This document shows positions 1-64,000 of a stretch of 64,000 nucleotides of DNA, piece after piece. Numbering within the stretch: the first letter of the stretch is position 1; every line of letters starts with the position of its first letter. The position numbers and the translations under genes are program-made. Under the pieces are notes generated by a model, which was given only the letters and a program-made list of their open reading frames with translations, did no database searches and was not told where the DNA came from. The DNA is from Kushneria sinocarnis (lineage in GTDB: Bacteria > Pseudomonadota > Gammaproteobacteria > Pseudomonadales > Halomonadaceae): NCBI RefSeq assembly GCF_003633775.1, contig NZ_RBIN01000004.1, forward strand, positions 62,001 through 126,000, given 5' to 3'.

Positions 1-627
1 GACCAGATGCAGCGCCTCGCGCCACAGCGCCTCCATCAGCCGGTCGGCGATATGGCCCTCGATCTCGCGGCGCACCACCAGCGGCCGCATGGCCAGCTGT
101 CGGTACGCCTGCTGCCCCTGTTCGAGCCGCGCCGGAGGGGTCGCCTCGCCCCCCACCAGCTCGACCAGCGGCAGCAGATAGACCGGATTGAAGGGATGCG
201 CGACGATCACGCGTCCCGGCGCCCTGGTGCAGCGGGCCTGCAGCTCGGTCGGCTTGATGCCCGAGGTCGAGGAGCCGATGATGACGTGCTCCGGAGCCAG
301 CGCATCGAGCTGCGCCAGCACATTCTGCTTGAGCTCGGTACGCTCGGGGGCGTTCTCCTGGATCAGCTCGGCGCCGTCGACCGCGGTCGCCACATCGGTG
401 GTGAACTGCCAGCGATCACGCCGCGCGCCGGGTGCCAGCCCGCGCTTCTCCAGCGCAGGCCAGGCGGTGTCGATCGCCGCCTTCAGGCGGGCCTCGGCCG
501 CCGGATCGGGATCACAGGCGATCACCTCACAGCCGCTCGCCAGTGCCCGGGCGGCCCAGCCGTTGCCGATCACGCCGCAACCGATGACGGCGACCGTGCG
601 CATGGTCTGTCGGGTCATGTCGGTCAT
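1..627 (-). CDS. cdhA: L-carnitine dehydrogenase, 3' end cut by window
   Basis: NAD-dependent oxidation of L-carnitine to 3-dehydrocarnitine, in the 3-hydroxyacyl-CoA dehydrogenase superfamily. The 209 visible residues start with a Rossmann nucleotide-binding loop, GCGVIGNGW at about residues 16-24, followed by the family segments QENAPER, SSTSGI and HPFNPVYLLPLVE, and by the start of the C-terminal helical domain. The start ATG overlaps the stop of the upstream gene by one base (TAATG), so the two are translationally coupled. The neighbour, a dehydrocarnitine-cleaving enzyme of the BKACE family, is what separates this from a generic 3-hydroxybutyryl-CoA dehydrogenase. The remaining C-terminus and probably a thioesterase gene (cdhB) lie outside the window. 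Confidence 0.88.
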   Translation of the reverse strand, partial: MTDMTRQTMRTVAVIGCGVIGNGWAARALASGCEVIACDPDPAAEARLKAAIDTAWPALEKRGLAPGARRDRWQFTTDVATAVDGAELIQENAPERTELKQNVLAQLDALAPEHVIIGSSTSGIKPTELQARCTRAPGRVIVAHPFNPVYLLPLVELVGGEATPPARLEQGQQAYRQLAMRPLVVRREIEGHIADRLMEALWREALHLV

Positions 628-1532
628 TACTGGCCTCCCGGAGTACGCAGATTGAGCTGTTCGCGGGTTTCGGCGGGCGACATCACCCGTGCCCCCAGCG
701 CCTCGATAATGCCCGCGGCCTTTTCCACCAGGCCGGCGTTGTCGGCCTTCACGCCCTTCGACAGATAGAGGTTGTCCTCCAGCCCGACGCGCACATGGCC
801 GCCCAGCAGCACTGCCTGCGCCACCATCGGCATCTGCATCCGGCCGATGCCGAACGCCGCCCACTGCGCATTGGCCGGCAGCCGATCGCGCATGGTCAGC
901 ATCGTCCGGGTCTCCGCTTCCGCCCCCCAGGGAATCCCCAGACAGAGCTGGAACAGCGGGTCGCCGTCGATCAGCCCCTCCTCGATCAGCTGCCGGGCAA
1001 ACCAGACATGGCCCAGATCGAAGCACTCCAGCTCCGGCTTGACCCCGGCCTCGCGGACCAGCCGGGCATGCTCGCGCAACCAGTCGGCGCTGTTGAGATA
1101 GACCATGTCACCGAAATTGAGACTGCCGCAGTCGAGTGTGCAGATCTCCGGCAGCAGCTCACCGATCGGGGCATGGCGCTCCGACGGCGTCTGCAGGTCA
1201 GAGCCGGCGGCGGCACGGATCTGGCGCGCCTCGCCCTCGGCGCCGGTGAGCTCCGGAAACAGATCGCCCCCGCCACCGGCGGTGAAGTTGAGCACCACGT
1301 CGGTGTCCGAGTCGCGCACCCGATCGACGATCTCGCGGAAATACTCGGTCCTGTGGCTGTGCGCGGCGGTTTCGGGATCACGCACATGGACATGGGCGAT
1401 CGAGGCCCCGGCCTTCGCGGCGGCAATGGCCGATTCGGCAATGGCCTGCGGCGTCACCGGCACATTGGGGTTCTTCGCGGTGGTATCCCCCGCGCCGGTA
1501 ACGGCACAGGTGAGCATGACGTTGCGGTTCAT
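627..1532 (-). CDS. cdhC: 3-dehydrocarnitine:acetyl-CoA cleavage enzyme (BKACE family)
   Basis: BKACE (beta-keto acid cleavage, formerly DUF849) enzymes condense a beta-keto acid with acetyl-CoA. Next to carnitine dehydrogenase the expected reaction is dehydrocarnitine plus acetyl-CoA giving betainyl-CoA and acetoacetate. The 301-residue protein starts [15 protein letters not shown] and carries the zinc-site segment HVHVRDP near residue 48 and NFTAGGGG near residue 82, both typical of the family; length is normal. I chose the ATG at 1532 because GAGGAG lies 7-9 bases upstream; a longer frame exists but its extra N-terminus has no family resemblance. This is the first gene of a cdhC-cdhA operon on the minus strand. 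The substrate is inferred from context. Confidence 0.85.
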
Positions 1533-1659
1533 GGCTGAACTCCTCGCTGAACAGTCACCTGATTGTCGCCGCCGCCCTGCCGCGATATTTGACGCCGCGC
1601 GCCGGCACCTTGACCACAGCCGACGGATCATTGCGTCAGCCGCCATCCGCTACTGCTGG

Positions 1660-1898
1660 ATGCGTTTCGAACCTGCCGATGAAGGCAAGGAAGATCTGGA
1701 GTTCATTAGCGCAGTGGCCGGAGGGGTCATATCGAAGGAGTCTCTGCCGACCATCCACCGGGGCATCGAAGAAGAGATGACCAATGGCGAAGTATTCGAC
1801 TATTCCACCCGGGGCGCGCCAGCTACCTGGAACCGGCACGCTACAGCGAGGTGCCGCCCGCCCTGGCGCGCGAGATCATCGCCCGCACCCGCCGCTGA
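1660..1898 (+). pseudogene. possible frameshifted gene relict, family unknown
   Basis: Two overlapping plus-strand frames look protein-like but are not continuous. One runs from the ATG at 1660 through acidic residues ending EVFDYSTR; the other, shifted by one base from about 1811, reads RASYLEPARYSEV and ends in IIARTRR with a TGA at 1896. Joining them around 1806-1815 gives about 79 plausible residues. There is no clear ribosome binding site and I do not recognise the family. It may be the 3' end of a decayed gene, or chance. The rest of 1533-1989 holds only the terminator at 1941. Confidence 0.25.
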
Positions 1899-1940
1899 AC
1901 GGTGTCACTCGCTTCCGGGCGAAATCGGGGTCCGGAACAG

Positions 1941-1972
1941 AAAGGGCCCGCGCCGGTAGCGCGGGCCCTTCG
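1941..1972 (-). terminator. intrinsic terminator downstream of the TerC gene
   Basis: A perfect 10-bp GC stem (1944-1953 with 1959-1968, loop CGGTA) is followed on the minus strand by TTTC. It lies 21 bases beyond the stop of the TerC gene. Confidence 0.75.
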
Positions 1973-1989
1973 TCGCAGGCGAGCCCCCT

Positions 1990-2988
1990 TCAGTGCTCGG
2001 ACGCCCGGCGAGTGTGGCGGCTTTTGAGAAGGCTGGCCACGGTGGTCACGAACAGCACGCCGATGATGACCGACAGCGACAGCACCGTGGAGATGTGCGG
2101 CACCCAGGCGATGGGCTCGCCGCCGTTGAGAAACGGCAGGGTGTTCTCCGACATCGCATGGAAGACCAGCTTGACCCCGATGAAGGCCAGCACCACCGAC
2201 AGCCCGATGCCCAGATAGACCAGCCGATCCAGCAGCCCGCCCAGCAGGAAGTAGAGCTGCAACAGCCCCAGCAGCGCAAAGGCGTTGGTGGTGAACACGA
2301 TATAGGGCTCCTGGGTCAGCCCGTAGATGGCCGGGATCGAGTCCAGCGCGAACAGCAGATCGGTCACGCCCAGCGCGATGATCACGATCATCATCGGCGT
2401 CACCACGCGTTTGCCATTCTCGACGGCCAGCAGCTTCTGAGCATGGAAGTTTTCCGTTGCCGGCAGATGGCGCTGGGCAAACTTCACCAGCGCATTGGGC
2501 TCGAACTCATCGTCGTTCTGCTGACCGTGCGACATGCTTTCGATCGCCAGCTTGACCGCGGTGTAGAGCAGGAACACGCCGAAGATGTAGAACACCCAGC
2601 TGAACTGATTGATCGCCGCGGCGCCCACCGCAATGAAGATGCCGCGCATGATCAGCGCCATGAGGATGCCGATCAGCAGCGCCTTCTGCTGAAACTCCCG
2701 GGGCACGGCGAATTTCGCCATGATGATGACGAACACGAACAGGTTATCGACCGACAGGCTCTTCTCGGTGATGAAACCGGCGAAGAACTCCACGCCGTGC
2801 TGGTGCCCCCAGACCCACCAGAGGCCGGCACCGAAGATGACCGCCAGCACGACATAGAAGGTCGACCACAGCGCGGCTTCCTTCATCGAAGGCGCATGGG
2901 GCTGGCGAACATGGGCGAAGAAATCGAAGACAAACAGGGCTGCGATGACGGCGAGGGTCGCCGCCCAGATCCACAGTGGGACATGCAT
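1990..2988 (-). CDS. TerC/Alx-family integral membrane protein, probable Mn2+ exporter
   Basis: A 332-residue polytopic inner-membrane protein of the TerC family, whose characterised members (E. coli Alx, B. subtilis YceF/YkoY) are linked to Mn2+ export, often during metalation of secreted enzymes. It has about nine hydrophobic segments and the diagnostic acidic membrane motifs: FDFF near residue 22, SVDNLFVF near residue 77 and FALDSIPAIYG near residue 213. A hydrophilic loop lies at about residues 140-190 and the C-terminus is basic. I chose the ATG at 2988 since GGAG sits 8 bases upstream. A yybP-ykoY riboswitch precedes it, which supports manganese control and function. The exact transported ion is inferred. 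Confidence 0.88.
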   Translation of the reverse strand: MHVPLWIWAATLAVIAALFVFDFFAHVRQPHAPSMKEAALWSTFYVVLAVIFGAGLWWVWGHQHGVEFFAGFITEKSLSVDNLFVFVIIMAKFAVPREFQQKALLIGILMALIMRGIFIAVGAAAINQFSWVFYIFGVFLLYTAVKLAIESMSHGQQNDDEFEPNALVKFAQRHLPATENFHAQKLLAVENGKRVVTPMMIVIIALGVTDLLFALDSIPAIYGLTQEPYIVFTTNAFALLGLLQLYFLLGGLLDRLVYLGIGLSVVLAFIGVKLVFHAMSENTLPFLNGGEPIAWVPHISTVLSLSVIIGVLFVTTVASLLKSRHTRRASEH

Positions 2989-2996
2989 GAGACAGA

Positions 2997-3022
2997 CTCC
3001 GGCTCGTTGCGAGTAACCGGAG
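2997..3022 (-). promoter_or_regulatory. riboswitch expression platform: SD-sequestering hairpin
   Basis: On the minus strand CTCCGG (3022-3017) can pair with CCGGAG (3002-2997), and CGAG/CTCG extends the stem inside. The second strand contains the GGAG Shine-Dalgarno of the TerC gene. Bases 3019-3022 are also the 3' strand of helix P1 of the aptamer, so the two structures exclude each other. The reading is that ligand-stabilised P1 frees the ribosome binding site; this is inference from pairing alone. Confidence 0.6.
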
Positions 3023-3141
3023 GTCTCTTCCGTCACGGGTCAGACCCGTGACCGACAGCACCGGATGCGGACAGCGCCGAACCGTGATGACGATGCTGTC
3101 ATCGGTGATGCGCAGGGCATCACCGGGGAATACTCCCCTCC
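3019..3141 (-). promoter_or_regulatory. yybP-ykoY manganese riboswitch aptamer
   Basis: The transcribed strand carries the two conserved loops of the yybP-ykoY class in the right order: GGGGAGTA just after the 5' side of P1 (from 3141) and AGAGACC just before the 3' side of P1 (to 3019). P1 is GGAGG pairing with CCTCC. Two internal hairpins lie between: CGGTGATG with CATCACCG, and GGTCACGGGT with ACCCGTGAC. The element ends about 30 bases before the start of a TerC-family gene, a classic yybP-ykoY target. The class binds Mn2+ and usually activates expression. Confidence 0.85.
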
Positions 3142-3357
3142 ATTGACCACCGCGCAAGTCTCCATGAAAGTCGCGCGCACTGCAATCCTTCATGAGCCAC
3201 ACCGCCCCGGCTTCAAGGCCGGGTTCAGCCGCGACCGCCGGCGCGTTCACGGCGGCTCGCGATCCGGACAAAGCGGGTGACATCGTGCATCAGGCTGACC
3301 AGGATAAGAGAGGCATGGCCGGTCACGCCGGTGCGTACACAACAAAAGGAGCCATCG

Positions 3358-5103
3358 ATGTCTGACGCCACTGCCACGGTAACGCCGCTCTCCGAAGCCG
3401 AATTCATCGAATGGGCGCAGTGCGAGCTGGCCTTCGTTTACGGAGAGCGCAGCGAGGAGATCCTCAGACGTCTGCGCCAGCTTGTAAGCCATCGGGAAGA
3501 GGAGATCGACACGCCGGCAAGACCGCTGTGGACCGAACGCAGCCAGCTTTTGATCACCTACGGCGACAGCATCCTCGAGGAGCGCGACACCCTGCCGCTG
3601 GCGGCACTGGAGCGCTTTCTGCAGGAGCGCCTGCCGGAGACCTTCAGCTCGGTCCACATCCTGCCCTTCTTTCCGTGGAGTTCGGATGACGGCTTCGCCG
3701 TGATCCACTACGGCGAGGTCGATCCCAAACTGGGCGACTGGCCGCAGATTCGCCGCGTGGCAGAAGACCACAACCTGATGGTCGATCTGGTCATCAACCA
3801 TGTCTCCCGCGAATCACTGTGGTTCGCCGACTACATTGCCGGCTCGCGGCCCGGACGCGACTACTTCATCGAGCTGGACCCGAACACCGATGTCTCCGGC
3901 GTGACCCGCCCCCGCAACACGCCGCTGCTGGTACCGGTCTCGACCCGGCGCGGCACCCGCCATGTCTGGGCGACCTTCTCCGAGGATCAGATCGACCTCA
4001 ACTACGCCAATCCGGACGTGCTGCTCGAAATGATTGGGGTGATGCTGCACTACCTCAGTCAGGGCGCCCGCCTGATCCGGCTTGATGCCATCGCCTATCT
4101 CTGGAAGGAGCTCGGCACCCGCTGCATTCACCTGCCGCAGACGCATGCCATCGTGCGGCTGCTGCGCGCCATCATGGAGTACGTGGCCCCCGGTGCCCTG
4201 CTGATCACCGAAACCAACGTGCCCCACCACGAGAACCTGAGCTACTTCGGCGACGGCGACGAGGCGCATGTCATCTACCAGTTCACCCTGCCGCCGCTGC
4301 TGCTGCACACGCTCACCTCGGGCAGCGCCGAGACGCTGACCGAATGGGCCGCCACCCTGCCCCCGCTGGCATCGGGCTGCACCTATCTCAACTTCACCGC
4401 CAGCCATGACGGCGTCGGCGTGCGGGCGCTGGAGGGGCTGCTGCCCGAGCACGAGATCGGCGCCCTGCTGGAGCTGATGCAGCGCTTCGGCGGTTTCGTC
4501 AGCATGAAGACCGACGCCGACGGCAACGACTCGCCCTACGAGATCAACATCTCCTGGTTCGATGCGCTCAAGGGCACCCGGCGCGGTGCCGACCCCTGGC
4601 AGATCGCCCGCTTCATCTGCTCGCAGACCATCATGCTGGGGCTGCAGGGCATCCCGGCGGTCTACATCCACAGCCTGCTGGCCACGCTCAACGACCACGA
4701 AGGCGTGACCCGCACCGGCCATCTGCGCGCCATCAACCGCAAGCGCTGGCAGCGCGCCAACCTGGAGCAGCTGCTGGACTCCTACAGCACGCCCACCCGG
4801 ATCGTCTTCGATGCCCTGGTCGGCCGGCTGCGCATCCGCCGCGAGGAGCCCTGCTTCCACCCGGAGGCCCCCCAGAAGATCCTCCACCTGGGGCCGCAGT
4901 TCTTCGCCTTCGTGCGCGGGCCGCTGGCCGATGGCCGGCGACTGCTGGCACTGCACAACGTCACCGACCAGCCCCAGCCGGTCCACCTGCCGGAAGCCTT
5001 CAGGGAGGAAAAATGGCGCGACATCATCGGCAACACCTCGCTCGACGTGGAGACGGTGGTGCTGGCGCCCTACCGCAGCGCCTGGCTGGTCAATGACGGG
5101 TAA
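3358..5103 (+). CDS. GH13_18 glucosylglycerate phosphorylase (sucrose-phosphorylase family)
   Basis: A 581-residue alpha-glucan-type phosphorylase of glycoside hydrolase subfamily GH13_18, expected to split glucosylglycerate with phosphate into glucose 1-phosphate and glycerate. The catalytic residues are visible: nucleophile Asp in LIRLDAIAY (about residue 242), acid/base Glu in ITETNVPH (about 283) and transition-state Asp in ASHDGVG (about 345). SMKTDADGNDSPYEIN matches the subfamily. Length fits glucosylglycerate phosphorylases (around 560) better than sucrose phosphorylases (around 490-500). The start has AAGGAG 7 bases upstream. Its placement beside gpgS and a matching phosphatase supports glucosylglycerate as substrate; sucrose or glucosylglycerol are alternatives that sequence alone cannot exclude. 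Confidence 0.8.
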   Translation: MSDATATVTPLSEAEFIEWAQCELAFVYGERSEEILRRLRQLVSHREEEIDTPARPLWTERSQLLITYGDSILEERDTLPLAALERFLQERLPETFSSVHILPFFPWSSDDGFAVIHYGEVDPKLGDWPQIRRVAEDHNLMVDLVINHVSRESLWFADYIAGSRPGRDYFIELDPNTDVSGVTRPRNTPLLVPVSTRRGTRHVWATFSEDQIDLNYANPDVLLEMIGVMLHYLSQGARLIRLDAIAYLWKELGTRCIHLPQTHAIVRLLRAIMEYVAPGALLITETNVPHHENLSYFGDGDEAHVIYQFTLPPLLLHTLTSGSAETLTEWAATLPPLASGCTYLNFTASHDGVGVRALEGLLPEHEIGALLELMQRFGGFVSMKTDADGNDSPYEINISWFDALKGTRRGADPWQIARFICSQTIMLGLQGIPAVYIHSLLATLNDHEGVTRTGHLRAINRKRWQRANLEQLLDSYSTPTRIVFDALVGRLRIRREEPCFHPEAPQKILHLGPQFFAFVRGPLADGRRLLALHNVTDQPQPVHLPEAFREEKWRDIIGNTSLDVETVVLAPYRSAWLVNDG

Positions 5104-5133
5104 GCGCCCGGCCGGGTGGTAAAGGTACGGATT

Positions 5134-5283
5134 TCGCGACTGAAGTCGCTCCTACAAAACCCACCGGGTTGCCGAGTGCAGCAGCAATGTCAGTCGCGGC
5201 CGGCCAGGCCACCACGGCCGGCAACAGGCTCCCTGTAGGAGCGACTTCGGTCGCGATTGGCCAGGATCACCACGGCCGGCAAC
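5134..5283. repeat. 150-bp direct repeat, left copy
   Basis: This 150-bp block recurs at 6387-6536 in the same orientation with substitutions but no length change. It begins with an inverted REP core (TCGCGACTGAAGTCGCTCCTAC), continues through a CCGGGTTGCCGAGT segment and a decayed REP, and ends with GATCACCACGGCCGGCAAC. The two copies bracket the REP array and the RAYT gene, giving a 1,253-bp repeat period. Confidence 0.85.
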
Positions 5284-5887
5284 CTGCACCCTGTAGGAGC
5301 GACTTCAGTCGCGATTGGCCAGGCCACTATGGCCGGCAACCTGCACCTGTAGGAGCGACTTTAGTCGCGATCGGTCAGGCCACCACGGCCGGCAACAGGC
5401 TCCCTGCAGGAGCGACTTCAGGCGCGATTGGCCAGGCCACCATGGCCGGCAACACGCTCCCTGCAGGCGCGACTTCAGGCGCGATCGGCCAGGCACACCA
5501 CGGCCGGCAACCTGCTCCCTGTAGGAGCGACTTCAGTCGCGATTGGCCAGGCCACCACGGCCGGCAACATGCTCTCTTGTAGGAGCGACTTCAGGCGCGA
5601 TCGGCCAGGCCCGCCACGGCCGGCAACACGCTCCCTGCAGGAGCGACTTCAGGCGCGATCGACCAGGCCCACCACGGCCGGCAACCTGCTCCCTGTAGGA
5701 GCGACTTCAGTCGCGATTGGCCAGGCAACCATGGCCGGCAACCTGCACCTGTAGGAGCGACTTCAGTCGCGATTGGCCAGGATCACCACGGCCGGCAACC
5801 TGCTCCCTGCAGGAGCGACTTCAGTCGCGATTGGCCAGGCCACCACGGCCGGCAACACGCTCCCTGCAGGAGCGACTTCAGTCGCGA
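5235..5887 (+). repeat. 12-unit REP array, ~58-bp period
   Basis: Twelve head-to-tail REP cores start at 5235, 5293, 5349, 5406, 5463, 5521, 5579, 5637, 5695, 5751, 5809 and 5866. Each is 22 bp: head GTAGG or GCAGG, then a hairpin such as GAGCGACTTCAGTCGCGA. Spacers of about 35 bp share TGGCCAGG, CCACGGCCGGCAAC and CTCCCT. Variants include TTCGGTC, TTTAGTC and TTCAGGC. The array fills the gap between the phosphorylase gene and the transposase gene and ends 10 bp past the transposase stop. There is no coding capacity I would support here. Confidence 0.93.
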
Positions 5888-5897
5888 AGAAGTTTGC

Positions 5898-6362
5898 TCA
5901 CAGCCATATGGCATCCCAGTGAGGGTACTGCCCGATCTCTTGCACCAGCCCTGCCCGCAGGGGGTTGGCCACAATATAACGTGCTGTCTGCTTCAGATCC
6001 CGTTCTCCGCGAATGGCCCTGTCATGATAGCCCGGCTGCCAGATGGTGCCGTGATGGCCAAGACTTTCATTCAGACTTCGGGCACTGCGCCCCTTGAATC
6101 TTCGAACAACCCCGGCCAGCTCATCCCCTTCACGAAGCTGAATCAGCCAGTGCAGATGATCGGGCATAACCACAAAACTCAGGGAAGTGACACACCTTTC
6201 TTCGTGCAGGTGCCTCATGGCATGGATGACCTGCCGAGCCTGAACCCACTCCCGCAAAAGCGGCTGCCGATCATGGATACAGGTCGTGATCAGATAATAT
6301 CCGCCAGCCAACGAAGACCGGCCGCGCCGCAGCGCCTGTTGTCCTGCATCGATTCGTTTCAT
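5898..6362 (-). CDS. REP-associated tyrosine transposase (RAYT, IS200/IS605-like Y1 fold)
   Basis: A 154-residue single-strand DNA transposase of the HUH/Y1 type. The metal-binding motif HLHW is at about residues 68-71 (within MPDHLHWL) and the catalytic Tyr is in QTARYIVANPLRAGL near residue 130, the spacing expected for RAYT proteins. GYYLITTCIHDR near residue 21 matches the family N-terminus. It is flanked by convergent REP cores, one at 5866-5887 just past the stop and one inverted at 6387-6408 just upstream of the start. This is the usual RAYT arrangement, and RAYTs are thought to mobilise such REPs. The reading frame is intact. No strong ribosome binding site is visible, so expression may be low. 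Confidence 0.9.
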   Translation of the reverse strand: MKRIDAGQQALRRGRSSLAGGYYLITTCIHDRQPLLREWVQARQVIHAMRHLHEERCVTSLSFVVMPDHLHWLIQLREGDELAGVVRRFKGRSARSLNESLGHHGTIWQPGYHDRAIRGERDLKQTARYIVANPLRAGLVQEIGQYPHWDAIWL

Positions 6363-6386
6363 GTTGATTTTATCGACGACAGGACA

Positions 6387-6568
6387 TCGCGACTGAAGTC
6401 GCTCCTACAAAACCCGCCGGGTTGCCGAGTACAGTGGCAATTTCAGGCGCGATCGGCCAGGCCACCATGGCCGGCAACAGGCTCCCTGCAGGCGCGACTT
6501 CAGTCGCGATCGGCCAGGATCACCACGGCCGGCAACACGCTCTCTTGTAGGAGCGACTTCAGTCGCGA
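6387..6568. repeat. right-flank REP cluster and right copy of the 150-bp repeat
   Basis: An inverted REP core lies at 6387-6408 and two forward cores at 6488-6509 and 6547-6568, with the same spacer family as the left array. The stretch 6387-6536 is the second copy of the 150-bp direct repeat seen at 5134. The last core ends 20 bp before the stop of gpgS. Confidence 0.9.
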
Positions 6569-6588
6569 AGGTTTTTTCGGCCAAGGCC

Positions 6589-7809
6589 TCACACTTCGCC
6601 GCGATTATCGGCTTCCACTGCCTCGTACATGCGTTCGAGCATATCCGGAAAGGCCGACTGCACCCGCCCCCAGCTGGGGATGAAGGGCTTGTCGCGCGGG
6701 CTTTCGAGAAAGGCCGTGCCCGCTTCCATGATCGTCTGCGCGAACAGCTCGACGGCCTGCTCCTCACTGTGCCGATCCACCTCGAGGCCGTTCATCATGG
6801 CGTCGTGATAGTAATTCTCGATCATGTCGAGCGCGGTGCGGTAGTAGGTGGCCTTGAGCGTACGAAAGGTCTCCTCGGAAAGCGTCACGCCCAGGGTCGC
6901 CAGCTTGCGATAGAGCGCCTTGGCGATATCGAGACTCATGCGGTAGAGCCCCGTGGAAGCATCCTCCGGCGACAGCGGCTGATGCTTGTGGTCGTAGTGA
7001 TCGGCGATATCGACCTGGCAGAGCTGCTTGAAGGAGTGGTTGCGATACACCTCGGAGAGCACGCCGATCTCCAGCCCCCAGTCGTTGGGAATGCGGATGC
7101 CGTTCAGCACATCGGTGCGCATCGCGAACTCGCCGGAGAGCGGGTAGCGATAGCTGTCGAGGTAGTTGAGGTAATCCAGCGGCCCGCAGATCTTCTTCAG
7201 CGCCCGCAGCATCGGCGTCACCATCAATCGACCGACCCGGCCGTTGAGCCGCCCCTCCGCGATCCGGGCGTAATAGCCCTTGCAGAACTGGTAGCTGAAG
7301 TGGGGATTGGCCACCGGATAGAGCAGGCGCGCCAGCAGGGTGCGGTTGTAGGTGGTGATGTCGCAGTCATGCAGCGCCACCGCCTCGGTACGCCCCGAGG
7401 CCAGCACGTAGCCCGAACAGAACCAGACATTGCGCCCCTTGCCGGCATCCTGGGGGGCCAGCCCCTCGGCCGCCAGTTCGGCATCGAGCGCCTGCAGGCG
7501 CGGGCCATCGTTCCAGAGGATGCGGTGCCGCTGCGGCAGGCGGGAGAAGAAGTCACGGGCCCGCAGGAACTGGTCGCGATCGGCCTGATCGAGCCCGATG
7601 ACCACTTCCGTGAGGTAATCGACCTGTGAGAGATGATCGACGATCTTCGTCAGCGCGGGCCCATCCAGCTCGGAATACAGCGACGGCAGCACCAGTCCCA
7701 TGGGGCGCCGCCGGCTGAAGCTCTTCAGATCCTGCTCCAGCGCCTCGCAGGGGCGGTCGGTCAGATTGTGAAAGTTGGTGATGATGCCGTTCTGGTAGAA
7801 ATCGCTCAT
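6589..7809 (-). CDS. gpgS: glucosyl-3-phosphoglycerate synthase (GT81)
   Basis: Transfers glucose from NDP-glucose to 3-phosphoglycerate, the first step of glucosylglycerate synthesis, in the cytoplasm. The 406-residue protein has the GT81 layout: an N-terminal segment with PMGLVLPSLYSEL, a metal/nucleotide region VALHDCDIT near residue 145, then FCKGYYARI, MVTPMLRAL and DYLNYLDSYRYPLSGEFA-type acceptor-site sequence. LGVTLSEET and ENYYHDAM follow in the C-terminal part. GGGAGAG upstream supports the ATG at 7809. The phosphatase that would finish the pathway lies about 830 bp upstream on the same strand and the cognate phosphorylase about 1.5 kb downstream on the other. Glucosylglycerate accumulates in some halophiles under salt stress with low nitrogen. 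Confidence 0.88.
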   Translation of the reverse strand: MSDFYQNGIITNFHNLTDRPCEALEQDLKSFSRRRPMGLVLPSLYSELDGPALTKIVDHLSQVDYLTEVVIGLDQADRDQFLRARDFFSRLPQRHRILWNDGPRLQALDAELAAEGLAPQDAGKGRNVWFCSGYVLASGRTEAVALHDCDITTYNRTLLARLLYPVANPHFSYQFCKGYYARIAEGRLNGRVGRLMVTPMLRALKKICGPLDYLNYLDSYRYPLSGEFAMRTDVLNGIRIPNDWGLEIGVLSEVYRNHSFKQLCQVDIADHYDHKHQPLSPEDASTGLYRMSLDIAKALYRKLATLGVTLSEETFRTLKATYYRTALDMIENYYHDAMMNGLEVDRHSEEQAVELFAQTIMEAGTAFLESPRDKPFIPSWGRVQSAFPDMLERMYEAVEADNRGEV

Positions 7810-8092
7810 ACCTGCTCTCCCTGAGCGGCCCCACGCCGCCCCGCAGCGGGCCTGGCGCGGGTGCCGGGTTGGGATGATGACTCGATCATCCGGTGGTTTG
7901 TCGCCTTTTCTTGTTGTCTGCAACAGACATGGCAACCCAACACGCCGGGGCCCGCGGCCGCCTCGAGACGCCAATCGGCGCAGACGTTTCCACAGGCCCC
8001 TGGACCTTTGTAGGGTTTATACAGCAGAACGGCAAGCAGGAATCCGCTGGCCGGACAGGGTCAGGCCCGCCACGGCAAGGGAGAGCACCCTG
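7810..8092. other. intergenic, upstream of gpgS
   Basis: No gene seen. The stretch should carry the gpgS promoter, but I see no convincing -35/-10 pair. A TATAAA-like box occurs on the minus strand near 8018-8023 without a good partner. Confidence 0.4.
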
Positions 8093-8592
8093 ATAGGAGC
8101 GACTTCAGTCGCGATCGGCCAGGCCCGCCACGGCAGGAAAAAGCACACTGTAGGAGCGACTTCAGTCGCGATTGGACAAGCCCGCCATGGCAAACGGGAA
8201 TACACCTGCAGCGGCAAATTCCATCGTATCTGCTTTTTCGCGGCTGAAGCCGCTCCTACAAAAAACCGCTGGATTACCGGATGCCAGAGGACATCACCTG
8301 CAACCCAACGGATTTCAGCCGCGATCAGGCAGACCCGCCACGACAGGAAAAAGCGCCCTGTAGGAGCGACTTCAGTCGCGATTGGACAAGCCCGCCATGG
8401 CAAACGGGAATACACCTGCAGCGGCAAATCCCGTTGCACTTGCTTTTTTCGCGGCTGAAGCCGCTCCTACAAAAAACCGCTGGATTACCGGATGCCAGAG
8501 GACATCACCTGCAACCCAGCGGATTTCAGCCGCGATCGGACAAGCCCGCCATGGCAAGAAAAAGCACCCTGTAGGAGCGACTTCAGTCGCGA
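8093..8592. repeat. REP cluster with a ~210-bp tandem duplication
   Basis: REP cores lie at 8093-8114, 8150-8171, 8360-8381 and 8571-8592 (forward) and at 8238-8259 and 8449-8470 (inverted, GCGGC/GCCGC stem version), with decayed cores near 8310 and 8521. The segment from 8150 is repeated from 8360 almost base for base (210-bp period), including CGGGAATACACCTGCAGCGG and GATGCCAGAGGACATCACC. The spacers (CAAGCCCGCCATGGCAA) differ from those in the 5.2-kb array. Confidence 0.9.
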
Positions 8593-8634
8593 TGGTGTCT
8601 TACTGACCCGCCCCATCGCCAGTGCACCTTCTCA

Positions 8635-9456
8635 TCACTCGTCATCAAGCCAGTGCGCCAGCCCTTCGGCCCAGCCCTGCGGCCCCTCTGCACGGGTCCG
8701 ATAGGCCCGCGACTCATCGCGCACCTCGATGGGCTGCTCATGGCGGCCACGAATGATCACGGCGGCATCCACCGTATCGAACATGGGAATATCATTGGGG
8801 CCATCGCCCAGCCCGATACTGGCCACTCCGGCCCCGTGAAGCTGCTCGAAGCGGCTGATCAGCCAGCCGCAGGCGCGCCCCTTGTTGCAGGTCTCCCCCA
8901 TCACATGATGAAAGCGCCCGCCGCGGGTCAGCTCCAGCCCGGCCCCGATCAGCTCCAGCCGGAAATGCTCCAGCGCCGATGCGCTGTCCTTCCAGACCAG
9001 CGGCTCGGAGGCCTCGCGCTGGCGCGCCCGTTCGGCTCCCGCTGCATCCAGCCCGGTCAGGCTAATGATCTCCTCGACCGTCATGTCGGCAAAGCCGCGA
9101 AAGCGCAGCGACTCGGTTTCACGCACGGCTTCCAGTACCGTCAGGATACGCTGGCGCGAGGCGCCCAGTACCACGCGTGCCCAGCCGTCATCATCGGCAG
9201 GCTCATCCCCCGCCCAGTCCGGCGGCAGATGCACACAGCCGCCATTCTCGGCAATGAACGGCGCCGTCAGCCCCAGCTCGCGATACAGTGGCCATACTTC
9301 GGCAGCGGTCTTGCTGGTATTGAAGATGACCGGCACCCTGGCGGTGGCGAGGCGTTCCAGCCACTCCCGGGCGGGCTTGTGATCATAGGTATCATGATCG
9401 AGTAACGAGCCATCCAGATCGGTAAAGATCAACAACGGTTGAGCAAGCGAAAACAT
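8635..9456 (-). CDS. HAD-IIB glucosyl/mannosyl-3-phosphoglycerate phosphatase
   Basis: Expected to remove the phosphate from glucosyl-3-phosphoglycerate, giving glucosylglycerate. The 273-residue protein belongs to the mannosyl-3-phosphoglycerate phosphatase (MpgP/YedP) group of HAD hydrolases: motif I FTDLDGSLLD at about residues 11-20, NTSKTAAEV near 46, FIAENGG near 70, and motif IV GLGDGPNDIPMF near 220. The cap domain lies at about residues 85-195. The ATG has GGGA upstream. Assignment to glucosyl- rather than mannosyl-3-phosphoglycerate rests on the adjacent gpgS and on the absence of a mannosyl-type synthase here. This family is known to accept both substrates. Confidence 0.8.
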   Translation of the reverse strand: MFSLAQPLLIFTDLDGSLLDHDTYDHKPAREWLERLATARVPVIFNTSKTAAEVWPLYRELGLTAPFIAENGGCVHLPPDWAGDEPADDDGWARVVLGASRQRILTVLEAVRETESLRFRGFADMTVEEIISLTGLDAAGAERARQREASEPLVWKDSASALEHFRLELIGAGLELTRGGRFHHVMGETCNKGRACGWLISRFEQLHGAGVASIGLGDGPNDIPMFDTVDAAVIIRGRHEQPIEVRDESRAYRTRAEGPQGWAEGLAHWLDDE

Positions 9457-9509
9457 ACCGAATTCCCGGAGAGCATGGTGATGAGATTGTCATCGGCCGC
9501 GTATTGAAA

Positions 9510-9541
9510 AACCATAGGCCGGGAGGGTAAATAATATAGCC
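9510..9541 (-). promoter_or_regulatory. possible -10 promoter region for the phosphatase gene
   Basis: On the minus strand GGCTATATTATT (around 9541-9530) lies in an AT-rich patch about 75 bases upstream of the start. It resembles a -10 box and, with C just before TATATT, a sigma-S type one. No good -35 is visible. Regulation by RpoS would suit an osmolyte gene but is only a guess. Confidence 0.3.
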
Positions 9542-9589
9542 AAAAGTATTAAATGAGTTTTAGCTAAAAAATACTATTACGGATATCAG

Positions 9590-9831
9590 CCGTCAGCCGA
9601 ATCCACCACGACAACTCGACCGTCATCCTGCAGGAGCGGCTTCAGTCGCGATCGCCCGAAATCCGCCACGACAACCCGAACGTCATCCTGCAGGAGCGGC
9701 TTCAATCGCCATCGCCCGAAATCCGCCACGACAACTCGACCGTTACCCTGCAGGAGCGACTTCAGTCGCGATCGCCCGAAATTCGCCACGACAAACCGAC
9801 CGTTACCCTGTAGGAGCGACTTCAGTCGCGA
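9590..9831 (+). repeat. four-unit REP array with exact 60-bp period
   Basis: REP cores at 9630-9651, 9690-9711, 9750-9771 and 9810-9831 are spaced exactly 60 bp apart. Shared spacers read ATCGCCCGAAATCCGCCACG and then ACAACTCGACCGT or close variants. Stem variants include GCGGC with an uncompensated AATCGC in the second unit. The array ends about 30 bp past the stop of the small gene at 9863. Confidence 0.92.
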
Positions 9832-9862
9832 TCGGGTGTTTTTCTCGCGGCCTGCCTTACAC

Positions 9863-9988
9863 TCAGCCCGGCTCGCACATGGCGGGACTGGAAGAAGAAT
9901 GATCGGAATCGTGATCGCCATCGGCAATGACAGCGACACCACCCCCAATCAAGAGATAAATCAGTACAGTAAGTCCGATTCTGGCCAT
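9863..9988 (-). CDS. micropeptide A: 41-residue single-span/secreted peptide, family unknown
   Basis: A small ORF starting MARIGLTVLIYLLIGGGVAV, with AGGGA 6-7 bases before the ATG. It has a short positively charged N-terminus, one hydrophobic segment (residues 5-21), then an acidic, Ser/His/Asp-rich tail (DGDHDSDHSSSS) and a C-terminal CEPG with a single Cys. Its partner at 10656 shares the pattern RIG-hydrophobic-GGGVA-DGD-Cys-x-Pro although the two are only moderately similar overall, which argues that both are real genes. It could be a single-pass membrane peptide or have a cleaved signal. I do not recognise the family and assign no function. Confidence 0.65.
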   Translation of the reverse strand: MARIGLTVLIYLLIGGGVAVIADGDHDSDHSSSSPAMCEPG

Positions 9989-10591
9989 GATGATCCCTGC
10001 AATACGTTAAGACGTTGCTTGTTACGAACGATTGCAGAGTCATGCATAAAAGCCTTTCAGGTTGTGCCACTTTGATGAATCATCGCCAGAAACATGAAAA
10101 CCTATCAGTGCCAGGCAGATTAAATGACTTCGCGATCAGCACTGAAAAGGGATATTTCATGAAATGAAAAAGTATCTCCATAGCAAACTTCAAAATGACT
10201 TGCTGCACGGCGCAATCGGCATATATCGGACGGCCATAACGTTACAGGGCATGTCATGCCGTGTTTGACCCCGGGCATGAAATCCTCCCCATAAGCCATC
10301 AGCCGGACTGACATCCTTTATGGCGGGTTCTGCATAACACGGCTGCCTGCAATACCTGATGACTGACAGCCCAACTTGCGCAGAGCGGGCGCTGAGGAAA
10401 ACCGCGCCATGGCTATTTCAGCACGATTCATTCATCCCGCATCACTGCATGGCGAGGCCCTGCAGCATGCTCATGATGCTGTGGGCAGCACCGGGCAGAG
10501 AGGGATCAGGTATCAGTCAGCAGGTGGGGAAACGAAGCCATCGCTGAACTCACGAAAGCCAGCCAGGCCATATCGAGGGAGAGCGAGTAAC
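9989..10591. other. intergenic between the two micropeptide genes
   Basis: Beyond the leader of micropeptide A (which includes TTCGTAACAAGCAACG, similar to the leader of the second peptide) I see no supported gene, repeat or RNA. Several frames of 60-70 codons exist but lack ribosome binding sites and recognisable content. Confidence 0.4.
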
Positions 10592-10623
10592 CAATAAAAA
10601 ACGGCACCCGCGAGGGGTGCCGT
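10592..10623 (-). terminator. intrinsic terminator after micropeptide B
   Basis: On the minus strand AACGGCACCC and GGGTGCCGTT form a strong stem with a CTCGC-type loop, followed by TTTTTTATTGG. It lies about 35 bases past the stop at 10656 and shows that the short gene is an independent transcription unit. Confidence 0.85.
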
Positions 10624-10655
10624 TATATCGAGCTGATGGTAAAGCCGGAAGTCTG

Positions 10656-10778
10656 TCAGACGGGCTGGCAGATCTCCGTGCTGTCCGAGTCAAAATCGAA
10701 GGCATCACCATCCGTGGCTGCTGCAACGCCTCCTCCGGTCAGAAGAAGCACCAGCGCGCCAATTCCAATCCTGTACAT
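10656..10778 (-). CDS. micropeptide B: 40-residue paralogue of the peptide at 9863
   Basis: A small ORF starting MYRIGIGALVLLLTGGGVAA, with GGGAG 6 bases before the ATG. Like its neighbour it has RIG at residues 3-5, one hydrophobic segment ending GGGVA, DGD at residues 23-25, an Asp/Ser-rich acidic tail (DFDSDS) and a C-terminal single Cys followed by Gln-Pro-Val. It has its own strong terminator. Residues AAATDG could form a signal-peptidase site, leaving an acidic peptide of about 18 residues. The paralogy, the good ribosome binding sites and the terminator together support a real gene. The function is unknown. Confidence 0.7.
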   Translation of the reverse strand: MYRIGIGALVLLLTGGGVAAATDGDAFDFDSDSTEICQPV

Positions 10779-11078
10779 GAAATCTCCCTGCGTTGCGTCT
10801 CGTCTTGATCGAACGCTTACAGGGTCTTACAAAAATTAAACGTCCACTATGCAATTTTGATCAGCAATCACAAAAATGGTCAAAATGAAGCATGATCGTT
10901 TTAAGTGATGGTGCTTTTGACCATTCTTTGAAACGAGCTGTTTTAAGATATCAAAAACCTGACGTTTTAATTATTCATTACTGACCCAATGCCATCTCTT
11001 TCAAACAATGAAAGCAGCCTCATTGGCACGGACCAGCACAGTTTTCTGATCGTATCTCACCCGCCTCTGTCATCCCGG
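10779..11078. other. AT-rich intergenic region
   Basis: No gene seen. It should contain the promoter of micropeptide B on the minus strand; a weak candidate is TTGCAT with TGTAAG 17 bases later (around 10855-10825). No clear terminator for the capsule operon ending at 11079 is visible. Confidence 0.35.
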
Positions 11079-12167
11079 CTACTTGAGCCAGCCGGCCCCG
11101 GCTGTCCAGCCTGGCAGCAACAGCAGCAGATTCAGCGCTACCAGCCCCCCGGCGGCGCCCCAGCGATAGCAGCCCGGAAGGCGCATCAGCCCATCGTGCA
11201 CCGCCAGCAGCATGAACGGGATGCCCACCAGATAGCGCGGCAGCGACTCCAGCCCGGTCGCCATGGGAATCAGCAGCATCACCCCGGCCGCCATGCCCTC
11301 ACCGATGTGCCCGCGCAGCAGCAGTGACAGGGCAAGGCCCAGTCCGAGTGCTCCGGCCAGCACCTCGTAGAGGGCGATTTCGCCGCTGTGCTGCCAGGGC
11401 GTAGCCAGCCAGAAGTGCACCCCGCTGGCCAGCGTTTCGATCGGCCACTGCAGGGTACGCCCCCAGGCCGCCTGCACATGCATGAAGGCCAGCGGATCGC
11501 CGACATGCCCCCAGAGGTAGAGCATGTACGCCACCAGCCCCAGCGGGCAGAGCAGCAGCGCCCCCAGCACCGGGAAGCGCCAGATCGAACGATGCTGATG
11601 GCGACACTGCCACAGCCACTGCGCCAGCAGCCCCGCCCCCCAGGCAACACCGACGATACGCGTGGCGGAGAGCAGCAGCCCCAGCCCGCCGGCGGTGAAA
11701 TGCCGTTCACGGCGCCAGGCCAGGGCACTGCCCAGCAACAGCAGCGCGAACAGCGCCTCGGAATAGCCCGATGCCAGATAGAAGCTATAGGGGCCGAGGC
11801 AGAACAGCACCGCCACCAGCCAGGGCGAGACCCGCGAGCGGGTCAGGCGCAGATAGTGCAGCAGCAGCAGTAGCGCTCCCAGCGCCGCCGCATTGGCCAC
11901 CAGCCACAGCGAGTGGAAGGCGGAAAGGCCGGTCAGCATACTCAGGCCGTGGGCCAGCAGCGGATAGAGCGGAAAGTACGCCCAGTTGCTGCGGCCATCG
12001 GCGAGCACCTCATCCGGGGTGAAATACCCCTGCCGGACGATGCCGATATACCAGCGGCAGTCCCACTGGCAGAACGCGCTTGCGGGATCGCCCTGCCACC
12101 ACCCGCTCAGCAGGGCGAACAGAACACGGGAGAAGACAAAAAGCAGCAGTACGGCAGTTACAGGCAC
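11079..12167 (-). CDS. GT-C type membrane glycosyltransferase (PIG-V-like mannosyltransferase family)
   Basis: A 362-residue polytopic protein with about eight to ten hydrophobic segments. The N-terminal loop carries WDCRWYIGIVRQGY (about residues 34-47), which resembles the WD-x-x-WY motif of the PIG-V/mannosyltransferase 2 family, and YFPLYPLL follows near residue 64. FYLASGYSEALF near residue 127 is also typical of the family. Such enzymes use polyprenyl-phosphate-linked sugars on the outer face of the membrane. It lies 6 bases downstream of manC, so GDP-mannose supply and a mannosyl transfer are a reasonable pairing. It is the last gene of the capsule operon. Family-level call only. Confidence 0.6.
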   Translation of the reverse strand: MPVTAVLLLFVFSRVLFALLSGWWQGDPASAFCQWDCRWYIGIVRQGYFTPDEVLADGRSNWAYFPLYPLLAHGLSMLTGLSAFHSLWLVANAAALGALLLLLHYLRLTRSRVSPWLVAVLFCLGPYSFYLASGYSEALFALLLLGSALAWRRERHFTAGGLGLLLSATRIVGVAWGAGLLAQWLWQCRHQHRSIWRFPVLGALLLCPLGLVAYMLYLWGHVGDPLAFMHVQAAWGRTLQWPIETLASGVHFWLATPWQHSGEIALYEVLAGALGLGLALSLLLRGHIGEGMAAGVMLLIPMATGLESLPRYLVGIPFMLLAVHDGLMRLPGCYRWGAAGGLVALNLLLLLPGWTAGAGWLK

Positions 12168-12173
12168 CGACCA

Positions 12174-13661
12174 TTACCCCTGGCGCTGATAGCGATCCTC
12201 GAAGCGCACGATATCCGCTTCATCCAGGTGGCGGCCGGTCTGAACCTCGATCAGCCGCAGCGGAATGCGCCCCGGGTTCTCCAGCCGGTGCACCGTCGCC
12301 AGCGGAATATAGGTCGATTCATCCTCGGTGATCAGCCGGGTTTCCAGATGCTGCGTATCACCGCGCTGCTCGCCCTGGGTAATCTGCGCGGTGCCCTGCA
12401 CCACCACCCAGTGCTCGGCCCGGTGATGATGCATCTGCAGCGACAGCGCCGCGCCGGGATGCACCATGATCTCCTTCACCTGAAAGCCCGGCTCGCACAC
12501 CATGGTGCGGTAGTACCCCCAGGGGCGATAGACCCGGCGGTGAGCGCGCAGCTCACTGCGCCCCTGGGACCCGAGCCGCTCGACCAGTGCGCCGAGCTCC
12601 TGCATGCGATGCCGATTCGCCAGCAGCACGGCATCCTCGGTTTCAACCGCGATGATGTCGGAAAGCCCCAGGGTGGCCACCAACCGCGAATGGCTGGCGA
12701 TGAAGCTGTTGCGGGTCTCGTGCAGCAGCACATCGCCCTGGACGACGTTACCGGCCTCATCCTGCTGCCCGGCCTGCGCCTCGAAGACCGCATCCCAGGC
12801 GCCGATATCGCTCCAGCCGGCCTCCAGCGCCACCATCACCGCCCGATTGGTCCGCTCCATCACGGCATAATCAATGGAGATGTTCGGCGCCGCCTCGAAG
12901 GCCGGGCACGCCACCCGGGTAAAGTCCAGATCCGCCCGGCGCTCGGCCCAGGCGGACTCGGCGGCGGCCAGCACCTCCGGGGCATGGCGAGCAAGCTCCT
13001 CGATCAGGGTACGCGCCCGCATCAGGAACATGCCGCTGTTCCAGTAGTAGTCTCCGGCGGCCAGATACTGCTCGGCCGTGGCCTGATCGGGCTTTTCGGT
13101 AAAGGTCTCGACCCGATACCCCGAACCCGCCGCCTCGCCGGCGCGGATATAGCCATAGCCGGTATGCGCGCGCGTGGGCACCACCCCGAAGGTGACCAGC
13201 CGGCCCTGCCCGGCCAGCGCCCTGCCCTCTTCGACGGCGACCCGAAAGGCCGCCGTATCCTCCAGCTGATGATCGGCCGGCATGATCAGCAGCATGGCCT
13301 CTTCTTCCCCCTCCAGCGCGCTCAGTGCCGCCAGGGCCAGCGCCGGGGCGGTATTGCGCGCAGCAGGCTCGAGCACGATGGCGCCGGGCGTGATGCCCTG
13401 ATCGCGCAGCTGCTCGGCGACCAGAAAGCGGTGCGCCTCGTTACAGATCATCAGTGGCGCCCCGATGCCGGGCACGCCCTCAAGGCGCGACAGGGTCTGC
13501 TGCAGCAGCGAAAGGTGAGGATCGAGCAGCGGCAGGAACTGCTTGGGATACGACTGGCGCGACAGCGGCCAGAGGCGGGTACCGGCGCCGCCGGAGAGGA
13601 TGACGGGGGTCAGCGGGGGAGAAACATCAGCAGCATCATGCGGTGCCTGAAGGGGGGCCAT
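12174..13661 (-). CDS. manC: mannose-1-phosphate guanylyltransferase / mannose-6-phosphate isomerase
   Basis: Bifunctional type II PMI-GMP enzyme that makes GDP-mannose in the cytoplasm. The 495-residue protein has the pyrophosphorylase signature GGAGTRLWPLSR at about residues 24-35 with YPKQF just after, the segment FTEKP near 190 and NSGMF near 213. The C-terminal cupin isomerase domain begins near residue 350 with RPWGYY and includes the metal ligands in SLQMHHHRAEHW. Length is typical (470-490), with a short N-terminal extension. AGGGAGAG upstream supports the ATG. The 85-bp gap from the preceding gene may hold an internal promoter. It supplies nucleotide sugar for the polysaccharide. Confidence 0.93.
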   Translation of the reverse strand: MAPLQAPHDAADVSPPLTPVILSGGAGTRLWPLSRQSYPKQFLPLLDPHLSLLQQTLSRLEGVPGIGAPLMICNEAHRFLVAEQLRDQGITPGAIVLEPAARNTAPALALAALSALEGEEEAMLLIMPADHQLEDTAAFRVAVEEGRALAGQGRLVTFGVVPTRAHTGYGYIRAGEAAGSGYRVETFTEKPDQATAEQYLAAGDYYWNSGMFLMRARTLIEELARHAPEVLAAAESAWAERRADLDFTRVACPAFEAAPNISIDYAVMERTNRAVMVALEAGWSDIGAWDAVFEAQAGQQDEAGNVVQGDVLLHETRNSFIASHSRLVATLGLSDIIAVETEDAVLLANRHRMQELGALVERLGSQGRSELRAHRRVYRPWGYYRTMVCEPGFQVKEIMVHPGAALSLQMHHHRAEHWVVVQGTAQITQGEQRGDTQHLETRLITEDESTYIPLATVHRLENPGRIPLRLIEVQTGRHLDEADIVRFEDRYQRQG

Positions 13662-13746
13662 GCGTTCTCTCCCTGAACTCGAAGATGGAGTGACATCAGC
13701 TTACAAGGCTGAACGAACAGGACAAACAGCAATGGTTCATGTGCAG

Positions 13747-15138
13747 CTAGCAGGCATTACGGTGCACGAATCCCTTCCAGAAGGTCAGAAAGAAGATTTT
13801 CATGTCGAGCCAGAAGGACCAGTTCTCGATATACCAGAGATCCATCTCGATCCGCTTGGAGAGCGAGGTATCTCCACGCCAGCCATGCACCTGCGCCCAG
13901 CCGGTCATGCCGGCCTTGACCATGTGCTTTTGCATGTACCCCGGAATCTCGTGCTTGAAGCGCTCGACGAACTGTACCCGCTCGGGGCGCGGCCCCACCA
14001 GCGACATATCACCCCTGAGAACGTTAATCAGCTGAGGCAGCTCATCAAGGCTTGTGGCACGCAGAAAGCGCCCGATCGGTGTCATGCGCTTGGTGGCAGC
14101 ACTGCCCCAGATCACTCCGGCCTTCTCGGCATCCGGTGGCATGGTCCGGAATTTGAGCATATTAAAGGCGTGACCGTTCCATCCCATCCGCTGCTGTTTG
14201 TAAAGAACCGGCCCTTTCGAGGTCAGCTTGATCAGCAGAGCCAACAGCAACATGACAGGCAGCGCAGGCAATAGCAGTAACAGGGTTAAAGCCTTGTCCT
14301 CGATTTCCTTGATCAGTCTGGCCGTCCCACTCATCGGGCTGCATGACATGTCCAGCAGATACATGCCAGCGACAGTGGAAACATCATGATTGATCAGCAG
14401 GAACTCGCGCAGATCCGGCATGTACCTGATATTAGCAAAAGAGGTTTTAAAAGCATTCAGAACATCTTCTATTTGTTTTCCATGACTCAATGGCAAGCAA
14501 ACCCATACTTCGTCGACAGCTGCCATACTATCGCGTTCCGGATCAAAAATATCACAATCTATTTTCTTGAAATAATTGCTTTGCTTTTCATCAAGAACAC
14601 GAACAGCAACAACATCCAAACCAACTGAGCCGACTTTTTTCAACCGAGCAACTGCTGGTAAACAGGATTCAGCGTGACCAACCAGCATGACCTTTTTACG
14701 ATTGGCTCCATGTTTTCTTATTTTATTAAGAAAAGGATAGGCAATTGTCCTGGACCCCACGCAAAATAAAAAAGAAAATGCCAACCAATATCCCAGCCAC
14801 AACCTGGAAAAATCCTCACCAGTCTGAGTAAAAAACAGGTAGGCAGCAATAACAGCTACCAACATCAGGTAAGCACGGGCAAACAAAGTCACCAGCATTA
14901 CTCGAACCGAACCGCGCCATGAGCGATAAATACCATTAGATGAAAAAATAATACTACCCAGCAAGGCACCAGAAAGCATCATCCACTGGTATCGCTCAGT
15001 CATATCATGAACAGACCCAAAACGCACAATGTAAGCAAGAAAACCGGCCAACAGAATGCAAAGCAGATCCGTCATACGAGCAAAAGCATTTGCATACCCA
15101 TCAAACCCGGATATGTTATTAACAGTATCTCTTTTCAT
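13747..15138 (-). CDS. undecaprenyl-phosphate sugar phosphotransferase (WcaJ/polyprenyl glycosylphosphotransferase)
   Basis: Initiates lipid-linked polysaccharide synthesis by moving a sugar 1-phosphate from a nucleotide sugar to undecaprenyl phosphate. The 463-residue protein has four N-terminal membrane helices (about residues 20-130), a CoA-binding-like domain (VMLVGHAES near 150), a re-entrant helix near 280 and the bacterial sugar transferase domain: KFRTMPPDAE, TSLDELPQLINVL and SLVGPRPERV, ending with MTGWAQVHGWRGDT. The sugar could be glucose, galactose or mannose. It overlaps the upstream gene by 4 bases. A WcaJ-type initiator inside a cluster that also has KpsC/KpsS-type Kdo transferases is unusual and hints at two polymers or a mixed pathway. 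Confidence 0.88.
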   Translation of the reverse strand: MKRDTVNNISGFDGYANAFARMTDLLCILLAGFLAYIVRFGSVHDMTERYQWMMLSGALLGSIIFSSNGIYRSWRGSVRVMLVTLFARAYLMLVAVIAAYLFFTQTGEDFSRLWLGYWLAFSFLFCVGSRTIAYPFLNKIRKHGANRKKVMLVGHAESCLPAVARLKKVGSVGLDVVAVRVLDEKQSNYFKKIDCDIFDPERDSMAAVDEVWVCLPLSHGKQIEDVLNAFKTSFANIRYMPDLREFLLINHDVSTVAGMYLLDMSCSPMSGTARLIKEIEDKALTLLLLLPALPVMLLLALLIKLTSKGPVLYKQQRMGWNGHAFNMLKFRTMPPDAEKAGVIWGSAATKRMTPIGRFLRATSLDELPQLINVLRGDMSLVGPRPERVQFVERFKHEIPGYMQKHMVKAGMTGWAQVHGWRGDTSLSKRIEMDLWYIENWSFWLDMKIFFLTFWKGFVHRNAC

Positions 15139-16400
15139 CTCGATGGGTTACCGCAAATATTAAGTATTTTAGCAGCACACATATCAATATCTAAAGAATC
15201 GTATCTATACATGGAGCCAGAAACTTGATAGTGAACCAGTACATTAGCCATAACACTATCACCGCTTACCTTACTGCCGTAAAGCATAGCTTTATTTATA
15301 GCAGAAGAAACAGCATCTACTGTCATTGAAAATGGCTTATACACATACTCGCCTTTAGTGTAAAAACTTTCACCCAAACACACAACAGGAATATTTTCGA
15401 CGAGAGACTCAAAGCCAACCGTCGAATTGTAATTCAGCACCACAGAAGAGTTTTTTATCAAACTCAGGGAGCTCTTGTGATGCAGTTCAATACACCCGTG
15501 AAAGTCATAAGCATCTATATCATAAGGGTGTTGTTTGAAAACAATATCAACTTCAGGCATTACCTTGCGAACGCTCTCGACGACCAGGTCGATAAATTCT
15601 TGCATTCCGGGAAAATCATTAGAAAACGTCAGCTGTGTATCCCCGGGTCTTTGTAACGGTACAAAAACGTATTTTTTAGGCAATTTTTTTTCTTCGGAAC
15701 TCTTACTTGAAAAAGATGGAAAAACTTTTTTATTCAAAAACCCCAAGGAAACTCTTGCGTATTCAAGTATGGAAAATTTTTTGTGTTGGAGATAGCGCTT
15801 GCCAGGAAATAAAAAATTCTCAAAAGTAATAATCAACAGAAAAAAGCCGAAGCGGGTATAAATTGCCTTCTCAGCTGATCTTTTGAAATCTAAGCGATAT
15901 TGCTTTTTCAGAGGTTCAATCTGTATTTTTGGATCGTGCTCAATTTGACGAAACCTAGCGTTGGCATTAGTACCTTGAAGATCGCAAGTAGTAGTAAATG
16001 GTCTAAAAGCCCCTCTCTCTAAAACCACATAAGGAATCTGATATTCCTCACAAAGCTCAATCGCCAAAGTGCACAGTAAAAATTTTTCGTTATGAAAGAT
16101 GCACAATTCGGGGTGTTGGCCTTTGAACACAGCCTTAAGCCAGCCGAAATAGCTGGCTCGATATTTACTCACCACATCTTTACCCCAGACAATATCACTA
16201 GATGTTAAATTATCTGTTTTTGGCTCCCCCTTCCATTGAATACGCGAATAGTAAACATGACACTTCAGATCATAACAATAAACTCTGTATGCATTTGAAG
16301 ACAGCACGGCTTCACATGATGTCTTTTTTAATTTGGCGAGTCGCTTACCTAGCTTGATCATATAACGACTATATGCCGGGTCAAAAACGAGTATACTCAT
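15135..16400 (-). CDS. KpsS-like capsule polysaccharide Kdo transferase
   Basis: A 421-residue protein of the capsule synthesis family (Pfam Capsule_synth). The shared motifs are VFKQHPYDID near residue 293 and the nucleotide-site segment LNYNSTVGFESLVENIP near 327, followed by VVCLGES. In group 2 and 3 capsules KpsS adds the first beta-Kdo to phosphatidylglycerol to begin the poly-Kdo linker. Length is slightly above E. coli KpsS (389). Base composition is AT-rich like the rest of the island. ATGA overlaps tie it to the genes on both sides. The exact role depends on sequence similarity at motif level plus the presence of KpsC and a full Kdo supply set. Confidence 0.68.
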   Translation of the reverse strand: MSILVFDPAYSRYMIKLGKRLAKLKKTSCEAVLSSNAYRVYCYDLKCHVYYSRIQWKGEPKTDNLTSSDIVWGKDVVSKYRASYFGWLKAVFKGQHPELCIFHNEKFLLCTLAIELCEEYQIPYVVLERGAFRPFTTTCDLQGTNANARFRQIEHDPKIQIEPLKKQYRLDFKRSAEKAIYTRFGFFLLIITFENFLFPGKRYLQHKKFSILEYARVSLGFLNKKVFPSFSSKSSEEKKLPKKYVFVPLQRPGDTQLTFSNDFPGMQEFIDLVVESVRKVMPEVDIVFKQHPYDIDAYDFHGCIELHHKSSLSLIKNSSVVLNYNSTVGFESLVENIPVVCLGESFYTKGEYVYKPFSMTVDAVSSAINKAMLYGSKVSGDSVMANVLVHYQVSGSMYRYDSLDIDMCAAKILNICGNPSR

Positions 16401-17215
16401 ACTTTAACAACCTCATCCAGCATCAGCACTCTGCCCACACGCTCTTTCATCAACATTAAACGTATAATTCTTTTAAAAAACTTTTCAGATGCCATTGTTA
16501 ACCGTCGCCCTAGCACAAGACTGATAATTGCAGAAAGTGCATCTATTGGCGAAAAATACATATAATCAAAAATCATAAAAATGAATACAATGAAAAAGGA
16601 CATCGAGAACATGACATGGATGATAATAGGGTACTTTTTCTGAAGAATTTCAGCATGCTTGACCCGATCCAAAGACTCAAAGAAACACAGAATCAGGAAG
16701 AATGTCACCACCGCAGCCAAAAAAACAAAAGCCACTTTTTGATTAAAAAAAGCCAAAGCTGTCAGGCATAAAAACAGGAGGGCAAAATCAGCCAGAGATT
16801 CACAGGACGTCTTATACAAATTTGTTATCTCTCGGCTTTTCTTGACATTCCATTTTTTTTCTTTTTCCTGCCTCATACTTTTTATGGCATCGGCTCCATA
16901 CTTTGTATTCTTTCGAAAAATAAAAGCACAACCAACTGATAAGAGATACGTCACGACGGTCATTCCTGCCAGAAACAATATCCATTCGTTCAATGTACCC
17001 ACCACCATATATGCCGTCAGCTTGTCCGGAATACTGCTGGCAGAAAGCAATAAAATAATTTTAATGGGGATTATAAAGGACAGAATTTTTAAAATCTCGG
17101 AGAGCAGGTTAAATATCACTGCCATGGACGTACATTTTTTTACTGTCCAAAAAAGCCTTGTCATAAACACAAAGTATACCGACAGGCTTGAAGAGTACCG
17201 TTTGATCAGTTGCAT
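16397..17215 (-). CDS. polytopic membrane protein resembling an ABC exporter transmembrane domain
   Basis: A 272-residue protein with about six hydrophobic segments (near residues 30-60, 75-95, 135-155, 160-180, 200-220 and 225-245). The pair IIPIKIILLL and the long charged cytoplasmic stretch GADAIKSMRQEKEKKW between segments 2 and 3 recall type-I ABC exporter membrane domains. No nucleotide-binding domain is attached or present in the operon. It is too short and has the wrong topology to be KpsM with confidence, and Wzx flippases are longer. It overlaps kpsS by 4 bases. A role in export or assembly of the polysaccharide is inferred from position only. Confidence 0.45.
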   Translation of the reverse strand: MQLIKRYSSSLSVYFVFMTRLFWTVKKCTSMAVIFNLLSEILKILSFIIPIKIILLLSASSIPDKLTAYMVVGTLNEWILFLAGMTVVTYLLSVGCAFIFRKNTKYGADAIKSMRQEKEKKWNVKKSREITNLYKTSCESLADFALLFLCLTALAFFNQKVAFVFLAAVVTFFLILCFFESLDRVKHAEILQKKYPIIIHVMFSMSFFIVFIFMIFDYMYFSPIDALSAIISLVLGRRLTMASEKFFKRIIRLMLMKERVGRVLMLDEVVKV

Positions 17216-17219
17216 GCGG

Positions 17220-19142
17220 CTACCGTTTTAAGTAATCCAGTATTTTCCTTCTGGCTTTGACCATTATCCTTTGAAGAGTACTCGGGTTATAGGTGCCATT
17301 TTTTTTCCAATCCAGCAGTTGCTCCAGTCCATCCTCTGCGGTCATGTAAAACCCTGTCCCAAGGCTTACATAGGTGGGGTAATGAAGCAGTGTGCCGGCC
17401 ACCAGCTCATCCAGCGAAAGCCTGCGCTCACGTCTTGGCAGTGGGGCGTGATCAATTGTTAGCCCCCAGGAGGCGTAAAAGGGTTGTCCGTAGGTAACGA
17501 CTTTTTTACCTCTTAACAGGCCTTCAAACCCTGCCAGCGATGTCATGACGTGCACCTCATCTACCACATCAAGCAGCTCTGCCATCGGTGCGTCGGTCAC
17601 CAGTTCATCACAATGATGAATGGCCGCTTCTTCGTCCATGCCCTGCGCTCTTAACTGGGCCAGTACGTCGGGATGAGGCTTATAGAGAATATAACCCTGC
17701 GGATGGGCAGCTCTGACGCTTTTCAGTAGATCCATATTACGGCTGATCGTCTGCGCCCCAAAACGTATGGAAGCATCCGACTCAACCTGACCCGGCACCA
17801 GAATAATGGGGGACACACGGTCGGGGGCACGCCATACACGGGAGCCCACATTGTACTTGGTAATATTGGTTTCAATCAGACGCTGACGCAGCTGCGCCGC
17901 TCTGCGGATATCGGATTCACTGAAAACATGATGCTGAAGAATATTCTCAAGCGCCGAAGGCGTTCTCGCATCGTAGTAAAGCCCCTTTTCATCCAGCACC
18001 CACGATATGGGCCTGATCAGATGGGCCCCAAGGCCCACCGATCTGATGAAGGCATCTTCCAGCCTGACAATCTGATAGCTGTTCTTTTGATGCAGTTTCT
18101 CAGCGCCCGGATAGTCATCAAGTGCCCGGCTTCCCCAGACCACCAGACAAGCGTCATCCGGGACAGTATCGATATCCGTGATCCGATGAATCTGACTGCC
18201 CTGAAAATAGTCCTTGAGTACAGGGAGTTTCCATCGGGAAAAGCCCAGCGCATAAAGCGTTGCGGGAAAACGATCCAGATGACACCGCTGCAGGGCAAGC
18301 CACTCAAGCAGTGCTTCAGGCGTGGTCGGGCAATCATGCTCGGGGTGTCTTAATAATGTGCGCTCAAAAAGCAGCGTGTGCAGCAGAACCGTCAGCGATG
18401 GCTGATCATGGTAAGGCGGACGACCGGCAACGTGTACCTGAAGTAAGCGCATGCGGGCATCAAGGCCGACCCATGAATTCACCACGTGGGTCTGCTCAGC
18501 CGCTATCAGAAGATCATGTACGTGACAGGGCGTATTGATGATGATGACACGGCGCCGCTGACGCAATGGAGCCACTTCCTGCTCAATGCAGCGTGTTTCC
18601 ATGATGGCGTTACAGCTGACCACCACATCGACCTCATCATCACCATGTTCAGCAATGCTTTCCATCAGCTGATGCAGAGCTTCCCTGCCCTGAGCTTTAC
18701 CGGCGGATACATCATCGTGATCCAGCCAACCAAGAATAAAACGCTCGGGTAGCTTTTGCTGACACCGGGGATGCCCATTGCGCCATGACACCCGGCTGGC
18801 ACGCCACTGTTCAATGAAGCGCTCGATGCGCTGATGTTGATCACTGGAGGGCTCGCACCAGTCGCTGTCATCAATACCGGCTTTCACTTTAAAAAAAGAA
18901 AGGGGCGTTTCATGCTTTTGAGAAAGCGTTTGATAGGGCGCAAAAGGCCCCTCCTTCAAAAACCAGCATTGTTCCGGCCATTGCGCCATGACCTTTCGAT
19001 AGGCTCGACTCCCCTGCTCTTCGACCGAAAAAAATACCGCCTGAACGGTGCCGATAGCCTGGGTAGAGACAACCGTGTCATTCTCAAAAAAGCCGGTAAT
19101 ACCCTGAATACGGCTCAATGCGGGACTAATCGCAACCGTCAT
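17220..19142 (-). CDS. kpsC: KpsC-like capsule beta-Kdo glycosyltransferase with a divergent N-terminal half
   Basis: KpsC extends the poly-Kdo linker using CMP-Kdo through two transferase modules. This 640-residue protein (E. coli KpsC is about 675) has a clear C-terminal module: RLEDAFIRSVGLGAH near residue 357, VPGQVESD near 445, LYKPHPDV near 487 and SLAGFEGLLRGKKVVTYG near 545 with QPFYASWG. The N-terminal 300 residues do not show the matching EDGF-SVGLG and HPD motifs; only KEGPF near 63 and a weak VGLDARM are in register. The first module may therefore be inactive or changed. A separate single-module protein at 25837 could supply the missing activity. Confidence 0.8.
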   Translation of the reverse strand: MTVAISPALSRIQGITGFFENDTVVSTQAIGTVQAVFFSVEEQGSRAYRKVMAQWPEQCWFLKEGPFAPYQTLSQKHETPLSFFKVKAGIDDSDWCEPSSDQHQRIERFIEQWRASRVSWRNGHPRCQQKLPERFILGWLDHDDVSAGKAQGREALHQLMESIAEHGDDEVDVVVSCNAIMETRCIEQEVAPLRQRRRVIIINTPCHVHDLLIAAEQTHVVNSWVGLDARMRLLQVHVAGRPPYHDQPSLTVLLHTLLFERTLLRHPEHDCPTTPEALLEWLALQRCHLDRFPATLYALGFSRWKLPVLKDYFQGSQIHRITDIDTVPDDACLVVWGSRALDDYPGAEKLHQKNSYQIVRLEDAFIRSVGLGAHLIRPISWVLDEKGLYYDARTPSALENILQHHVFSESDIRRAAQLRQRLIETNITKYNVGSRVWRAPDRVSPIILVPGQVESDASIRFGAQTISRNMDLLKSVRAAHPQGYILYKPHPDVLAQLRAQGMDEEAAIHHCDELVTDAPMAELLDVVDEVHVMTSLAGFEGLLRGKKVVTYGQPFYASWGLTIDHAPLPRRERRLSLDELVAGTLLHYPTYVSLGTGFYMTAEDGLEQLLDWKKNGTYNPSTLQRIMVKARRKILDYLKR

Positions 19143-20419
19143 TGTGCCTTGTTGCCTGCCAGCTGTTCATAGCCACGGGCCGTAGCAACGGCGTCTTCGT
19201 TACCCTGTGCCTTGAGAATTATGTCCGCAAGCTCACGGAAAGCACCCTCACCTCCCTTGCAGGTCAACACAATACTCGAAGCCTTCCTGATGTAATCCGC
19301 GGCATCTGCCGGACAGGCTGACAGTGCGCACTCTTCAAAGGCAGGCAGATCCAGCGTGTCATCGCCGATAAAAAGAGTTTCTTCGGGGGAGACGCCAGCT
19401 GCCTCAATCAACACCTGACATGCCTGACGCTTTTCCTTTTTGCCCAGCTGGAAAAGCGTGATATGCAGATCATCCAGCCGCTTGCGCAGCACTTTGGAAT
19501 CTCTGCCAGACAGACCAGCGACCTGTACGCCACAGTTTTGAAGGATACTGGTCCCCAGGCCATCGCGCGCATTGAACATTTTTAGCGCCTCGCCGTTTTC
19601 GCCATAGGCCAGCTGGCCAGTGGTTAGTACCCCATCAACATCGGTAATCACCAGACGAATGTTGGCAAGGGAGGGCCCGGCTACAGGCTTCTCCCCTCTG
19701 AAAATGGCACGTACCCTTTCCAAACATTCCGGCGTGTCGACACCGGCCGGAGCTTCAATCGCCTCGATTGCCCGAATACGATAGCCCTCATGCAACAGGC
19801 GCAGCTGTTCAAGCTTTTCACTGCGCTCCAGCATCGGCTGTGAAAGATCGCTGTAGTGTTCAAGCACGCGCTTTCGATAAGCGTAGATGCCAATGTGCTT
19901 TTTATATGTCGCGATATTTTCTCCATCACGATCATACGGAATGGGGGAACGGCTGAAATACAGCGCGTCCCCCAGAGCATTGGTGGCAACCTTGACCGAA
20001 TTGGGGTTACCAGCCTCGGTGGCATCAATGGCGTGATACAGCGTGGCCACATCAATACTTTCATCAGCCACAATGGCGTCAATGAGCCTTGACACATCCT
20101 CGATATGAAACAAGGGTTCATCCCCTTGCACGTTGACGAAGATATCGGCCGGCCAGTGGCGTGATACCTCAACGATTCGATCCGTGCCGGACTCATGATC
20201 AGATGAGGTCATGGCAGCCTTGCCACCGAAAGCTTCGACGGCCGCCATGACCCGCTCATCGTCCGTTGCCACAACCACCCCGGATGCTCCTCGTATGCTC
20301 AAGGCGCGCTCATAGACATGCTGGATCATAGGCTTACCTGCAATATCCAGCAGGGGCTTGCCCGGTAAACGGCTGGATCCAAAACGCGCCGGGATGACGA
20401 TCTTGACATCTGCACTCAT
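19139..20419 (-). CDS. fused CMP-Kdo synthetase and Kdo-8-phosphate phosphatase (KdsB-KdsC)
   Basis: One 426-residue chain carries two consecutive steps of CMP-Kdo supply. Residues 1-245 are KdsB: IVIPARFGSSRLPGKPL at the N-terminus, VVVATDD near 48, NVQGDEPL near 94 and the late segment LEQLRLLHEGY near 205. Residues 255-420 are KdsC, a HAD phosphatase: ITDVDGVLTTG near 257, FNARDGLG near 280, SGRDS near 301 and FIGDDTLDLPAF near 345. The order is reversed relative to the pathway, where KdsC acts before KdsB. I prefer the ATG at 20419 over an in-frame GTG two codons upstream. It overlaps kpsC by 4 bases. Confidence 0.9.
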   Translation of the reverse strand: MSADVKIVIPARFGSSRLPGKPLLDIAGKPMIQHVYERALSIRGASGVVVATDDERVMAAVEAFGGKAAMTSSDHESGTDRIVEVSRHWPADIFVNVQGDEPLFHIEDVSRLIDAIVADESIDVATLYHAIDATEAGNPNSVKVATNALGDALYFSRSPIPYDRDGENIATYKKHIGIYAYRKRVLEHYSDLSQPMLERSEKLEQLRLLHEGYRIRAIEAIEAPAGVDTPECLERVRAIFRGEKPVAGPSLANIRLVITDVDGVLTTGQLAYGENGEALKMFNARDGLGTSILQNCGVQVAGLSGRDSKVLRKRLDDLHITLFQLGKKEKRQACQVLIEAAGVSPEETLFIGDDTLDLPAFEECALSACPADAADYIRKASSIVLTCKGGEGAFRELADIILKAQGNEDAVATARGYEQLAGNKAQ

Positions 20420-20433
20420 TGACACATGCTCTA

Positions 20434-22189
<1,756 letters not shown>

Positions 22190-22222
22190 AAAACACCTTT
22201 TAGGGGATAGTTAAATCTTTGT

Positions 22223-25200
22223 TTATTTCAGTTTAAGAGAAAAACGCTTAAAAAACAAAGAAAACTTATCAAGTATGTTTAATTCGCTTCTCATGATACC
22301 ACCATTTCTTTTTGCTAACTCATAAAAAGCATAATACTTCCCAAACTTATTTATATTTGAATTGTCTACTCTTGAAATATTTACATCCCTCCCGGGAAAG
22401 GCTATTTGTGAAAATGCTTGTAAGGAACTGGAACTGTGCAAAGCCCTTGCAACGTATACTCTTTTTGGAAAATTAACGCCATTTATATTTAGATGATTAT
22501 TTAATATGCGCCAACTTTGATTCGGTTTTTTAACGCTATCGTTTATGCTTCCCCCCTGCTTTTTATTTTTGCTCCTTTGAATTACTTCTTTACCTTCTTT
22601 CCAGAGATCATTAACACCATTATTAGTTACGATGTATTTTGAGTCAGCACCGGCATAAGTATTATCGAACTTAAGACCTATGAAATTTTTTGCTTCAGCC
22701 AAACTCGGCGAGCACAAAACTTTCTCTAGAAAATAGATTGAAGAGTTTATCTCAAAACTTGGGTTTGGGTATAAAGGTTCAATATCGCTTATCCAATCAT
22801 CCGCAAACATAGTAGCGCCTTCGTGCACTTGTTTTATGCCATTCTCATGACTTAAAGTTATTCCACTTTCCAAACTCAGCCCGCTTGGGTCATAACTAAT
22901 CAAACTACCAACCGGTTCATTAAACAAGGTTTCAACGAACAAGTTGTGTGAAAGCAAGAAGCTAAATTCTTTTTGTTTCGAATTTAAATTTTTAAAAAGA
23001 AAGCAATGTGCATTCTCTATCGGATCGTCCGCATTCTCATTGATATAAGACATGAAAAACAAAGGTATAAATTTTTCCTCAAAGAAAAATCTTAACGCTT
23101 TATGAGTTGAACCTTTGTATCCAAAGTCTACTGCAGAAGTATTTAAACTTGCATCAATATCAAGACTTTCCAAATATTTTTTGAGCGATTCTTTATTCTT
23201 GGAATTCCCATTATCCCAAGAATTCCAATTCTTAACAAGATAGTCGTATACTAAGCCGTAGATAGCAGCATAATTAACATCTTTTACTAAAACACTTGTG
23301 TCTTTTATATTCCACTTCTCTAACAAAAAACCTTCAATTTCTTCTAGGTCGATTTTGAATCTATTTGTCAGCAGCGATGCTAATGAATTAGCCCTAGAAT
23401 AATCATCAATTCTTATATCAAAACAATCGATCGGATTATCGATATTCAAAGCTGTTAAAGCTTGACGAGAAACACGAACATACTTCAAATCAATATCTTG
23501 GTACTCATTTTTTTGCTCAACTAATAAAGATGCTACTTTATATGCCATATAGCAATCCCGAGAAAAAAACAGTACCTGCTTTACTCCCATTTCTTTTGAT
23601 TTATTTAAAATCCATTTAGAAAACTCCAGCACAACAGGTCCAAGCGCTAAATACCCAAATTTATATGGAGAATTCATTAACTCGTCAGTAGCAAACTTAT
23701 ATTCTTTATCTTTATACATAAAATCAGGACTAAAAAATCTTTCACAGTAAAGCCCTGCACTTGTTCTCAGCACAAAACTGTTATCAATGACCTTTTTATC
23801 AAATGGACGTTTTTTTATTTCTTTATAAAACCTTTCTCTAGACGAGGGTAAATTAATGGCTTGCAAACCAGATTGATTAGCTTTTTCATAATCACCTACT
23901 AGGTTATCACCTACATGGACAATACTGCCCTTTGCAATACCTGCGTTTTCTATAATTTTTTCAAAAAGAGATCCGGAATGTTTTTTATGTCCTTCTCTTG
24001 AAGATACATAGAGCTCATCAAAACGATAGCCGTTTGTAATTAAAACTTTTTTAACAAACTCATACGAGTGTATAAAATCAGAGGTAATAATTATCTTTTT
24101 ATTTTTTTCGCAAGCTTTCTTGAACAAAGCATTGCCGATTTTTCGTGGCTTTAAAGTCTGGAGCTCGATATCTTGCTCTAACTGTACCAAAGTCTCAGAA
24201 TAACTTGATTCAAGCCCTAACTCATTTAAAAAAAGCTTGTATACATCTTCTATCCTTATCTCTTCTGGCAAATCAGGATTTTGGGTGAGAGCAATATCTT
24301 GCTTTTCCCTGAGCTGTCTTTCAAATCCATGTCGAAGGACGGCGAATCTTTCGATTACTTGTCTAGGTAAAAATCCAAATCTTTCTGTATTCTCTTTTAT
24401 ATGTTTTTGCATCAAGAAGAATACATCTTCTGGCCGAAAGACTGTACGTCTTACCAGCGTATCAAAAACATCAAAAGAAATTGCCTCTTTATCTGAGAAT
24501 ATCTCTTCGATTTTTTTGAAATTTTCCAGCTCAAGATTGTACTTAGAGCTATCTAACGCTTTTAATTTTTTATCTGAAGCATTAAAAGAAGAAAGCTCTA
24601 TATAAGGAAATAAAATGCTATTGATCTCAAAAAAGGTAGAACCTTTCCTTCCTCGAAAAAGGCCATCAATATACTCTTTCAAAAAGTAACTATTATTAAG
24701 GAAGTGATCTTCTAATACGAAATTATAGAAAAAAGAAGATGCGAATTCGCGGTCGGAAATCTCATTTCTCGATAGGAAGTTATCGCTCCCTAGACTTGAA
24801 AGATGAGATCGGGAGGGTGATATTAACGCTTTCCCAAAAAACTTTGCTTGCAAACCAATTGTACTGGATATGCTTACGGTAGCATCAGCCCACGGCGCAA
24901 TATACTGCGATATATTATCGAGCTTTTCAAAAGCAGAACTGTATAAGAAATTTGGAAATCTTTCTCTCAAGAAATCTATATTTTTGTCATTAACCGCTCT
25001 TTCTGAAACAAATCCGCTAACGTATTGAGTAACTATTACACCAACATGGTCAGGGGCATTGCTTAATACATCTACAAGAAATTCAAATTGGTTTTTATAA
25101 CTACAATTTTCATAAAACCCAAAGTAGCTAGATATTTGAAGAGGTACTAGCCAAAATTCTTCAAAATTCTCTGCTCCTGTAAGTTGTGAAAGTATGATCT

Positions 25201-25837
25201 CTTTTACATTCCTGCTCTCGAAATAATTTTTATACCAACTCCTTAACTCGTAAAACTCTGATAACTTTTCTTCCCTTACTAAGCAATCACTTGGAAAGCA
25301 AGCATTTTTATTAAAAGAAGAATCTTTATACAGGCCATTAATATCTACTGACAAAGTCCTTGGAAAAGGCGGGCGCATAAAAGGCCCCGGCATTAAATCA
25401 ACGACTAAAGCTTCAGGATAAATTTTTCTTAAGAAATTTACAGGGTATTCCCAACTGAATATGATGTCTGGACACCAATCACCAAGCATATTCAAAATAA
25501 GATTTTTAGCTTGGTCGAAATATACGTCTTTTTTATTATAATCTCCCACTAAAAAATAATCGCTTTTTAAAAAAGAATTGCCTTCTTCATGGATATCAAC
25601 CAATTCTACTCTGTTGAATTTTACCAATCTCTCTTTGGCTTCTTTACCCAATGCTTTAAAAGCATGTTCACTAATAATAAAAGCACTATCTTTACACTCA
25701 ACACCGTAAGCTTTTTTGATATTTTCTGACAAAGGCATTAAAAACTTTTCATAAGCTCCCGCTCTAAATGAAGGAATCCCCATATCTACGGATAGATTAG
25801 TGATAAAAACTGCTTTCTTAATATTAACTTCCGGCAT
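22223..25837 (-). CDS. 1,204-residue multidomain protein: capsule-type GT-like region, HAD domain, COG5610-like C-terminal region
   Basis: Three regions are visible. Residues 1-430 resemble capsule synthesis/glycosyltransferase proteins, with SWEYPVNFL near 140 and ADATVSISSTIGLQAKFFGKAL near 315. Residues 450-665 form a HAD-like domain: motif I AISFDVFDTLVRR near 451, IITSDFIHS near 590 and HVGDNLVGDYEKA near 636. Residues 690-1060 carry LFFSRDCYMAYKVA, VRVSRQALT and VDFGYKGSTHKAL, a conserved block seen after HAD domains of the COG5610 type in surface polysaccharide clusters. The final 140 residues are not recognised. The gene is very AT-rich and overlaps the upstream gene by one base. It is probably a polysaccharide-modifying or polymerising enzyme; the reaction is unknown. 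Confidence 0.6.
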   Translation of the reverse strand: MPEVNIKKAVFITNLSVDMGIPSFRAGAYEKFLMPLSENIKKAYGVECKDSAFIISEHAFKALGKEAKERLVKFNRVELVDIHEEGNSFLKSDYFLVGDYNKKDVYFDQAKNLILNMLGDWCPDIIFSWEYPVNFLRKIYPEALVVDLMPGPFMRPPFPRTLSVDINGLYKDSSFNKNACFPSDCLVREEKLSEFYELRSWYKNYFESRNVKEIILSQLTGAENFEEFWLVPLQISSYFGFYENCSYKNQFEFLVDVLSNAPDHVGVIVTQYVSGFVSERAVNDKNIDFLRERFPNFLYSSAFEKLDNISQYIAPWADATVSISSTIGLQAKFFGKALISPSRSHLSSLGSDNFLSRNEISDREFASSFFYNFVLEDHFLNNSYFLKEYIDGLFRGRKGSTFFEINSILFPYIELSSFNASDKKLKALDSSKYNLELENFKKIEEIFSDKEAISFDVFDTLVRRTVFRPEDVFFLMQKHIKENTERFGFLPRQVIERFAVLRHGFERQLREKQDIALTQNPDLPEEIRIEDVYKLFLNELGLESSYSETLVQLEQDIELQTLKPRKIGNALFKKACEKNKKIIITSDFIHSYEFVKKVLITNGYRFDELYVSSREGHKKHSGSLFEKIIENAGIAKGSIVHVGDNLVGDYEKANQSGLQAINLPSSRERFYKEIKKRPFDKKVIDNSFVLRTSAGLYCERFFSPDFMYKDKEYKFATDELMNSPYKFGYLALGPVVLEFSKWILNKSKEMGVKQVLFFSRDCYMAYKVASLLVEQKNEYQDIDLKYVRVSRQALTALNIDNPIDCFDIRIDDYSRANSLASLLTNRFKIDLEEIEGFLLEKWNIKDTSVLVKDVNYAAIYGLVYDYLVKNWNSWDNGNSKNKESLKKYLESLDIDASLNTSAVDFGYKGSTHKALRFFFEEKFIPLFFMSYINENADDPIENAHCFLFKNLNSKQKEFSFLLSHNLFVETLFNEPVGSLISYDPSGLSLESGITLSHENGIKQVHEGATMFADDWISDIEPLYPNPSFEINSSIYFLEKVLCSPSLAEAKNFIGLKFDNTYAGADSKYIVTNNGVNDLWKEGKEVIQRSKNKKQGGSINDSVKKPNQSWRILNNHLNINGVNFPKRVYVARALHSSSSLQAFSQIAFPGRDVNISRVDNSNINKFGKYYAFYELAKRNGGIMRSELNILDKFSLFFKRFSLKLK

Positions 25838-26898
25838 TATGATGTGCTCTTTAATTTGACTTCATTAACAATTTCTTCGATCCTAACTTTTTGCCCTTCC
25901 CTCATGTATCTCGGGTACAGTATATATGAGGCTGAGAACACATTTATTATAGTTAAATTCCTATTTCTCCTAGGGCTTTTTTGCTTATCATTTGTAATTC
26001 CCCATCCAGCATAGAAGGGACAGCCTACAGTTGTCACCGCCACTCCTCTTAGCAAGCTTTCAAAACCTGCTAAAGAGCTAATAGTATAAACCCGATCTAC
26101 CCCAGTTAATGCATCATTGAGAGACATTCTTTCAGATATAATATTACATATTCCCATTACATCATCTGGATTTGAAAGTCCTTCTCGCTTCCCTACCAAC
26201 ACGTCCGGATGTATTTTATATATAATCTGTGCCTCAGGATTTTCTTTAGAAGCTAGCCGCACAAGATCATTATTGGTAAAAGGCCTGTCACAACCAAACT
26301 GAATGGACTGATCATCTTCGACCTGGCCAATGACCAGCACTCGCTTGCCAAGCTTTGGCCCGTACAGGGTTGCAGCCAAGTTCGTAATGGCCTCATTGTA
26401 TTTTGTTATGTCATTTTCAACGATTGTTTGAATACATTTTTCTGCACGCTTCAATAATTCGGGATCGCTGTCAAAGTCGTAATTATTTAACAGGTTTTCC
26501 AAGTCTGAAGGCTGTGTGGCATCAAAATAGATCCCTGTCTTATCGAAACAAAGCGAGTACGGAGGCACGTGTTGGGCACCCAGCCCGACAGAGCGAATGA
26601 ACCCGTCTTCGACTCGAACTACTTTAATACCAGGCTCTGCCGCTAAAAAGTCTTTAAACACCTGTGTCTCAAGCTTTCCCCAGATATATATTTTTTTGAC
26701 TTTTGACCACTTGGCGAGCCGATGTAAAGCTTGCTCGCTAACGGAAAGAGGCACATATGCCACGTGGGCTTCTTCAATAAATTTTTCAAAGTGGGGCCTT
26801 TTCCATGCAGCCACATTGACGGCCCACACCTTTTTTTTTCTTGCCTCAAAAACAAATTTCAACTCCTTGGAAAAACGAAGCAATTTTTTCTTAAGCAT
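25837..26898 (-). CDS. single-module KpsC-type beta-Kdo transferase
   Basis: This 353-residue protein matches one transferase module of KpsC: RVEDGFIRSVGLGAQ near residue 96, LVIGQVEDDQSIQFG near 188, YKIHPDV near 228 and SSLAGFESLLRGVAVTTVG near 281 with CPFYAGWG. The N-terminal 90 residues form a small Rossmann-like half with AAWKRPHFEKF. It is collinear with the C-terminal half of the 640-residue KpsC at 17220 rather than with KpsS. A single module normally would not stand alone beside a full KpsC, so it may take over the activity that looks lost in that protein's N-terminal half, or add Kdo elsewhere. Confidence 0.75.
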   Translation of the reverse strand: MLKKKLLRFSKELKFVFEARKKKVWAVNVAAWKRPHFEKFIEEAHVAYVPLSVSEQALHRLAKWSKVKKIYIWGKLETQVFKDFLAAEPGIKVVRVEDGFIRSVGLGAQHVPPYSLCFDKTGIYFDATQPSDLENLLNNYDFDSDPELLKRAEKCIQTIVENDITKYNEAITNLAATLYGPKLGKRVLVIGQVEDDQSIQFGCDRPFTNNDLVRLASKENPEAQIIYKIHPDVLVGKREGLSNPDDVMGICNIISERMSLNDALTGVDRVYTISSLAGFESLLRGVAVTTVGCPFYAGWGITNDKQKSPRRNRNLTIINVFSASYILYPRYMREGQKVRIEEIVNEVKLKSTS

Positions 26899-26911
26899 AT
26901 CAATACTTATC

Positions 26912-27856
26912 CTAATTAAAAATTTCCACGACTCCTGCTAAATTATCAATCTTATCTTTTACAAGTAGCGCTTTTATCTTCCTTTCACGCATGATTTCCT
27001 CGGCATCTGCAACCAGTCTTGTTTCATCGATGCAATAGGGTGTAGTACTCATCAGGTCTTTGGCGCATTTCGTAACCAGCCCCTCTTCATTCATAAGGCC
27101 ACGCCTGATATCACCGTCGGTGATGATGCCCTGCAATTCATTCTCCTGCATTACAACGACAAGTCCGATACGACCAATGGTCATAGCCATTAGGCACTCA
27201 CGTAAAGAAGCGGTCACATCTACTGTTGGCACTTCTTTATGCATCACATCTTTCACTCGGGTCAGCAATTTTCTGCCCAAACTACCACCGGGATGAAAGC
27301 GAGCAAAATCCATCGGTTGAAAGCCTTTCGCCTGTATGAGGGCCACTGCCAGCGCATCCCCCATGGCCATGGTGGCTAGTGTTGAGGTAGTTGGCGCAAG
27401 ATTGTTGGGACAAACCTCCCTTTCAACTTCAACGTTCAGAAAAACATCCGAATTTTTGGCCAGAGTGGAATGCTCATTGCCTGCTATCGTAATAATCTGA
27501 TTGCCAAAGGATTGCAGACTGGGAATCAGTCTTATCACTTCTTCGGTTTCACCGCTATAGGAAAGCAAAATGACGACATCAAACCCGGTAATAATGCCCA
27601 AATCACCATGAAAAGCCTCGGCCGGGTGCATGAAAAAACTGGGTGTGCCTGTTGAAGCAAAAGTGGCGGCCATTTTTTTGCCGATAATACCGGATTTGCC
27701 CATGCCTGACACAATGACTCTACCCTTGCATGTCAGAATCATATCGACAGCTTTTTCAAAATTCTCATCAACTCTTTCAGCCAACTGATTGATAGCACGA
27801 GCCTGGGCTTGCAAAGCATATCTGGCGATAAAACCATACCGGGTGTCGATAGTCAC
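26912..27856 (-). CDS. kdsD: D-arabinose-5-phosphate isomerase (SIS + two CBS)
   Basis: Interconverts ribulose 5-phosphate and arabinose 5-phosphate, the first step towards Kdo; capsule-linked copies are named KpsF. The SIS domain covers about residues 35-170 (RVIVSGMGKSGIIGKKMA, LLSYSGETEE, the catalytic-site stretch HPAEAFHGDLG) and two CBS motifs follow (residues 200-314, with IITDGDIRRGL). I chose the GTG at 27856 because GGGAG lies 7 bases upstream and it falls just past the ancestral stop of the upstream relict; a longer frame starting with TTG at 27889 runs into that relict. Length 314 is slightly short of E. coli KdsD (328). Confidence 0.9.
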   Translation of the reverse strand: MTIDTRYGFIARYALQAQARAINQLAERVDENFEKAVDMILTCKGRVIVSGMGKSGIIGKKMAATFASTGTPSFFMHPAEAFHGDLGIITGFDVVILLSYSGETEEVIRLIPSLQSFGNQIITIAGNEHSTLAKNSDVFLNVEVEREVCPNNLAPTTSTLATMAMGDALAVALIQAKGFQPMDFARFHPGGSLGRKLLTRVKDVMHKEVPTVDVTASLRECLMAMTIGRIGLVVVMQENELQGIITDGDIRRGLMNEEGLVTKCAKDLMSTTPYCIDETRLVADAEEIMRERKIKALLVKDKIDNLAGVVEIFN

Positions 27857-27857
27857 T

Positions 27858-28355
27858 TCAACGCTCCCATCTAATATCTTGTTTAACAAAATTGGCAGGG
27901 TTTCCGGCGATGATACAGTTTTTCCGTGAAGCTTTTATTTACAAAAGAACAAGCTCCTATAACGCATTCGGCTGGGATAAATACCCCTTCGGAAACAAAA
28001 ACTCTTGCGCCAATCCAAACCTTGTCTCCAATAACCACATCGGCAGGAAGGTTTAAACGATTATCATTATCCCATTCGTAAATTTTGTTTACATCAGTTG
28101 ATCTTATTTCAATTTCTCTGGAAAACATACAATCACTGCCAATGGTTACATCTTTTTCTCTAGCCAAGATATAGATACCAGCAGTAGTTGTATTTTCTCC
28201 TGTAACAACTTTTTTCCCTTACCAGTTATTAATACATGACCAGATAACCTTACGTTATCACCAATCATAAGCTGGCAGTCGCTACCCTTGAAGTTTATTT
28301 TGACATTCTTTAAATGGACATTATCACCAATAATTAATTTATTGTTTTCAAACAT
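27858..28355 (-). pseudogene. frameshifted hexapeptide-repeat acyltransferase
   Basis: A left-handed beta-helix acyltransferase (LbetaH, CysE/LacA/NodL group) spread over two shifted frames. The first part runs from the ATG at 28355 (KLIIGDNVHLKNV, IGDNVRLSGH) and continues, after a -1 shift at GGAAAAAAG (about 28218-28226), with TGENTTTAGIYI, IGSDCMFSREIEIRSTD and DVVIGDKVWIGARV. A second shift at an A-run (about 27929) turns the expected NCIIAGNPA ending into a premature stop at 27883; the ancestral stop is the TGA at 27858. The first site is a perfect A-AAA-AAG slippery heptamer. The N-terminus also looks short. Most likely a decayed first gene of the operon. Confidence 0.75.
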
Positions 28356-28795
28356 CAGCTCTACTTTGCCTTGTGTTCTTACAACACTTCAATACCAAAA
28401 TAATTATTCCATAATTAAATATTTTACCCCAGCTCTTTTCCAGCTGCCCCTTTTCTTGTATTTCTCCTTTGCATATACCTCCCGATTTTTTATGCAAATT
28501 GATCTTGCATTTGGCATATCAATCGTTCCTGTTAATTTTGACCATCCTTACGTTCATTGAAGTCATCTCCATATTATTAAATTCACTTTTCGATTTTGCC
28601 CTTATTATCAATCTTTTAGGCACAACATTTACAAGCGTGAAAGCCACATATTACAGATGTTCCCTAATAAGAAAAAGGGATAAAAATAGACTATCACTTA
28701 CAGCAGGTACTTATGCCCAGGCATGCTCCTGCTTTCCAGCAGCTCTACTATTTCGTGGGGGCTGAATTTTTCATTTTTAACATTATCACACAAGT
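28356..28795 (-). other. AT-rich leader between JUMPstart and the first capsule gene
   Basis: About 440 bp with no supported gene. It should be the transcribed 5' leader of the capsule operon, downstream of the ops site. It may also contain the lost 5' end of the acyltransferase relict. Confidence 0.45.
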
Positions 28796-28840
28796 ATGCT
28801 ACCGCCCGGGAATTAAAACCGGGCAATTTCCAGAACCCTG
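28796..28840 (-). promoter_or_regulatory. JUMPstart element with ops site (RfaH recruitment)
   Basis: On the minus strand CAGGGTTCTGGAAATTG is followed, after an inverted repeat CCCGGTTTTAATTCCCGGG-like spacer, by GGCGGTAGCAT at 28806-28796. GGCGGTAGC is the ops core bound by the elongation complex and RfaH, and the upstream part resembles the JUMPstart consensus that precedes capsule and O-antigen operons. It points into the capsule operon. The matching promoter should lie at about 28841-28960; TTGCAT and TTTACA 17 bases apart near 28910-28880 are a weak candidate. Confidence 0.72.
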
Positions 28841-29071
28841 AGCAATCTATTAGGCGCCATTTCATTATGCCGAGCACAGTGTAAAGGCGACCGTTGGCAG
28901 GCATGCAATTCTACGCAAATGCTGTGCTAACGGGCTACTGTTACTGTTGACCAATACGACAGTGGTAGCCCTCTGGTAAGAACTATTAATGAATAGCGAT
29001 ACATTTCCGCCTATAAATATTTACCAAAACCATCAATAACTATCTATCGATAGCTTTATTTCACCACTCTA
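28841..29071. other. intergenic, probable capsule promoter region
   Basis: No gene seen. It separates the end of the GT4 gene from the JUMPstart element and contains a short perfect palindrome, CTATCGATAG, near 29043-29052. Confidence 0.35.
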
Positions 29072-29100
29072 CAAAAAAGCTATGCCGGTAGGAATAGCTT
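29072..29100 (-). terminator. intrinsic terminator of the GT4 gene
   Basis: On the minus strand AAGCTAT (29100-29094) pairs with ATAGCTT (29083-29077) around the loop TCCTACCGGC and is followed by TTTTTG. It lies about 35 bases past the stop at 29134 and isolates that gene from the capsule operon. Confidence 0.7.
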
Positions 29101-29133
29101 ATCAAGCGTGTTCAGGAACAAACCGCCCACCGC

Positions 29134-30354
29134 TTACAACTTGCCCAAATCCGATCCTATAGCTGAGGCAGACTTTATAAAATCCATCAGCTGATCGCCA
29201 TAGCGCGTGAGGTTCTGCTCCCGTTCGAGCTGCTCTCTGGCGTGCCGACCGATCCTGCGGCGCTGCTCGGGGTCGTGGGCCCATTCGATCAGCTTTCGGG
29301 CAGCCTCTTCGGGATCAAGCACCCGCGCAGTCACAAGGTCATTGTCGCTGGGTGAGAACACTTCATCCGGCCCCTGTACGCAGAGCTCACCGTATCTGGC
29401 GAGCGCGCTTCTCGGGCGGGTCGGTTCGAGGATGGCGCCATTCCCGGCATCCTGTAACGCTTCGGGCAGGCCATCCACATTGCTGACGATGGCCGGTACG
29501 CCATAGGCGATTGCTTCCTGGGCCACCAGCCCGAAGGGTTCGCGCCACGAGGGGCAGATGAAAGCGTCGAGCCCGGTGTAAAACGCCGACATGTCATTGA
29601 CCAGCCCGCAGAACCGCACGTTGTCCTGCAGCTGCCACCGATTGACCCAGTCGCGCAGCACGGGCTCAAGCGGCCCCTCCCCTGCAATCCACAGCTCGGC
29701 CTCGGGCAGCTCATTGTGTACGGCCCGAAAGGTTTCAAGCGCGACCATCGGTGCCTTCAGCCCTTTCAGCCGCCCGGCAAACCCCAGGCGAAAGCGGCCT
29801 TCAGGGTGCTCGGCATGGCACTCTGGCACTTCAATGGCATTGTGAAGGGTCAGGGCCGGCACGCTCTCCGCCAGCCCGCAGCGCAGCTGAAGCATCCGAT
29901 AGGCCGCGTGGGAGACCGCCACAACCCCGGAGAGGAGCTGCAGATAGTCATCCACCTCGCGTGTTCGGGTCGCCGTCCAGGCGGTGCCGTGCTCGTAATG
30001 AAAGACCGGGTGATCATCCAGCATCGCAAGCGGGTTGCCGGCCAGCTTGTTCCAGACAAGAATGGCCTGCGGGTCCACGCGCTCGATCAGCTTCTTCTGA
30101 TATCGCGCCCGTACCCCGAACAGCTCGGGCAGCTTGAAGGATGAAGGCCCTTTTATGCTGTGGATGGGATGCCCCTTTGAGGTGAGCGCCTCGCGCAGAA
30201 ACGGGTGTACCTGCTCGGTCTGCAGCAATACATCCAGCGACATGGCGCGTTTGTATTCGGAGACAAACCGAAGAAAATAGCGCTCAACACCCCCGAGGTT
30301 TTTCAGGCTGACAAGGTGAGCCATTCTGGGCGGCAATGATGGGTCGTTGCTCAT
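29134..30354 (-). CDS. GT4-family glycosyltransferase
   Basis: A 406-residue GT-B fold retaining glycosyltransferase. The N-terminal domain starts with a short Ser/Pro stretch then MAHLVSLKNLGGVERYF; the acceptor-side FHYEHGTAW lies near residue 118. The nucleotide-sugar domain has GFAGRLKGLKAP near 190, LWIAGEGPLE near 218 and the EX7E motif in REPFGLVAQEAIAYG near 270. It acts in the cytoplasm, probably on lipopolysaccharide or capsule core sugars. A second possible start is the internal Met before AHLVSL; neither has a strong ribosome binding site. Its GC content is normal for the genome, unlike the capsule island next to it. Confidence 0.8.
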   Translation of the reverse strand: MSNDPSLPPRMAHLVSLKNLGGVERYFLRFVSEYKRAMSLDVLLQTEQVHPFLREALTSKGHPIHSIKGPSSFKLPELFGVRARYQKKLIERVDPQAILVWNKLAGNPLAMLDDHPVFHYEHGTAWTATRTREVDDYLQLLSGVVAVSHAAYRMLQLRCGLAESVPALTLHNAIEVPECHAEHPEGRFRLGFAGRLKGLKAPMVALETFRAVHNELPEAELWIAGEGPLEPVLRDWVNRWQLQDNVRFCGLVNDMSAFYTGLDAFICPSWREPFGLVAQEAIAYGVPAIVSNVDGLPEALQDAGNGAILEPTRPRSALARYGELCVQGPDEVFSPSDNDLVTARVLDPEEAARKLIEWAHDPEQRRRIGRHAREQLEREQNLTRYGDQLMDFIKSASAIGSDLGKL

Positions 30355-30597
30355 TGGGTGTTTACCGGCCTGGGCCTGAGGCTGATTGGTTCGTCATACT
30401 GTATCATGAGGATTGCATGAGACACCTGCCGAAGGCAGTTTTTACCAGCCGGTTATTCGAACGAAAGTGCTTTCGTGCCCGCCGAGCCCTCTCACTGCTG
30501 AACACTGCCTACATTCGTTACAACCTGCCCGATTTCGAGCCGCACCCTGATGAGCCTTGTGCTGCTCGCCCCTCTACCCCGCCCCACGCCCTCGAAC
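30355..30597. other. intergenic
   Basis: No supported gene. A plus-strand frame of about 97 codons spans 30336-30629, but it has no recognisable content and runs into the glyA terminator. Confidence 0.4.
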
Positions 30598-30625
30598 TGA
30601 AAAAGCCGCACGGGGTGCGGCTTTC
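30598..30625 (-). terminator. intrinsic terminator of glyA
   Basis: On the minus strand AAGCCGCA pairs with TGCGGCTT around a CCCCG loop and is followed by TTTTCAG. It lies 55 bases downstream of the glyA stop. Confidence 0.75.
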
Positions 30626-30679
30626 ATGAAGGCGCGTTCGCGGCCGAACGCTCCCTGAGGCTGGCGTGCGGCGGCGCGC

Positions 30680-31942
30680 TCAGGAATAGACCGGCAGCCG
30701 CTTGCAGATCGCCTCGACCTGCTCCTGTACCTGCCGCTCGGCCGCGCTGCTGTCGCCCTGCTGCATGGCATCGAGGATGTCGCAGATCCAGCCGGCAAGA
30801 TCCCGGCACTCGGCTTCGCTGAAACCGCGCGTGGTCACGGCCGGCGTGCCGATGCGCAGCCCGGAGGTCACGAACGGGCTCTGCGGGTCGCCCGGTACCG
30901 CGTTCTTGTTGACGGTGATGTGCGCCCGGCCCAGTGCGGCATCGGCGTCCTTGCCGGTCAGGCCCTGCTTGACCAGCGAAAGCAGAAAGAGGTGATCCTC
31001 GGTGCCGCCGGAGACAACGTCGTAGCCGCGTTCGATGAACACGCCTGCCATGGCCTTGGCGTTGTCGACCACCTGCTGCTGATACTCGCGGAAGGCGGGG
31101 GCCAGCGCCTCCTTGAAGCAGACGGCCTTGCCGGCAATCACGTGCATCAGCGGGCCGCCCTGCTGCCCCGGGAACACCGCCGAGTTGAGCTTCTTGTAGA
31201 GGCTCTCATCGCCGTGATTGGAGAGGATCAGGCCGCCGCGCGGGCCGCGCAGTGTCTTGTGGGTGGTGGTGGTCACCACATGCGCGTGCTGAAGCGGGCT
31301 GGGGTAGACCCCGGCGGCAATCAACCCGGCGATGTGGGCCATGTCCACCACGAACCAGGCGCCCACCTCATCAGCAATGCTGCGAAAGCGTGCCCAGTCG
31401 ATGATCTGTGAATAGGCCGAGAAGCCGGCAATGATCATCTTCGGCTGATGTTCGCGCGCCAGTTGGGCCACTTCGTCATAGTCGATCAGCCCGGCATCGT
31501 TGAGGCCGTACTGCACGGCATTGTAGTGCTTCCCGGAGAAGCTGGGTTTGGCACCGTGGGTCAGATGGCCGCCGGCATCGAGGCTCATGCCGAGAATGGT
31601 GTCACCGGGGGAGACCAGCGCCTGGAAGACCGAGCTGTTGGCCTGCGAGCCGGAGTGCGGCTGCACGTTGGCATAGTCGCAGCCGAACAGTTCACAGGCG
31701 CGATCGATCGCCAGCTTCTCGACCTTGTCGACGTACTGGCAGCCGCCGTAGTAGCGCTTGTCCGGGTAGCCCTCGGCGTACTTGTTGGTCAGCTGCGAGC
31801 CCTGCGCCTGAATGACACGCGGGCTGGTGTAGTTCTCGGAGGCGATCAGCTCGATGTGAGCCTCCTGGCGGGCGTTTTCTTCCTCGATGGCCTGCCAGAG
31901 CGTGTCATCGAAACCGGCAATGGTCATGTCACGGGTGAACAT
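30680..31942 (-). CDS. glyA: serine hydroxymethyltransferase
   Basis: Interconverts serine and glycine with tetrahydrofolate as one-carbon carrier; a cytoplasmic PLP enzyme. At 420 residues it is full length. It shows [13 protein letters not shown] near residue 29, [10 protein letters not shown] near 60, [11 protein letters not shown] near 97, the PLP-lysine motif [16 protein letters not shown] near 225 and FPGQQGGPL near 257. GAGG lies 7 bases before the ATG. The enzyme also links to betaine/carnitine-derived glycine use, though the carnitine genes are 30 kb away. Confidence 0.97.
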
Positions 31943-32007
31943 GGGCTAACCTCGGCAACAGGGGGAGAGTCGGCACGGTATTGCGCGAATTGGCTCGCGC
32001 GGCGGAA

Positions 32008-32040
32008 TTGAGCGCCATCATACACAAGGCCCTGCGGGGT
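32008..32040 (-). promoter_or_regulatory. possible glyA promoter (extended -10)
   Basis: On the minus strand TGTGTATGAT (around 32026-32017) has an extended -10 (TG-n-TATGAT) about 75 bases upstream of the glyA start. The -35 17 bases further (GTGAAA) is weak. Confidence 0.35.
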
Positions 32041-32098
32041 TTCACATGCGCATGCGTCATCGGGTTATTCAAAAGCGCTCAAGGGGGGCGGGCGTCCA

Positions 32099-32514
32099 TC
32101 GCGACTGAAGTCGCTCCTACAAAACCATTCGGTTTCTGCACCGCTGTGGGGTGTGGCCAGCATGGCTGAAGGGCGGCCTCAGACCATCGCGACTGAAGTC
32201 GCTCCTACAAAAACCATCCGGTTTGCTGCACCGCTGTGAAGTGTGGCAGCCAGCGTGGCTGCAGGGCGGCTTCAGACCATCGCGACTGAAGTCGCTCCTA
32301 CAAAAAACCATTCGGTTTCTGCACCGCTGTGGGGTGTGGCAGCCAGCGCCACTGTAGGAGCGGCTTCAGCCGCGAAGAAACATTCATACCTCAGCAGCGC
32401 CATCGCGACTGAAGTCGCTCCTACGAAACCATTCGGTTTCTGCAGCGCTGTGGAGTGTGGCAGCCAGCATGGCTGCAGGGGCAACCTCAGGCATCGCGAC
32501 TGAGTCGCTCCTGC
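32099..32514. repeat. REP cluster with ~90-bp spacer units
   Basis: Inverted REP cores lie at 32099-32120, 32187-32208, 32280-32301, 32403-32424 and 32494-32514 (the last lacks one base), and a forward core of the GCGGC/GCCGC type lies at 32354-32375. Units of about 90 bp share the spacer CCATTCGGTTTCTGCACCGC, then TGTGGCAGCCAGC and a GGCTGCAGGG segment. The region between glyA and the membrane protein gene holds nothing else that I can support. Confidence 0.92.
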
Positions 32515-32558
32515 AAAAACCACCTCGGCGTTCGGCAGGTCCGCCGATACCGTAAGGC

Positions 32559-33293
32559 TCAGGCAGTCACACGCTGACCGATCATCTGCCCCGCTGCGCC
32601 GATATGTTCGCCGGCGGGCGCCGCGTTGCGTTCCAGCGCAAAGCGCAGGGAAAGCGCGACATAGAGCGCCAGGCTCATCGCTACCAGCTCACCGCCATCC
32701 TCGAGCAGCACCCAGATCAGATCGCCCGGCAGGGCTTCATGCAGCATGTCCACCCCTACCCCGCACGCGACCAGCACCACTACCGCCATCATCAGGCGAT
32801 GCACGCCTCCCCGGTTGCTTCGATCCTCGAGCCAGTAGCCCAGCCCGATCAGCGGGAATATGACACCGGCGATCAGCAGCACGGAGAGTATCTCGCCCAG
32901 GTCCTGGGCACGCAGCCCGGCAGTTTCAGACAGGGCCAGCGACTGTACCAGCGTGTTGCCGAGATGCTCATGCAGGCTCATCGAGTCATCGAGCAGGAAG
33001 TAGGCAAACAGCAGCACCCATCCTGCGTACAGTTTCCAGGAGTGTTTCAGTGCCAGCCAGCCCAGCAGCAGGACGGTCCAGGCCATCTGGATATAGCCGA
33101 ACAGCTCCGCGTAACTACGATCACGGTCAATCGCCAGCATCGAGAACAGCGCCTTGCGCTCGCCGGGGTTACTGACCGAGAACAGCGAGTCGGGAAAGAA
33201 CCCTGCCGTATAAAAGACATGCAGCGCGATAAAGCCTGCATCCGTCAGCAGCAGTAGATAGAGAAACGCACGCACGCTTTCCCCGGAAGTCAT
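32559..33293 (-). CDS. conserved polytopic membrane protein, function unknown
   Basis: A 244-residue protein with six or seven hydrophobic segments (near residues 8-25, 62-80, 85-103, 130-150, 168-185 and 200-220). Charged residues at helix ends include LLDDSMSLHEHLGN near 105 and DMLHEALPGDLIW near 190, with several conserved-looking His/Asp/Glu that might bind a ligand or ion. AAGGGG lies 6 bases before the ATG. I do not recognise a family. It stands alone, with REP arrays of the same spacer type on each side. Confidence 0.65.
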   Translation of the reverse strand: MTSGESVRAFLYLLLLTDAGFIALHVFYTAGFFPDSLFSVSNPGERKALFSMLAIDRDRSYAELFGYIQMAWTVLLLGWLALKHSWKLYAGWVLLFAYFLLDDSMSLHEHLGNTLVQSLALSETAGLRAQDLGEILSVLLIAGVIFPLIGLGYWLEDRSNRGGVHRLMMAVVVLVACGVGVDMLHEALPGDLIWVLLEDGGELVAMSLALYVALSLRFALERNAAPAGEHIGAAGQMIGQRVTA

Positions 33294-33527
33294 GACGGCC
33301 CCTTTTGGTTCTTGGTTGTATAGACGAATACTCCCTGCAGATTCATGGGGAGCCATTGATTCACATAAGCTTCCCTTTATTGTCATCAAACTGACATATC
33401 AGTGTGTGCCGATCCGGATATCGGGGCGGCTGCGAGTCAGTTCGGCACAGTGCGGGAAAGAATGGCAGGCGTTTCAGGGTGAAGAAGGCAGTGATCGAAG
33501 GCGTGGAGAGTGGCGTTTCGGTCTGCA

Positions 33528-33790
33528 TCGCGACTGAAGTCGCTCCTACAGAACCATCCGGTTTGCTGCACCGCTGTGGAGTGTGGCAGCCAGCGTGGCT
33601 GCAGGGGCGGCTTCAGGCATCGCGACTGAAGTCGCTCCTGCAGAACCATTCGGTTTCTACACCGCTGTGGAGTGTGGCAGCCAGCGGGGCTGCAGGGCGG
33701 CTTCAGGCCATCGCGACTGAAGTCGCTCCTGCAAAACCATTCGGTTTCTGCACCGTTGTGGCGTGTGGCAGCCAGCACGGCTGCCAAACT
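33528..33790 (-). repeat. three-unit REP array, ~91-bp period
   Basis: Inverted REP cores at 33528-33549, 33620-33641 and 33711-33732, each followed by the same spacer family as the 32.1-kb cluster (ACCATTCGGTTTCTGCACCG, GTGTGGCAGCCAGC). The array ends at the stop of nhaD. The rest of 33294-33527 shows no gene. Confidence 0.92.
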
Positions 33791-35265
33791 CACCCCCCTA
33801 CGCTGAACAGGCTGCCGAGTTCGCCGGTGATCAACAGGTGGGTCATGATCGCGAGCACATAGCCCAGCGCGATGGCGGGGGTCCACTTGAGGTGCGAGAC
33901 GAAGGTGTACTTGCCCTTGGCCTGTCCCATCAGCGCCACGCCGGCGGCCGAGCCGACCGAGAGCAGACTGCCCCCTACCCCGGCGGTCAGGGTGATCAGC
34001 AACCACTGCGCCTTGTCCATGTCGGGCTCCATGTGCAGCACGGCGGCCATGATCGGGATGTTGTCCACGATGGCGGAGAGCGCGCCGATCAGCGAGTTGG
34101 CAATGGTCGGACCGAGCATGCCGTAGAGGAAGTTCGAGGTCACGCTCAGATAGCCGATGAAGCCGAGCCCGCTGACACACAGGATCACGCCGTAGAAGAA
34201 CAGCAGCGTATCCCACTCGGCATCGGCAATGTGGCCGAAGATGTTGAAGCGCTCGCGATCCTCGATGCGCCCGGCGCGCTCCTCGATCTTGACCGGGGTA
34301 TGTTCATCGGTCTGCTTCCACTGCTCGACCTGCGACTCCCAGCGCTCGTTGGTCTTCATCAGGTAGTACATGTAGAACTTGAGATAGCCGAGTCCCAGCA
34401 TCATGCCGAGGAAGGGCGGCAGGTGCAGCACCTGGTGGACCAGCACGGCGGTGATCACGGTGGCGATGAACAGCGCGATCACCCCCAGCGCGCCGCGGCG
34501 CATCGCCATCGACTCGCCGGTCGCCTCGGGCTTGCCGGCAGGCAGGAAGAAGTGCATGCACAGCGCCGGCACGATCACGTCGACCAGCGCCGCCGGGAAG
34601 AGCTCGAAGAAGCGGGCGAAGCCGAGCTGACCGGCCTGCCATACCATCAGCGTGGTGATATCGCCGAACGGGCTGAAGGCCCCGCCGGCGTTGGCCGCCA
34701 CCACGATGTTGACGCAGGAGATCGCCACGAAGCGCGGGCTGTCACGCCCCACTGCCAGCACCACGGCCGAGAGCACCAGCGCGGTGGTGAGGTTGTCGAG
34801 AAACGGCGAGAGAAAGAACGCCAGTGCGCCGGTGATCCAGAACAGCTTGCGATAGCTGTATTCGCGGCTGGTCAGCCAGTTGCGCAGGGCCTGAAAGACG
34901 TGACGGTCGGTCATGGTATTGACGTAGGTCATCGCCACCAGCAGGAACAGGAAGAGCTCGGTGAACTCTGCCAGACCATCGACCAGCGCCTCCTCCACGG
35001 CCGCCTGCTCACCGCCGTGCAGGGTATAGGTAAGCGCCACCAGCGCCCAGATGAGCCCCGCCGTGAACACGATCGGCTTGGACTTGCTCAGGTCGGTGAA
35101 CTCCTCGGTCGCCACCAGTATATAGGCGATCACGAACAGCACCAGGGCCAGTATCCCTTCCCAGCGGGCGGTCAGATCCATCGGTCCGGCGCTGGCCGCC
35201 AGCGCCATGGAAGGCATCAGCGCTGCCAGCAGCAGCACCATCACGGTCTGTATCGTTCGTCTCAT
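33790..35265 (-). CDS. nhaD: NhaD-type Na+/H+ antiporter
   Basis: Inner-membrane antiporter exporting Na+ (or Li+) in exchange for protons, common in halophiles and vibrios. The 491-residue protein has a signal-like N-terminal segment (MVLLLAALMPSMALA) and about twelve further hydrophobic segments. Family landmarks are ILVATEEFTDLSKSKPI near residue 50, FLSPFLDNLTTALVLS near 150, NAGGAFSPFGDITTLMVW near 190, and VDNIPIMAAVLHMEPDM near 395 with VGSAAGVALMG near 440. A cytoplasmic charged loop (about 300-340) contains EERAGRIEDRERF. The start at 35265 has only a weak ribosome binding site. It fits a salt-adapted lifestyle together with the osmolyte locus. Confidence 0.93.
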   Translation of the reverse strand: MRRTIQTVMVLLLAALMPSMALAASAGPMDLTARWEGILALVLFVIAYILVATEEFTDLSKSKPIVFTAGLIWALVALTYTLHGGEQAAVEEALVDGLAEFTELFLFLLVAMTYVNTMTDRHVFQALRNWLTSREYSYRKLFWITGALAFFLSPFLDNLTTALVLSAVVLAVGRDSPRFVAISCVNIVVAANAGGAFSPFGDITTLMVWQAGQLGFARFFELFPAALVDVIVPALCMHFFLPAGKPEATGESMAMRRGALGVIALFIATVITAVLVHQVLHLPPFLGMMLGLGYLKFYMYYLMKTNERWESQVEQWKQTDEHTPVKIEERAGRIEDRERFNIFGHIADAEWDTLLFFYGVILCVSGLGFIGYLSVTSNFLYGMLGPTIANSLIGALSAIVDNIPIMAAVLHMEPDMDKAQWLLITLTAGVGGSLLSVGSAAGVALMGQAKGKYTFVSHLKWTPAIALGYVLAIMTHLLITGELGSLFSVGG

Positions 35266-35414
35266 CGGTTTGCTCGTCGGAGAGTGGACGTCCTTTCCTG
35301 ACTGAATAACTGAACCCAGTCTTAAACACCAATCCCCCATGATGGCTCAATCAGGCGCCGAATTCGAACCCGATCGCCCCGCCGAGCCGATCATGCCGCT
35401 CGGGCGCCGGGGCT

Positions 35415-37898
35415 TCAGGCCTCGCCCAGCAGCTGCAGGCTGGCCATCGGCGCCTGACGGCGCAGCGGTCGCGAGAGCAGATAGCCGATGCTCCCGATCA
35501 GCAGCGCGCCGCCGGGCGGCAGCACCAGCCACAGCCAGAGGTGCCAGCGCGGCGCAAGATCGAGCCAGCCGGCGTAGAGCACGGCGGCAAGCCCCTCGGT
35601 CAGCGCGGCCCCCAGCAGGCCGCTGGCCAGCCCCAGCAGCACGAACTCGCTGGCCTGGGTGCGTGCCAGCTGGCGGTTGCCGGCGCCGAACACCCGCAGC
35701 AGCGCCCCCTCGTGCGCCCGGGCCGGCCGGCTGGCCGTCAGCGCGGCATACAAGACGGCAATGCCCGCCAGCAGCACCAGCCCCAGAATCAGCTCGATCG
35801 CCTGCGCCACCTGGCCGAGTAGGCTGCGCACCTGACCGAGAATGGCGTCGATATCCAAAAGCGAGACCGACGGGAAGCGCTGGATCACCGAGCCGAGCTG
35901 CTGCTGGGCGCGGTCATCCAGATAGAAGGAGGTGATGTAGGTGTGGCTGAACCCCTCCAGCGCCCCGGGCGGGAAGATCACGAAGAAGTTGGGCCTGAAC
36001 GACTCCCAGTTCACCTCGCGCAGGCTGGCAATGCGGCCGGTCACCTCCCGGCCGGCGACATCGAAGGTCAGGCGATCATCCAGCGCGAGCCCGAGATCCT
36101 CGGCAAAACCGCGTTCGACCGAGATCGGCGGCGGCGTGCGCTCGCCGGCTCCATCCCCGAACCATTCGCCGCTGACGATCGGGTTGTCCGCCGGCGGCTC
36201 GGCGCTCCAGGTGAGGTTGGTCTCGCGCTGCAGCTTGCCGTCGTTGCGCTCCTTTTCGGGCACCGCGTCACGCGCGGTCTCGCCGTTGATCGTCACCAGC
36301 CGGCCCCGCACGATGGGATAGGCCTGCGAGCGCTGATCGGTCAGCCGGTCAATGGCAGTGACGAACCCGTCGCGCTGGCTCGGCTGAATGTTGATCGCAA
36401 ACTGGTTGGGAGCATCCGCCGGCAGCTGATCCTGCCACTGGGTAATCAGATCGCTGCGCACCAGGGTAATCAGCGCCATCAGCGCGAAGGTGACCGCGAA
36501 GGCAAGGATCTGCCCCAGGCTCGAACTGCGCCGCCGGGCCAGCTGCCGCCCGCCGAGACGCACGTTCACCGGCAGGTGCGGGGTCAGCGCCAGCAGTGCG
36601 GTGAGCAGCGCCCGGGCGACCCACCACAGCACCGCCAGCGCCACCAGGCCGCCCAGCAGCAGCCCCAGCGAGAGCCGCAGATCGCCACTGTAGAGCCACA
36701 GCAGCGCGCCGAATACCAGACTCGCCACGGCCACGAGCAGCCAGCCGGCCGCAGGCAGCGGATCGAGCTCGCGCCGCAGCACCTTGAGCGCGCTCACCTG
36801 GCGCAGCCGCAGCAGCGTCGGGCCGGCAAAGCCGATCAGCACCGCCAGCGCCGTGAGTACCCCCAGCAGCAGCGGCACCGGCCCGGGCGGCGGCAGCTCC
36901 AGCGGCAGCAGCCGGGTCAGCAGCGCCAGCAGCGCCCACTGGCCGATCAGCCCCAGCACGGCCCCGCCGAGGGCGGCCAGCAGCGCCAGCAGGGCCAGCT
37001 GGGTGGCAAACAAACGCGCCAGCTGGCGCTGCCGGGCACCGAAGCAGCGCATCAGCGCGGCGGTGTCCAGATGCCGATCGACGTAGCGCCGGGTCGCCAT
37101 CGCGACCGCCACCCCGGCCAGCAGGACCGCCGCCAGCCCGGCCAGGCTGAGATATTTCTGCGAGCGCTCCAGCGCCCGGCCGATGCGCGGGCGGTCCTCG
37201 CGCACATCCATCACCCGGATGCCGCGATCACGCCACTGCTCGAGCTGGTCATCCAGCGCCGCCAGCTGGGCAGGCGTGCCCCTCGCCAGCATCCGGTAGG
37301 TCGCGCGCGAGCCGGGCTGGATCAGATGGGTGGCGGCCAGCTCGTGGCCGCTGAGCATCACCCGCGGATTGAAGTTGGCCAGCCCCACATCCTGATCCGG
37401 CTCCTGCACCACCCAGGCCGATACGGTAAAGCGCCGATCCCCCAGCGTGATCCGATCCCCCAGCGAGACATCGAGCGCCTGGCCGAGGCGCTGCTCGATC
37501 CAGACACTGCCCTGCTCCGGCAGGCCCTCGGCCGCCGTGCCGCCCTGCCCGCGATCGATCCGAACGGCGCCGTAGAGCGGGTAGCCGGGATTGACCGCCT
37601 TGAGGCTGGCGAGCTGAAAGCGGTCGCCGTGGCTCGCCATGGAGGCCGTGGTGAGCTGGGTGGTGACGCGCATGCCGGCCTCTTCGAGCGTCTCGCTGAT
37701 GCCGGGCTCGAAGGCGCTGCCCTTGACCAGCACCAGATCGCCCCCCAGCAGCTGCCCGGCCTGACGGCTCATGGCATGGTCCACCCGGTCGAGAAAGAAG
37801 CCGATCATGGTGGAAGCGGCCACGGCCAGCGTCAGCGCCAGCAGCAGGGCGCGCAGATCACGCCGCAGCCCTCGCCATGCCATCGCCAGGGTATTCAT
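35415..37898 (-). CDS. YbbP-like ABC transporter permease (FtsX/MacB family)
   Basis: An 827-residue permease with ten predicted membrane segments: one at residues 17-37, a large periplasmic domain (about 45-250), helices near 258-470 and the second FtsX half (helices near 695-815). [23 protein letters not shown] near residue 355 is the family loop after the first FtsX bundle. It overlaps by 4 bases the 3' end of the ATPase gene that should be its partner. That ATPase gene has lost its first half, so this permease has no intact partner here; the ATPase at 62680 belongs to a different pair. Proposed roles of YbbAP-type systems involve lipid-linked substrates in the envelope. Confidence 0.85.
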
Positions 37899-38240
37899 TG
37901 CCCACGCTCCGCAGCGGTTTCCGGCTCGATCCGGCGGGGCCGCAGCGTGCCCGCCTCGAGCTCCAGTGCGCGGTCGCAGCGCCCGGCCAGCGCCAGATCA
38001 TGAGTCACCAGCACCAGGGTGGTACCGGCTTCGCGGTTGAGACCGAACAGCAGCTCGGCGATCCGGCCACCGGTGACGCGATCAAGATTGCCGGTGGGCT
38101 CGTCGGCAAAGACCAGCTTCGGCTCGGTGACGAAGGCGCGGGCAATCGCTACCCGCTGCTGTTCGCCACCCGAAAGCTGTTTGGGCAGATGATGCAGCCG
38201 CTCGCCCAGTCCGACCCGCTCCAGCCAGTGCCGGGCGGCC
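37895..38240 (-). pseudogene. ybbA: 3' half of ybbA (ABC ATPase), truncated
   Basis: Readable sequence covers only the C-terminal part of a LolD/YbbA-type ATPase: [14 protein letters not shown], the signature [15 protein letters not shown], Walker [13 protein letters not shown] and the switch histidine in [10 protein letters not shown]. The roughly 125 N-terminal residues with Walker A and the Q-loop are absent. Upstream of about 38240 the DNA switches to plus-strand tesA sequence. The frame stays open across the junction on the minus strand, but that part is antisense to tesA and meaningless. Without Walker A this product cannot bind ATP normally. Confidence 0.85.
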
Positions 38241-38249
38241 GTGGTGTCG

Positions 38250-38773
38250 AGCGCAGCGAGGGCTGGGTCAGTCTGCTGCGCGAACGGCTGGGCGACGCGC
38301 ACCAGGTGGTCAATGCCAGCACCAGTGGCGACACCACGGCCGGCGGCCTCTCCCGGCTGCCCGAGGCCCTCGAACGCACCCGGCCGGACATCGTGCTGCT
38401 CGAGCTCGGCGGCAATGACGGGCTGCGCGGGCTCTCCCTCGAGCAGATGAAGAGCAACCTGGCACAGATGATCGAGCAGAGCCGCGCGGCCGGGGCACGG
38501 GTCGGGCTGCTCGGCATCCGCATTCCGCCGAACTACGGCCAGGCCTATACCGAAGCCTTTCGCGCCATCTATCCCGAGCTGGCCCAGCGCTACGAGATAC
38601 CGCTGGTGCCCTTCCTGCTGGAAGGGGTAGCCCTGAACGATGAGCTGATGCAGAGTGATGGCATCCACCCCAATGCCGAGGGTCAGCCGATCATCCTCGA
38701 CAATGTCTGGCCGGTGTTACAAGGATTGCTGCAAACGCCGGATTCCGCCACTGCGCAACGGGCCGGGTCGTAA
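38250..38773 (+). pseudogene. tesA: 3' part of tesA (GDSL esterase/thioesterase I), truncated
   Basis: Readable sequence begins at [14 protein letters not shown] and continues through [36 protein letters not shown] and the catalytic Asp-His segment [11 protein letters not shown] to the stop. The signal peptide and the GDSL block with the nucleophilic serine, about 40 residues, are missing. In relatives ybbA and tesA are divergent neighbours; here both 5' ends and the intergenic promoters are gone, which one deletion of about 500-600 bp would explain. The plus-strand frame stays open back to 37877 by chance. Confidence 0.85.
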
Positions 38774-38821
38774 GCCGGAGCGGCGTGGTTCAGGGCGATT
38801 TCAGCTGCGCAGGCCAACTCA

Positions 38822-39359
38822 TCGCGACTGATGAAGAAACGGCTGCAAAACCATTGCAGATCTTCCGGCAGGGGGTGGCCTGGCAGCCAACGTTCCTGCA
38901 ACCCTGTCGCGGCTTGCCCGGCAAGGGCAGATTGGTAACCAACGCCTCTGTAGGAGCGGCTTCAGCCGCGAACATGTGGTCACATCCCGGGCAACCCCAT
39001 CGCGACTGAAGTCGCTCCTACAAACCCCTGATGGTTGCAGATACGCCAGTGGCTCCTCATCGCGACTGAAGTCACGGCTGCAACACCATTGCAGATCTTC
39101 CGGCAGGGGTGGTCTGGCAGCCAACGTTCCTGCAACCCTGTCGCGGCTTGCCCGGCAAGGGCAGATTGGCAGCCAACGCCTCTGTAGGAGCGGCTTCAGC
39201 CGCGAACATATGGTCACACCCCGGGGAATCCCATCGCGACTGAAGTCGCTCCTGCAAAATCCCGATGGTTGCAGGTACGCCAGTGGCCTCCCTCATCGCG
39301 ACTGCAGAAACCATTAAAGCCTCCCCGGCCTGCTGCCGTAGGAGCGACTTCAGTCGCGA
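38822..39359. repeat. REP cluster with a ~235-bp tandem duplication
   Basis: Forward cores lie at 38950-38971 and 39184-39205 (GCGGC/GCCGC stem) and at 39338-39359; inverted cores at 39000-39021 and 39234-39255; decayed cores at 38822, 39060 and 39294. The block from about 38822 is repeated from about 39060, including CATTGCAGATCTTCCGGCAG and CTGTCGCGGCTTGCCCGGCA. A related block is present in inverse orientation at 41640-41806. No gene lies in 38774-39433. Confidence 0.92.
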
Positions 39360-39433
39360 TATCATCCGTCTGGCCTGGTAACCATCCCGACGGGCATAAT
39401 CGCCCTCATTGATTCGGCTTACGGGAGTCTTGC

Positions 39434-40405
39434 ATGACCGAGGAACGCTCCTCCTTCGTCGCGGCCTATCGACTGGACGGTCAGGGGGGCGGGCAGCTGC
39501 TCACCCACGACGAACTGACCGGCGCCTGGGCGAGCGACGACGCCCCGCTCTGGATGCATCTGGACTTCACGCACAACGATGTCGAGCACTATCTGAGCCA
39601 GCTCGCCGAACTCGACAAGAACATCGTCGAGGCCCTGCTCGAGGAAGATACCCGCCCCCGGGTGGCGCACTTTCCGGGCGGCATCAATACCACCCTGCGC
39701 GGCATCAACCTCAATCCCGGGGCCTCCCCCGAGGACCTGATTTCGCTGCGGGTCTGGCTGACCCCGAATCGCCTGATCACCCTGCGCCGCCGGCCGCTGC
39801 AGTCGATCCTGCGCGTGCGGGAGTATCTCGATGCCGGCGAGGGTGCGCGCACGGTGTCGGAACTGTTTGCCGGCATGGCGGATGCGCTGGTCGACCGGGT
39901 CGGCGAGCGCACCCACCAGCTCGACGAGTGGCTGGCCGATCTGGAGGAGAAGCAGCTCGAGGATGAACCGGTCGACAGCGATGACATCGCCCGCATCCGC
40001 CGCCCGCTGATCACCCTGCGCCGCTTCATGGACCCCCAGTTCCACTGCCTGTCGCAGCTCGCCGAGATCGGCCTGATCGACGAGACCGGCCGGCTCTGGC
40101 TGCGCGAGGCTGCCAACCAGCTCTACCGCTACGTCGAGGACTTCCGGGCGATGCAGGAGCGCGCGCTGGTGCTGCAGGAGCAGCTGCGCAACGACCAGGA
40201 CGAGAAGCTCAACGCCCGCATGTACCTGCTGGCCATCATCACCACCATCTTCCTGCCGCTGGGCTTTCTCACCGGGCTGCTGGGCATCAACGTCGGTGGT
40301 ATCCCCGGCGCCGACAATCCCTGGGCGTTCACCGTCTTCGTGGTGCTGGTGCTGGCCATCGTGTTCGTGCAGCTGGTCTTTTTCCGCAAGCGGCGCTGGT
40401 GGTAA
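39434..40405 (+). CDS. zntB: CorA-family metal transporter, ZntB-like
   Basis: A 323-residue pentameric-channel type transporter. The soluble N-terminal domain has LWMHLDFTHNDVEHYL near residue 39 and a long helix with QLDEWLADLEEKQLE near 155. Two membrane helices lie at the C-terminus (about residues 263-285 and 297-316), separated by the pore-mouth loop GLLGINVGGIPG. Length and the C-terminal basic tail KRRWW match ZntB (E. coli 327), which imports Zn2+ with protons. The canonical GMN of CorA/ZntB is GIN here. GGGAG precedes the ATG. Confidence 0.82.
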   Translation: MTEERSSFVAAYRLDGQGGGQLLTHDELTGAWASDDAPLWMHLDFTHNDVEHYLSQLAELDKNIVEALLEEDTRPRVAHFPGGINTTLRGINLNPGASPEDLISLRVWLTPNRLITLRRRPLQSILRVREYLDAGEGARTVSELFAGMADALVDRVGERTHQLDEWLADLEEKQLEDEPVDSDDIARIRRPLITLRRFMDPQFHCLSQLAEIGLIDETGRLWLREAANQLYRYVEDFRAMQERALVLQEQLRNDQDEKLNARMYLLAIITTIFLPLGFLTGLLGINVGGIPGADNPWAFTVFVVLVLAIVFVQLVFFRKRRWW

Positions 40406-40418
40406 TCCGCCGGAGCGA

Positions 40419-40688
40419 TCAGCGGTCGGTATGACCGAGATCGCGTTCGGGATCAAGGCGGTCACGCACCAGCCGCTTGAGCGCCTTGATCTCCGGGAAG
40501 CCGCCATCACGCTTGCGCTCCCAGAGCACCTCCCCCTCGTCGGTGACGATTTCGAAATGCCCCCCGTGGCTGGGGGCCAGGGCCACCTGCTCGAGATCCT
40601 CGCCGAAGGTCGAGAGCAGCTCCTGGGCGTACCAGCCGGTGCGCAGCAGCCAGTTGCACTGGGTGCAGTAGTGAAGGGTAATGCGCAT
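40419..40688 (-). CDS. SelT/SelW/SelH (Rdx) family thioredoxin-like protein
   Basis: An 89-residue protein with the CxxC redox motif (Cys8 and Cys11 in YCTQCNW) right after the first beta strand, then WYAQELLSTF, VALAPSHGGHFEI and GEVLWERKRDGGFPE, all typical of the bacterial Rdx family. The position held by selenocysteine in some homologues is cysteine here. AGGAGAGAGGAT lies just upstream of the ATG. It stands alone, convergent with zntB. The physiological partner is unknown. Confidence 0.85.
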   Translation of the reverse strand: MRITLHYCTQCNWLLRTGWYAQELLSTFGEDLEQVALAPSHGGHFEIVTDEGEVLWERKRDGGFPEIKALKRLVRDRLDPERDLGHTDR

Positions 40689-40892
40689 ATCCTCTCTCCT
40701 GGTTCCATCAGCACTGTGAATCAGGCTGCGTTTTTTGTCGGCAAGCTTTGATGATTCTGATGCCGGAAGGGCTTGCCGACAGCCGGCGTGTTGGTAAGAA
40801 TCACCGGCATGACGATTTTCGCCTCCAGCATAAGAAGATCGTGAATAAAACCGACCTTGAGCAAATGATTTAATACAGGGATGTCGTGAGCC

Positions 40893-41330
40893 ATGAGTAC
40901 ACCCCCCATGATCAGCCCGGAGTTGCTTGAACGCGTGGTCAATGCGTCCAGCGACGGCATCGTGGTCGCCGAAAAGGAAGGCAACGAGAACATCCTGATC
41001 TATGTCAACCAGGGCTTCGAGCGACTGACGGGCTACAGTGCCGAGGATATCCTCTATCGCGACTGCCGTTTCCTGCAGAACGGTGACAACCAGCAACCGG
41101 GGCTGGATCGCATCCGCGACTCCCTGAACGAGGGCCTGCCCTGCCGGGAGGTCATCCGCAACTATCGCAGCGATGGTTCCATGTTCTGGAACGAGCTGTC
41201 GATCACGCCGGTTCATGACGAGCAGGATCAGCTGCTCTACTTCGTCGGGGTGCAGAAGGATGTAACCTCGCTGGTGGAGGCGCAGCAGGAGCTCGAACGC
41301 CTGCGCGCCCGGATGGAAACCGCCTCCTGA
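40893..41330 (+). CDS. short LOV-domain blue-light sensor
   Basis: A 145-residue single-domain PAS/LOV protein. The flavin-binding signature is DCRFLQ at residues 57-62, with Cys58 in the adduct-forming position and the family's usual N-C-R-F-L-Q changed to D-C-R-F-L-Q. FERLTGYSAEDIL precedes it and NYRSDGSMFWNELSITPV and YFVGVQKDVT follow. A short C-terminal helix (VEAQQELERLRARME) could form a dimeric coiled coil. No output domain is attached, as in the short LOV proteins of Pseudomonas putida. The ribosome binding site is weak. Neighbours give no clue to the partner. Confidence 0.9.
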   Translation: MSTPPMISPELLERVVNASSDGIVVAEKEGNENILIYVNQGFERLTGYSAEDILYRDCRFLQNGDNQQPGLDRIRDSLNEGLPCREVIRNYRSDGSMFWNELSITPVHDEQDQLLYFVGVQKDVTSLVEAQQELERLRARMETAS

Positions 41331-41422
41331 CAGCACCGCCGTCACCGGCGCACGACACCCCCGTGCCCGAAATCTCAGGACCTCATCGCGACCACGGCCA
41401 TATCTGCCACTACCGGGGTTTT

Positions 41423-41806
41423 GCAGGAGCGACTTCAGTCGCGATGGGGCGACCACGGCCATACCTGCCACTACCGGGGTTTTGTAGGAGCGACTTCAGT
41501 CGCGATGCGGCAACCACGGCCATATCTGCCACCATCGGGGTTTTGTAGGAGCGACTTCAGTCGCGATGCGGCGACCACGGCCATATCTGCCACTATCGGG
41601 GTTTTTGTAGGAGCGACTTCAGTCGCGATGGGGTTGGGTTGCCGGGGTGTGACCACATTTTCGCGGCTGAAGCCGCTCCTACAGAGGCGTTGGCTGATAA
41701 TCTGCCCAGGCTGGGAAAGCCGCGACGGGGTTGCAGGAACGTTGGCTGACAGGCCACCCCCGCCGGAAGAGCTGCAATGGTGTTGCAGGCGCGACTTCAG
41801 TCGCGA
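41423..41806. repeat. REP array (~61-bp period) plus inverted composite unit
   Basis: Forward cores at 41423-41444, 41484-41505, 41545-41566 and 41607-41628 share a spacer with ACGGCCATATCTGCCACTA and CGGGGTTTT. An inverted GCGGC-type core lies at 41661-41682 and a final forward core at 41785-41806. The part 41640-41806 is an inverted relative of the 235-bp unit at 38.8-39.3 kb (AGGCGTTGGCTG, GTTGCAGGAACGTTGGCTG). No gene lies in 41331-41931. Confidence 0.92.
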
Positions 41807-41931
41807 TTCACCACCCCCGGCCGCCGTCGCCCGGTCACTCACAATTGCGCCGGAGGTTATTGCCAGCGGCGCGGGTTAACGCTATATAGCCTCCTTATAC
41901 GGCATGCGTTGTCATCTGGAGGAGTGGGTTG

Positions 41932-42108
41932 ATGAGTGGCGAACTGAATACCGGCGACGACTTCGAAGCCATCAACGACGAGCAGTACTCTCCACCGCGC
42001 CCCCGCAAGGGCGAGCTCTGCGCCCGGCGGCGCATCGAGGCGCTGCTGGAGGAGCGCCAGCTGCGCCAGGCCCTGGCAGACAGCTGGGGAAGCGACGAGG
42101 AGGAGTAG
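41932..42108 (+). CDS. PA3496-like small protein
   Basis: A 58-residue acidic-basic protein with GGAGGAG upstream of the ATG. The central segment RRRIEALLEERQLRQAL matches the small PA3496-type family of pseudomonads and relatives, described in databases as a putative envelope-integrity protein; the rest is low-complexity (DDFEAINDE, SDEEE). No membrane segment or signal peptide is visible. The function is not established. Confidence 0.7.
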   Translation: MSGELNTGDDFEAINDEQYSPPRPRKGELCARRRIEALLEERQLRQALADSWGSDEEE

Positions 42109-42259
42109 CCGGCGACTGGCCGCCCCTCCCCCACGGCGGGCGCCACCCGGCGTGCGCTGCTCATTCGCGCGCCGGTGGCCCGATCCGGCTGGCCCCATTT
42201 CCGTGAGGGGCTTATCATCGGGACATATTCACCTCTCGACACAACAGAGCCGAATCTCC

Positions 42260-43921
<1,662 letters not shown>

Positions 43922-43946
43922 CGATCCGCCTCGAAGCCGGGCTTCG

Positions 43947-43979
43947 GGCCTCCGCCGATTCCGTCGGCGGAGGCCTTTT
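43947..43979 (+). terminator. intrinsic terminator of ettA
   Basis: A perfect 12-bp stem GGCCTCCGCCGA / TCGGCGGAGGCC with a 5-base loop is followed by TTTT, 26 bases after the ettA stop. Confidence 0.9.
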
Positions 43980-44089
43980 GCTACCCCTCCCTCACCCGAC
44001 CCGGAATGCCCCATCCCCATGTCCCAATGGTTGAGCTATCCCGTTGATCTGGCTCGGCGCTTCTTTCACAGCATTGCCTACTACCCGTT

Positions 44090-44111
44090 GTAGGAGCGAC
44101 TTCAGTCGCGA
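44090..44111 (+). repeat. single REP core
   Basis: An isolated GTAGGAGCGACTTCAGTCGCGA core in the 250-bp gap between ettA and the convergent lpxL gene. Confidence 0.95.
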
Positions 44112-44169
44112 TGGGGTTCGCCGTGATGTGCAAGCCGAGACCACGTCTGCAGCTGCCCGGCAGCAGATA

Positions 44170-45129
44170 TCAATAAAACCCGCTCTCCCCTTCCGGGCGG
44201 GTCTTGAAGCGCCGATGCAGCCAGAGATACTGCTCGGGATGGCGACGGATGGCTGCCTCGATGAAGGCGTTGACCTGGGCGGCATCGGCCACGTCATCGC
44301 CGCTGGGGAAGTTCTCCAGCGCCGGCAGATACTCCAGCGTGTAGGTGTAATCATCGGGGTTGCGATGAAACACCAGCGGCATCACCGGCGCCCCGGTCAT
44401 CCGGGCAATGCGAGCGGTCAGGGTGATCGAGGCGGCGTCGATGCCGAAGAACGGGGCAAAGACGCTCGATTCGCGCCCGAAATCCTGGTCCGGCGAATAC
44501 CACACCGCATGGCCGCTGCGGATGCGGCGCACCACCCCGCGCAGATCGTGACGATCGATCGCCGCGCCGAAGATGCGTCGCCGGGCATGGGTCATGAAAC
44601 GCTCGAACAGCGGATTGTCATGCGGGCGATAGACCACGTCGGCATCGAAGAAGAGCGAGTGCAGCGCCCCGCCCAGATCGAGCGTCGAGAAGTGGATGCC
44701 GATGATCAGCACCCCCTTGCCCTGCGCGCGCGCCGCGGCCATGTGCTCGGTGCCCAGAAAGGTGACGCGGTGGCGCATGTGCTCGGGATCGCGACACCAG
44801 CCGGTAGCGGTCTCGAAGATGCCGATGCCGTTGGAGTGAAAGGTCCGCCGCACCAGCCGCTGCTGCTCGCGTTCGCTCAGTTCAGGGAAGCACAGGCGCA
44901 GGTTGGTTTCGGTGATGTGCCGGCGACGGCGGGCAAACCGCCACGCCAGTTCGCCGATCAGGCGCCCCAGCCAGAGCCGCAGCCGCCAGGGCAGCCAGGC
45001 GCCGAGGCGCATCAGGGCGATCATGGCCCACATGGGCCAGTAGCGCGGATGGGCAAAGCTTGCGGGATAGGGCTTGCGTTTACGGGCCATGAAGGCGTAA
45101 TGACTCGGGTCGCTTGAAGCAGCCGCCAT
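44170..45129 (-). CDS. lpxL: lipid A lauroyl-type acyltransferase
   Basis: Inner-membrane enzyme adding a secondary acyl chain to Kdo-lipid A. The 319-residue protein has the N-terminal FAHPRYWPMW segment seen in LpxL, one membrane helix (about residues 40-60), and the catalytic H-x4-D/E motif GIHFSTLDLGG near residue 155. VYRPHDNP and YSPDQDFG follow in the substrate region. I chose the ATG at 45129, which has GGGGTG upstream; an internal ATG at 45090 (MARKRKPYP) is also possible. A second family member lies at 60235. Confidence 0.85.
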   Translation of the reverse strand: MAAASSDPSHYAFMARKRKPYPASFAHPRYWPMWAMIALMRLGAWLPWRLRLWLGRLIGELAWRFARRRRHITETNLRLCFPELSEREQQRLVRRTFHSNGIGIFETATGWCRDPEHMRHRVTFLGTEHMAAARAQGKGVLIIGIHFSTLDLGGALHSLFFDADVVYRPHDNPLFERFMTHARRRIFGAAIDRHDLRGVVRRIRSGHAVWYSPDQDFGRESSVFAPFFGIDAASITLTARIARMTGAPVMPLVFHRNPDDYTYTLEYLPALENFPSGDDVADAAQVNAFIEAAIRRHPEQYLWLHRRFKTRPEGESGFY

Positions 45130-45157
45130 TGTAGGCACCCCGGGCGGCGACGTCACG

Positions 45158-46264
45158 TCAGGACGACGAGCGTAACCACGGGCGCCGGGGCACCCGGGCC
45201 GTGACCCCGGTCAGCAGGGTGTAGCTGATGGTATCGCAGCAGGCCGCGACCTCATTGACCGGCAGCACCGTACCGTCGGGCGCGCGCCCCCACAGGGTGA
45301 CCCGCGAGCCGACGCCGGCCGCGGGCAGCCCGGTAATATCGACGATCAGCATGTCCATCGACACCCGCCCGGCCAGCGCTGCCCGCTGCCCGTCGACCAG
45401 CACCGGGGTGCCATCGACGGCGTGCCGGTCATAGCCATCGCCATAGCCGCAGGCGACCACGCCGAGCCGGGTGCGGCGTTCGGTCACGAAACGGCTGCCA
45501 TAGCCGACCGGCTCGCCGGCGGCCAGTTCACGCACCGCAATCAGCCGGCTTTCCAGCGTCATGACCGGCTGCAGGGCGCTGCTCAGGTCATTGGCATGGG
45601 TCAGCGGATCGGCCCCGTAGAGCATGATGCCGGGGCGCACCCAGTCACCGTGCGCCGTGGGCCGGGAGAGCGTGGCCGGCGAGTTCGCCCAGCAGACCGG
45701 CGGCTCGCCCAGCGCCTGACGCAGCCCGGCAACCGCCGTCAGCTGACGATCGAAGAGTGCACACGCCGGCTGATCGGCAGTGGCGAAATGGGTCATCAGT
45801 CCGCACTCGCCCACCGCCGGCAGGGCGTTCAGACGCCGCCAGACATCGGGCACCGCCTCCGGGGTGAAGCCCAGCCGGTGCATGCCGCTATCACACTTCA
45901 GCCACACTGCGATCGGCGCGCTGACCCGGGCCTCGGCGAGGGCCTCGAGCTGCCACTCGCTGTGCACCACGCAGACCAGCTGCTGCGCAGCGATGAGCTC
46001 GAGCTCGCCGGGTTCGAAGAAGCCTTCCAGCAGCACGATGGGCTGCGTGATCCCGCCTTCGCGCAGCGCCAGCGCCTCTTCGATCGCGGCCACCCCGAAG
46101 GCCGGGGCCAGGTCGCTCAGGGCCCGGGCGCACTCGAGCGCCCCATGGCCGTAGGCATTCGCCTTGAGCACGGCCAGTGCCCGGCTGCCGGGCGCTGCCC
46201 GGCATGCCAGTCGATAGTTGTGGCGAAGCGCCTCGGTATCAATCAGAGCCTGGAGCGGACGCAT
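45158..46264 (-). CDS. alr: alanine racemase
   Basis: PLP enzyme making D-alanine for peptidoglycan. The 368-residue protein has the cofactor lysine in VLKANAYGHG (Lys34), the catalytic tyrosine in EPVGYGSRF, and the family segments SMDMLIVD and GYGDGYDR. HFATADQP lies near residue 160. Length is standard. It lies 11 bases downstream of tolC on the same strand. Confidence 0.95.
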   Translation of the reverse strand: MRPLQALIDTEALRHNYRLACRAAPGSRALAVLKANAYGHGALECARALSDLAPAFGVAAIEEALALREGGITQPIVLLEGFFEPGELELIAAQQLVCVVHSEWQLEALAEARVSAPIAVWLKCDSGMHRLGFTPEAVPDVWRRLNALPAVGECGLMTHFATADQPACALFDRQLTAVAGLRQALGEPPVCWANSPATLSRPTAHGDWVRPGIMLYGADPLTHANDLSSALQPVMTLESRLIAVRELAAGEPVGYGSRFVTERRTRLGVVACGYGDGYDRHAVDGTPVLVDGQRAALAGRVSMDMLIVDITGLPAAGVGSRVTLWGRAPDGTVLPVNEVAACCDTISYTLLTGVTARVPRRPWLRSSS

Positions 46265-46275
46265 GGCAATCGATG

Positions 46276-47820
46276 TCAGGGAGTCTGCGAAGCACCGGGC
46301 ATCGAGGCCTGCCGCACCCGCGAGGCCTGGTTGCCGCCGCCACTGCCCTGATTCACGCCGGGCAGGCCCGAAAGCGGCTGGTCGTCATCACTGCCGGCAC
46401 TGTCGAGTGTCCCGTCTCCCCTGCCGGACTGCTGATACTGCGACAGGAAATCGAGACGCACGGCCTTGTTCTCGCGCAGCCAGTCGTTGAGGGTGCTGAT
46501 CGTGCCGACATCGAGAATGCCAGCGGACTGGCGCAGGCTCAGCAGATCGGTGATGTAGTTGTAGCGGGCATCGGCATAGTCATAGATGGCCGAATAGAGG
46601 TTCTGCTGGGCGTCGAGTACGTCGACGATGTTGCGCGTCCCCACTTCATAGCCGCTGCGGGTCGCTTCCAACGAGGCGCGGTTGGACTCGATCGAGCGCT
46701 GGCGGGCCTGAACGGTCAGCACGTCGTTGACTACCGAGGCAAAGTAGGAGCGCACGTTCTGCACGGCGCTGCGCAGACTCGATTCGGCCTGATACTGCGA
46801 CTGCTCCAGCGAGTAGGTGCTCTGGCGCACCTGGGCGCTGGTCGAACCGCCGGAGTAGATGGGCACGTTGGCCTGCAGGCCGATCTGACTCTGGCGATCG
46901 TCATCCCCGTCCAGCCGCTCGTTCGAGCTGTCGCCCCACTGATAGTTGGCAAAGGCCGAGAGCGTCGGCAGGTGCCCCGCCCGGGAGGTATCCAGATTGG
47001 AGCGTGCCACCTCAATGCCGGCCCGTGCGGCCTTGAGATCCAGATTCCGGGTGGACGCCATGTCGACCCAGGCATCCCGCGAGGAGGGTTCGGGATTGCG
47101 GATCGGCAGGTCGTCGGCCAGTCCGTCGATGCTGGCGTACTGCTGACCGGTCAGCTGTTCGAGCCGCTCGAAGTTGACCTGCAGGGTGCTCTCCTGGGCG
47201 ATGCGCTCGGAGCGGGTCTGATCGTAGGTCGCCTGCGCCTCGTAGACATCGGTCGCGGCCACCGTACCTACATCGAACTGCTGCCGTGCCTGACGCAGCT
47301 CGCTGGCCACGGCCCGCTCCTCGGCGCGCAGCGTGTCGAGCTGCTCCTTGGCGCGCAGCACCTCGAAGTAGGCCTCGGCCACGTTGTAGAGCAGCTGCTG
47401 ACGATCACTGGCCAGCGACAGCGCTTCCTGGGCGGTTTCGCGCTTGGCCGCCTCGAGCTGATACCAGTTGGTGGCATCGAACAGCGCCTGGGTGGCCTCG
47501 ACCTGAACGCTGCGCGAGCTGTAGTGGTTGTCGCTGCCGCCAGCGCCACCACCACCAATACCGTCGAGCCCGTCGGCGCCGCCCGACTGCTGCGAATCGA
47601 TGTTGTAGCGGGTGATGCTGCCCGATGCGGTCACCTGTGGCAGCAGGTCACCACGGGCGATCGCCTCCCCTTCCCGGGTACTGCTGTAGCCCGCCCGTGA
47701 TGCCGCCAGATCCGCATTGTTGACCAGGGCGTCACGCGCGACGGTCATGAGATCCGCCGCTTGCGCCTGACCGGCCACGGAAATGGCGATTACCAGTGGC
47801 AGCACTCTGAACTTCGGCAT
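46276..47820 (-). CDS. tolC: TolC outer membrane efflux channel
   Basis: Trimeric outer-membrane channel used by tripartite efflux pumps and type I secretion. A signal peptide (residues 1-21, ending GQAQA) precedes two repeated beta/helical halves: ARDALVNNADLAASRAGY near residue 30 and NLDLKAARAGIEVARSNL near 250, with long coiled helices (QRQLLYNVAEAYFEVLRAKEQL-like, near 140). The C-terminal tail after about 440 is Gly/Ser/Gln-rich with poor conservation. The 514-residue length is close to other TolC proteins. AGGAAAAG precedes the ATG. No pump partner genes are next to it. Confidence 0.92.
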   Translation of the reverse strand: MPKFRVLPLVIAISVAGQAQAADLMTVARDALVNNADLAASRAGYSSTREGEAIARGDLLPQVTASGSITRYNIDSQQSGGADGLDGIGGGGAGGSDNHYSSRSVQVEATQALFDATNWYQLEAAKRETAQEALSLASDRQQLLYNVAEAYFEVLRAKEQLDTLRAEERAVASELRQARQQFDVGTVAATDVYEAQATYDQTRSERIAQESTLQVNFERLEQLTGQQYASIDGLADDLPIRNPEPSSRDAWVDMASTRNLDLKAARAGIEVARSNLDTSRAGHLPTLSAFANYQWGDSSNERLDGDDDRQSQIGLQANVPIYSGGSTSAQVRQSTYSLEQSQYQAESSLRSAVQNVRSYFASVVNDVLTVQARQRSIESNRASLEATRSGYEVGTRNIVDVLDAQQNLYSAIYDYADARYNYITDLLSLRQSAGILDVGTISTLNDWLRENKAVRLDFLSQYQQSGRGDGTLDSAGSDDDQPLSGLPGVNQGSGGGNQASRVRQASMPGASQTP

Positions 47821-48124
47821 CGGACTTTTCCTGTAACAGGGGACGAGCACAGCCGCCCATGGAGTTCGGTAATTCTGGATGTATCATCGCACGACCTGCC
47901 GCCGTGGTGATCTGCTGGCGAAAGCGGCCGCCAGCCGTGGCGGCCCCTTCCGTAACTTACATACATTCCAGCATGTTTAAGTGCGCACATTCTAGCGCGA
48001 CATGGCGCAAATAATAAGCATCCGGCCGAAAGGCGGCATCCGCATACGCGACAGGCGGCACTGCGCAAGCAGTGCCGCCTGTCGATTCCGGCAGGGCCGG
48101 ATCGGCTGAACCGATCCGGTCCGA
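47821..48124. other. intergenic region between tolC and rpoS with two stem-loops
   Basis: A perfect 12-bp stem AGGCGGCACTGC / GCAGTGCCGCCT (48053-48080, loop GCAA) and a stem CCGGATCGG / CCGATCCGG (48099-48121) lie just past the rpoS stop. Neither has a clear U-tract; they probably end or stabilise the rpoS transcript. The tolC promoter should be in 47821-48000, but no convincing boxes are visible. Confidence 0.55.
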
Positions 48125-49105
48125 TCAGGCCTCGAAGATGGCGTCCAGGGAGAGGCCCTGCTTCTCGAGCATGCGGCGCAGCTTCTTGAGCGCCTCGACC
48201 TGGATCTGGCGGACCCGCTCGCGGGTCAGCCCGATCTCTTCACCCACTTCCTCGAGTGTGGCCGCCTCGTGACCGCGCAGCCCGAAGCGGCGAATCACCA
48301 CCTCCATCTGCTTTTCGGTCAGCTCGGCCAGCCAGCCATCGACATGCGCCCGCACGTCGAAATCGACCAGATTGGACTCGGGGCCGGTCTCGTTCTCGTC
48401 GGCGATGGTATCGATCAGCGGCTTGTCGCTCTCGTTGCCGAGCGGATAGTCAACCGACGAGATGCGCTCGTTGAGTCCCATCATCTTCTTCACCGACTCG
48501 ACCGGCTTGTCGAGATGATCGGCAATCTCTTCGGCGGTGGCCTCGTGATCGAGCTTCTGGGTCAGTTCGCGCGATGCCCGCAGGTAGACATTGAGCTCCT
48601 TGACCACGTGAATCGGCAGGCGAATGGTACGGGTCTGATTCATCAGCGCCCGCTCGATCGTCTGGCGAATCCACCAGGTGGCATAGGTCGAAAAACGGAA
48701 GCCGCGCTCGGGATCGAACTTCTCCACCGCCCGGATCAGACCGAGATTGCCCTCCTCGATCAGGTCCAGCAGCGACAGCCCGCGATTGAGATAGCGTCGG
48801 GCAATCTTCACCACCAGGCGCAGGTTGGACTCGATCATGCGCTGGCGGCCGGCCGGATCCCCCTGGCGGGCCAGACGCCCGTAATGGACCTCTTCCTCGG
48901 GGGTCAGCAGCGGTGAAAAGCCGATTTCATTGAGATAGATCTGGGTGGCATCAAGACTCTGATGATACTGACGCTCTTCACGGTTCAGCGCCTTTTCAAA
49001 GGCCTCTTCACTTTCGACGGCCTCCTTGTCGTCATTGAGCTCGAGTTCAGACTCGTTGTTTTCTTCAAGATCGACGTCCTGCAAATCCTGTTCCACTACG
49101 CTCAT
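48125..49105 (-). CDS. rpoS: stationary-phase sigma factor RpoS
   Basis: Sigma-70 family factor for the general stress and stationary-phase response. The 326-residue protein has an acidic N-terminus, region 1.2 ([22 protein letters not shown]), region 2 with [19 protein letters not shown] and [11 protein letters not shown], region 3 and region 4 ending with the helix-turn-helix [18 protein letters not shown]. Length and sequence match RpoS rather than RpoD. It follows nlpD, as in other gammaproteobacteria, where an rpoS promoter usually lies inside nlpD. Confidence 0.97.
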
Positions 49106-49212
49106 GTCGATATCCCCTTATCGTCTGAAGCGTCAAACCGGCAGGAATCCGATACCGGCCGCATCGTCCCCGTGGACCGTCGCAACAGTGGGCACGACGG
49201 CCTGACACGGCA

Positions 49213-50376
49213 TCAGCGGTTCGGCAGGAATGTCATCGGATCCTTCGGCTGGCCATCCTGGCGTATCTCGAAGTGCAGCTCGGTACGATCGGCATCACTG
49301 GAGCCCATGGTGGCAATCACATCCCCGGCGCTGACCACGTCGTTTTCCTCGACCCTGAGGGTCTGATTGTGTGCGTAGGCACTCAGGAACTGATCGTTGT
49401 GCTTGAGGATGATGAGCTTGCCGTAGCCGTGGACACCGCTTCCGGCGTAGACCACGATACCTGGACCGGCTGTCATGACAGGTTGCCCCTTTTGCCCGGC
49501 AATATCAATGCCCGGGGTCAGATCGGTCTTGTCCTTGAAGGTACCTACCACCTGGCCATCGGTCGGCCACTGCCAGTCGATGTTCTTCGCCGGCGTATAG
49601 GTCTGCTGGCTGCCGGAATCACTGCTCGACTTGCCGGCCACGGCCGTGCCACCGGTGTCGTCACCACCGCCTTGATCGCCACCGTCGGCAGTGTCCGAGC
49701 CGGCACCGCCGGACTGCGCAGCGCTGCTGCCCTGCCCGCTGCCGGCACGCTCGCCATCGCCTGCGCGATCATCGCTCGTCTGACCCTGCCCGGCCGAAGC
49801 GGATCCGCTGTCGGTGCGCTGCTGGCCGCCGGATGCTGCTACCGTACCGGCCACGCCGGCATCAACCGTGGTGCCGCCACCACCGCTACTGCTACCGCTG
49901 GTCCGGTTGTTGCGCATCGCCTCCTCGTCGGGGGCCAGCCAGCTGTCGTCACCACTTGAGGCACCACCGGTGCCACCACTGTCGCTGCCGTCCAGCGCGA
50001 TGGCCCGCGTGCCCGTGCTGTCGCCACTGCCACTGCTGCCGGGCGAGCTGTCCTGGGGCACGCTGGCGCCGCTGTTGAGCCGCAGGGTCTGCCCCGGCGT
50101 CAGATTGTAGGGCGGCTGGATATCGTTGAGTCGGGCCAGCTGGTGATAATCGACCCCGGTGCGCCAGGCGATCGAATAGATGGTATCGCCACGCTGTACC
50201 CGGTAGAGCCCGTGGGCAATGGAGGACTGATTGAAGGACGCCTCCTGCACCTCGGGCGCGCCATTCATCGACTGGCACCCGGCGAGCGCCAGTACCAGTG
50301 CAGCGGCCCCCGCCAGACCCCGGTGGCGCATCACCGCCCCCGTGGCGCGTGCGAACGTGTTGCCCATGTCACTCAT
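49213..50376 (-). CDS. nlpD: NlpD-like lipoprotein, LysM + degenerate M23 (amidase activator)
   Basis: Outer-membrane lipoprotein that activates the cell-division amidase AmiC. The 387-residue protein has a signal with lipobox LALAGC, a LysM domain (YRVQRGDTIYSIAWRTG near residue 55) and a C-terminal LytM/M23 domain. The first zinc site reads PGIDIAG instead of H-x3-D, and the last site keeps only the second His (ELHFEIR), so it should be a non-enzymatic activator like E. coli NlpD. Residues 110-255 form a long Gly/Ser/Asp-rich linker. I chose the ATG at 50376, which overlaps the DUF368 stop (ATGAGTGA). Confidence 0.9.
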   Translation of the reverse strand: MSDMGNTFARATGAVMRHRGLAGAAALVLALAGCQSMNGAPEVQEASFNQSSIAHGLYRVQRGDTIYSIAWRTGVDYHQLARLNDIQPPYNLTPGQTLRLNSGASVPQDSSPGSSGSGDSTGTRAIALDGSDSGGTGGASSGDDSWLAPDEEAMRNNRTSGSSSGGGGTTVDAGVAGTVAASGGQQRTDSGSASAGQGQTSDDRAGDGERAGSGQGSSAAQSGGAGSDTADGGDQGGGDDTGGTAVAGKSSSDSGSQQTYTPAKNIDWQWPTDGQVVGTFKDKTDLTPGIDIAGQKGQPVMTAGPGIVVYAGSGVHGYGKLIILKHNDQFLSAYAHNQTLRVEENDVVSAGDVIATMGSSDADRTELHFEIRQDGQPKDPMTFLPNR

Positions 50377-51334
50377 TCTTCCCCGACTCCTTCGACAGCA
50401 TTCCGTTTCCACCGGCCGGCGACTGCTGCGATGTCGAACGTTCGCCCACCAGCAGGATGACCATCACACCGACCACCATCAGTCCCGCAGCGCCCAGCAG
50501 ATGCGCGGGCTCACCGGTGATGGCAGTGAACTCGTTCGGCCACAGCAGCTGATGATGCAGGGGCACGATATCGCCATTGTCACCCATCCGATAGCGGGTC
50601 AGCTGCTGCCACGGCCACAGGGTCGGCAGCGAGCCGATGATGAACCCGATCAGCAGGTTGAGAGTCGGGTCGTGGTGATGACGAAACAGCCAGGACAGTA
50701 CCCGCGAAAAGGTGAACAGTCCCACCAGACAGCCGGCAGCGAACAACCCCAGGGTGCCGAGTTCAAATCCCTTTATGGCGCCCATTACCGTGCCATACAA
50801 CCCCATGCTCAACAGCAGGAAGCTGCCGGAAACCCCCGGCAGCAGCATCGCACTGATGGCGATCGCGCCGCCGAAGAAGAGCATCGCCGTGCTCTGGCTG
50901 GCCGGCAGCAGGCTGGGCAGGGTCCAGGCCAGCAACCCGCCCAGCAGCAGCGGCAGCAGATGCGCCGGCCGCCAGTGCCCGAGGCGCCGGAAGACCACCA
51001 CGGCGGACGCCAGCACCAGGCCGAAGAAGAAGGCATTGAGCAGCAGCGGATAGCGGTCCATCAGCCAGGTCACCAGATGCGCCACGCTCAGCACACTGGT
51101 ACCGATGCCCAGCACCAGCGGAATCAGGAACATCAGGTTGAGGTGGGCAAGCAGCGCGCGAAAGCCGTCACGCCGCCACACGCCGATGGCTTCCGGACCG
51201 AAGCTGCGCACGCTATGAATCAGTTCCTCATAGATACCGGTCACAAAGGCAATGGTCCCCCCGGAGACCCCGGGCACCGCATCGGCGGCCCCCATGCCCA
51301 TGCCCTTGAAAAACAGTGACAGCGACCTTTTCAA
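50369..51334 (-). CDS. DUF368 family polyprenyl-phosphate translocase
   Basis: DUF368 (PopT) proteins recycle undecaprenyl phosphate across the inner membrane. The 321-residue protein has about nine hydrophobic segments and two copies of the family's Pro-Gly-Val-Ser-Gly motif: ADAVPGVSGGTIAF near residue 17 and AMLLPGVSGSFLLL near 165. I place the start at a TTG (51334), because AAGGAG lies 7 bases upstream and it overlaps the pcm stop (ATTGA). Its insertion between pcm and nlpD in the surE-pcm-nlpD-rpoS operon couples envelope lipid-carrier recycling to cell-wall genes. Confidence 0.85.
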   Translation of the reverse strand: MKRSLSLFFKGMGMGAADAVPGVSGGTIAFVTGIYEELIHSVRSFGPEAIGVWRRDGFRALLAHLNLMFLIPLVLGIGTSVLSVAHLVTWLMDRYPLLLNAFFFGLVLASAVVVFRRLGHWRPAHLLPLLLGGLLAWTLPSLLPASQSTAMLFFGGAIAISAMLLPGVSGSFLLLSMGLYGTVMGAIKGFELGTLGLFAAGCLVGLFTFSRVLSWLFRHHHDPTLNLLIGFIIGSLPTLWPWQQLTRYRMGDNGDIVPLHHQLLWPNEFTAITGEPAHLLGAAGLMVVGVMVILLVGERSTSQQSPAGGNGMLSKESGKNE

Positions 51335-51963
51335 TCGGAAACTCCTTGTCTGAGGGGGACAAAACGCACGGGCTCCAGACGCTGACGCTGCCACTCATCG
51401 CCCTGCCGGACCAGTCGGGTGAGCCACTGCACGCCGTGCTCGTCTTCAAGCGGAGCGATAATGATACCGCCTTCGCGTATCTGACCACCCAGCACCTCAC
51501 CGGGTTCACGGGTGCCGGCAGTAATGATGGCAGCATCAAAGGGCGCCGCTTCGGGCCAGCCTGCAGCCCCATCGCCGTGACGCAGCTGTACACGGGTATA
51601 GCCGAGTTCGGTCAGCACCCCGGCGGCACGCTCGTGCAGTGCCCGGATGCGTTCGATGGAATGGACCTCCTCGACCAGCTCGGCAAGGATGGCCGCCTGA
51701 TACCCCGAGCCGGTGCCGACTTCCAGCACCCGGCGGGGGCCGGCCGCGAGCACGCACTCGGTCATGTGCGCCACGATCACCGGCTGTGAAATGGTCTGCT
51801 CATGCCCGATCGCCATCGCGGCATTCTGCCATGCACGCGCCTGATCCTCCTCGGCCACGAAGCGATCACGCGGCACCCGGGCCATGGCTTCCAGTACGCG
51901 CTCGTCGGTAATGCCCGACGCGCGCAGCTCCTCGATCAGTCTGTGGGCAGTATGACCATCCAT
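51331..51963 (-). CDS. pcm: protein-L-isoaspartate O-methyltransferase
   Basis: Repairs isoaspartyl residues in aged proteins using S-adenosylmethionine. The 210-residue protein shows PRDRFVAEEDQARAW, the PIMT stretch IGHEQTISQPVIVAHMTE near residue 52, the SAM motif VLEVGTGSGYQAAILAEL near 80 and AAIITAGTREP near 145. I prefer the ATG at 51963 with GGAGG 9 bases upstream over a GTG two codons earlier. It is part of the surE-pcm-nlpD-rpoS operon. Confidence 0.94.
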   Translation of the reverse strand: MDGHTAHRLIEELRASGITDERVLEAMARVPRDRFVAEEDQARAWQNAAMAIGHEQTISQPVIVAHMTECVLAAGPRRVLEVGTGSGYQAAILAELVEEVHSIERIRALHERAAGVLTELGYTRVQLRHGDGAAGWPEAAPFDAAIITAGTREPGEVLGGQIREGGIIIAPLEDEHGVQWLTRLVRQGDEWQRQRLEPVRFVPLRQGVSD

Positions 51964-51996
51964 CTTCACTCACCTCCCTGTTCGCTCGTGCCGGTT

Positions 51997-52752
51997 TCAG
52001 GCGTGATCGGTCAGCGCATCCAGCCAGGCCTGCACATCCTCCAGCGCCGAGTGCCGGGTGAGGTCGGTGTGCAGCGGCGTGATCGAGACATACCCCGCCT
52101 CGATGGCGGCGAAATCGGTGTCATTGCCGTCGTCGGTACTCGCCCCGGCCGGGGCGATCCAGTAGCGCGTGCGACCGCGCGGGTCCTCGATCGGCAGCGG
52201 CTGCCGGCCCGGACCGCGATGCCCCTGACGGGTGACCCGGAAACCGCGCAGTTCCTGCCACGGCACATCGGGCACATTGACATTGAGCAGACTGCGCGGC
52301 GGCAGGGCCAGCCGCTCCACGGCGCCCACCAGTGATGCCGCCACCCGGCCCGCGGTGTCAAAGTGGTGATGGCCACACAGCGAGACGGCTATCGCCGACA
52401 GGCCCAGCGAACGCCCTTCCATGGCAGCCGCCACCGTGCCGGAATAGAGCACGTCATCGCCCAGGTTGCCGCCATGATTGATGCCGGATACCACCAGATC
52501 GACGGTCTCCTCGAAGATCCCGCTGACTCCCAGGTAGACACAGTCCGCGGGAGTACCATCGACGCTGTAGAACCCGCTCTCCAGCGGCGTCAGGGCCAGC
52601 GGGCGGGTCAGGGTCAGCGAATTGCTGGCACCGCTGCGGTCCCGATCGGGGGCGATCACCCGCACCTTCGCGTGGGGCTCGAGCGCCTCGTAAAGGGCGC
52701 GCAGGCCCGGAGCATGAACGCCATCATCGTTGGACAGCAGCAGTTTGCGCAT
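51997..52752 (-). CDS. surE: 5'/3'-nucleotidase SurE
   Basis: Metal-dependent nucleotidase with survival functions in stationary phase. The 251-residue protein begins [17 protein letters not shown] with the catalytic DD, and has [17 protein letters not shown] near residue 31, [24 protein letters not shown] near 87, and VNVPD near 150. GGGAGG precedes the ATG. It is next in line before pcm. Confidence 0.96.
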
Positions 52753-52804
52753 CACCTTGCCTCCCTCATCCGCGATCTGCACCGACGGGCTTGTTCCCCG
52801 GTGC

Positions 52805-53854
52805 TCAGAGTTGCTCATGGGCTATCAGCTCACGCAGCACCGCCGTGGCAAAACCGCCGCGGGCCAGCGTGAACTCCAGTATCATACCGTCGCTTCCGGC
52901 GGCCATGCTGGCCGCTTCCGGCATCAGCCGCAGCGGCCGGCGTGCCGGTGTGGCGCCGGCCTGCTCGATGCCGTCGCGCAGCTGCGGGTGATGATCGACC
53001 ACCTGACGCTCGAACTCGGCGGCATCTGCCTGCACCGGCGTACTGCCCCGGCCCCACAGCGGCCCGGTGGGATGAATATCGCCGCTGGCCAGCCGTTCGC
53101 CCAGCCCGGCATCGGGCTCGTCGGCCGTGAACCGGCTGGCGCTGCCGGCCAGGTTGAAGACATCGCCCGCCAGCGGCGTCAGCCAGCACTCGCGGCTGAT
53201 ACGCTCGGCCAGAACGGCATTGAACAGGTAGCTGCGGGCACTGGACAGCAGCAGGCCCTCGCGATCGTCGCGGCGGCGCCAGCCCCGGGCGAACAGTCGC
53301 AGGGCGCGCGTCACGTTGTCACCGCCAACGCCGAAGCGCTGAGGGCCGAAGTAGTTCGGCACGCCGTGGGCCAGCAGGCGCTGCCAGCGCGCTGCCAGAT
53401 CCGACTCGCTCGCCTCGACATCGCGCAGCACCAGCCGGAAGCGGTTGGCGCGATGCACGCCGCGCTTGAGCTTGCGGGGGTGGCGGGCATGCTCGAGCAG
53501 CTGCACCCTGCTCGCCCCGTCCTTCAGCGCCAGCAGGGCCGCCAGCCGCGCCGGCGTGGCCGCGCCCGGCAGCCACACCGACAGCCACTGACGGCTGACC
53601 GCCCCGTGATCCTTGAGGCCGCTGACGCCGATATCGCGCGGTCTGACCTCCAGCTGCCGTGCCACGTGCCGGACCAGCACCGGCGTGCTCATGGCACGCT
53701 TTTCCAGCCACAGCCAGAGATGTTCTCCCTCGCCTTCCGGCACGAAGGGCATGACCTCCTCGACCCGGAAATCCTCGGGCACGCTGCGAAAGCGCGCCGC
53801 TCCGGGCGGCGGACCGTGCCAGCGCGGCCAGTCCGGCAGGAGCTCAGCCGCCAT
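52805..53854 (-). CDS. truD: tRNA pseudouridine-13 synthase
   Basis: Modifies U13 in tRNA-Glu. The 349-residue protein has [24 protein letters not shown] near the N-terminus, the catalytic motif [12 protein letters not shown] near residue 79 (Asp as nucleophile), and [16 protein letters not shown] near 168, followed by the TRUD insertion domain. It overlaps ispF by 11 bases at its start. Confidence 0.96.
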
Positions 53855-54362
53855 GGGCCGGCCCCTGTCCGGTCAGCAGGATCACCGCTTCAGCAGCAAT
53901 GCCTTCGCCACGGCCGGTAAAGCCCAGCCGCTCGCTGGTAGTGGCCTTGACGCTGACCTGGCCGAGCGTCACGGCCAGGTCCTCGGCGATGCACGCCCGC
54001 ATGGTGTCGACATGGCGCGCCATCTTCGGCGCCTGGGCGATCAGGGTGGCATCGACATTGCCGACGACGTAGCCCGCCTCGTGAATCAGCGTCATCACAT
54101 GACGCAGCAGGTCACGGCTGTCGGCGCCGGCCCACTCTTCGCTGCTGTCGGGGAAGTGGCGGCCGATATCGCCCAGCGCACAAGCCCCCAGCAGCGCATC
54201 GCTGATGGCATGCAGCAGCACATCGCCATCACTGTGGGCCACGAAGCCCTGTTCGAACGGAATGTGCACGCCCCCGATGGTCAGATGATCGCCGGGTCCG
54301 AAACGGTGGACATCGAATCCGTGGCCGATGCGCAGCGACGGGGTCGTGGCCTGCTGGTTCAT
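53844..54362 (-). CDS. ispF: 2-C-methyl-D-erythritol 2,4-cyclodiphosphate synthase
   Basis: Fifth enzyme of the MEP isoprenoid pathway; a trimer with zinc. The 172-residue protein has [11 protein letters not shown] near residue 11 (metal ligands Asp and His), [22 protein letters not shown] near 39 and [19 protein letters not shown] near 140. It overlaps ispD by 4 bases (ATGA). Confidence 0.97.
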
Positions 54363-55066
54363 GAAGCGTCTCGCTGTGACTCGAGGATCATGGCGGCAAA
54401 GCGCAGATCCTCGGGATGAGTGATCTTGATGTTGTCGCTGCGCCCGGCCACCAGCAGCGGCGACAGCCCCAGCGCCTCGACCGCGGAAGCCTCGTCGGTA
54501 ACGGCCACCCCGTAGCTGCAGGCATGCTCGAGCGCCCGGCGCAGCACGCCGAAACGGAATCCCTGGGGGGTCATGGCGCGCCACAGTCCCTCTCGGGAGG
54601 GGGTCGCCGCCACCCGCTGGGTATCATCCTGGCGCTTGAGCGTATCGGTGACCGGCGTGGCCAGCAGCCCGCCCACCCGATCGCGCCGCAGCGCCGCCAG
54701 CAGCCGTGCCAGATCGGCGGCAGTCACACAGGGGCGCGCCACGTCGTGCACCAGCACCCAGTCCTCGTCGTCGGCCTGACCGTCGAGGGCGTGCAGCGCC
54801 GCCCGTACCGACTGCCAGCGCGCCTCGCCGCCGCTTACCCGCTGCCAGCGGGCAAAGGGGACGGCCGTCTCGTCGAACCAGTCGTCATCGGCATCGAGGC
54901 ACAGCATAAGCGTCGCCTCGGGCCAGGCGCTGTGCAGCCTCGCCAGTGTCTGGCCCATCACGGTCCGCGCGCCCAGCGGCAGATACTGCTTGGGCCGGTC
55001 GGAGCCCATCCGCGTACCACGGCCGGCAGCCGGCACGATCAGCCAGGGGGACTCGTCACCTCTCAT
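54359..55066 (-). CDS. ispD: 2-C-methyl-D-erythritol 4-phosphate cytidylyltransferase
   Basis: Third enzyme of the MEP pathway, using CTP. The 235-residue protein has [21 protein letters not shown] near residue 11, [15 protein letters not shown] near 78, [11 protein letters not shown] near 103 and [12 protein letters not shown] near 190. It lies between ftsB and ispF, the usual gammaproteobacterial order, and overlaps ftsB by 4 bases. Confidence 0.97.
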
Positions 55067-55368
55067 TGCGGCGCCTCCGGAGTCGCGTTCACGGTAGTAC
55101 CGGGCACCCAGATGAACTGCTCATCCTGGCGCACCATGCCGAGATCGTTGCGGGCGCGCTCCTCGATGGCATCGAGGCCGTTCTTGAGATCGACCACCTC
55201 GGCGGCCAGCCGGTCGTTGCGCTCCTCGAGCTCGTGATTGTCGGCTTCCAGCAGATCGGCACGAGCCTCGACCCGCTCAAGCTCCAGCAGCCCGCCATCG
55301 CCCAGCCAGAGGTGGTATTGCAACAGCGCCAGCAGCGCCACCAGCGCCAGCGAAATCCATTTGAACAT
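55063..55368 (-). CDS. ftsB: cell division protein FtsB
   Basis: Small bitopic divisome protein acting with FtsL and FtsQ. The 101-residue protein has one N-terminal membrane helix (residues 5-22), a coiled coil (VEARADLLEADNHELEERN to about residue 60) and the conserved EERARNDLGMVRQDE near 72. It is the first gene of the ftsB-ispD-ispF-truD-surE-pcm run; eno is not next to it here. Confidence 0.93.
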   Translation of the reverse strand: MFKWISLALVALLALLQYHLWLGDGGLLELERVEARADLLEADNHELEERNDRLAAEVVDLKNGLDAIEERARNDLGMVRQDEQFIWVPGTTVNATPEAPQ

Positions 55369-55475
55369 CGGGTCAGCCGTAAGCAGGCGCCCGCTGCGGG
55401 CGCTCATTGTATCGGTTCATTCGGAGCGCGATTATGCCATCATCAGCGCACTTGCACAGGGGCAGGCGCACGCGC

Positions 55476-56045
55476 TCAATCGGGACGGGCAGGCGCCTGC
55501 CAGCGCTCGAAGCTGCCCACGTGCAGGGCGTAACGTACGGCGCCGGGCGGCAGCTCACGGCAACGATCGTCGAAGTAGTGCTTGAGGGTGCGCTCGATGG
55601 TGGGAAAGGCCAGCGCCTCCCAGGGGATCTCCGCCTCCTCGAACAGCCGCACCTCGTGACTCTCCGGCCCCGGCGAGAAGTCTCCTGCCAGCCGGCCGAG
55701 AAAGATCATGTAGACCTGGTGGATATGCGGCAGATCGATCAGGGTATAAAGCGACAGCTCGGCCAGCTCGGCACAGGCCTCTTCGAGGGTTTCGCGGCGG
55801 GCGGCCTGCTCGGTGGTTTCGCCGTTCTCCATGAACCCGGCCGGCAGCGTCCAGTAGCCCTGGCGGGGGGCAATGGCGCGCCGGCACAGCAGCACCCGAT
55901 CATCGACCAGCGGCAGGGTACCGGCCACGATGCGCGGATTCTGGTAGTGAATGGTACCGCAGCGCTCGCAGAGATAGCGCAGGCGATCATCGCCGGCGGG
56001 AATGGTCAGTCGGACCGGGGCGCCGCAGTGGCTGCAGAAGTTCAT
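55476..56045 (-). CDS. zinc-ribbon NUDIX hydrolase
   Basis: A 189-residue NUDIX enzyme with an N-terminal zinc ribbon (CSHCGAP and CERCGTIHYQNP) resembling the NADH-pyrophosphatase group but shorter. The NUDIX box is complete: GFMENGETTEQAARRETLEEACAEL starting near residue 74. The NudC-type downstream motif SQPWPFP is absent, so the substrate is uncertain (ADP-ribose, FAD or similar). TGGAG precedes the ATG. It is divergent from the next gene. Confidence 0.85.
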   Translation of the reverse strand: MNFCSHCGAPVRLTIPAGDDRLRYLCERCGTIHYQNPRIVAGTLPLVDDRVLLCRRAIAPRQGYWTLPAGFMENGETTEQAARRETLEEACAELAELSLYTLIDLPHIHQVYMIFLGRLAGDFSPGPESHEVRLFEEAEIPWEALAFPTIERTLKHYFDDRCRELPPGAVRYALHVGSFERWQAPARPD

Positions 56046-56127
56046 GGCACTCCAGGATGGGTTGGAGCCTGATACGCCGTACACGCATCGCACGGGCGCA
56101 AGCGGTCGTCGGACAAGAGAGTGGCTC

Positions 56128-57240
56128 ATGTTAGAGAAAGCGCGAACCCGGCTGCAAGCCTGGACACCCCGCACCTTCGATGGCGAGCGCGCCCACGCGG
56201 CGGTGCTGCTGCCACTGATCGATGCCGCCTCGCCGCGGCTGCTGCTGACCCGGCGCGCGGCTCATCTCAGCCAGCATGCCGGCCAGGTGGCCTTCCCCGG
56301 CGGCAAGCGCGATGCCGGCGATCCCGACCCCGAGAGCTGCGCCCTGCGCGAGGCCGAGGAGGAGATCGGCCTGCCCCGCGAGCGGGTCGAGCTGATCGGC
56401 CGGCTCAGCGACCGTCGCTCGCGGCACGGGCTGATCGTGACCCCGGTGGTGGGCATCATTGCCGACGGCCTCGACTTCCGCCCCAGTCCCGCCGAGATCG
56501 CCGCCCTTTTCGAGATACCGCTGGCCACGCTGCTGACAGACCCCCGCCGGCACACGGATGTCATCGATGATGCCCGCGGCCGGCTGTTTGTGCCCAGCTA
56601 CACCTTTGGCGAACATGTACTGTGGGGGCTGTCGGCCATGATGGTGGTCGAGCTGCTGGCCGTGGCCGAGGAGTTCTTCGACCCGGCGCTAATCGCTGCA
56701 CTCGGCGACGAGCTCGACGAACTTGAACAGCATGGCGCGCTGACCCGCGCCGGGATCGGCCGTGGCCACGCGCATCAGCACCGCCCCGATATCCGGGGGG
56801 ACTCGATCCGCTGGCTGACGCCCGATCACCCCGCCCAGCGCCACTACCTGATGACCCTGGCGAGCGTGCGTGATGCCATCAACCGGGCACTGTTTCTGGG
56901 CCTGTTCGAGTTCGAGGCCCACTTTGCCCGCTACCCGGTCGGCGCCTTCTATCAGCGTCACGTCGACAGCTTTCGCGGCCGCGCCAACCGCATCATCTCC
57001 AGCGTCACCTATCTCAACCGCGACTGGCCCGACGATGGTGGCGGCGAGATGGTGAGCTACGCCCCCGGAGACGAGACGCGGGAACTGGGCCGAGTGGCGC
57101 CCCGCGCCGGCACCTTCGTCTGTTTCCTCGCCGAGGAGATGCCCCACGAGGTGCTGCCGGCGCGGCTGCCGCGTGCCAGCATTGCCGGCTGGTTTCGTCG
57201 CAACAGCTCGCTGGGCAGTATCATCGACCCGGCCCGCTAG
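56128..57240 (+). CDS. fusion of CoA-pyrophosphatase-type NUDIX and SM-20/P4H-like Fe(II)/2-oxoglutarate dioxygenase
   Basis: A 370-residue two-domain protein. Residues 1-185 match NudL-type CoA pyrophosphatase: LLLTRRAAHLSQHAGQVAFPGG (about 38-59), then the NUDIX box with REAEEEIG at residues 74-81 and YTFGEHVLWG near 157. Residues 190-365 match SM-20/prolyl-4-hydroxylase-like dioxygenases, with GDSIRWL near 229, iron ligands His278 and Asp280 (QRHVD), distal His340 (MPHEVLP) and 2-oxoglutarate Arg349 (before ASIAGWFRR). Both active sites look complete. The junction reads VELLAVAEEFFDPALIAAL without any sign of frameshift. The usual state in related bacteria is two separate genes; the joint role is unknown. 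Confidence 0.85.
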   Translation: MLEKARTRLQAWTPRTFDGERAHAAVLLPLIDAASPRLLLTRRAAHLSQHAGQVAFPGGKRDAGDPDPESCALREAEEEIGLPRERVELIGRLSDRRSRHGLIVTPVVGIIADGLDFRPSPAEIAALFEIPLATLLTDPRRHTDVIDDARGRLFVPSYTFGEHVLWGLSAMMVVELLAVAEEFFDPALIAALGDELDELEQHGALTRAGIGRGHAHQHRPDIRGDSIRWLTPDHPAQRHYLMTLASVRDAINRALFLGLFEFEAHFARYPVGAFYQRHVDSFRGRANRIISSVTYLNRDWPDDGGGEMVSYAPGDETRELGRVAPRAGTFVCFLAEEMPHEVLPARLPRASIAGWFRRNSSLGSIIDPAR

Positions 57241-57352
57241 CGCCGGACCATGGTCGGGTTGTGGTGCCGCCGCCGGCCGGTCAGGCTTTCAGACCGAAGC
57301 GGCACTGCGCTCCGCTCACGCGTTACCCATGCACCTGCCACATGGAGCCCTC

Positions 57353-58636
57353 ATGGTCATCTGCACCCCCTTTACCGCCACTACCGAAGACAGCTGGCTG
57401 AACCGCCCCGCCCATCGCCGCTGGCTGATCGCTCAGGGTGAATCGCTGATCGCCTTCGGCAAGGCGTCGCGCCGCCCCGAAGGCGGCTTCGCCACCCTCG
57501 ATGAACGCGGCCACCCCATTCCCGCCCAGCGCCCGCAGACCCTGATTGCCGCCCGCATGACCCACACCTTTGCGCTGGCCGCCCTGCAGGGCATTCCCGG
57601 CGCCGGGGCGCTGGTCGATCACGGCATCAGCGCACTGACCGGCCTGTTTCACGACGACCGCCATGGCGGCTGGTTCGCCGAGCTGCCCGATGATGATGAT
57701 GACCCCGGCATCGACACCACCAAGCAGGCCTACCTGCACGCCTTCGTGGCACTGGCAGCCGCTTCCGCTACCGCCGCCGGACGCCCCGGCGCCCGGGCGC
57801 TGCTCGATCGCGCCGTGGCTACCCTCGAGCAGCACTTCTGGTCGCCGGAGGAAGGCCGGATGCGCGAAAGCTTCTCGCGCGACTGGCAGCAGGGTGAGGC
57901 CTATCGTGGCGCCAACAGCAACATGCACTCGGTGGAGGCCTTTCTGGCCCTGGCGGATGTCCTCGAGGCGCCGGTCTGGCGCGAGCGCGCCCTGTCGATC
58001 GCCGCACACCTGATCCACGATCACGCCATGGCCGCCGGCTACCTGGTGGTCGAGCACTTCGATCAGCACTGGCAGGAGTGGCGCGACTACAACCGCGACC
58101 AGCCGGGCGATCAGTTCCGCCCCTACGGCCTGACCCCGGGACACGCGCTGGAGTGGTCACGGCTGTTGCTCAATCTCGAGGCCGGTCTCTTGCGCCACGG
58201 CGAGCACGCCCCCGCCTGGCTGCTCGAGGACGCCATCGGCCTGTTCGATGCCGCAGTCGCCACCGGCTGGGCCGCCGATGGCGCGCCCGGCTTCGTCTAC
58301 ACCGTGGACTGGGAAAACCGGCCGGTGGTGCAGGCCCGCATGCACTGGGTGATCGGCGAGGGTGTGGCGGCGGCCGCGGCGCTGCTGGCGCGCACCGGCC
58401 GGGCGCGCTTCGAACACTGCTATCGCCAGTGGTGGGACTACATCGATCTCTACATGGTCGACCGCGAGCACGGCAGCTGGCATCACGAGCTCGATGAGCA
58501 CAACCGGCCGGCCGCCAGCGTGTGGTCGGGCAAGCCGGACATCTATCACGCCTACCAGGCCACGCTCTTTCCGCGGCTGCCGCTGGCCCCCACGGCCGCC
58601 GCGCTGCTGGCCGAACGGCCCGATCTGGCCGGCTGA
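57353..58636 (+). CDS. AGE-family aldose-ketose isomerase (YihS/mannose isomerase-like)
   Basis: An alpha/alpha-barrel enzyme of the N-acylglucosamine 2-epimerase family. At 427 residues it matches YihS and mannose isomerase. Visible landmarks are ARMTHTFALAAL near residue 64, GANSNMHSVEAFL near 185 (active-site His), PGHALEWSRLLL near 262, MHWVIGEGVAAAA near 330, and the C-terminal SGKPDIYHAYQATLFPRLPLAP. It would interconvert mannose and fructose or similar hexoses. TGGAG lies 5 bases before the chosen ATG; an ATG at 57329 is also in frame. Confidence 0.82.
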   Translation: MVICTPFTATTEDSWLNRPAHRRWLIAQGESLIAFGKASRRPEGGFATLDERGHPIPAQRPQTLIAARMTHTFALAALQGIPGAGALVDHGISALTGLFHDDRHGGWFAELPDDDDDPGIDTTKQAYLHAFVALAAASATAAGRPGARALLDRAVATLEQHFWSPEEGRMRESFSRDWQQGEAYRGANSNMHSVEAFLALADVLEAPVWRERALSIAAHLIHDHAMAAGYLVVEHFDQHWQEWRDYNRDQPGDQFRPYGLTPGHALEWSRLLLNLEAGLLRHGEHAPAWLLEDAIGLFDAAVATGWAADGAPGFVYTVDWENRPVVQARMHWVIGEGVAAAAALLARTGRARFEHCYRQWWDYIDLYMVDREHGSWHHELDEHNRPAASVWSGKPDIYHAYQATLFPRLPLAPTAAALLAERPDLAG

Positions 58637-58644
58637 GGCCCGGC

Positions 58645-59961
58645 TCAGGCAGTGCCTTCGGAGTGCCGGGCGGCGGGATTGCCGCTGTCGTCCGGCGTCT
58701 CCTCTTCCGCCCGGGCACGGGCCTCCTCGGCACCGGTCACCAGCGCTTCGGTCACCTCCAGCTCGGCACCCACCACCGACTGCATCGGCGCAGCCGCAAA
58801 GGGCGCGACCGGTTGCGGCGCCGGGCGCACGCCGCGCCGCCAGGCAAAGAACAGCGCCAGCGCCAGCGCCGCTAGTGCGAAGCCGTAGAACAGCCCGTCC
58901 TCGCCCAGCGCATTCATCACCGAGGTCAGTACCGGCGCGCTGAGCGTGCAGCCCACGGCATTGATCAGCAACAGCCCCTGGCTCATGCTGACCAGCGCCC
59001 CGGCCGGCGCGCGGTCGGCCGCATGACCGACCGCGACCGGATAGAAGGAGAAGGCGCCGCCGCCGAACAAAAACAGCACACCGGCCAGCAGCCAGAACTG
59101 CCCCACCACCAGGGTCAGGGCCAGCGCCAGCACCACCAGCACACCCCCCAGCGCAATCAGCACGATCTGCCGGTCGTGGCGATCGGACCAGCGCCCGATG
59201 GGATACTGCAGGGCCATGCCGCCGACGATCATGATCGCCATCAGCTGACCGATCTGTTCGACCATGTAGTTCTGCTGCTGCAGATAGAGCGGCAGCAGCG
59301 AATAGAGGGCAGCCACGATGACGCCGGAGCCGAACGCGCCGGTCACGCCGGTTGGCGTGATGCGCACCAGCTTCAGCGGCGACAGCGGTACCGCCTGCTC
59401 GAGCAGCGGACTGACCCGCGGAATGATTGCCAGCGGCAGGATCGACAGCGTCGCCAGCATGCCGATCAGCACATAGGGGGTGCTCACCGGGGCACTCTGG
59501 AACACGCCGAGCAGCAGCTGCCCCAGAGCCAGCGCGCCATACAGCGCAATCATGTAGAAGGCCAGCATCCGGCCGCGCATGCTGCGATCACCGCTGGTCA
59601 AAAGCCAGCTCTCGATCACCAGATAGACGCCCACCGTCGCCCAGCCCCCCAGCAGGCGCAGCGCAAACCAGCTCCAGGGCTCAAGCCACAGCGACTGGGC
59701 CAGCGCCGAGACGGCCACCAGCGAGGCGAAACAGGCGTAGGCGCGAATATGGCCGATGCGCAGCAGCAGCCGGTCATTGAACAGCGCCCCGAGCGCCAGG
59801 CCGATGTAGTACGCCGCCGACACCCAGCCGATGGTATTGACCGAAGCGCCCGCCATGTTCAGGCGCAGCGTAACCAGGGTGGAGAGAAAGCCGTTGCCCA
59901 GGGCCAGAATGAACAGACCCGAAAGAGGCGCCAGTACCAGCGCCAGCAGCTGCCGTGCCAT
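58645..59961 (-). CDS. MFS transporter (YcaD/UMF2-like)
   Basis: A 438-residue major facilitator protein with twelve membrane segments. RLLLRIGHIRAYACFAS after helix 2 and GRWSDRHDRQ after helix 8 are the two MFS cytoplasmic loops; YLVIESWLLTSGDRSMRGRMLAFYM near residue 112 is typical of the YcaD-like group. A long hydrophilic, Glu/Ala-rich C-terminal tail (from about 380) is unusual for the family. GAGG lies upstream. The substrate is unknown. It is convergent with the isomerase gene, only 8 bases apart. Confidence 0.82.
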   Translation of the reverse strand: MARQLLALVLAPLSGLFILALGNGFLSTLVTLRLNMAGASVNTIGWVSAAYYIGLALGALFNDRLLLRIGHIRAYACFASLVAVSALAQSLWLEPWSWFALRLLGGWATVGVYLVIESWLLTSGDRSMRGRMLAFYMIALYGALALGQLLLGVFQSAPVSTPYVLIGMLATLSILPLAIIPRVSPLLEQAVPLSPLKLVRITPTGVTGAFGSGVIVAALYSLLPLYLQQQNYMVEQIGQLMAIMIVGGMALQYPIGRWSDRHDRQIVLIALGGVLVVLALALTLVVGQFWLLAGVLFLFGGGAFSFYPVAVGHAADRAPAGALVSMSQGLLLINAVGCTLSAPVLTSVMNALGEDGLFYGFALAALALALFFAWRRGVRPAPQPVAPFAAAPMQSVVGAELEVTEALVTGAEEARARAEEETPDDSGNPAARHSEGTA

Positions 59962-60234
59962 GATGACCTCGCAGTGAAGAATGCCGCGGCAGGCGCCGCC
60001 GCCACCTCATTCAGGACTGACGAGGCGGCGGCAATATACGCCTGCCCTTTCGTAAAAGCATCCGTTTTTTCCGGCCGCCCGGCGGCAGGTGCCCGGCCGA
60101 ATGGCCTGCCGGCGTCAGCCGCCGATTATATCGGGCACCGCAGCGGTGAACAGCCACGGAGTAGCCCTCCCCCCATGGCAGCCGGGCATGGCTTCGGTAT
60201 ACTCGGGCGCTGCCCGATCAACCGTGATGGATTC
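59962..60234. other. intergenic between divergent genes
   Basis: Promoters for the MFS gene and the acyltransferase should lie here. I see no clear boxes, repeat or RNA. The sequence is GC-rich except for a short AT patch near 60040-60070. Confidence 0.35.
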
Positions 60235-61170
60235 ATGACCCTGACCGAACGACTCCAGACCCGCACCATCGCCACCCTGTGGCGGCTCTGCGGCAGCTGC
60301 TCGACCCGCACCCTGTGGCGTCTTGCCGGGGTACTCGCACCGCTTTATACCCTGCTCGCCAGGCGCGAGCGGCGCGTGACCCGGGTCAATCTCAGGCGCG
60401 CCTATCCCGAACTGGCCGATGCCGACAATCGTCACCTGAGCCGGCAGAGCCTGCGTCACAGTGTGGCCATGATCCTCGAGCTGGGCTTTTCCTGGTATGC
60501 CGAACCGCCACGCGTGGCCGGGGCCATTCACCGGGTCCACGGCCGCGAACTGCTGGATGAGGCGCGCGCCGAGGGGCGTGGCGTGATCGTGCTGGGACCG
60601 CACTTCGGCAACTGGGAGCTTCTGAACTTCTGGCTGGCCGAGCACTTTCCCATCACCGCGATGTACGAGCCCCCCAAGATGAGTGCGCTCGGCCCGCTGA
60701 TCCGGCAGGGGCGGCAGCGCAATGGCGCTACCCTGGTGCCGACCACCTCGCGCGGGGTGGCCTCCCTGCTGCGTGCCCTGCGCCGTGGCGAAGTGGTCGG
60801 TATCCTGCCCGATCAGGTGCCCGACTGGGGCAGCGGCGTGTTTGCCGATTTCTTCGGCCATCCGGCCTACACGGTCACGCTGCTGTCCGGACTGGTGAGT
60901 CGCACCCAGGCCAGGGTCGTCACCGGCTTCACCCGCCGGCTGCCGGACGGTTCAGGCTTCGAGCTGCATTTCCTGCCGGTCGACGAACGGGTCTATGATC
61001 CCGATGAGGCCACGTCCGCCGCCGGCGTCAATGCCTGCGTGGAAGCGGCCATTGCGCTGGACCCGGCGCAGTACCAGTGGGAGTACAAGCGCTGGCGCAA
61101 GACCCCCGGCCAGCAGCACGACGAGCCCGGCTGGCGCGAACGCAAGCTGTACAGCCGGCGTCACCGCTGA
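60235..61170 (+). CDS. LpxL/HtrB-family lipid A acyltransferase, second copy
   Basis: A 311-residue lysophospholipid-type acyltransferase with one N-terminal membrane region and the catalytic H-x4-E motif GPHFGNWELLN near residue 121. RRVTRVNLRRAYPEL near 43, MYEPPKM near 142 and GILPDQVPDWGSGVF near 188 match the family. It is more distant from E. coli LpxL than the copy at 44170 and lacks the HPRYW start. It could add a second acyl chain to lipid A or act on ornithine lipids. The ribosome binding site is weak. Confidence 0.8.
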   Translation: MTLTERLQTRTIATLWRLCGSCSTRTLWRLAGVLAPLYTLLARRERRVTRVNLRRAYPELADADNRHLSRQSLRHSVAMILELGFSWYAEPPRVAGAIHRVHGRELLDEARAEGRGVIVLGPHFGNWELLNFWLAEHFPITAMYEPPKMSALGPLIRQGRQRNGATLVPTTSRGVASLLRALRRGEVVGILPDQVPDWGSGVFADFFGHPAYTVTLLSGLVSRTQARVVTGFTRRLPDGSGFELHFLPVDERVYDPDEATSAAGVNACVEAAIALDPAQYQWEYKRWRKTPGQQHDEPGWRERKLYSRRHR

Positions 61171-61205
61171 TCCGCCGGCGCTGTCGGAGCGCGTCTGTCC
61201 CGGCA

Positions 61206-61691
61206 TCAGTCCCGGAAATTGTTGAACTGCAGCGGCAGATCGGGCCCCTCTTCGCCCTTGAGCAGCGCAATCGCCTGCTGCAGGTCATCGCGCTTCTTAC
61301 CGGTCACCCGGACCTTGTCGCCCTGGATGGCGGCCTGCACCTTGAGTTTCGACGCCTTGAGCAGCGCCACGATGCGCTTGCAGTCGCCCTGTTCGAGCCC
61401 CTGCTTGAGTGTCACCTGCTGGCGCGCCCGCACGCCGGTCAGCACCGGCTCCTGCACCTCCATGCAGCGGGCATCGATGCCGCGGGCAATCAGCTTCGCG
61501 CGCAGCACCTCGAGCATCTGGCGCAGCTGGAAATCGGCGTCGGCTTCCAGCGAGACGCGCTCCTCTTCCAGCTCGAACGTGGCCTTGACGCCGCGAAAGT
61601 CGAAGCGGGTCTGGATTTCACGGTTGGCCTGATCGACCGCATTGGTCGCTTCATGCTTGTCGAATTCGGAAACGATATCGAAAGAAGGCAT
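61206..61691 (-). CDS. yajQ: YajQ-family nucleotide/c-di-GMP binding protein
   Basis: A 161-residue protein starting MPSFDIVSEFDKHEATNAVDQ, the hallmark YajQ N-terminus, with REIQTRFDFRGV near residue 26 and IQGDKVRVTGKKRDDLQQAI near 123; it ends in LPLQFNNFRD as the family does. Members bind cyclic di-GMP or GTP and influence virulence and phage functions. A GTG one codon earlier is also possible. Confidence 0.95.
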   Translation of the reverse strand: MPSFDIVSEFDKHEATNAVDQANREIQTRFDFRGVKATFELEEERVSLEADADFQLRQMLEVLRAKLIARGIDARCMEVQEPVLTGVRARQQVTLKQGLEQGDCKRIVALLKASKLKVQAAIQGDKVRVTGKKRDDLQQAIALLKGEEGPDLPLQFNNFRD

Positions 61692-61839
61692 CACGGGTAC
61701 CGGGTTGTGGCGGACAGGGGGCGATTATAGAGGCTTTCGCGCCGACCGGAATCCTCGATTGGCGGCATCCCCTGACTTGTTCGCGGCGCCCCGTGCCCGC
61801 ATATTGTTCCCATTACTGGATCATGCATCGGGAGGCCCC

Positions 61840-62229
61840 ATGCCCGAGACCTACGAACAGCAAGGCGCTCATCGCCACGGCAATGTCCCGGATCAGGCGC
61901 ATCAGCGGATCATGGCGCGCATCGTCTATCTGCTCTACCTGGTCAGCCTGGTGGCCCTGATCACCGGCGTCATCGGCGCCGTCATGGCATGGTGGTATCG
62001 CCGCCAGTGCCGCGAACAGTGGCTGGACGATCATTTCCGCTTTCAGATTCGCACCTTCTGGATCGGCGCGCTCTATACGCTGGCCTCGGTGGTGATCAGT
62101 CTGATTCCACCCTTCAACCTGCTCGCCGGACTGGCGCTGTTCCTGTGGTTCGCCGTGCGTGCGATTCGCGGCTGGATCAGCCTGGAGCGTCAGCGCGCTC
62201 CCGAAGCCATCGACAGCTGGCTGTGGTAG
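61840..62229 (+). CDS. DUF4870-like membrane protein, copy 1
   Basis: A 129-residue protein with GGGAGG upstream. After a hydrophilic N-terminus it has three hydrophobic segments (near residues 27-51, 74-92 and 95-110) and the loop DDHFRFQIRTFWIG. The N-terminal part RIVYLLYLVSLVALITGVIGAVMAWWYRR is shared with the next gene. The function is unknown. Confidence 0.8.
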   Translation: MPETYEQQGAHRHGNVPDQAHQRIMARIVYLLYLVSLVALITGVIGAVMAWWYRRQCREQWLDDHFRFQIRTFWIGALYTLASVVISLIPPFNLLAGLALFLWFAVRAIRGWISLERQRAPEAIDSWLW

Positions 62230-62314
62230 CCACCCGGTATCGCCCGGCCCGCTTCAGGCACGCCCGGCCCGGTCACGGCTATAGTGTCGGGGCATGTCCC
62301 GACAGGAGCCCGCC

Positions 62315-62677
62315 ATGACCTCCGACATGACCACCGGCTACAGCCGCGATGATGCCGACCCCACCCTGGCACGGGTGGTCTACATTCTGTATCTCGTCAG
62401 CCTGGCGGTCGGCATCACGGCCTTGGCCGGGCTGATCATTGCCTGGTTCTACCGTCGTGACGCCCCGCCCTGGCTTTACGCGCACTACCGTTTCCAGATC
62501 CGCACCTTCTGGATCGGCCTGTTGTGGTTCACGCTGGCCACGCTGCTGCTGGTGGTCGGTGTCGGCTTTCTGCTCTACGGGCTGGTCTATGCCTGGATCA
62601 TCGTGCGCTGCATCCGCGGCTGGCGCGAACTGGAGCGCCGCCGGGCACCGGAACCGCTGCTCAACTGGTGGTGGTAG
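62315..62677 (+). CDS. DUF4870-like membrane protein, copy 2
   Basis: A 120-residue paralogue of the previous gene, sharing LARVVYILYLVSL, AWFYRRD, YRFQIRTFWIG and the ending RAPEP with an aromatic tail (WWW). AGGAG lies before the chosen ATG; an ATG seven codons upstream is also open. The two genes are 85 bp apart and arose by tandem duplication. The stop is almost at the start of the ABC ATPase gene. Confidence 0.8.
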   Translation: MTSDMTTGYSRDDADPTLARVVYILYLVSLAVGITALAGLIIAWFYRRDAPPWLYAHYRFQIRTFWIGLLWFTLATLLLVVGVGFLLYGLVYAWIIVRCIRGWRELERRRAPEPLLNWWW

Positions 62678-62679
62678 CC

Positions 62680-63375
62680 TTGCCTGACACCGACACTCCG
62701 CTGCTCGAATGCCGCGGCCTCACCAAGTCCTTTGCCACCCCCCAGGGGGCGCTGACCGTGCTCGACGGCATCGATCTGGTACTCGAGCGCGGCGAAAGCC
62801 TGGCGCTGATGGGCGAATCCGGCAGTGGCAAGTCCACCCTGATGCATCTGGTGGCCGGGCTGGACAGCTTCGACCGCGGCAGCCTGCGCCTGGGCGGCGA
62901 GGAGCTGGGCGAGCTGTCGGACCGCCCCCTGGCCCGCCTGCGGCGTGAGCGGATCGGCCTGATCTTTCAGCAGTTCCATCTGGTCCCCAGTCTCGACGTG
63001 CGCGCCAATCTCACCCTGCAGGCGCGCCTGGCCGGGCGCTTCGACCCCGACTGGTGCGCTCACCTGCTCGACCGGCTGGAACTGGCCGGCCTCGAGCGGC
63101 GCTACCCCGAGCAGCTCTCCGGCGGCCAGCAGCAGCGGCTGGCAATCGGCCGCGCGCTGGCGGTACGTCCCGAGCTGGTACTGGCCGACGAGCCCACCGG
63201 CAATCTCGACGAGCGCGCCGCCGGGGCGGTGCTCGAGCTGCTGCTGAACCTGATCGACGAACACGGCTGCGCGCTGATGATGATTACCCACAGTCCGGCC
63301 GTGGCCGCCCCGCTGAAGCGCCGCTATCGGCTGACCCACGGCCGGCTGGTGGATACCACCACGGACGGGGCATGA
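62680..63375 (+). CDS. LolD/YbbA-type ABC transporter ATPase
   Basis: A 231-residue ATPase of the MacB/LolD/FtsE group: Walker A GESGSGKSTL near residue 45, Q-loop IFQQFHLVPS near 98, signature LSGGQQQRLAIGRAL near 147, Walker [14 protein letters not shown] near 167 and switch MMITHS near 205. The start is uncertain: TTG at 62680 gives MPDTDTPLLE; in-frame GTG codons lie at 62668 and 62671, overlapping the previous stop. Its own permease begins within its stop codon (ATGA). Confidence 0.88.
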   Translation: MPDTDTPLLECRGLTKSFATPQGALTVLDGIDLVLERGESLALMGESGSGKSTLMHLVAGLDSFDRGSLRLGGEELGELSDRPLARLRRERIGLIFQQFHLVPSLDVRANLTLQARLAGRFDPDWCAHLLDRLELAGLERRYPEQLSGGQQQRLAIGRALAVRPELVLADEPTGNLDERAAGAVLELLLNLIDEHGCALMMITHSPAVAAPLKRRYRLTHGRLVDTTTDGA

Positions 63376-64000
63376 CGGGACAGCTCACCCTCTGGCGCAC
63401 CCTGTTCAGCCACTACCGGCGCCATCCTGGCCAGCTCGCCATGGCGCTGCTGGGGATCGTGCTTGCCGGCGCCCTCTACAGCGGTGTCCAGACCATCAAC
63501 GATCAGGCCCGTGACAGCTTTGCCCGGGCCGAGGCGATGCTGGGCGGTGAACGGGTCGACCGGCTGCAGGCACCCGCCGGCGATCAGCTGCAGCAGGCGG
63601 ATTTCGTGCAGCTGCGCCGCGCCGGCGTGCCCGTCTCACCGCTGGTGCGGGGGCAGGTCACGCTGGAGAACGGGCAGCAGCTGACCCTGCTGGGGCTGGA
63701 TCTGCCCACCCTGCCGCCGGCCATGCAGCCCGATGCCGGCGCCGCCGGCGGCTCCGGCACCCTGGGCGGCAGCTTCATGCAGCCGCCCTGGCAGCTGCGG
63801 CTGGCGCCGGACAGCGCCCGCGCCCTCGGCCTGCAGAGCGGCGATCGCCCTCGGCTTGGCGATGGTCGCCGCCTGCCGCCGATTACCCTCCAGCCCCGGC
63901 TGGCGCCCGACAGCGGCATCACCGACATCGCCGCAGCAGCGGCCCTGCTCGAGCGGGGCCGGCACATCGACGCCCTGCTGCTGCCGCACTCGGCCACCCT
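63372..64000 (+). CDS. FtsX-family ABC permease, 5' part
   Basis: The first 209 residues of a permease running off the window. A membrane helix lies at about residues 22-42 after the cytoplasmic HYRRHPGQ; a periplasmic MacB-like domain follows, rich in Gln/Pro/Gly (LPPAMQPDAGAAGG). It overlaps the ATPase gene by 4 bases, so the two make one transporter. The organisation matches the broken ybbA/ybbP locus at 35-38 kb but is a separate pair. Confidence 0.82.
   Translation, partial: MTGQLTLWRTLFSHYRRHPGQLAMALLGIVLAGALYSGVQTINDQARDSFARAEAMLGGERVDRLQAPAGDQLQQADFVQLRRAGVPVSPLVRGQVTLENGQQLTLLGLDLPTLPPAMQPDAGAAGGSGTLGGSFMQPPWQLRLAPDSARALGLQSGDRPRLGDGRRLPPITLQPRLAPDSGITDIAAAAALLERGRHIDALLLPHSAT

Follow-up and report, generated by a model that had tools for sequence, protein, structure and literature searches.

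Do two neighbouring ORFs of some 40 codons encode proteins, and if so, to what family do they belong and how might they act? The initial annotation of the window (the whole 64,000 nt stretch of Kushneria sinocarnis DNA analysed here) had pointed to twin minus-strand ORFs of 41 and 40 codons, and both were present as described, with 667 nt between them:

9863..9988, minus strand: P1, gene for a 41 aa microprotein (ORF MARIGLTVLIYLLIGGGVAVIADGDHDSDHSSSSPAMCEPG), with an orthologue in the sister species G125 and belonging to a set of 14 members
10656..10778, minus strand: P2, gene for a 40 aa microprotein and paralogue of P1 (ORF MYRIGIGALVLLLTGGGVAAATDGDAFDFDSDSTEICQPV), whose G125 orthologue is 92 % identical

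A search of the whole 3.5 Mb window genome (G000) with P2 at E≤10 returned P2 itself and P1 alone, the latter with an E value of 1.4e-5. Kinship between the leaders of the two genes had also been claimed, and was confirmed by local alignment of the following 80 nt regions:

9989..10068, minus strand: P1 leader region, 80 nt, a homologue of the P2 leader region (local alignment score above those of all 2000 shuffles)
10779..10858, minus strand: P2 leader region, 80 nt, homologous to that of P1 (same alignment)

In each species the alignment outscored every one of 2000 dinucleotide shuffles, with scores of 40 in the window genome and 50 in G125, a sister species of the same genus, against shuffle maxima of 34 and 43, respectively. 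The resemblance of P1 to P2 is above chance, and both the peptides and their leaders are homologous.

Homologues were sought across several genome collections. Both genes were identified in G125 at the corresponding position and in unchanged order; P1 displays 75 % amino acid identity alongside the 92 % of P2. In six of the other eight genomes of the genus, the top match to a profile built from six sequences (A1) was a longer protein, though only at E 1e-3 to 1e-2. Direct search located this protein in seven of the ten genomes, all but G000, G125 and G119. These longer counterparts comprise 60–84 aa, start MSQATIALLIILFLG and occupy the position of P1 and P2 in seven further species of the genus. 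Three further copies (C12a, C12b and C15) were present in Phytohalomonas tamaricis R4HLG17 (G169). A search of 275 genomes of the family Halomonadaceae with a further profile, A3, gave 14 members of 37–84 aa in 10 genomes, namely P1 and P2 in the window genome and G125, one longer counterpart in each of seven genus species and the three Phytohalomonas copies. As 11 of the 14 members are included in A3, this count describes the set and does not prove it. Relatives, which the initial annotation had proposed to seek in Halomonadaceae, do not extend across the 275 family genomes but are confined to the genus and Phytohalomonas. An eleventh family genome, G096, was dropped as a candidate, its match (E 0.0038) lying inside an 834 aa frame on first reading.

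Wider searches, in overlapping genome samples, indicated a narrow distribution. Among 390 genomes of the order, A3 matched 13 at E≤0.01, comprising four known member genomes and nine others that were rejected as relatives; six of the nine held one FliL-like protein and three were taken as chance. Two of 369 class genomes matched at E≤0.001, both already known, and a contig collection of 84,980 species searched with A1 contained two loci, both from Phytohalomonas. No relative was identified among phages when two Phytohalomonas peptides served as tblastn queries (best E 3, to Erwinia and Pantoea phage ORFs, some of them named spanin), in plasmids with one Phytohalomonas peptide, or, as a confirmed match, in IMG/VR with A1, the G124 protein and A4. 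Sequences in the PDB gave nothing credible with A3 (best E 1.2). Five of the 14 members were scanned against family libraries, with no match at E≤1 in Pfam and none accepted from PHROGs (best E 0.43) or NCBIfam, where the strongest match (E 0.014) was that of the G124 protein to a sortase-sorting domain and fell short of the model's cut-off. A limited literature search on small proteins and ORFs of Kushneria, Halomonas and Halomonadaceae, and on prophage single-transmembrane proteins with a C-terminal cysteine, did not find the family described. P1 and P2 belong to a narrow, so far unnamed family of a well-known kind, the bacterial membrane microproteins; the family itself is new.

The inclusion of the longer proteins was favoured by gene position and by some profile comparisons but not by others, so that they are probable members. 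Two disjoint alignments of seven members each matched in hhalign with an E value of 4e-7 and a probability of 92.7 %. Longer members scored 31.9–40.9 against the short-member profile, whilst 25 unrelated N-terminal membrane segments reached at most 19.4. These controls were what remained of 26 scored segments after one proved to be a member, and seven GVA-bearing sequences (six members and one unrelated protein) had been excluded beforehand. In the opposite direction, P1-type and Phytohalomonas members scored 24.8–34.1 against the longer-member profile, and the P2 sequences, at 17.1 and 17.7, fell under the best unrelated control (19.9). The reverse genome search with this profile was weak, recovering a member as the best match in two of three short-member genomes (E 0.03 and 0.33) and missing both copies in the window genome. 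Short and longer members share their gene position, approximately 260–410 nt upstream of the same phosphatase gene and on the same strand, in all nine genus genomes that carry a member. In the window this marker is:

8635..9456, minus strand: mannosyl/glucosyl-3-phosphoglycerate phosphatase-like gene, the downstream neighbour and position marker of the family (above the TIGR01486 cut-off)

Translation of both ORFs, as claimed from the sequence, was supported by codon-level comparison with the sister species. The Nei–Gojobori method gave dN 0.166 and dS 1.190 for P1 and dN 0.046 and dS 0.330 for P2, that is, a dN/dS of 0.14 in each case. The 21 pairs of longer orthologues ranged from 0.046 to 0.155, and among the three Phytohalomonas copies a usable dS was obtained from one of the three pairs alone. 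Amino acid changes were fewer than expected under random placement of the observed substitutions in all seven pairs tested of the 23 orthologous pairs, with P values of 0.028 for P2, 0.0002 for P1 and 0.00065 or less, down to 0.00005, for five longer pairs. Over the opening 28 codons of the longer proteins, identity at the three codon positions was 0.92, 0.98 and 0.77. Homologues and codon-level constraint, the absence of which had been named as grounds for abandoning the family, were both detected, and P1 and P2 appear to be translated and under purifying selection.

Alignment of all 14 members revealed a short list of invariant features: M1, L9, L12, G15, V18, A19 and one near-terminal Cys. 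Each member contains exactly one Cys, followed by one to three residues to the end, and a hydrophobic N-terminal segment bearing Gly15 and Ala19, with a mean hydropathy of 1.9–2.5 over the best 19 residues. Gly-xxx-Ala spacing is common among packing helices. Of the motifs that had been read from the twin peptides, the single near-terminal Cys therefore extends to the whole family, but RIG and DGD do not. The tails differ between sub-groups: those of P1 and P2 are acidic, those of the Phytohalomonas copies are rich in His and Ser, and those of the longer proteins are rich in His and Gly. All of them are acidic or neutral, with no more than two basic residues. The distance from Ala19 to the Cys ranges from approximately 16 to 63 residues; in the seven longer orthologues the terminal PDPQQCS is invariant whilst total length varies. 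AlphaFold2 applied to P1 with 11 alignment rows gave a modest model (mean pLDDT 65.5) with a single helix at residues 2–23 and a tail without secondary structure. Together with the hydropathy, this helix points to membrane insertion. These features support the proposal of a new small-protein family that combines a probable membrane segment with one Cys conserved close to the C-terminus.

Whether such peptides are anchored or released bears directly on their function, as both had been suggested. The idea of an acidic extracellular peptide in a salt-adapted host was not supported, since the acidic tail is confined to P1 and P2 and the tails of their relatives differ in both composition and length. 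If P1 and P2 were signal-peptide precursors, a cut after VIA (P1) or AAA (P2) would release an acidic one-Cys peptide of approximately 19 residues to the periplasm or medium, and the window copies do possess Arg3, a hydrophobic stretch and small residues ahead of the tail that might suit such processing. However, neither the Phytohalomonas copies (AVLT, AILT) nor the longer proteins (VAWWN) retain small-x-small residues at this place; such processing is possible for P1 and P2 alone, and secretion is fairly improbable. As neither the acidic tail nor the signal-peptidase-like residues are conserved, anchoring fits better, and the best reading is a single-pass inner-membrane microprotein, as far as hydropathy and a modest model allow. 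For P1 and P2, Arg3 and the acidic tail fairly favour an N-in/C-out topology. The longer members have no charge on the N-terminal side and one Arg after the helix, so they may or may not share this orientation. Tails that bind metal or protons at the membrane surface through His, Asp and Cys would account for the five to seven His residues of the longer tails and the two in P1 and the Phytohalomonas copies, but P2 tails have none and His spacing is not conserved between sub-groups, leaving this a distinctly remote prospect.

Examination of the flanking non-coding sequence identified predicted hairpins in both leaders and a terminator-like structure after P2:

9995..10039, minus strand: predicted P1 leader hairpin, its 3' arm GCAGGG comprising most of the Shine–Dalgarno AGGGA (z −4.63 against 500 shuffles)
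10786..10824, minus strand: predicted P2 leader hairpin, its 3' arm GCAGGG adjoining GGAG (z −2.65)
10600..10624, minus strand: terminator-like hairpin with a T run after P2 (found by scan; recurs in G125)

A good Shine–Dalgarno had been attributed to each gene. P2 has GGAG, but the AGGGA of P1 is only fair, and a search for at least four consensus letters found no Shine–Dalgarno at P1 or C12a. The 55 nt G125 leaders gave z values of −3.00 (P1) and −2.58 (P2) and those of the seven longer members −0.46 to −2.85, whilst the Phytohalomonas leaders gave −1.65 for C12a and, beside phage-type genes, +2.08 for C12b and +0.19 for C15. An 11-pair leader helix was paired in 91 % of cells, compared with at most 52 % when slid; leader covariation was not above shuffles, 142 of 500 of which reached it. 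The pairing probability of the P2 GGAG (0.60 in the window and 0.72 in G125) was ordinary against 56 control leaders, which had a median of 0.60 and included nine above 0.9. A stable hairpin in the P1 and P2 leaders is therefore well supported, but masking of the start site by that hairpin is not.

The leader is not common to all members: that of G124, the one longer member tested, was unrelated (P 0.89–0.996), and the kinship of the C12a leader was marginal (P 0.002 with G000 P1 and 0.044 with G125 P1). The longer members have a leader that is as conserved as their coding part, most of all at −40 to −21 (0.99). A block of approximately 100 nt in these genes, from about −120 to −20 relative to the start codon (L051, L052 and L085–L089), is more conserved than the tail-coding part and is probably a promoter plus leader element. 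The terminator ascribed to P2 was confirmed as a hairpin that recurs in G125 with changed loop letters; the scan by itself provides no evidence, because it found one site where region shuffles averaged 1.9. Inspection by eye placed terminator-like hairpins after P2 in both species, after G125 P1 and after the seven longer members, with REP-like repeats downstream of P1 in the window genome instead. One promoter-like site was found upstream of P2 (10883 to 10854, minus strand), where shuffles averaged 1.8.

The Phytohalomonas copies lie in different surroundings. Downstream of C15, and sharing its strand, come genes for exonuclease VIII-like and RecT-like proteins, a DNA methyltransferase and an integrase, whilst a phage-type repressor precedes it, an arrangement that, judged from gene content, marks a prophage early operon. 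This operon opens with three consecutive very small hydrophobic ORFs (L006, about 1371–1685 of G169:C15), the family member being the middle one; the outer two gave no PHROG match at E≤0.01. C12b shares four bases with an ORF that matches, in its C-terminal part, function-unknown phage families (best E 3.5e-10), whilst inspection recognised no phage-type neighbour beside C12a. SieB and Kil are small early-operon membrane proteins of lambdoid phages, and the position of C15 ahead of exonuclease and RecT-like genes on their strand is similar to theirs. Unlike these proteins, the five family members scanned had no PHROG match better than the E of 0.43 given above.

In the genus, members sit beside a glucosylglycerate-type cluster, which in the window extends over 3277–9456 and comprises a phosphorylase-like gene on the plus strand and synthase-like and phosphatase-like genes on the minus strand. 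The phosphorylase was best matched to sucrose phosphorylase, below the cut-off, and the synthase-like gene is as follows:

6589..7974, minus strand: glucosyl-3-phosphoglycerate synthase-like gene, its true start probably inside the frame (NF040724, E 7.5e-108, below the cut-off)

With the window phosphatase as query, one best match was obtained in each of 11 genomes. The homologue in G122 (L085, G122:C1, 334359–335167) matched in two overlapping pieces, a possible frameshift or sequencing error. The phosphatase gene occurs without a microprotein in G119 and at that place in Phytohalomonas. As synteny within one genus reflects orthology by descent, no functional link with the glucosylglycerate-type genes is demonstrated, and the location is a lead only; a search for literature linking glucosylglycerate and Kushneria found none. 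Clusters of REP-like palindromes (core GTAGGAGCGACTTCAGTCGCGATCG) were also observed at about 5160–5900, 6380–6550, 8000–8600 and 9580–9840, and the ORF at 5898–6362 (minus strand) presumably encodes a REP-associated tyrosine transposase.

Three further explanations were weighed. That P1 and P2 are non-coding, conserved DNA or RNA open by chance, is scarcely credible: the conservation of the longer members' leader to the level of their coding part would suit it, but every one of the 23 orthologous pairs has a dN/dS far below 1, and changes are in excess at third codon positions. Somewhat less remote, though unlikely, is a role tied to the adjacent glucosylglycerate-type genes in osmotic adaptation, for example on an osmolyte transporter or osmosensor. 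Placement upstream of the phosphatase and synthase is constant in nine species, even though G124 and the window type have different genes beyond the other end; such synteny is, however, expected by descent within one genus, the Phytohalomonas copies lie elsewhere, G119 has the phosphatase gene alone, and terminator-like hairpins part the genes in most members. The family might alternatively descend from phages, as membrane-active or type I toxin-like peptides that the host has domesticated and that leader structure, and perhaps an antisense RNA, keep silent. Type I toxins such as Hok, Ldr and TisB are small, with one hydrophobic helix and a structured leader, and occur in prophages and in tandem copies; their marks are an antisense RNA gene that adjoins or overlaps that of the toxin, and toxicity on overexpression. 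The prophage copy, the copy overlapping a phage-type ORF, the tandem duplication, the leader hairpins and the narrow range are all consistent with this origin. In contrast to such toxins, the family has hardly any basic residues in its acidic or neutral tails and is conserved in a fixed place, under purifying selection, in nine species. No antisense gene was seen and no opposite-strand promoter-like site was found in a crude scan of 9450–11080, and Rfam gave no match better than E 0.94. We consider the toxin explanation improbable.

Comparison with characterized membrane proteins helped to delimit the family. Proteins with an LLIGGGVAAF-type N-terminal membrane segment, which we take to be FliL-like, match the family profile at E 3e-5 to 4e-3, but the likeness is confined to the helix. 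FliL has a large domain after its membrane segment; the FliL-like frames, of 169–204 aa, continue into a large additional domain and lack a single Cys close to the end, whereas family members are of 37–84 aa. An LLIGGGVA-type helix arises in FliL-like proteins too, which counts against the helix as a mark of the family. A likeness in mode is offered by MgrB, a small regulator of the sensor kinase PhoQ, which has two essential periplasmic cysteines, C28 and C39 (PMC10576120). MgrB has a known partner and these two cysteines, whilst family members have one, close to the terminus of a tail that varies in length. The likeness is one of mode and not of membership, a separation drawn from the Cys count and from library scans of five members (Pfam and NCBIfam). 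By analogy, the best reading is that the family may act in an MgrB-type manner through helix packing and one thiol.

Taken together, we propose, with roughly even confidence, that P1 and P2 are tandem-paralogue inner-membrane microproteins that combine helix docking with a periplasmic near-terminal thiol able to form a disulfide with itself or with an envelope partner. Each would have a single transmembrane helix at the N-terminus, on which small residues form a conserved face (Gly15-xxx-Ala19), followed by a flexible polar tail carrying the single Cys near its end. The helix would dock on itself or on an envelope protein such as a sensor, transporter or protease, and the tail would present the thiol on the periplasmic side, where a disulfide could link it to a second copy or to the partner. 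As the least certain step, and a mere suggestion, the leader hairpin may control translation. A more speculative and improbable extension is a thiol-on-a-tether device common to host and phage, consisting of a GxxxA helix, a spacer of free length and a fixed near-terminal Cys, with reversible disulfides that would report or lock a state; host copies would hold back translation by the leader hairpin, whilst phage copies without it would seize the same partner early in infection.

Genes this short easily escape annotation, and P1 and P2, although picked by eye, hold up in cross-species codon tests. The near-terminal Cys on a variable spacer offers a concrete and cheap biochemical test of the family, and the prophage relative raises a testable question about the relationship between host and phage.
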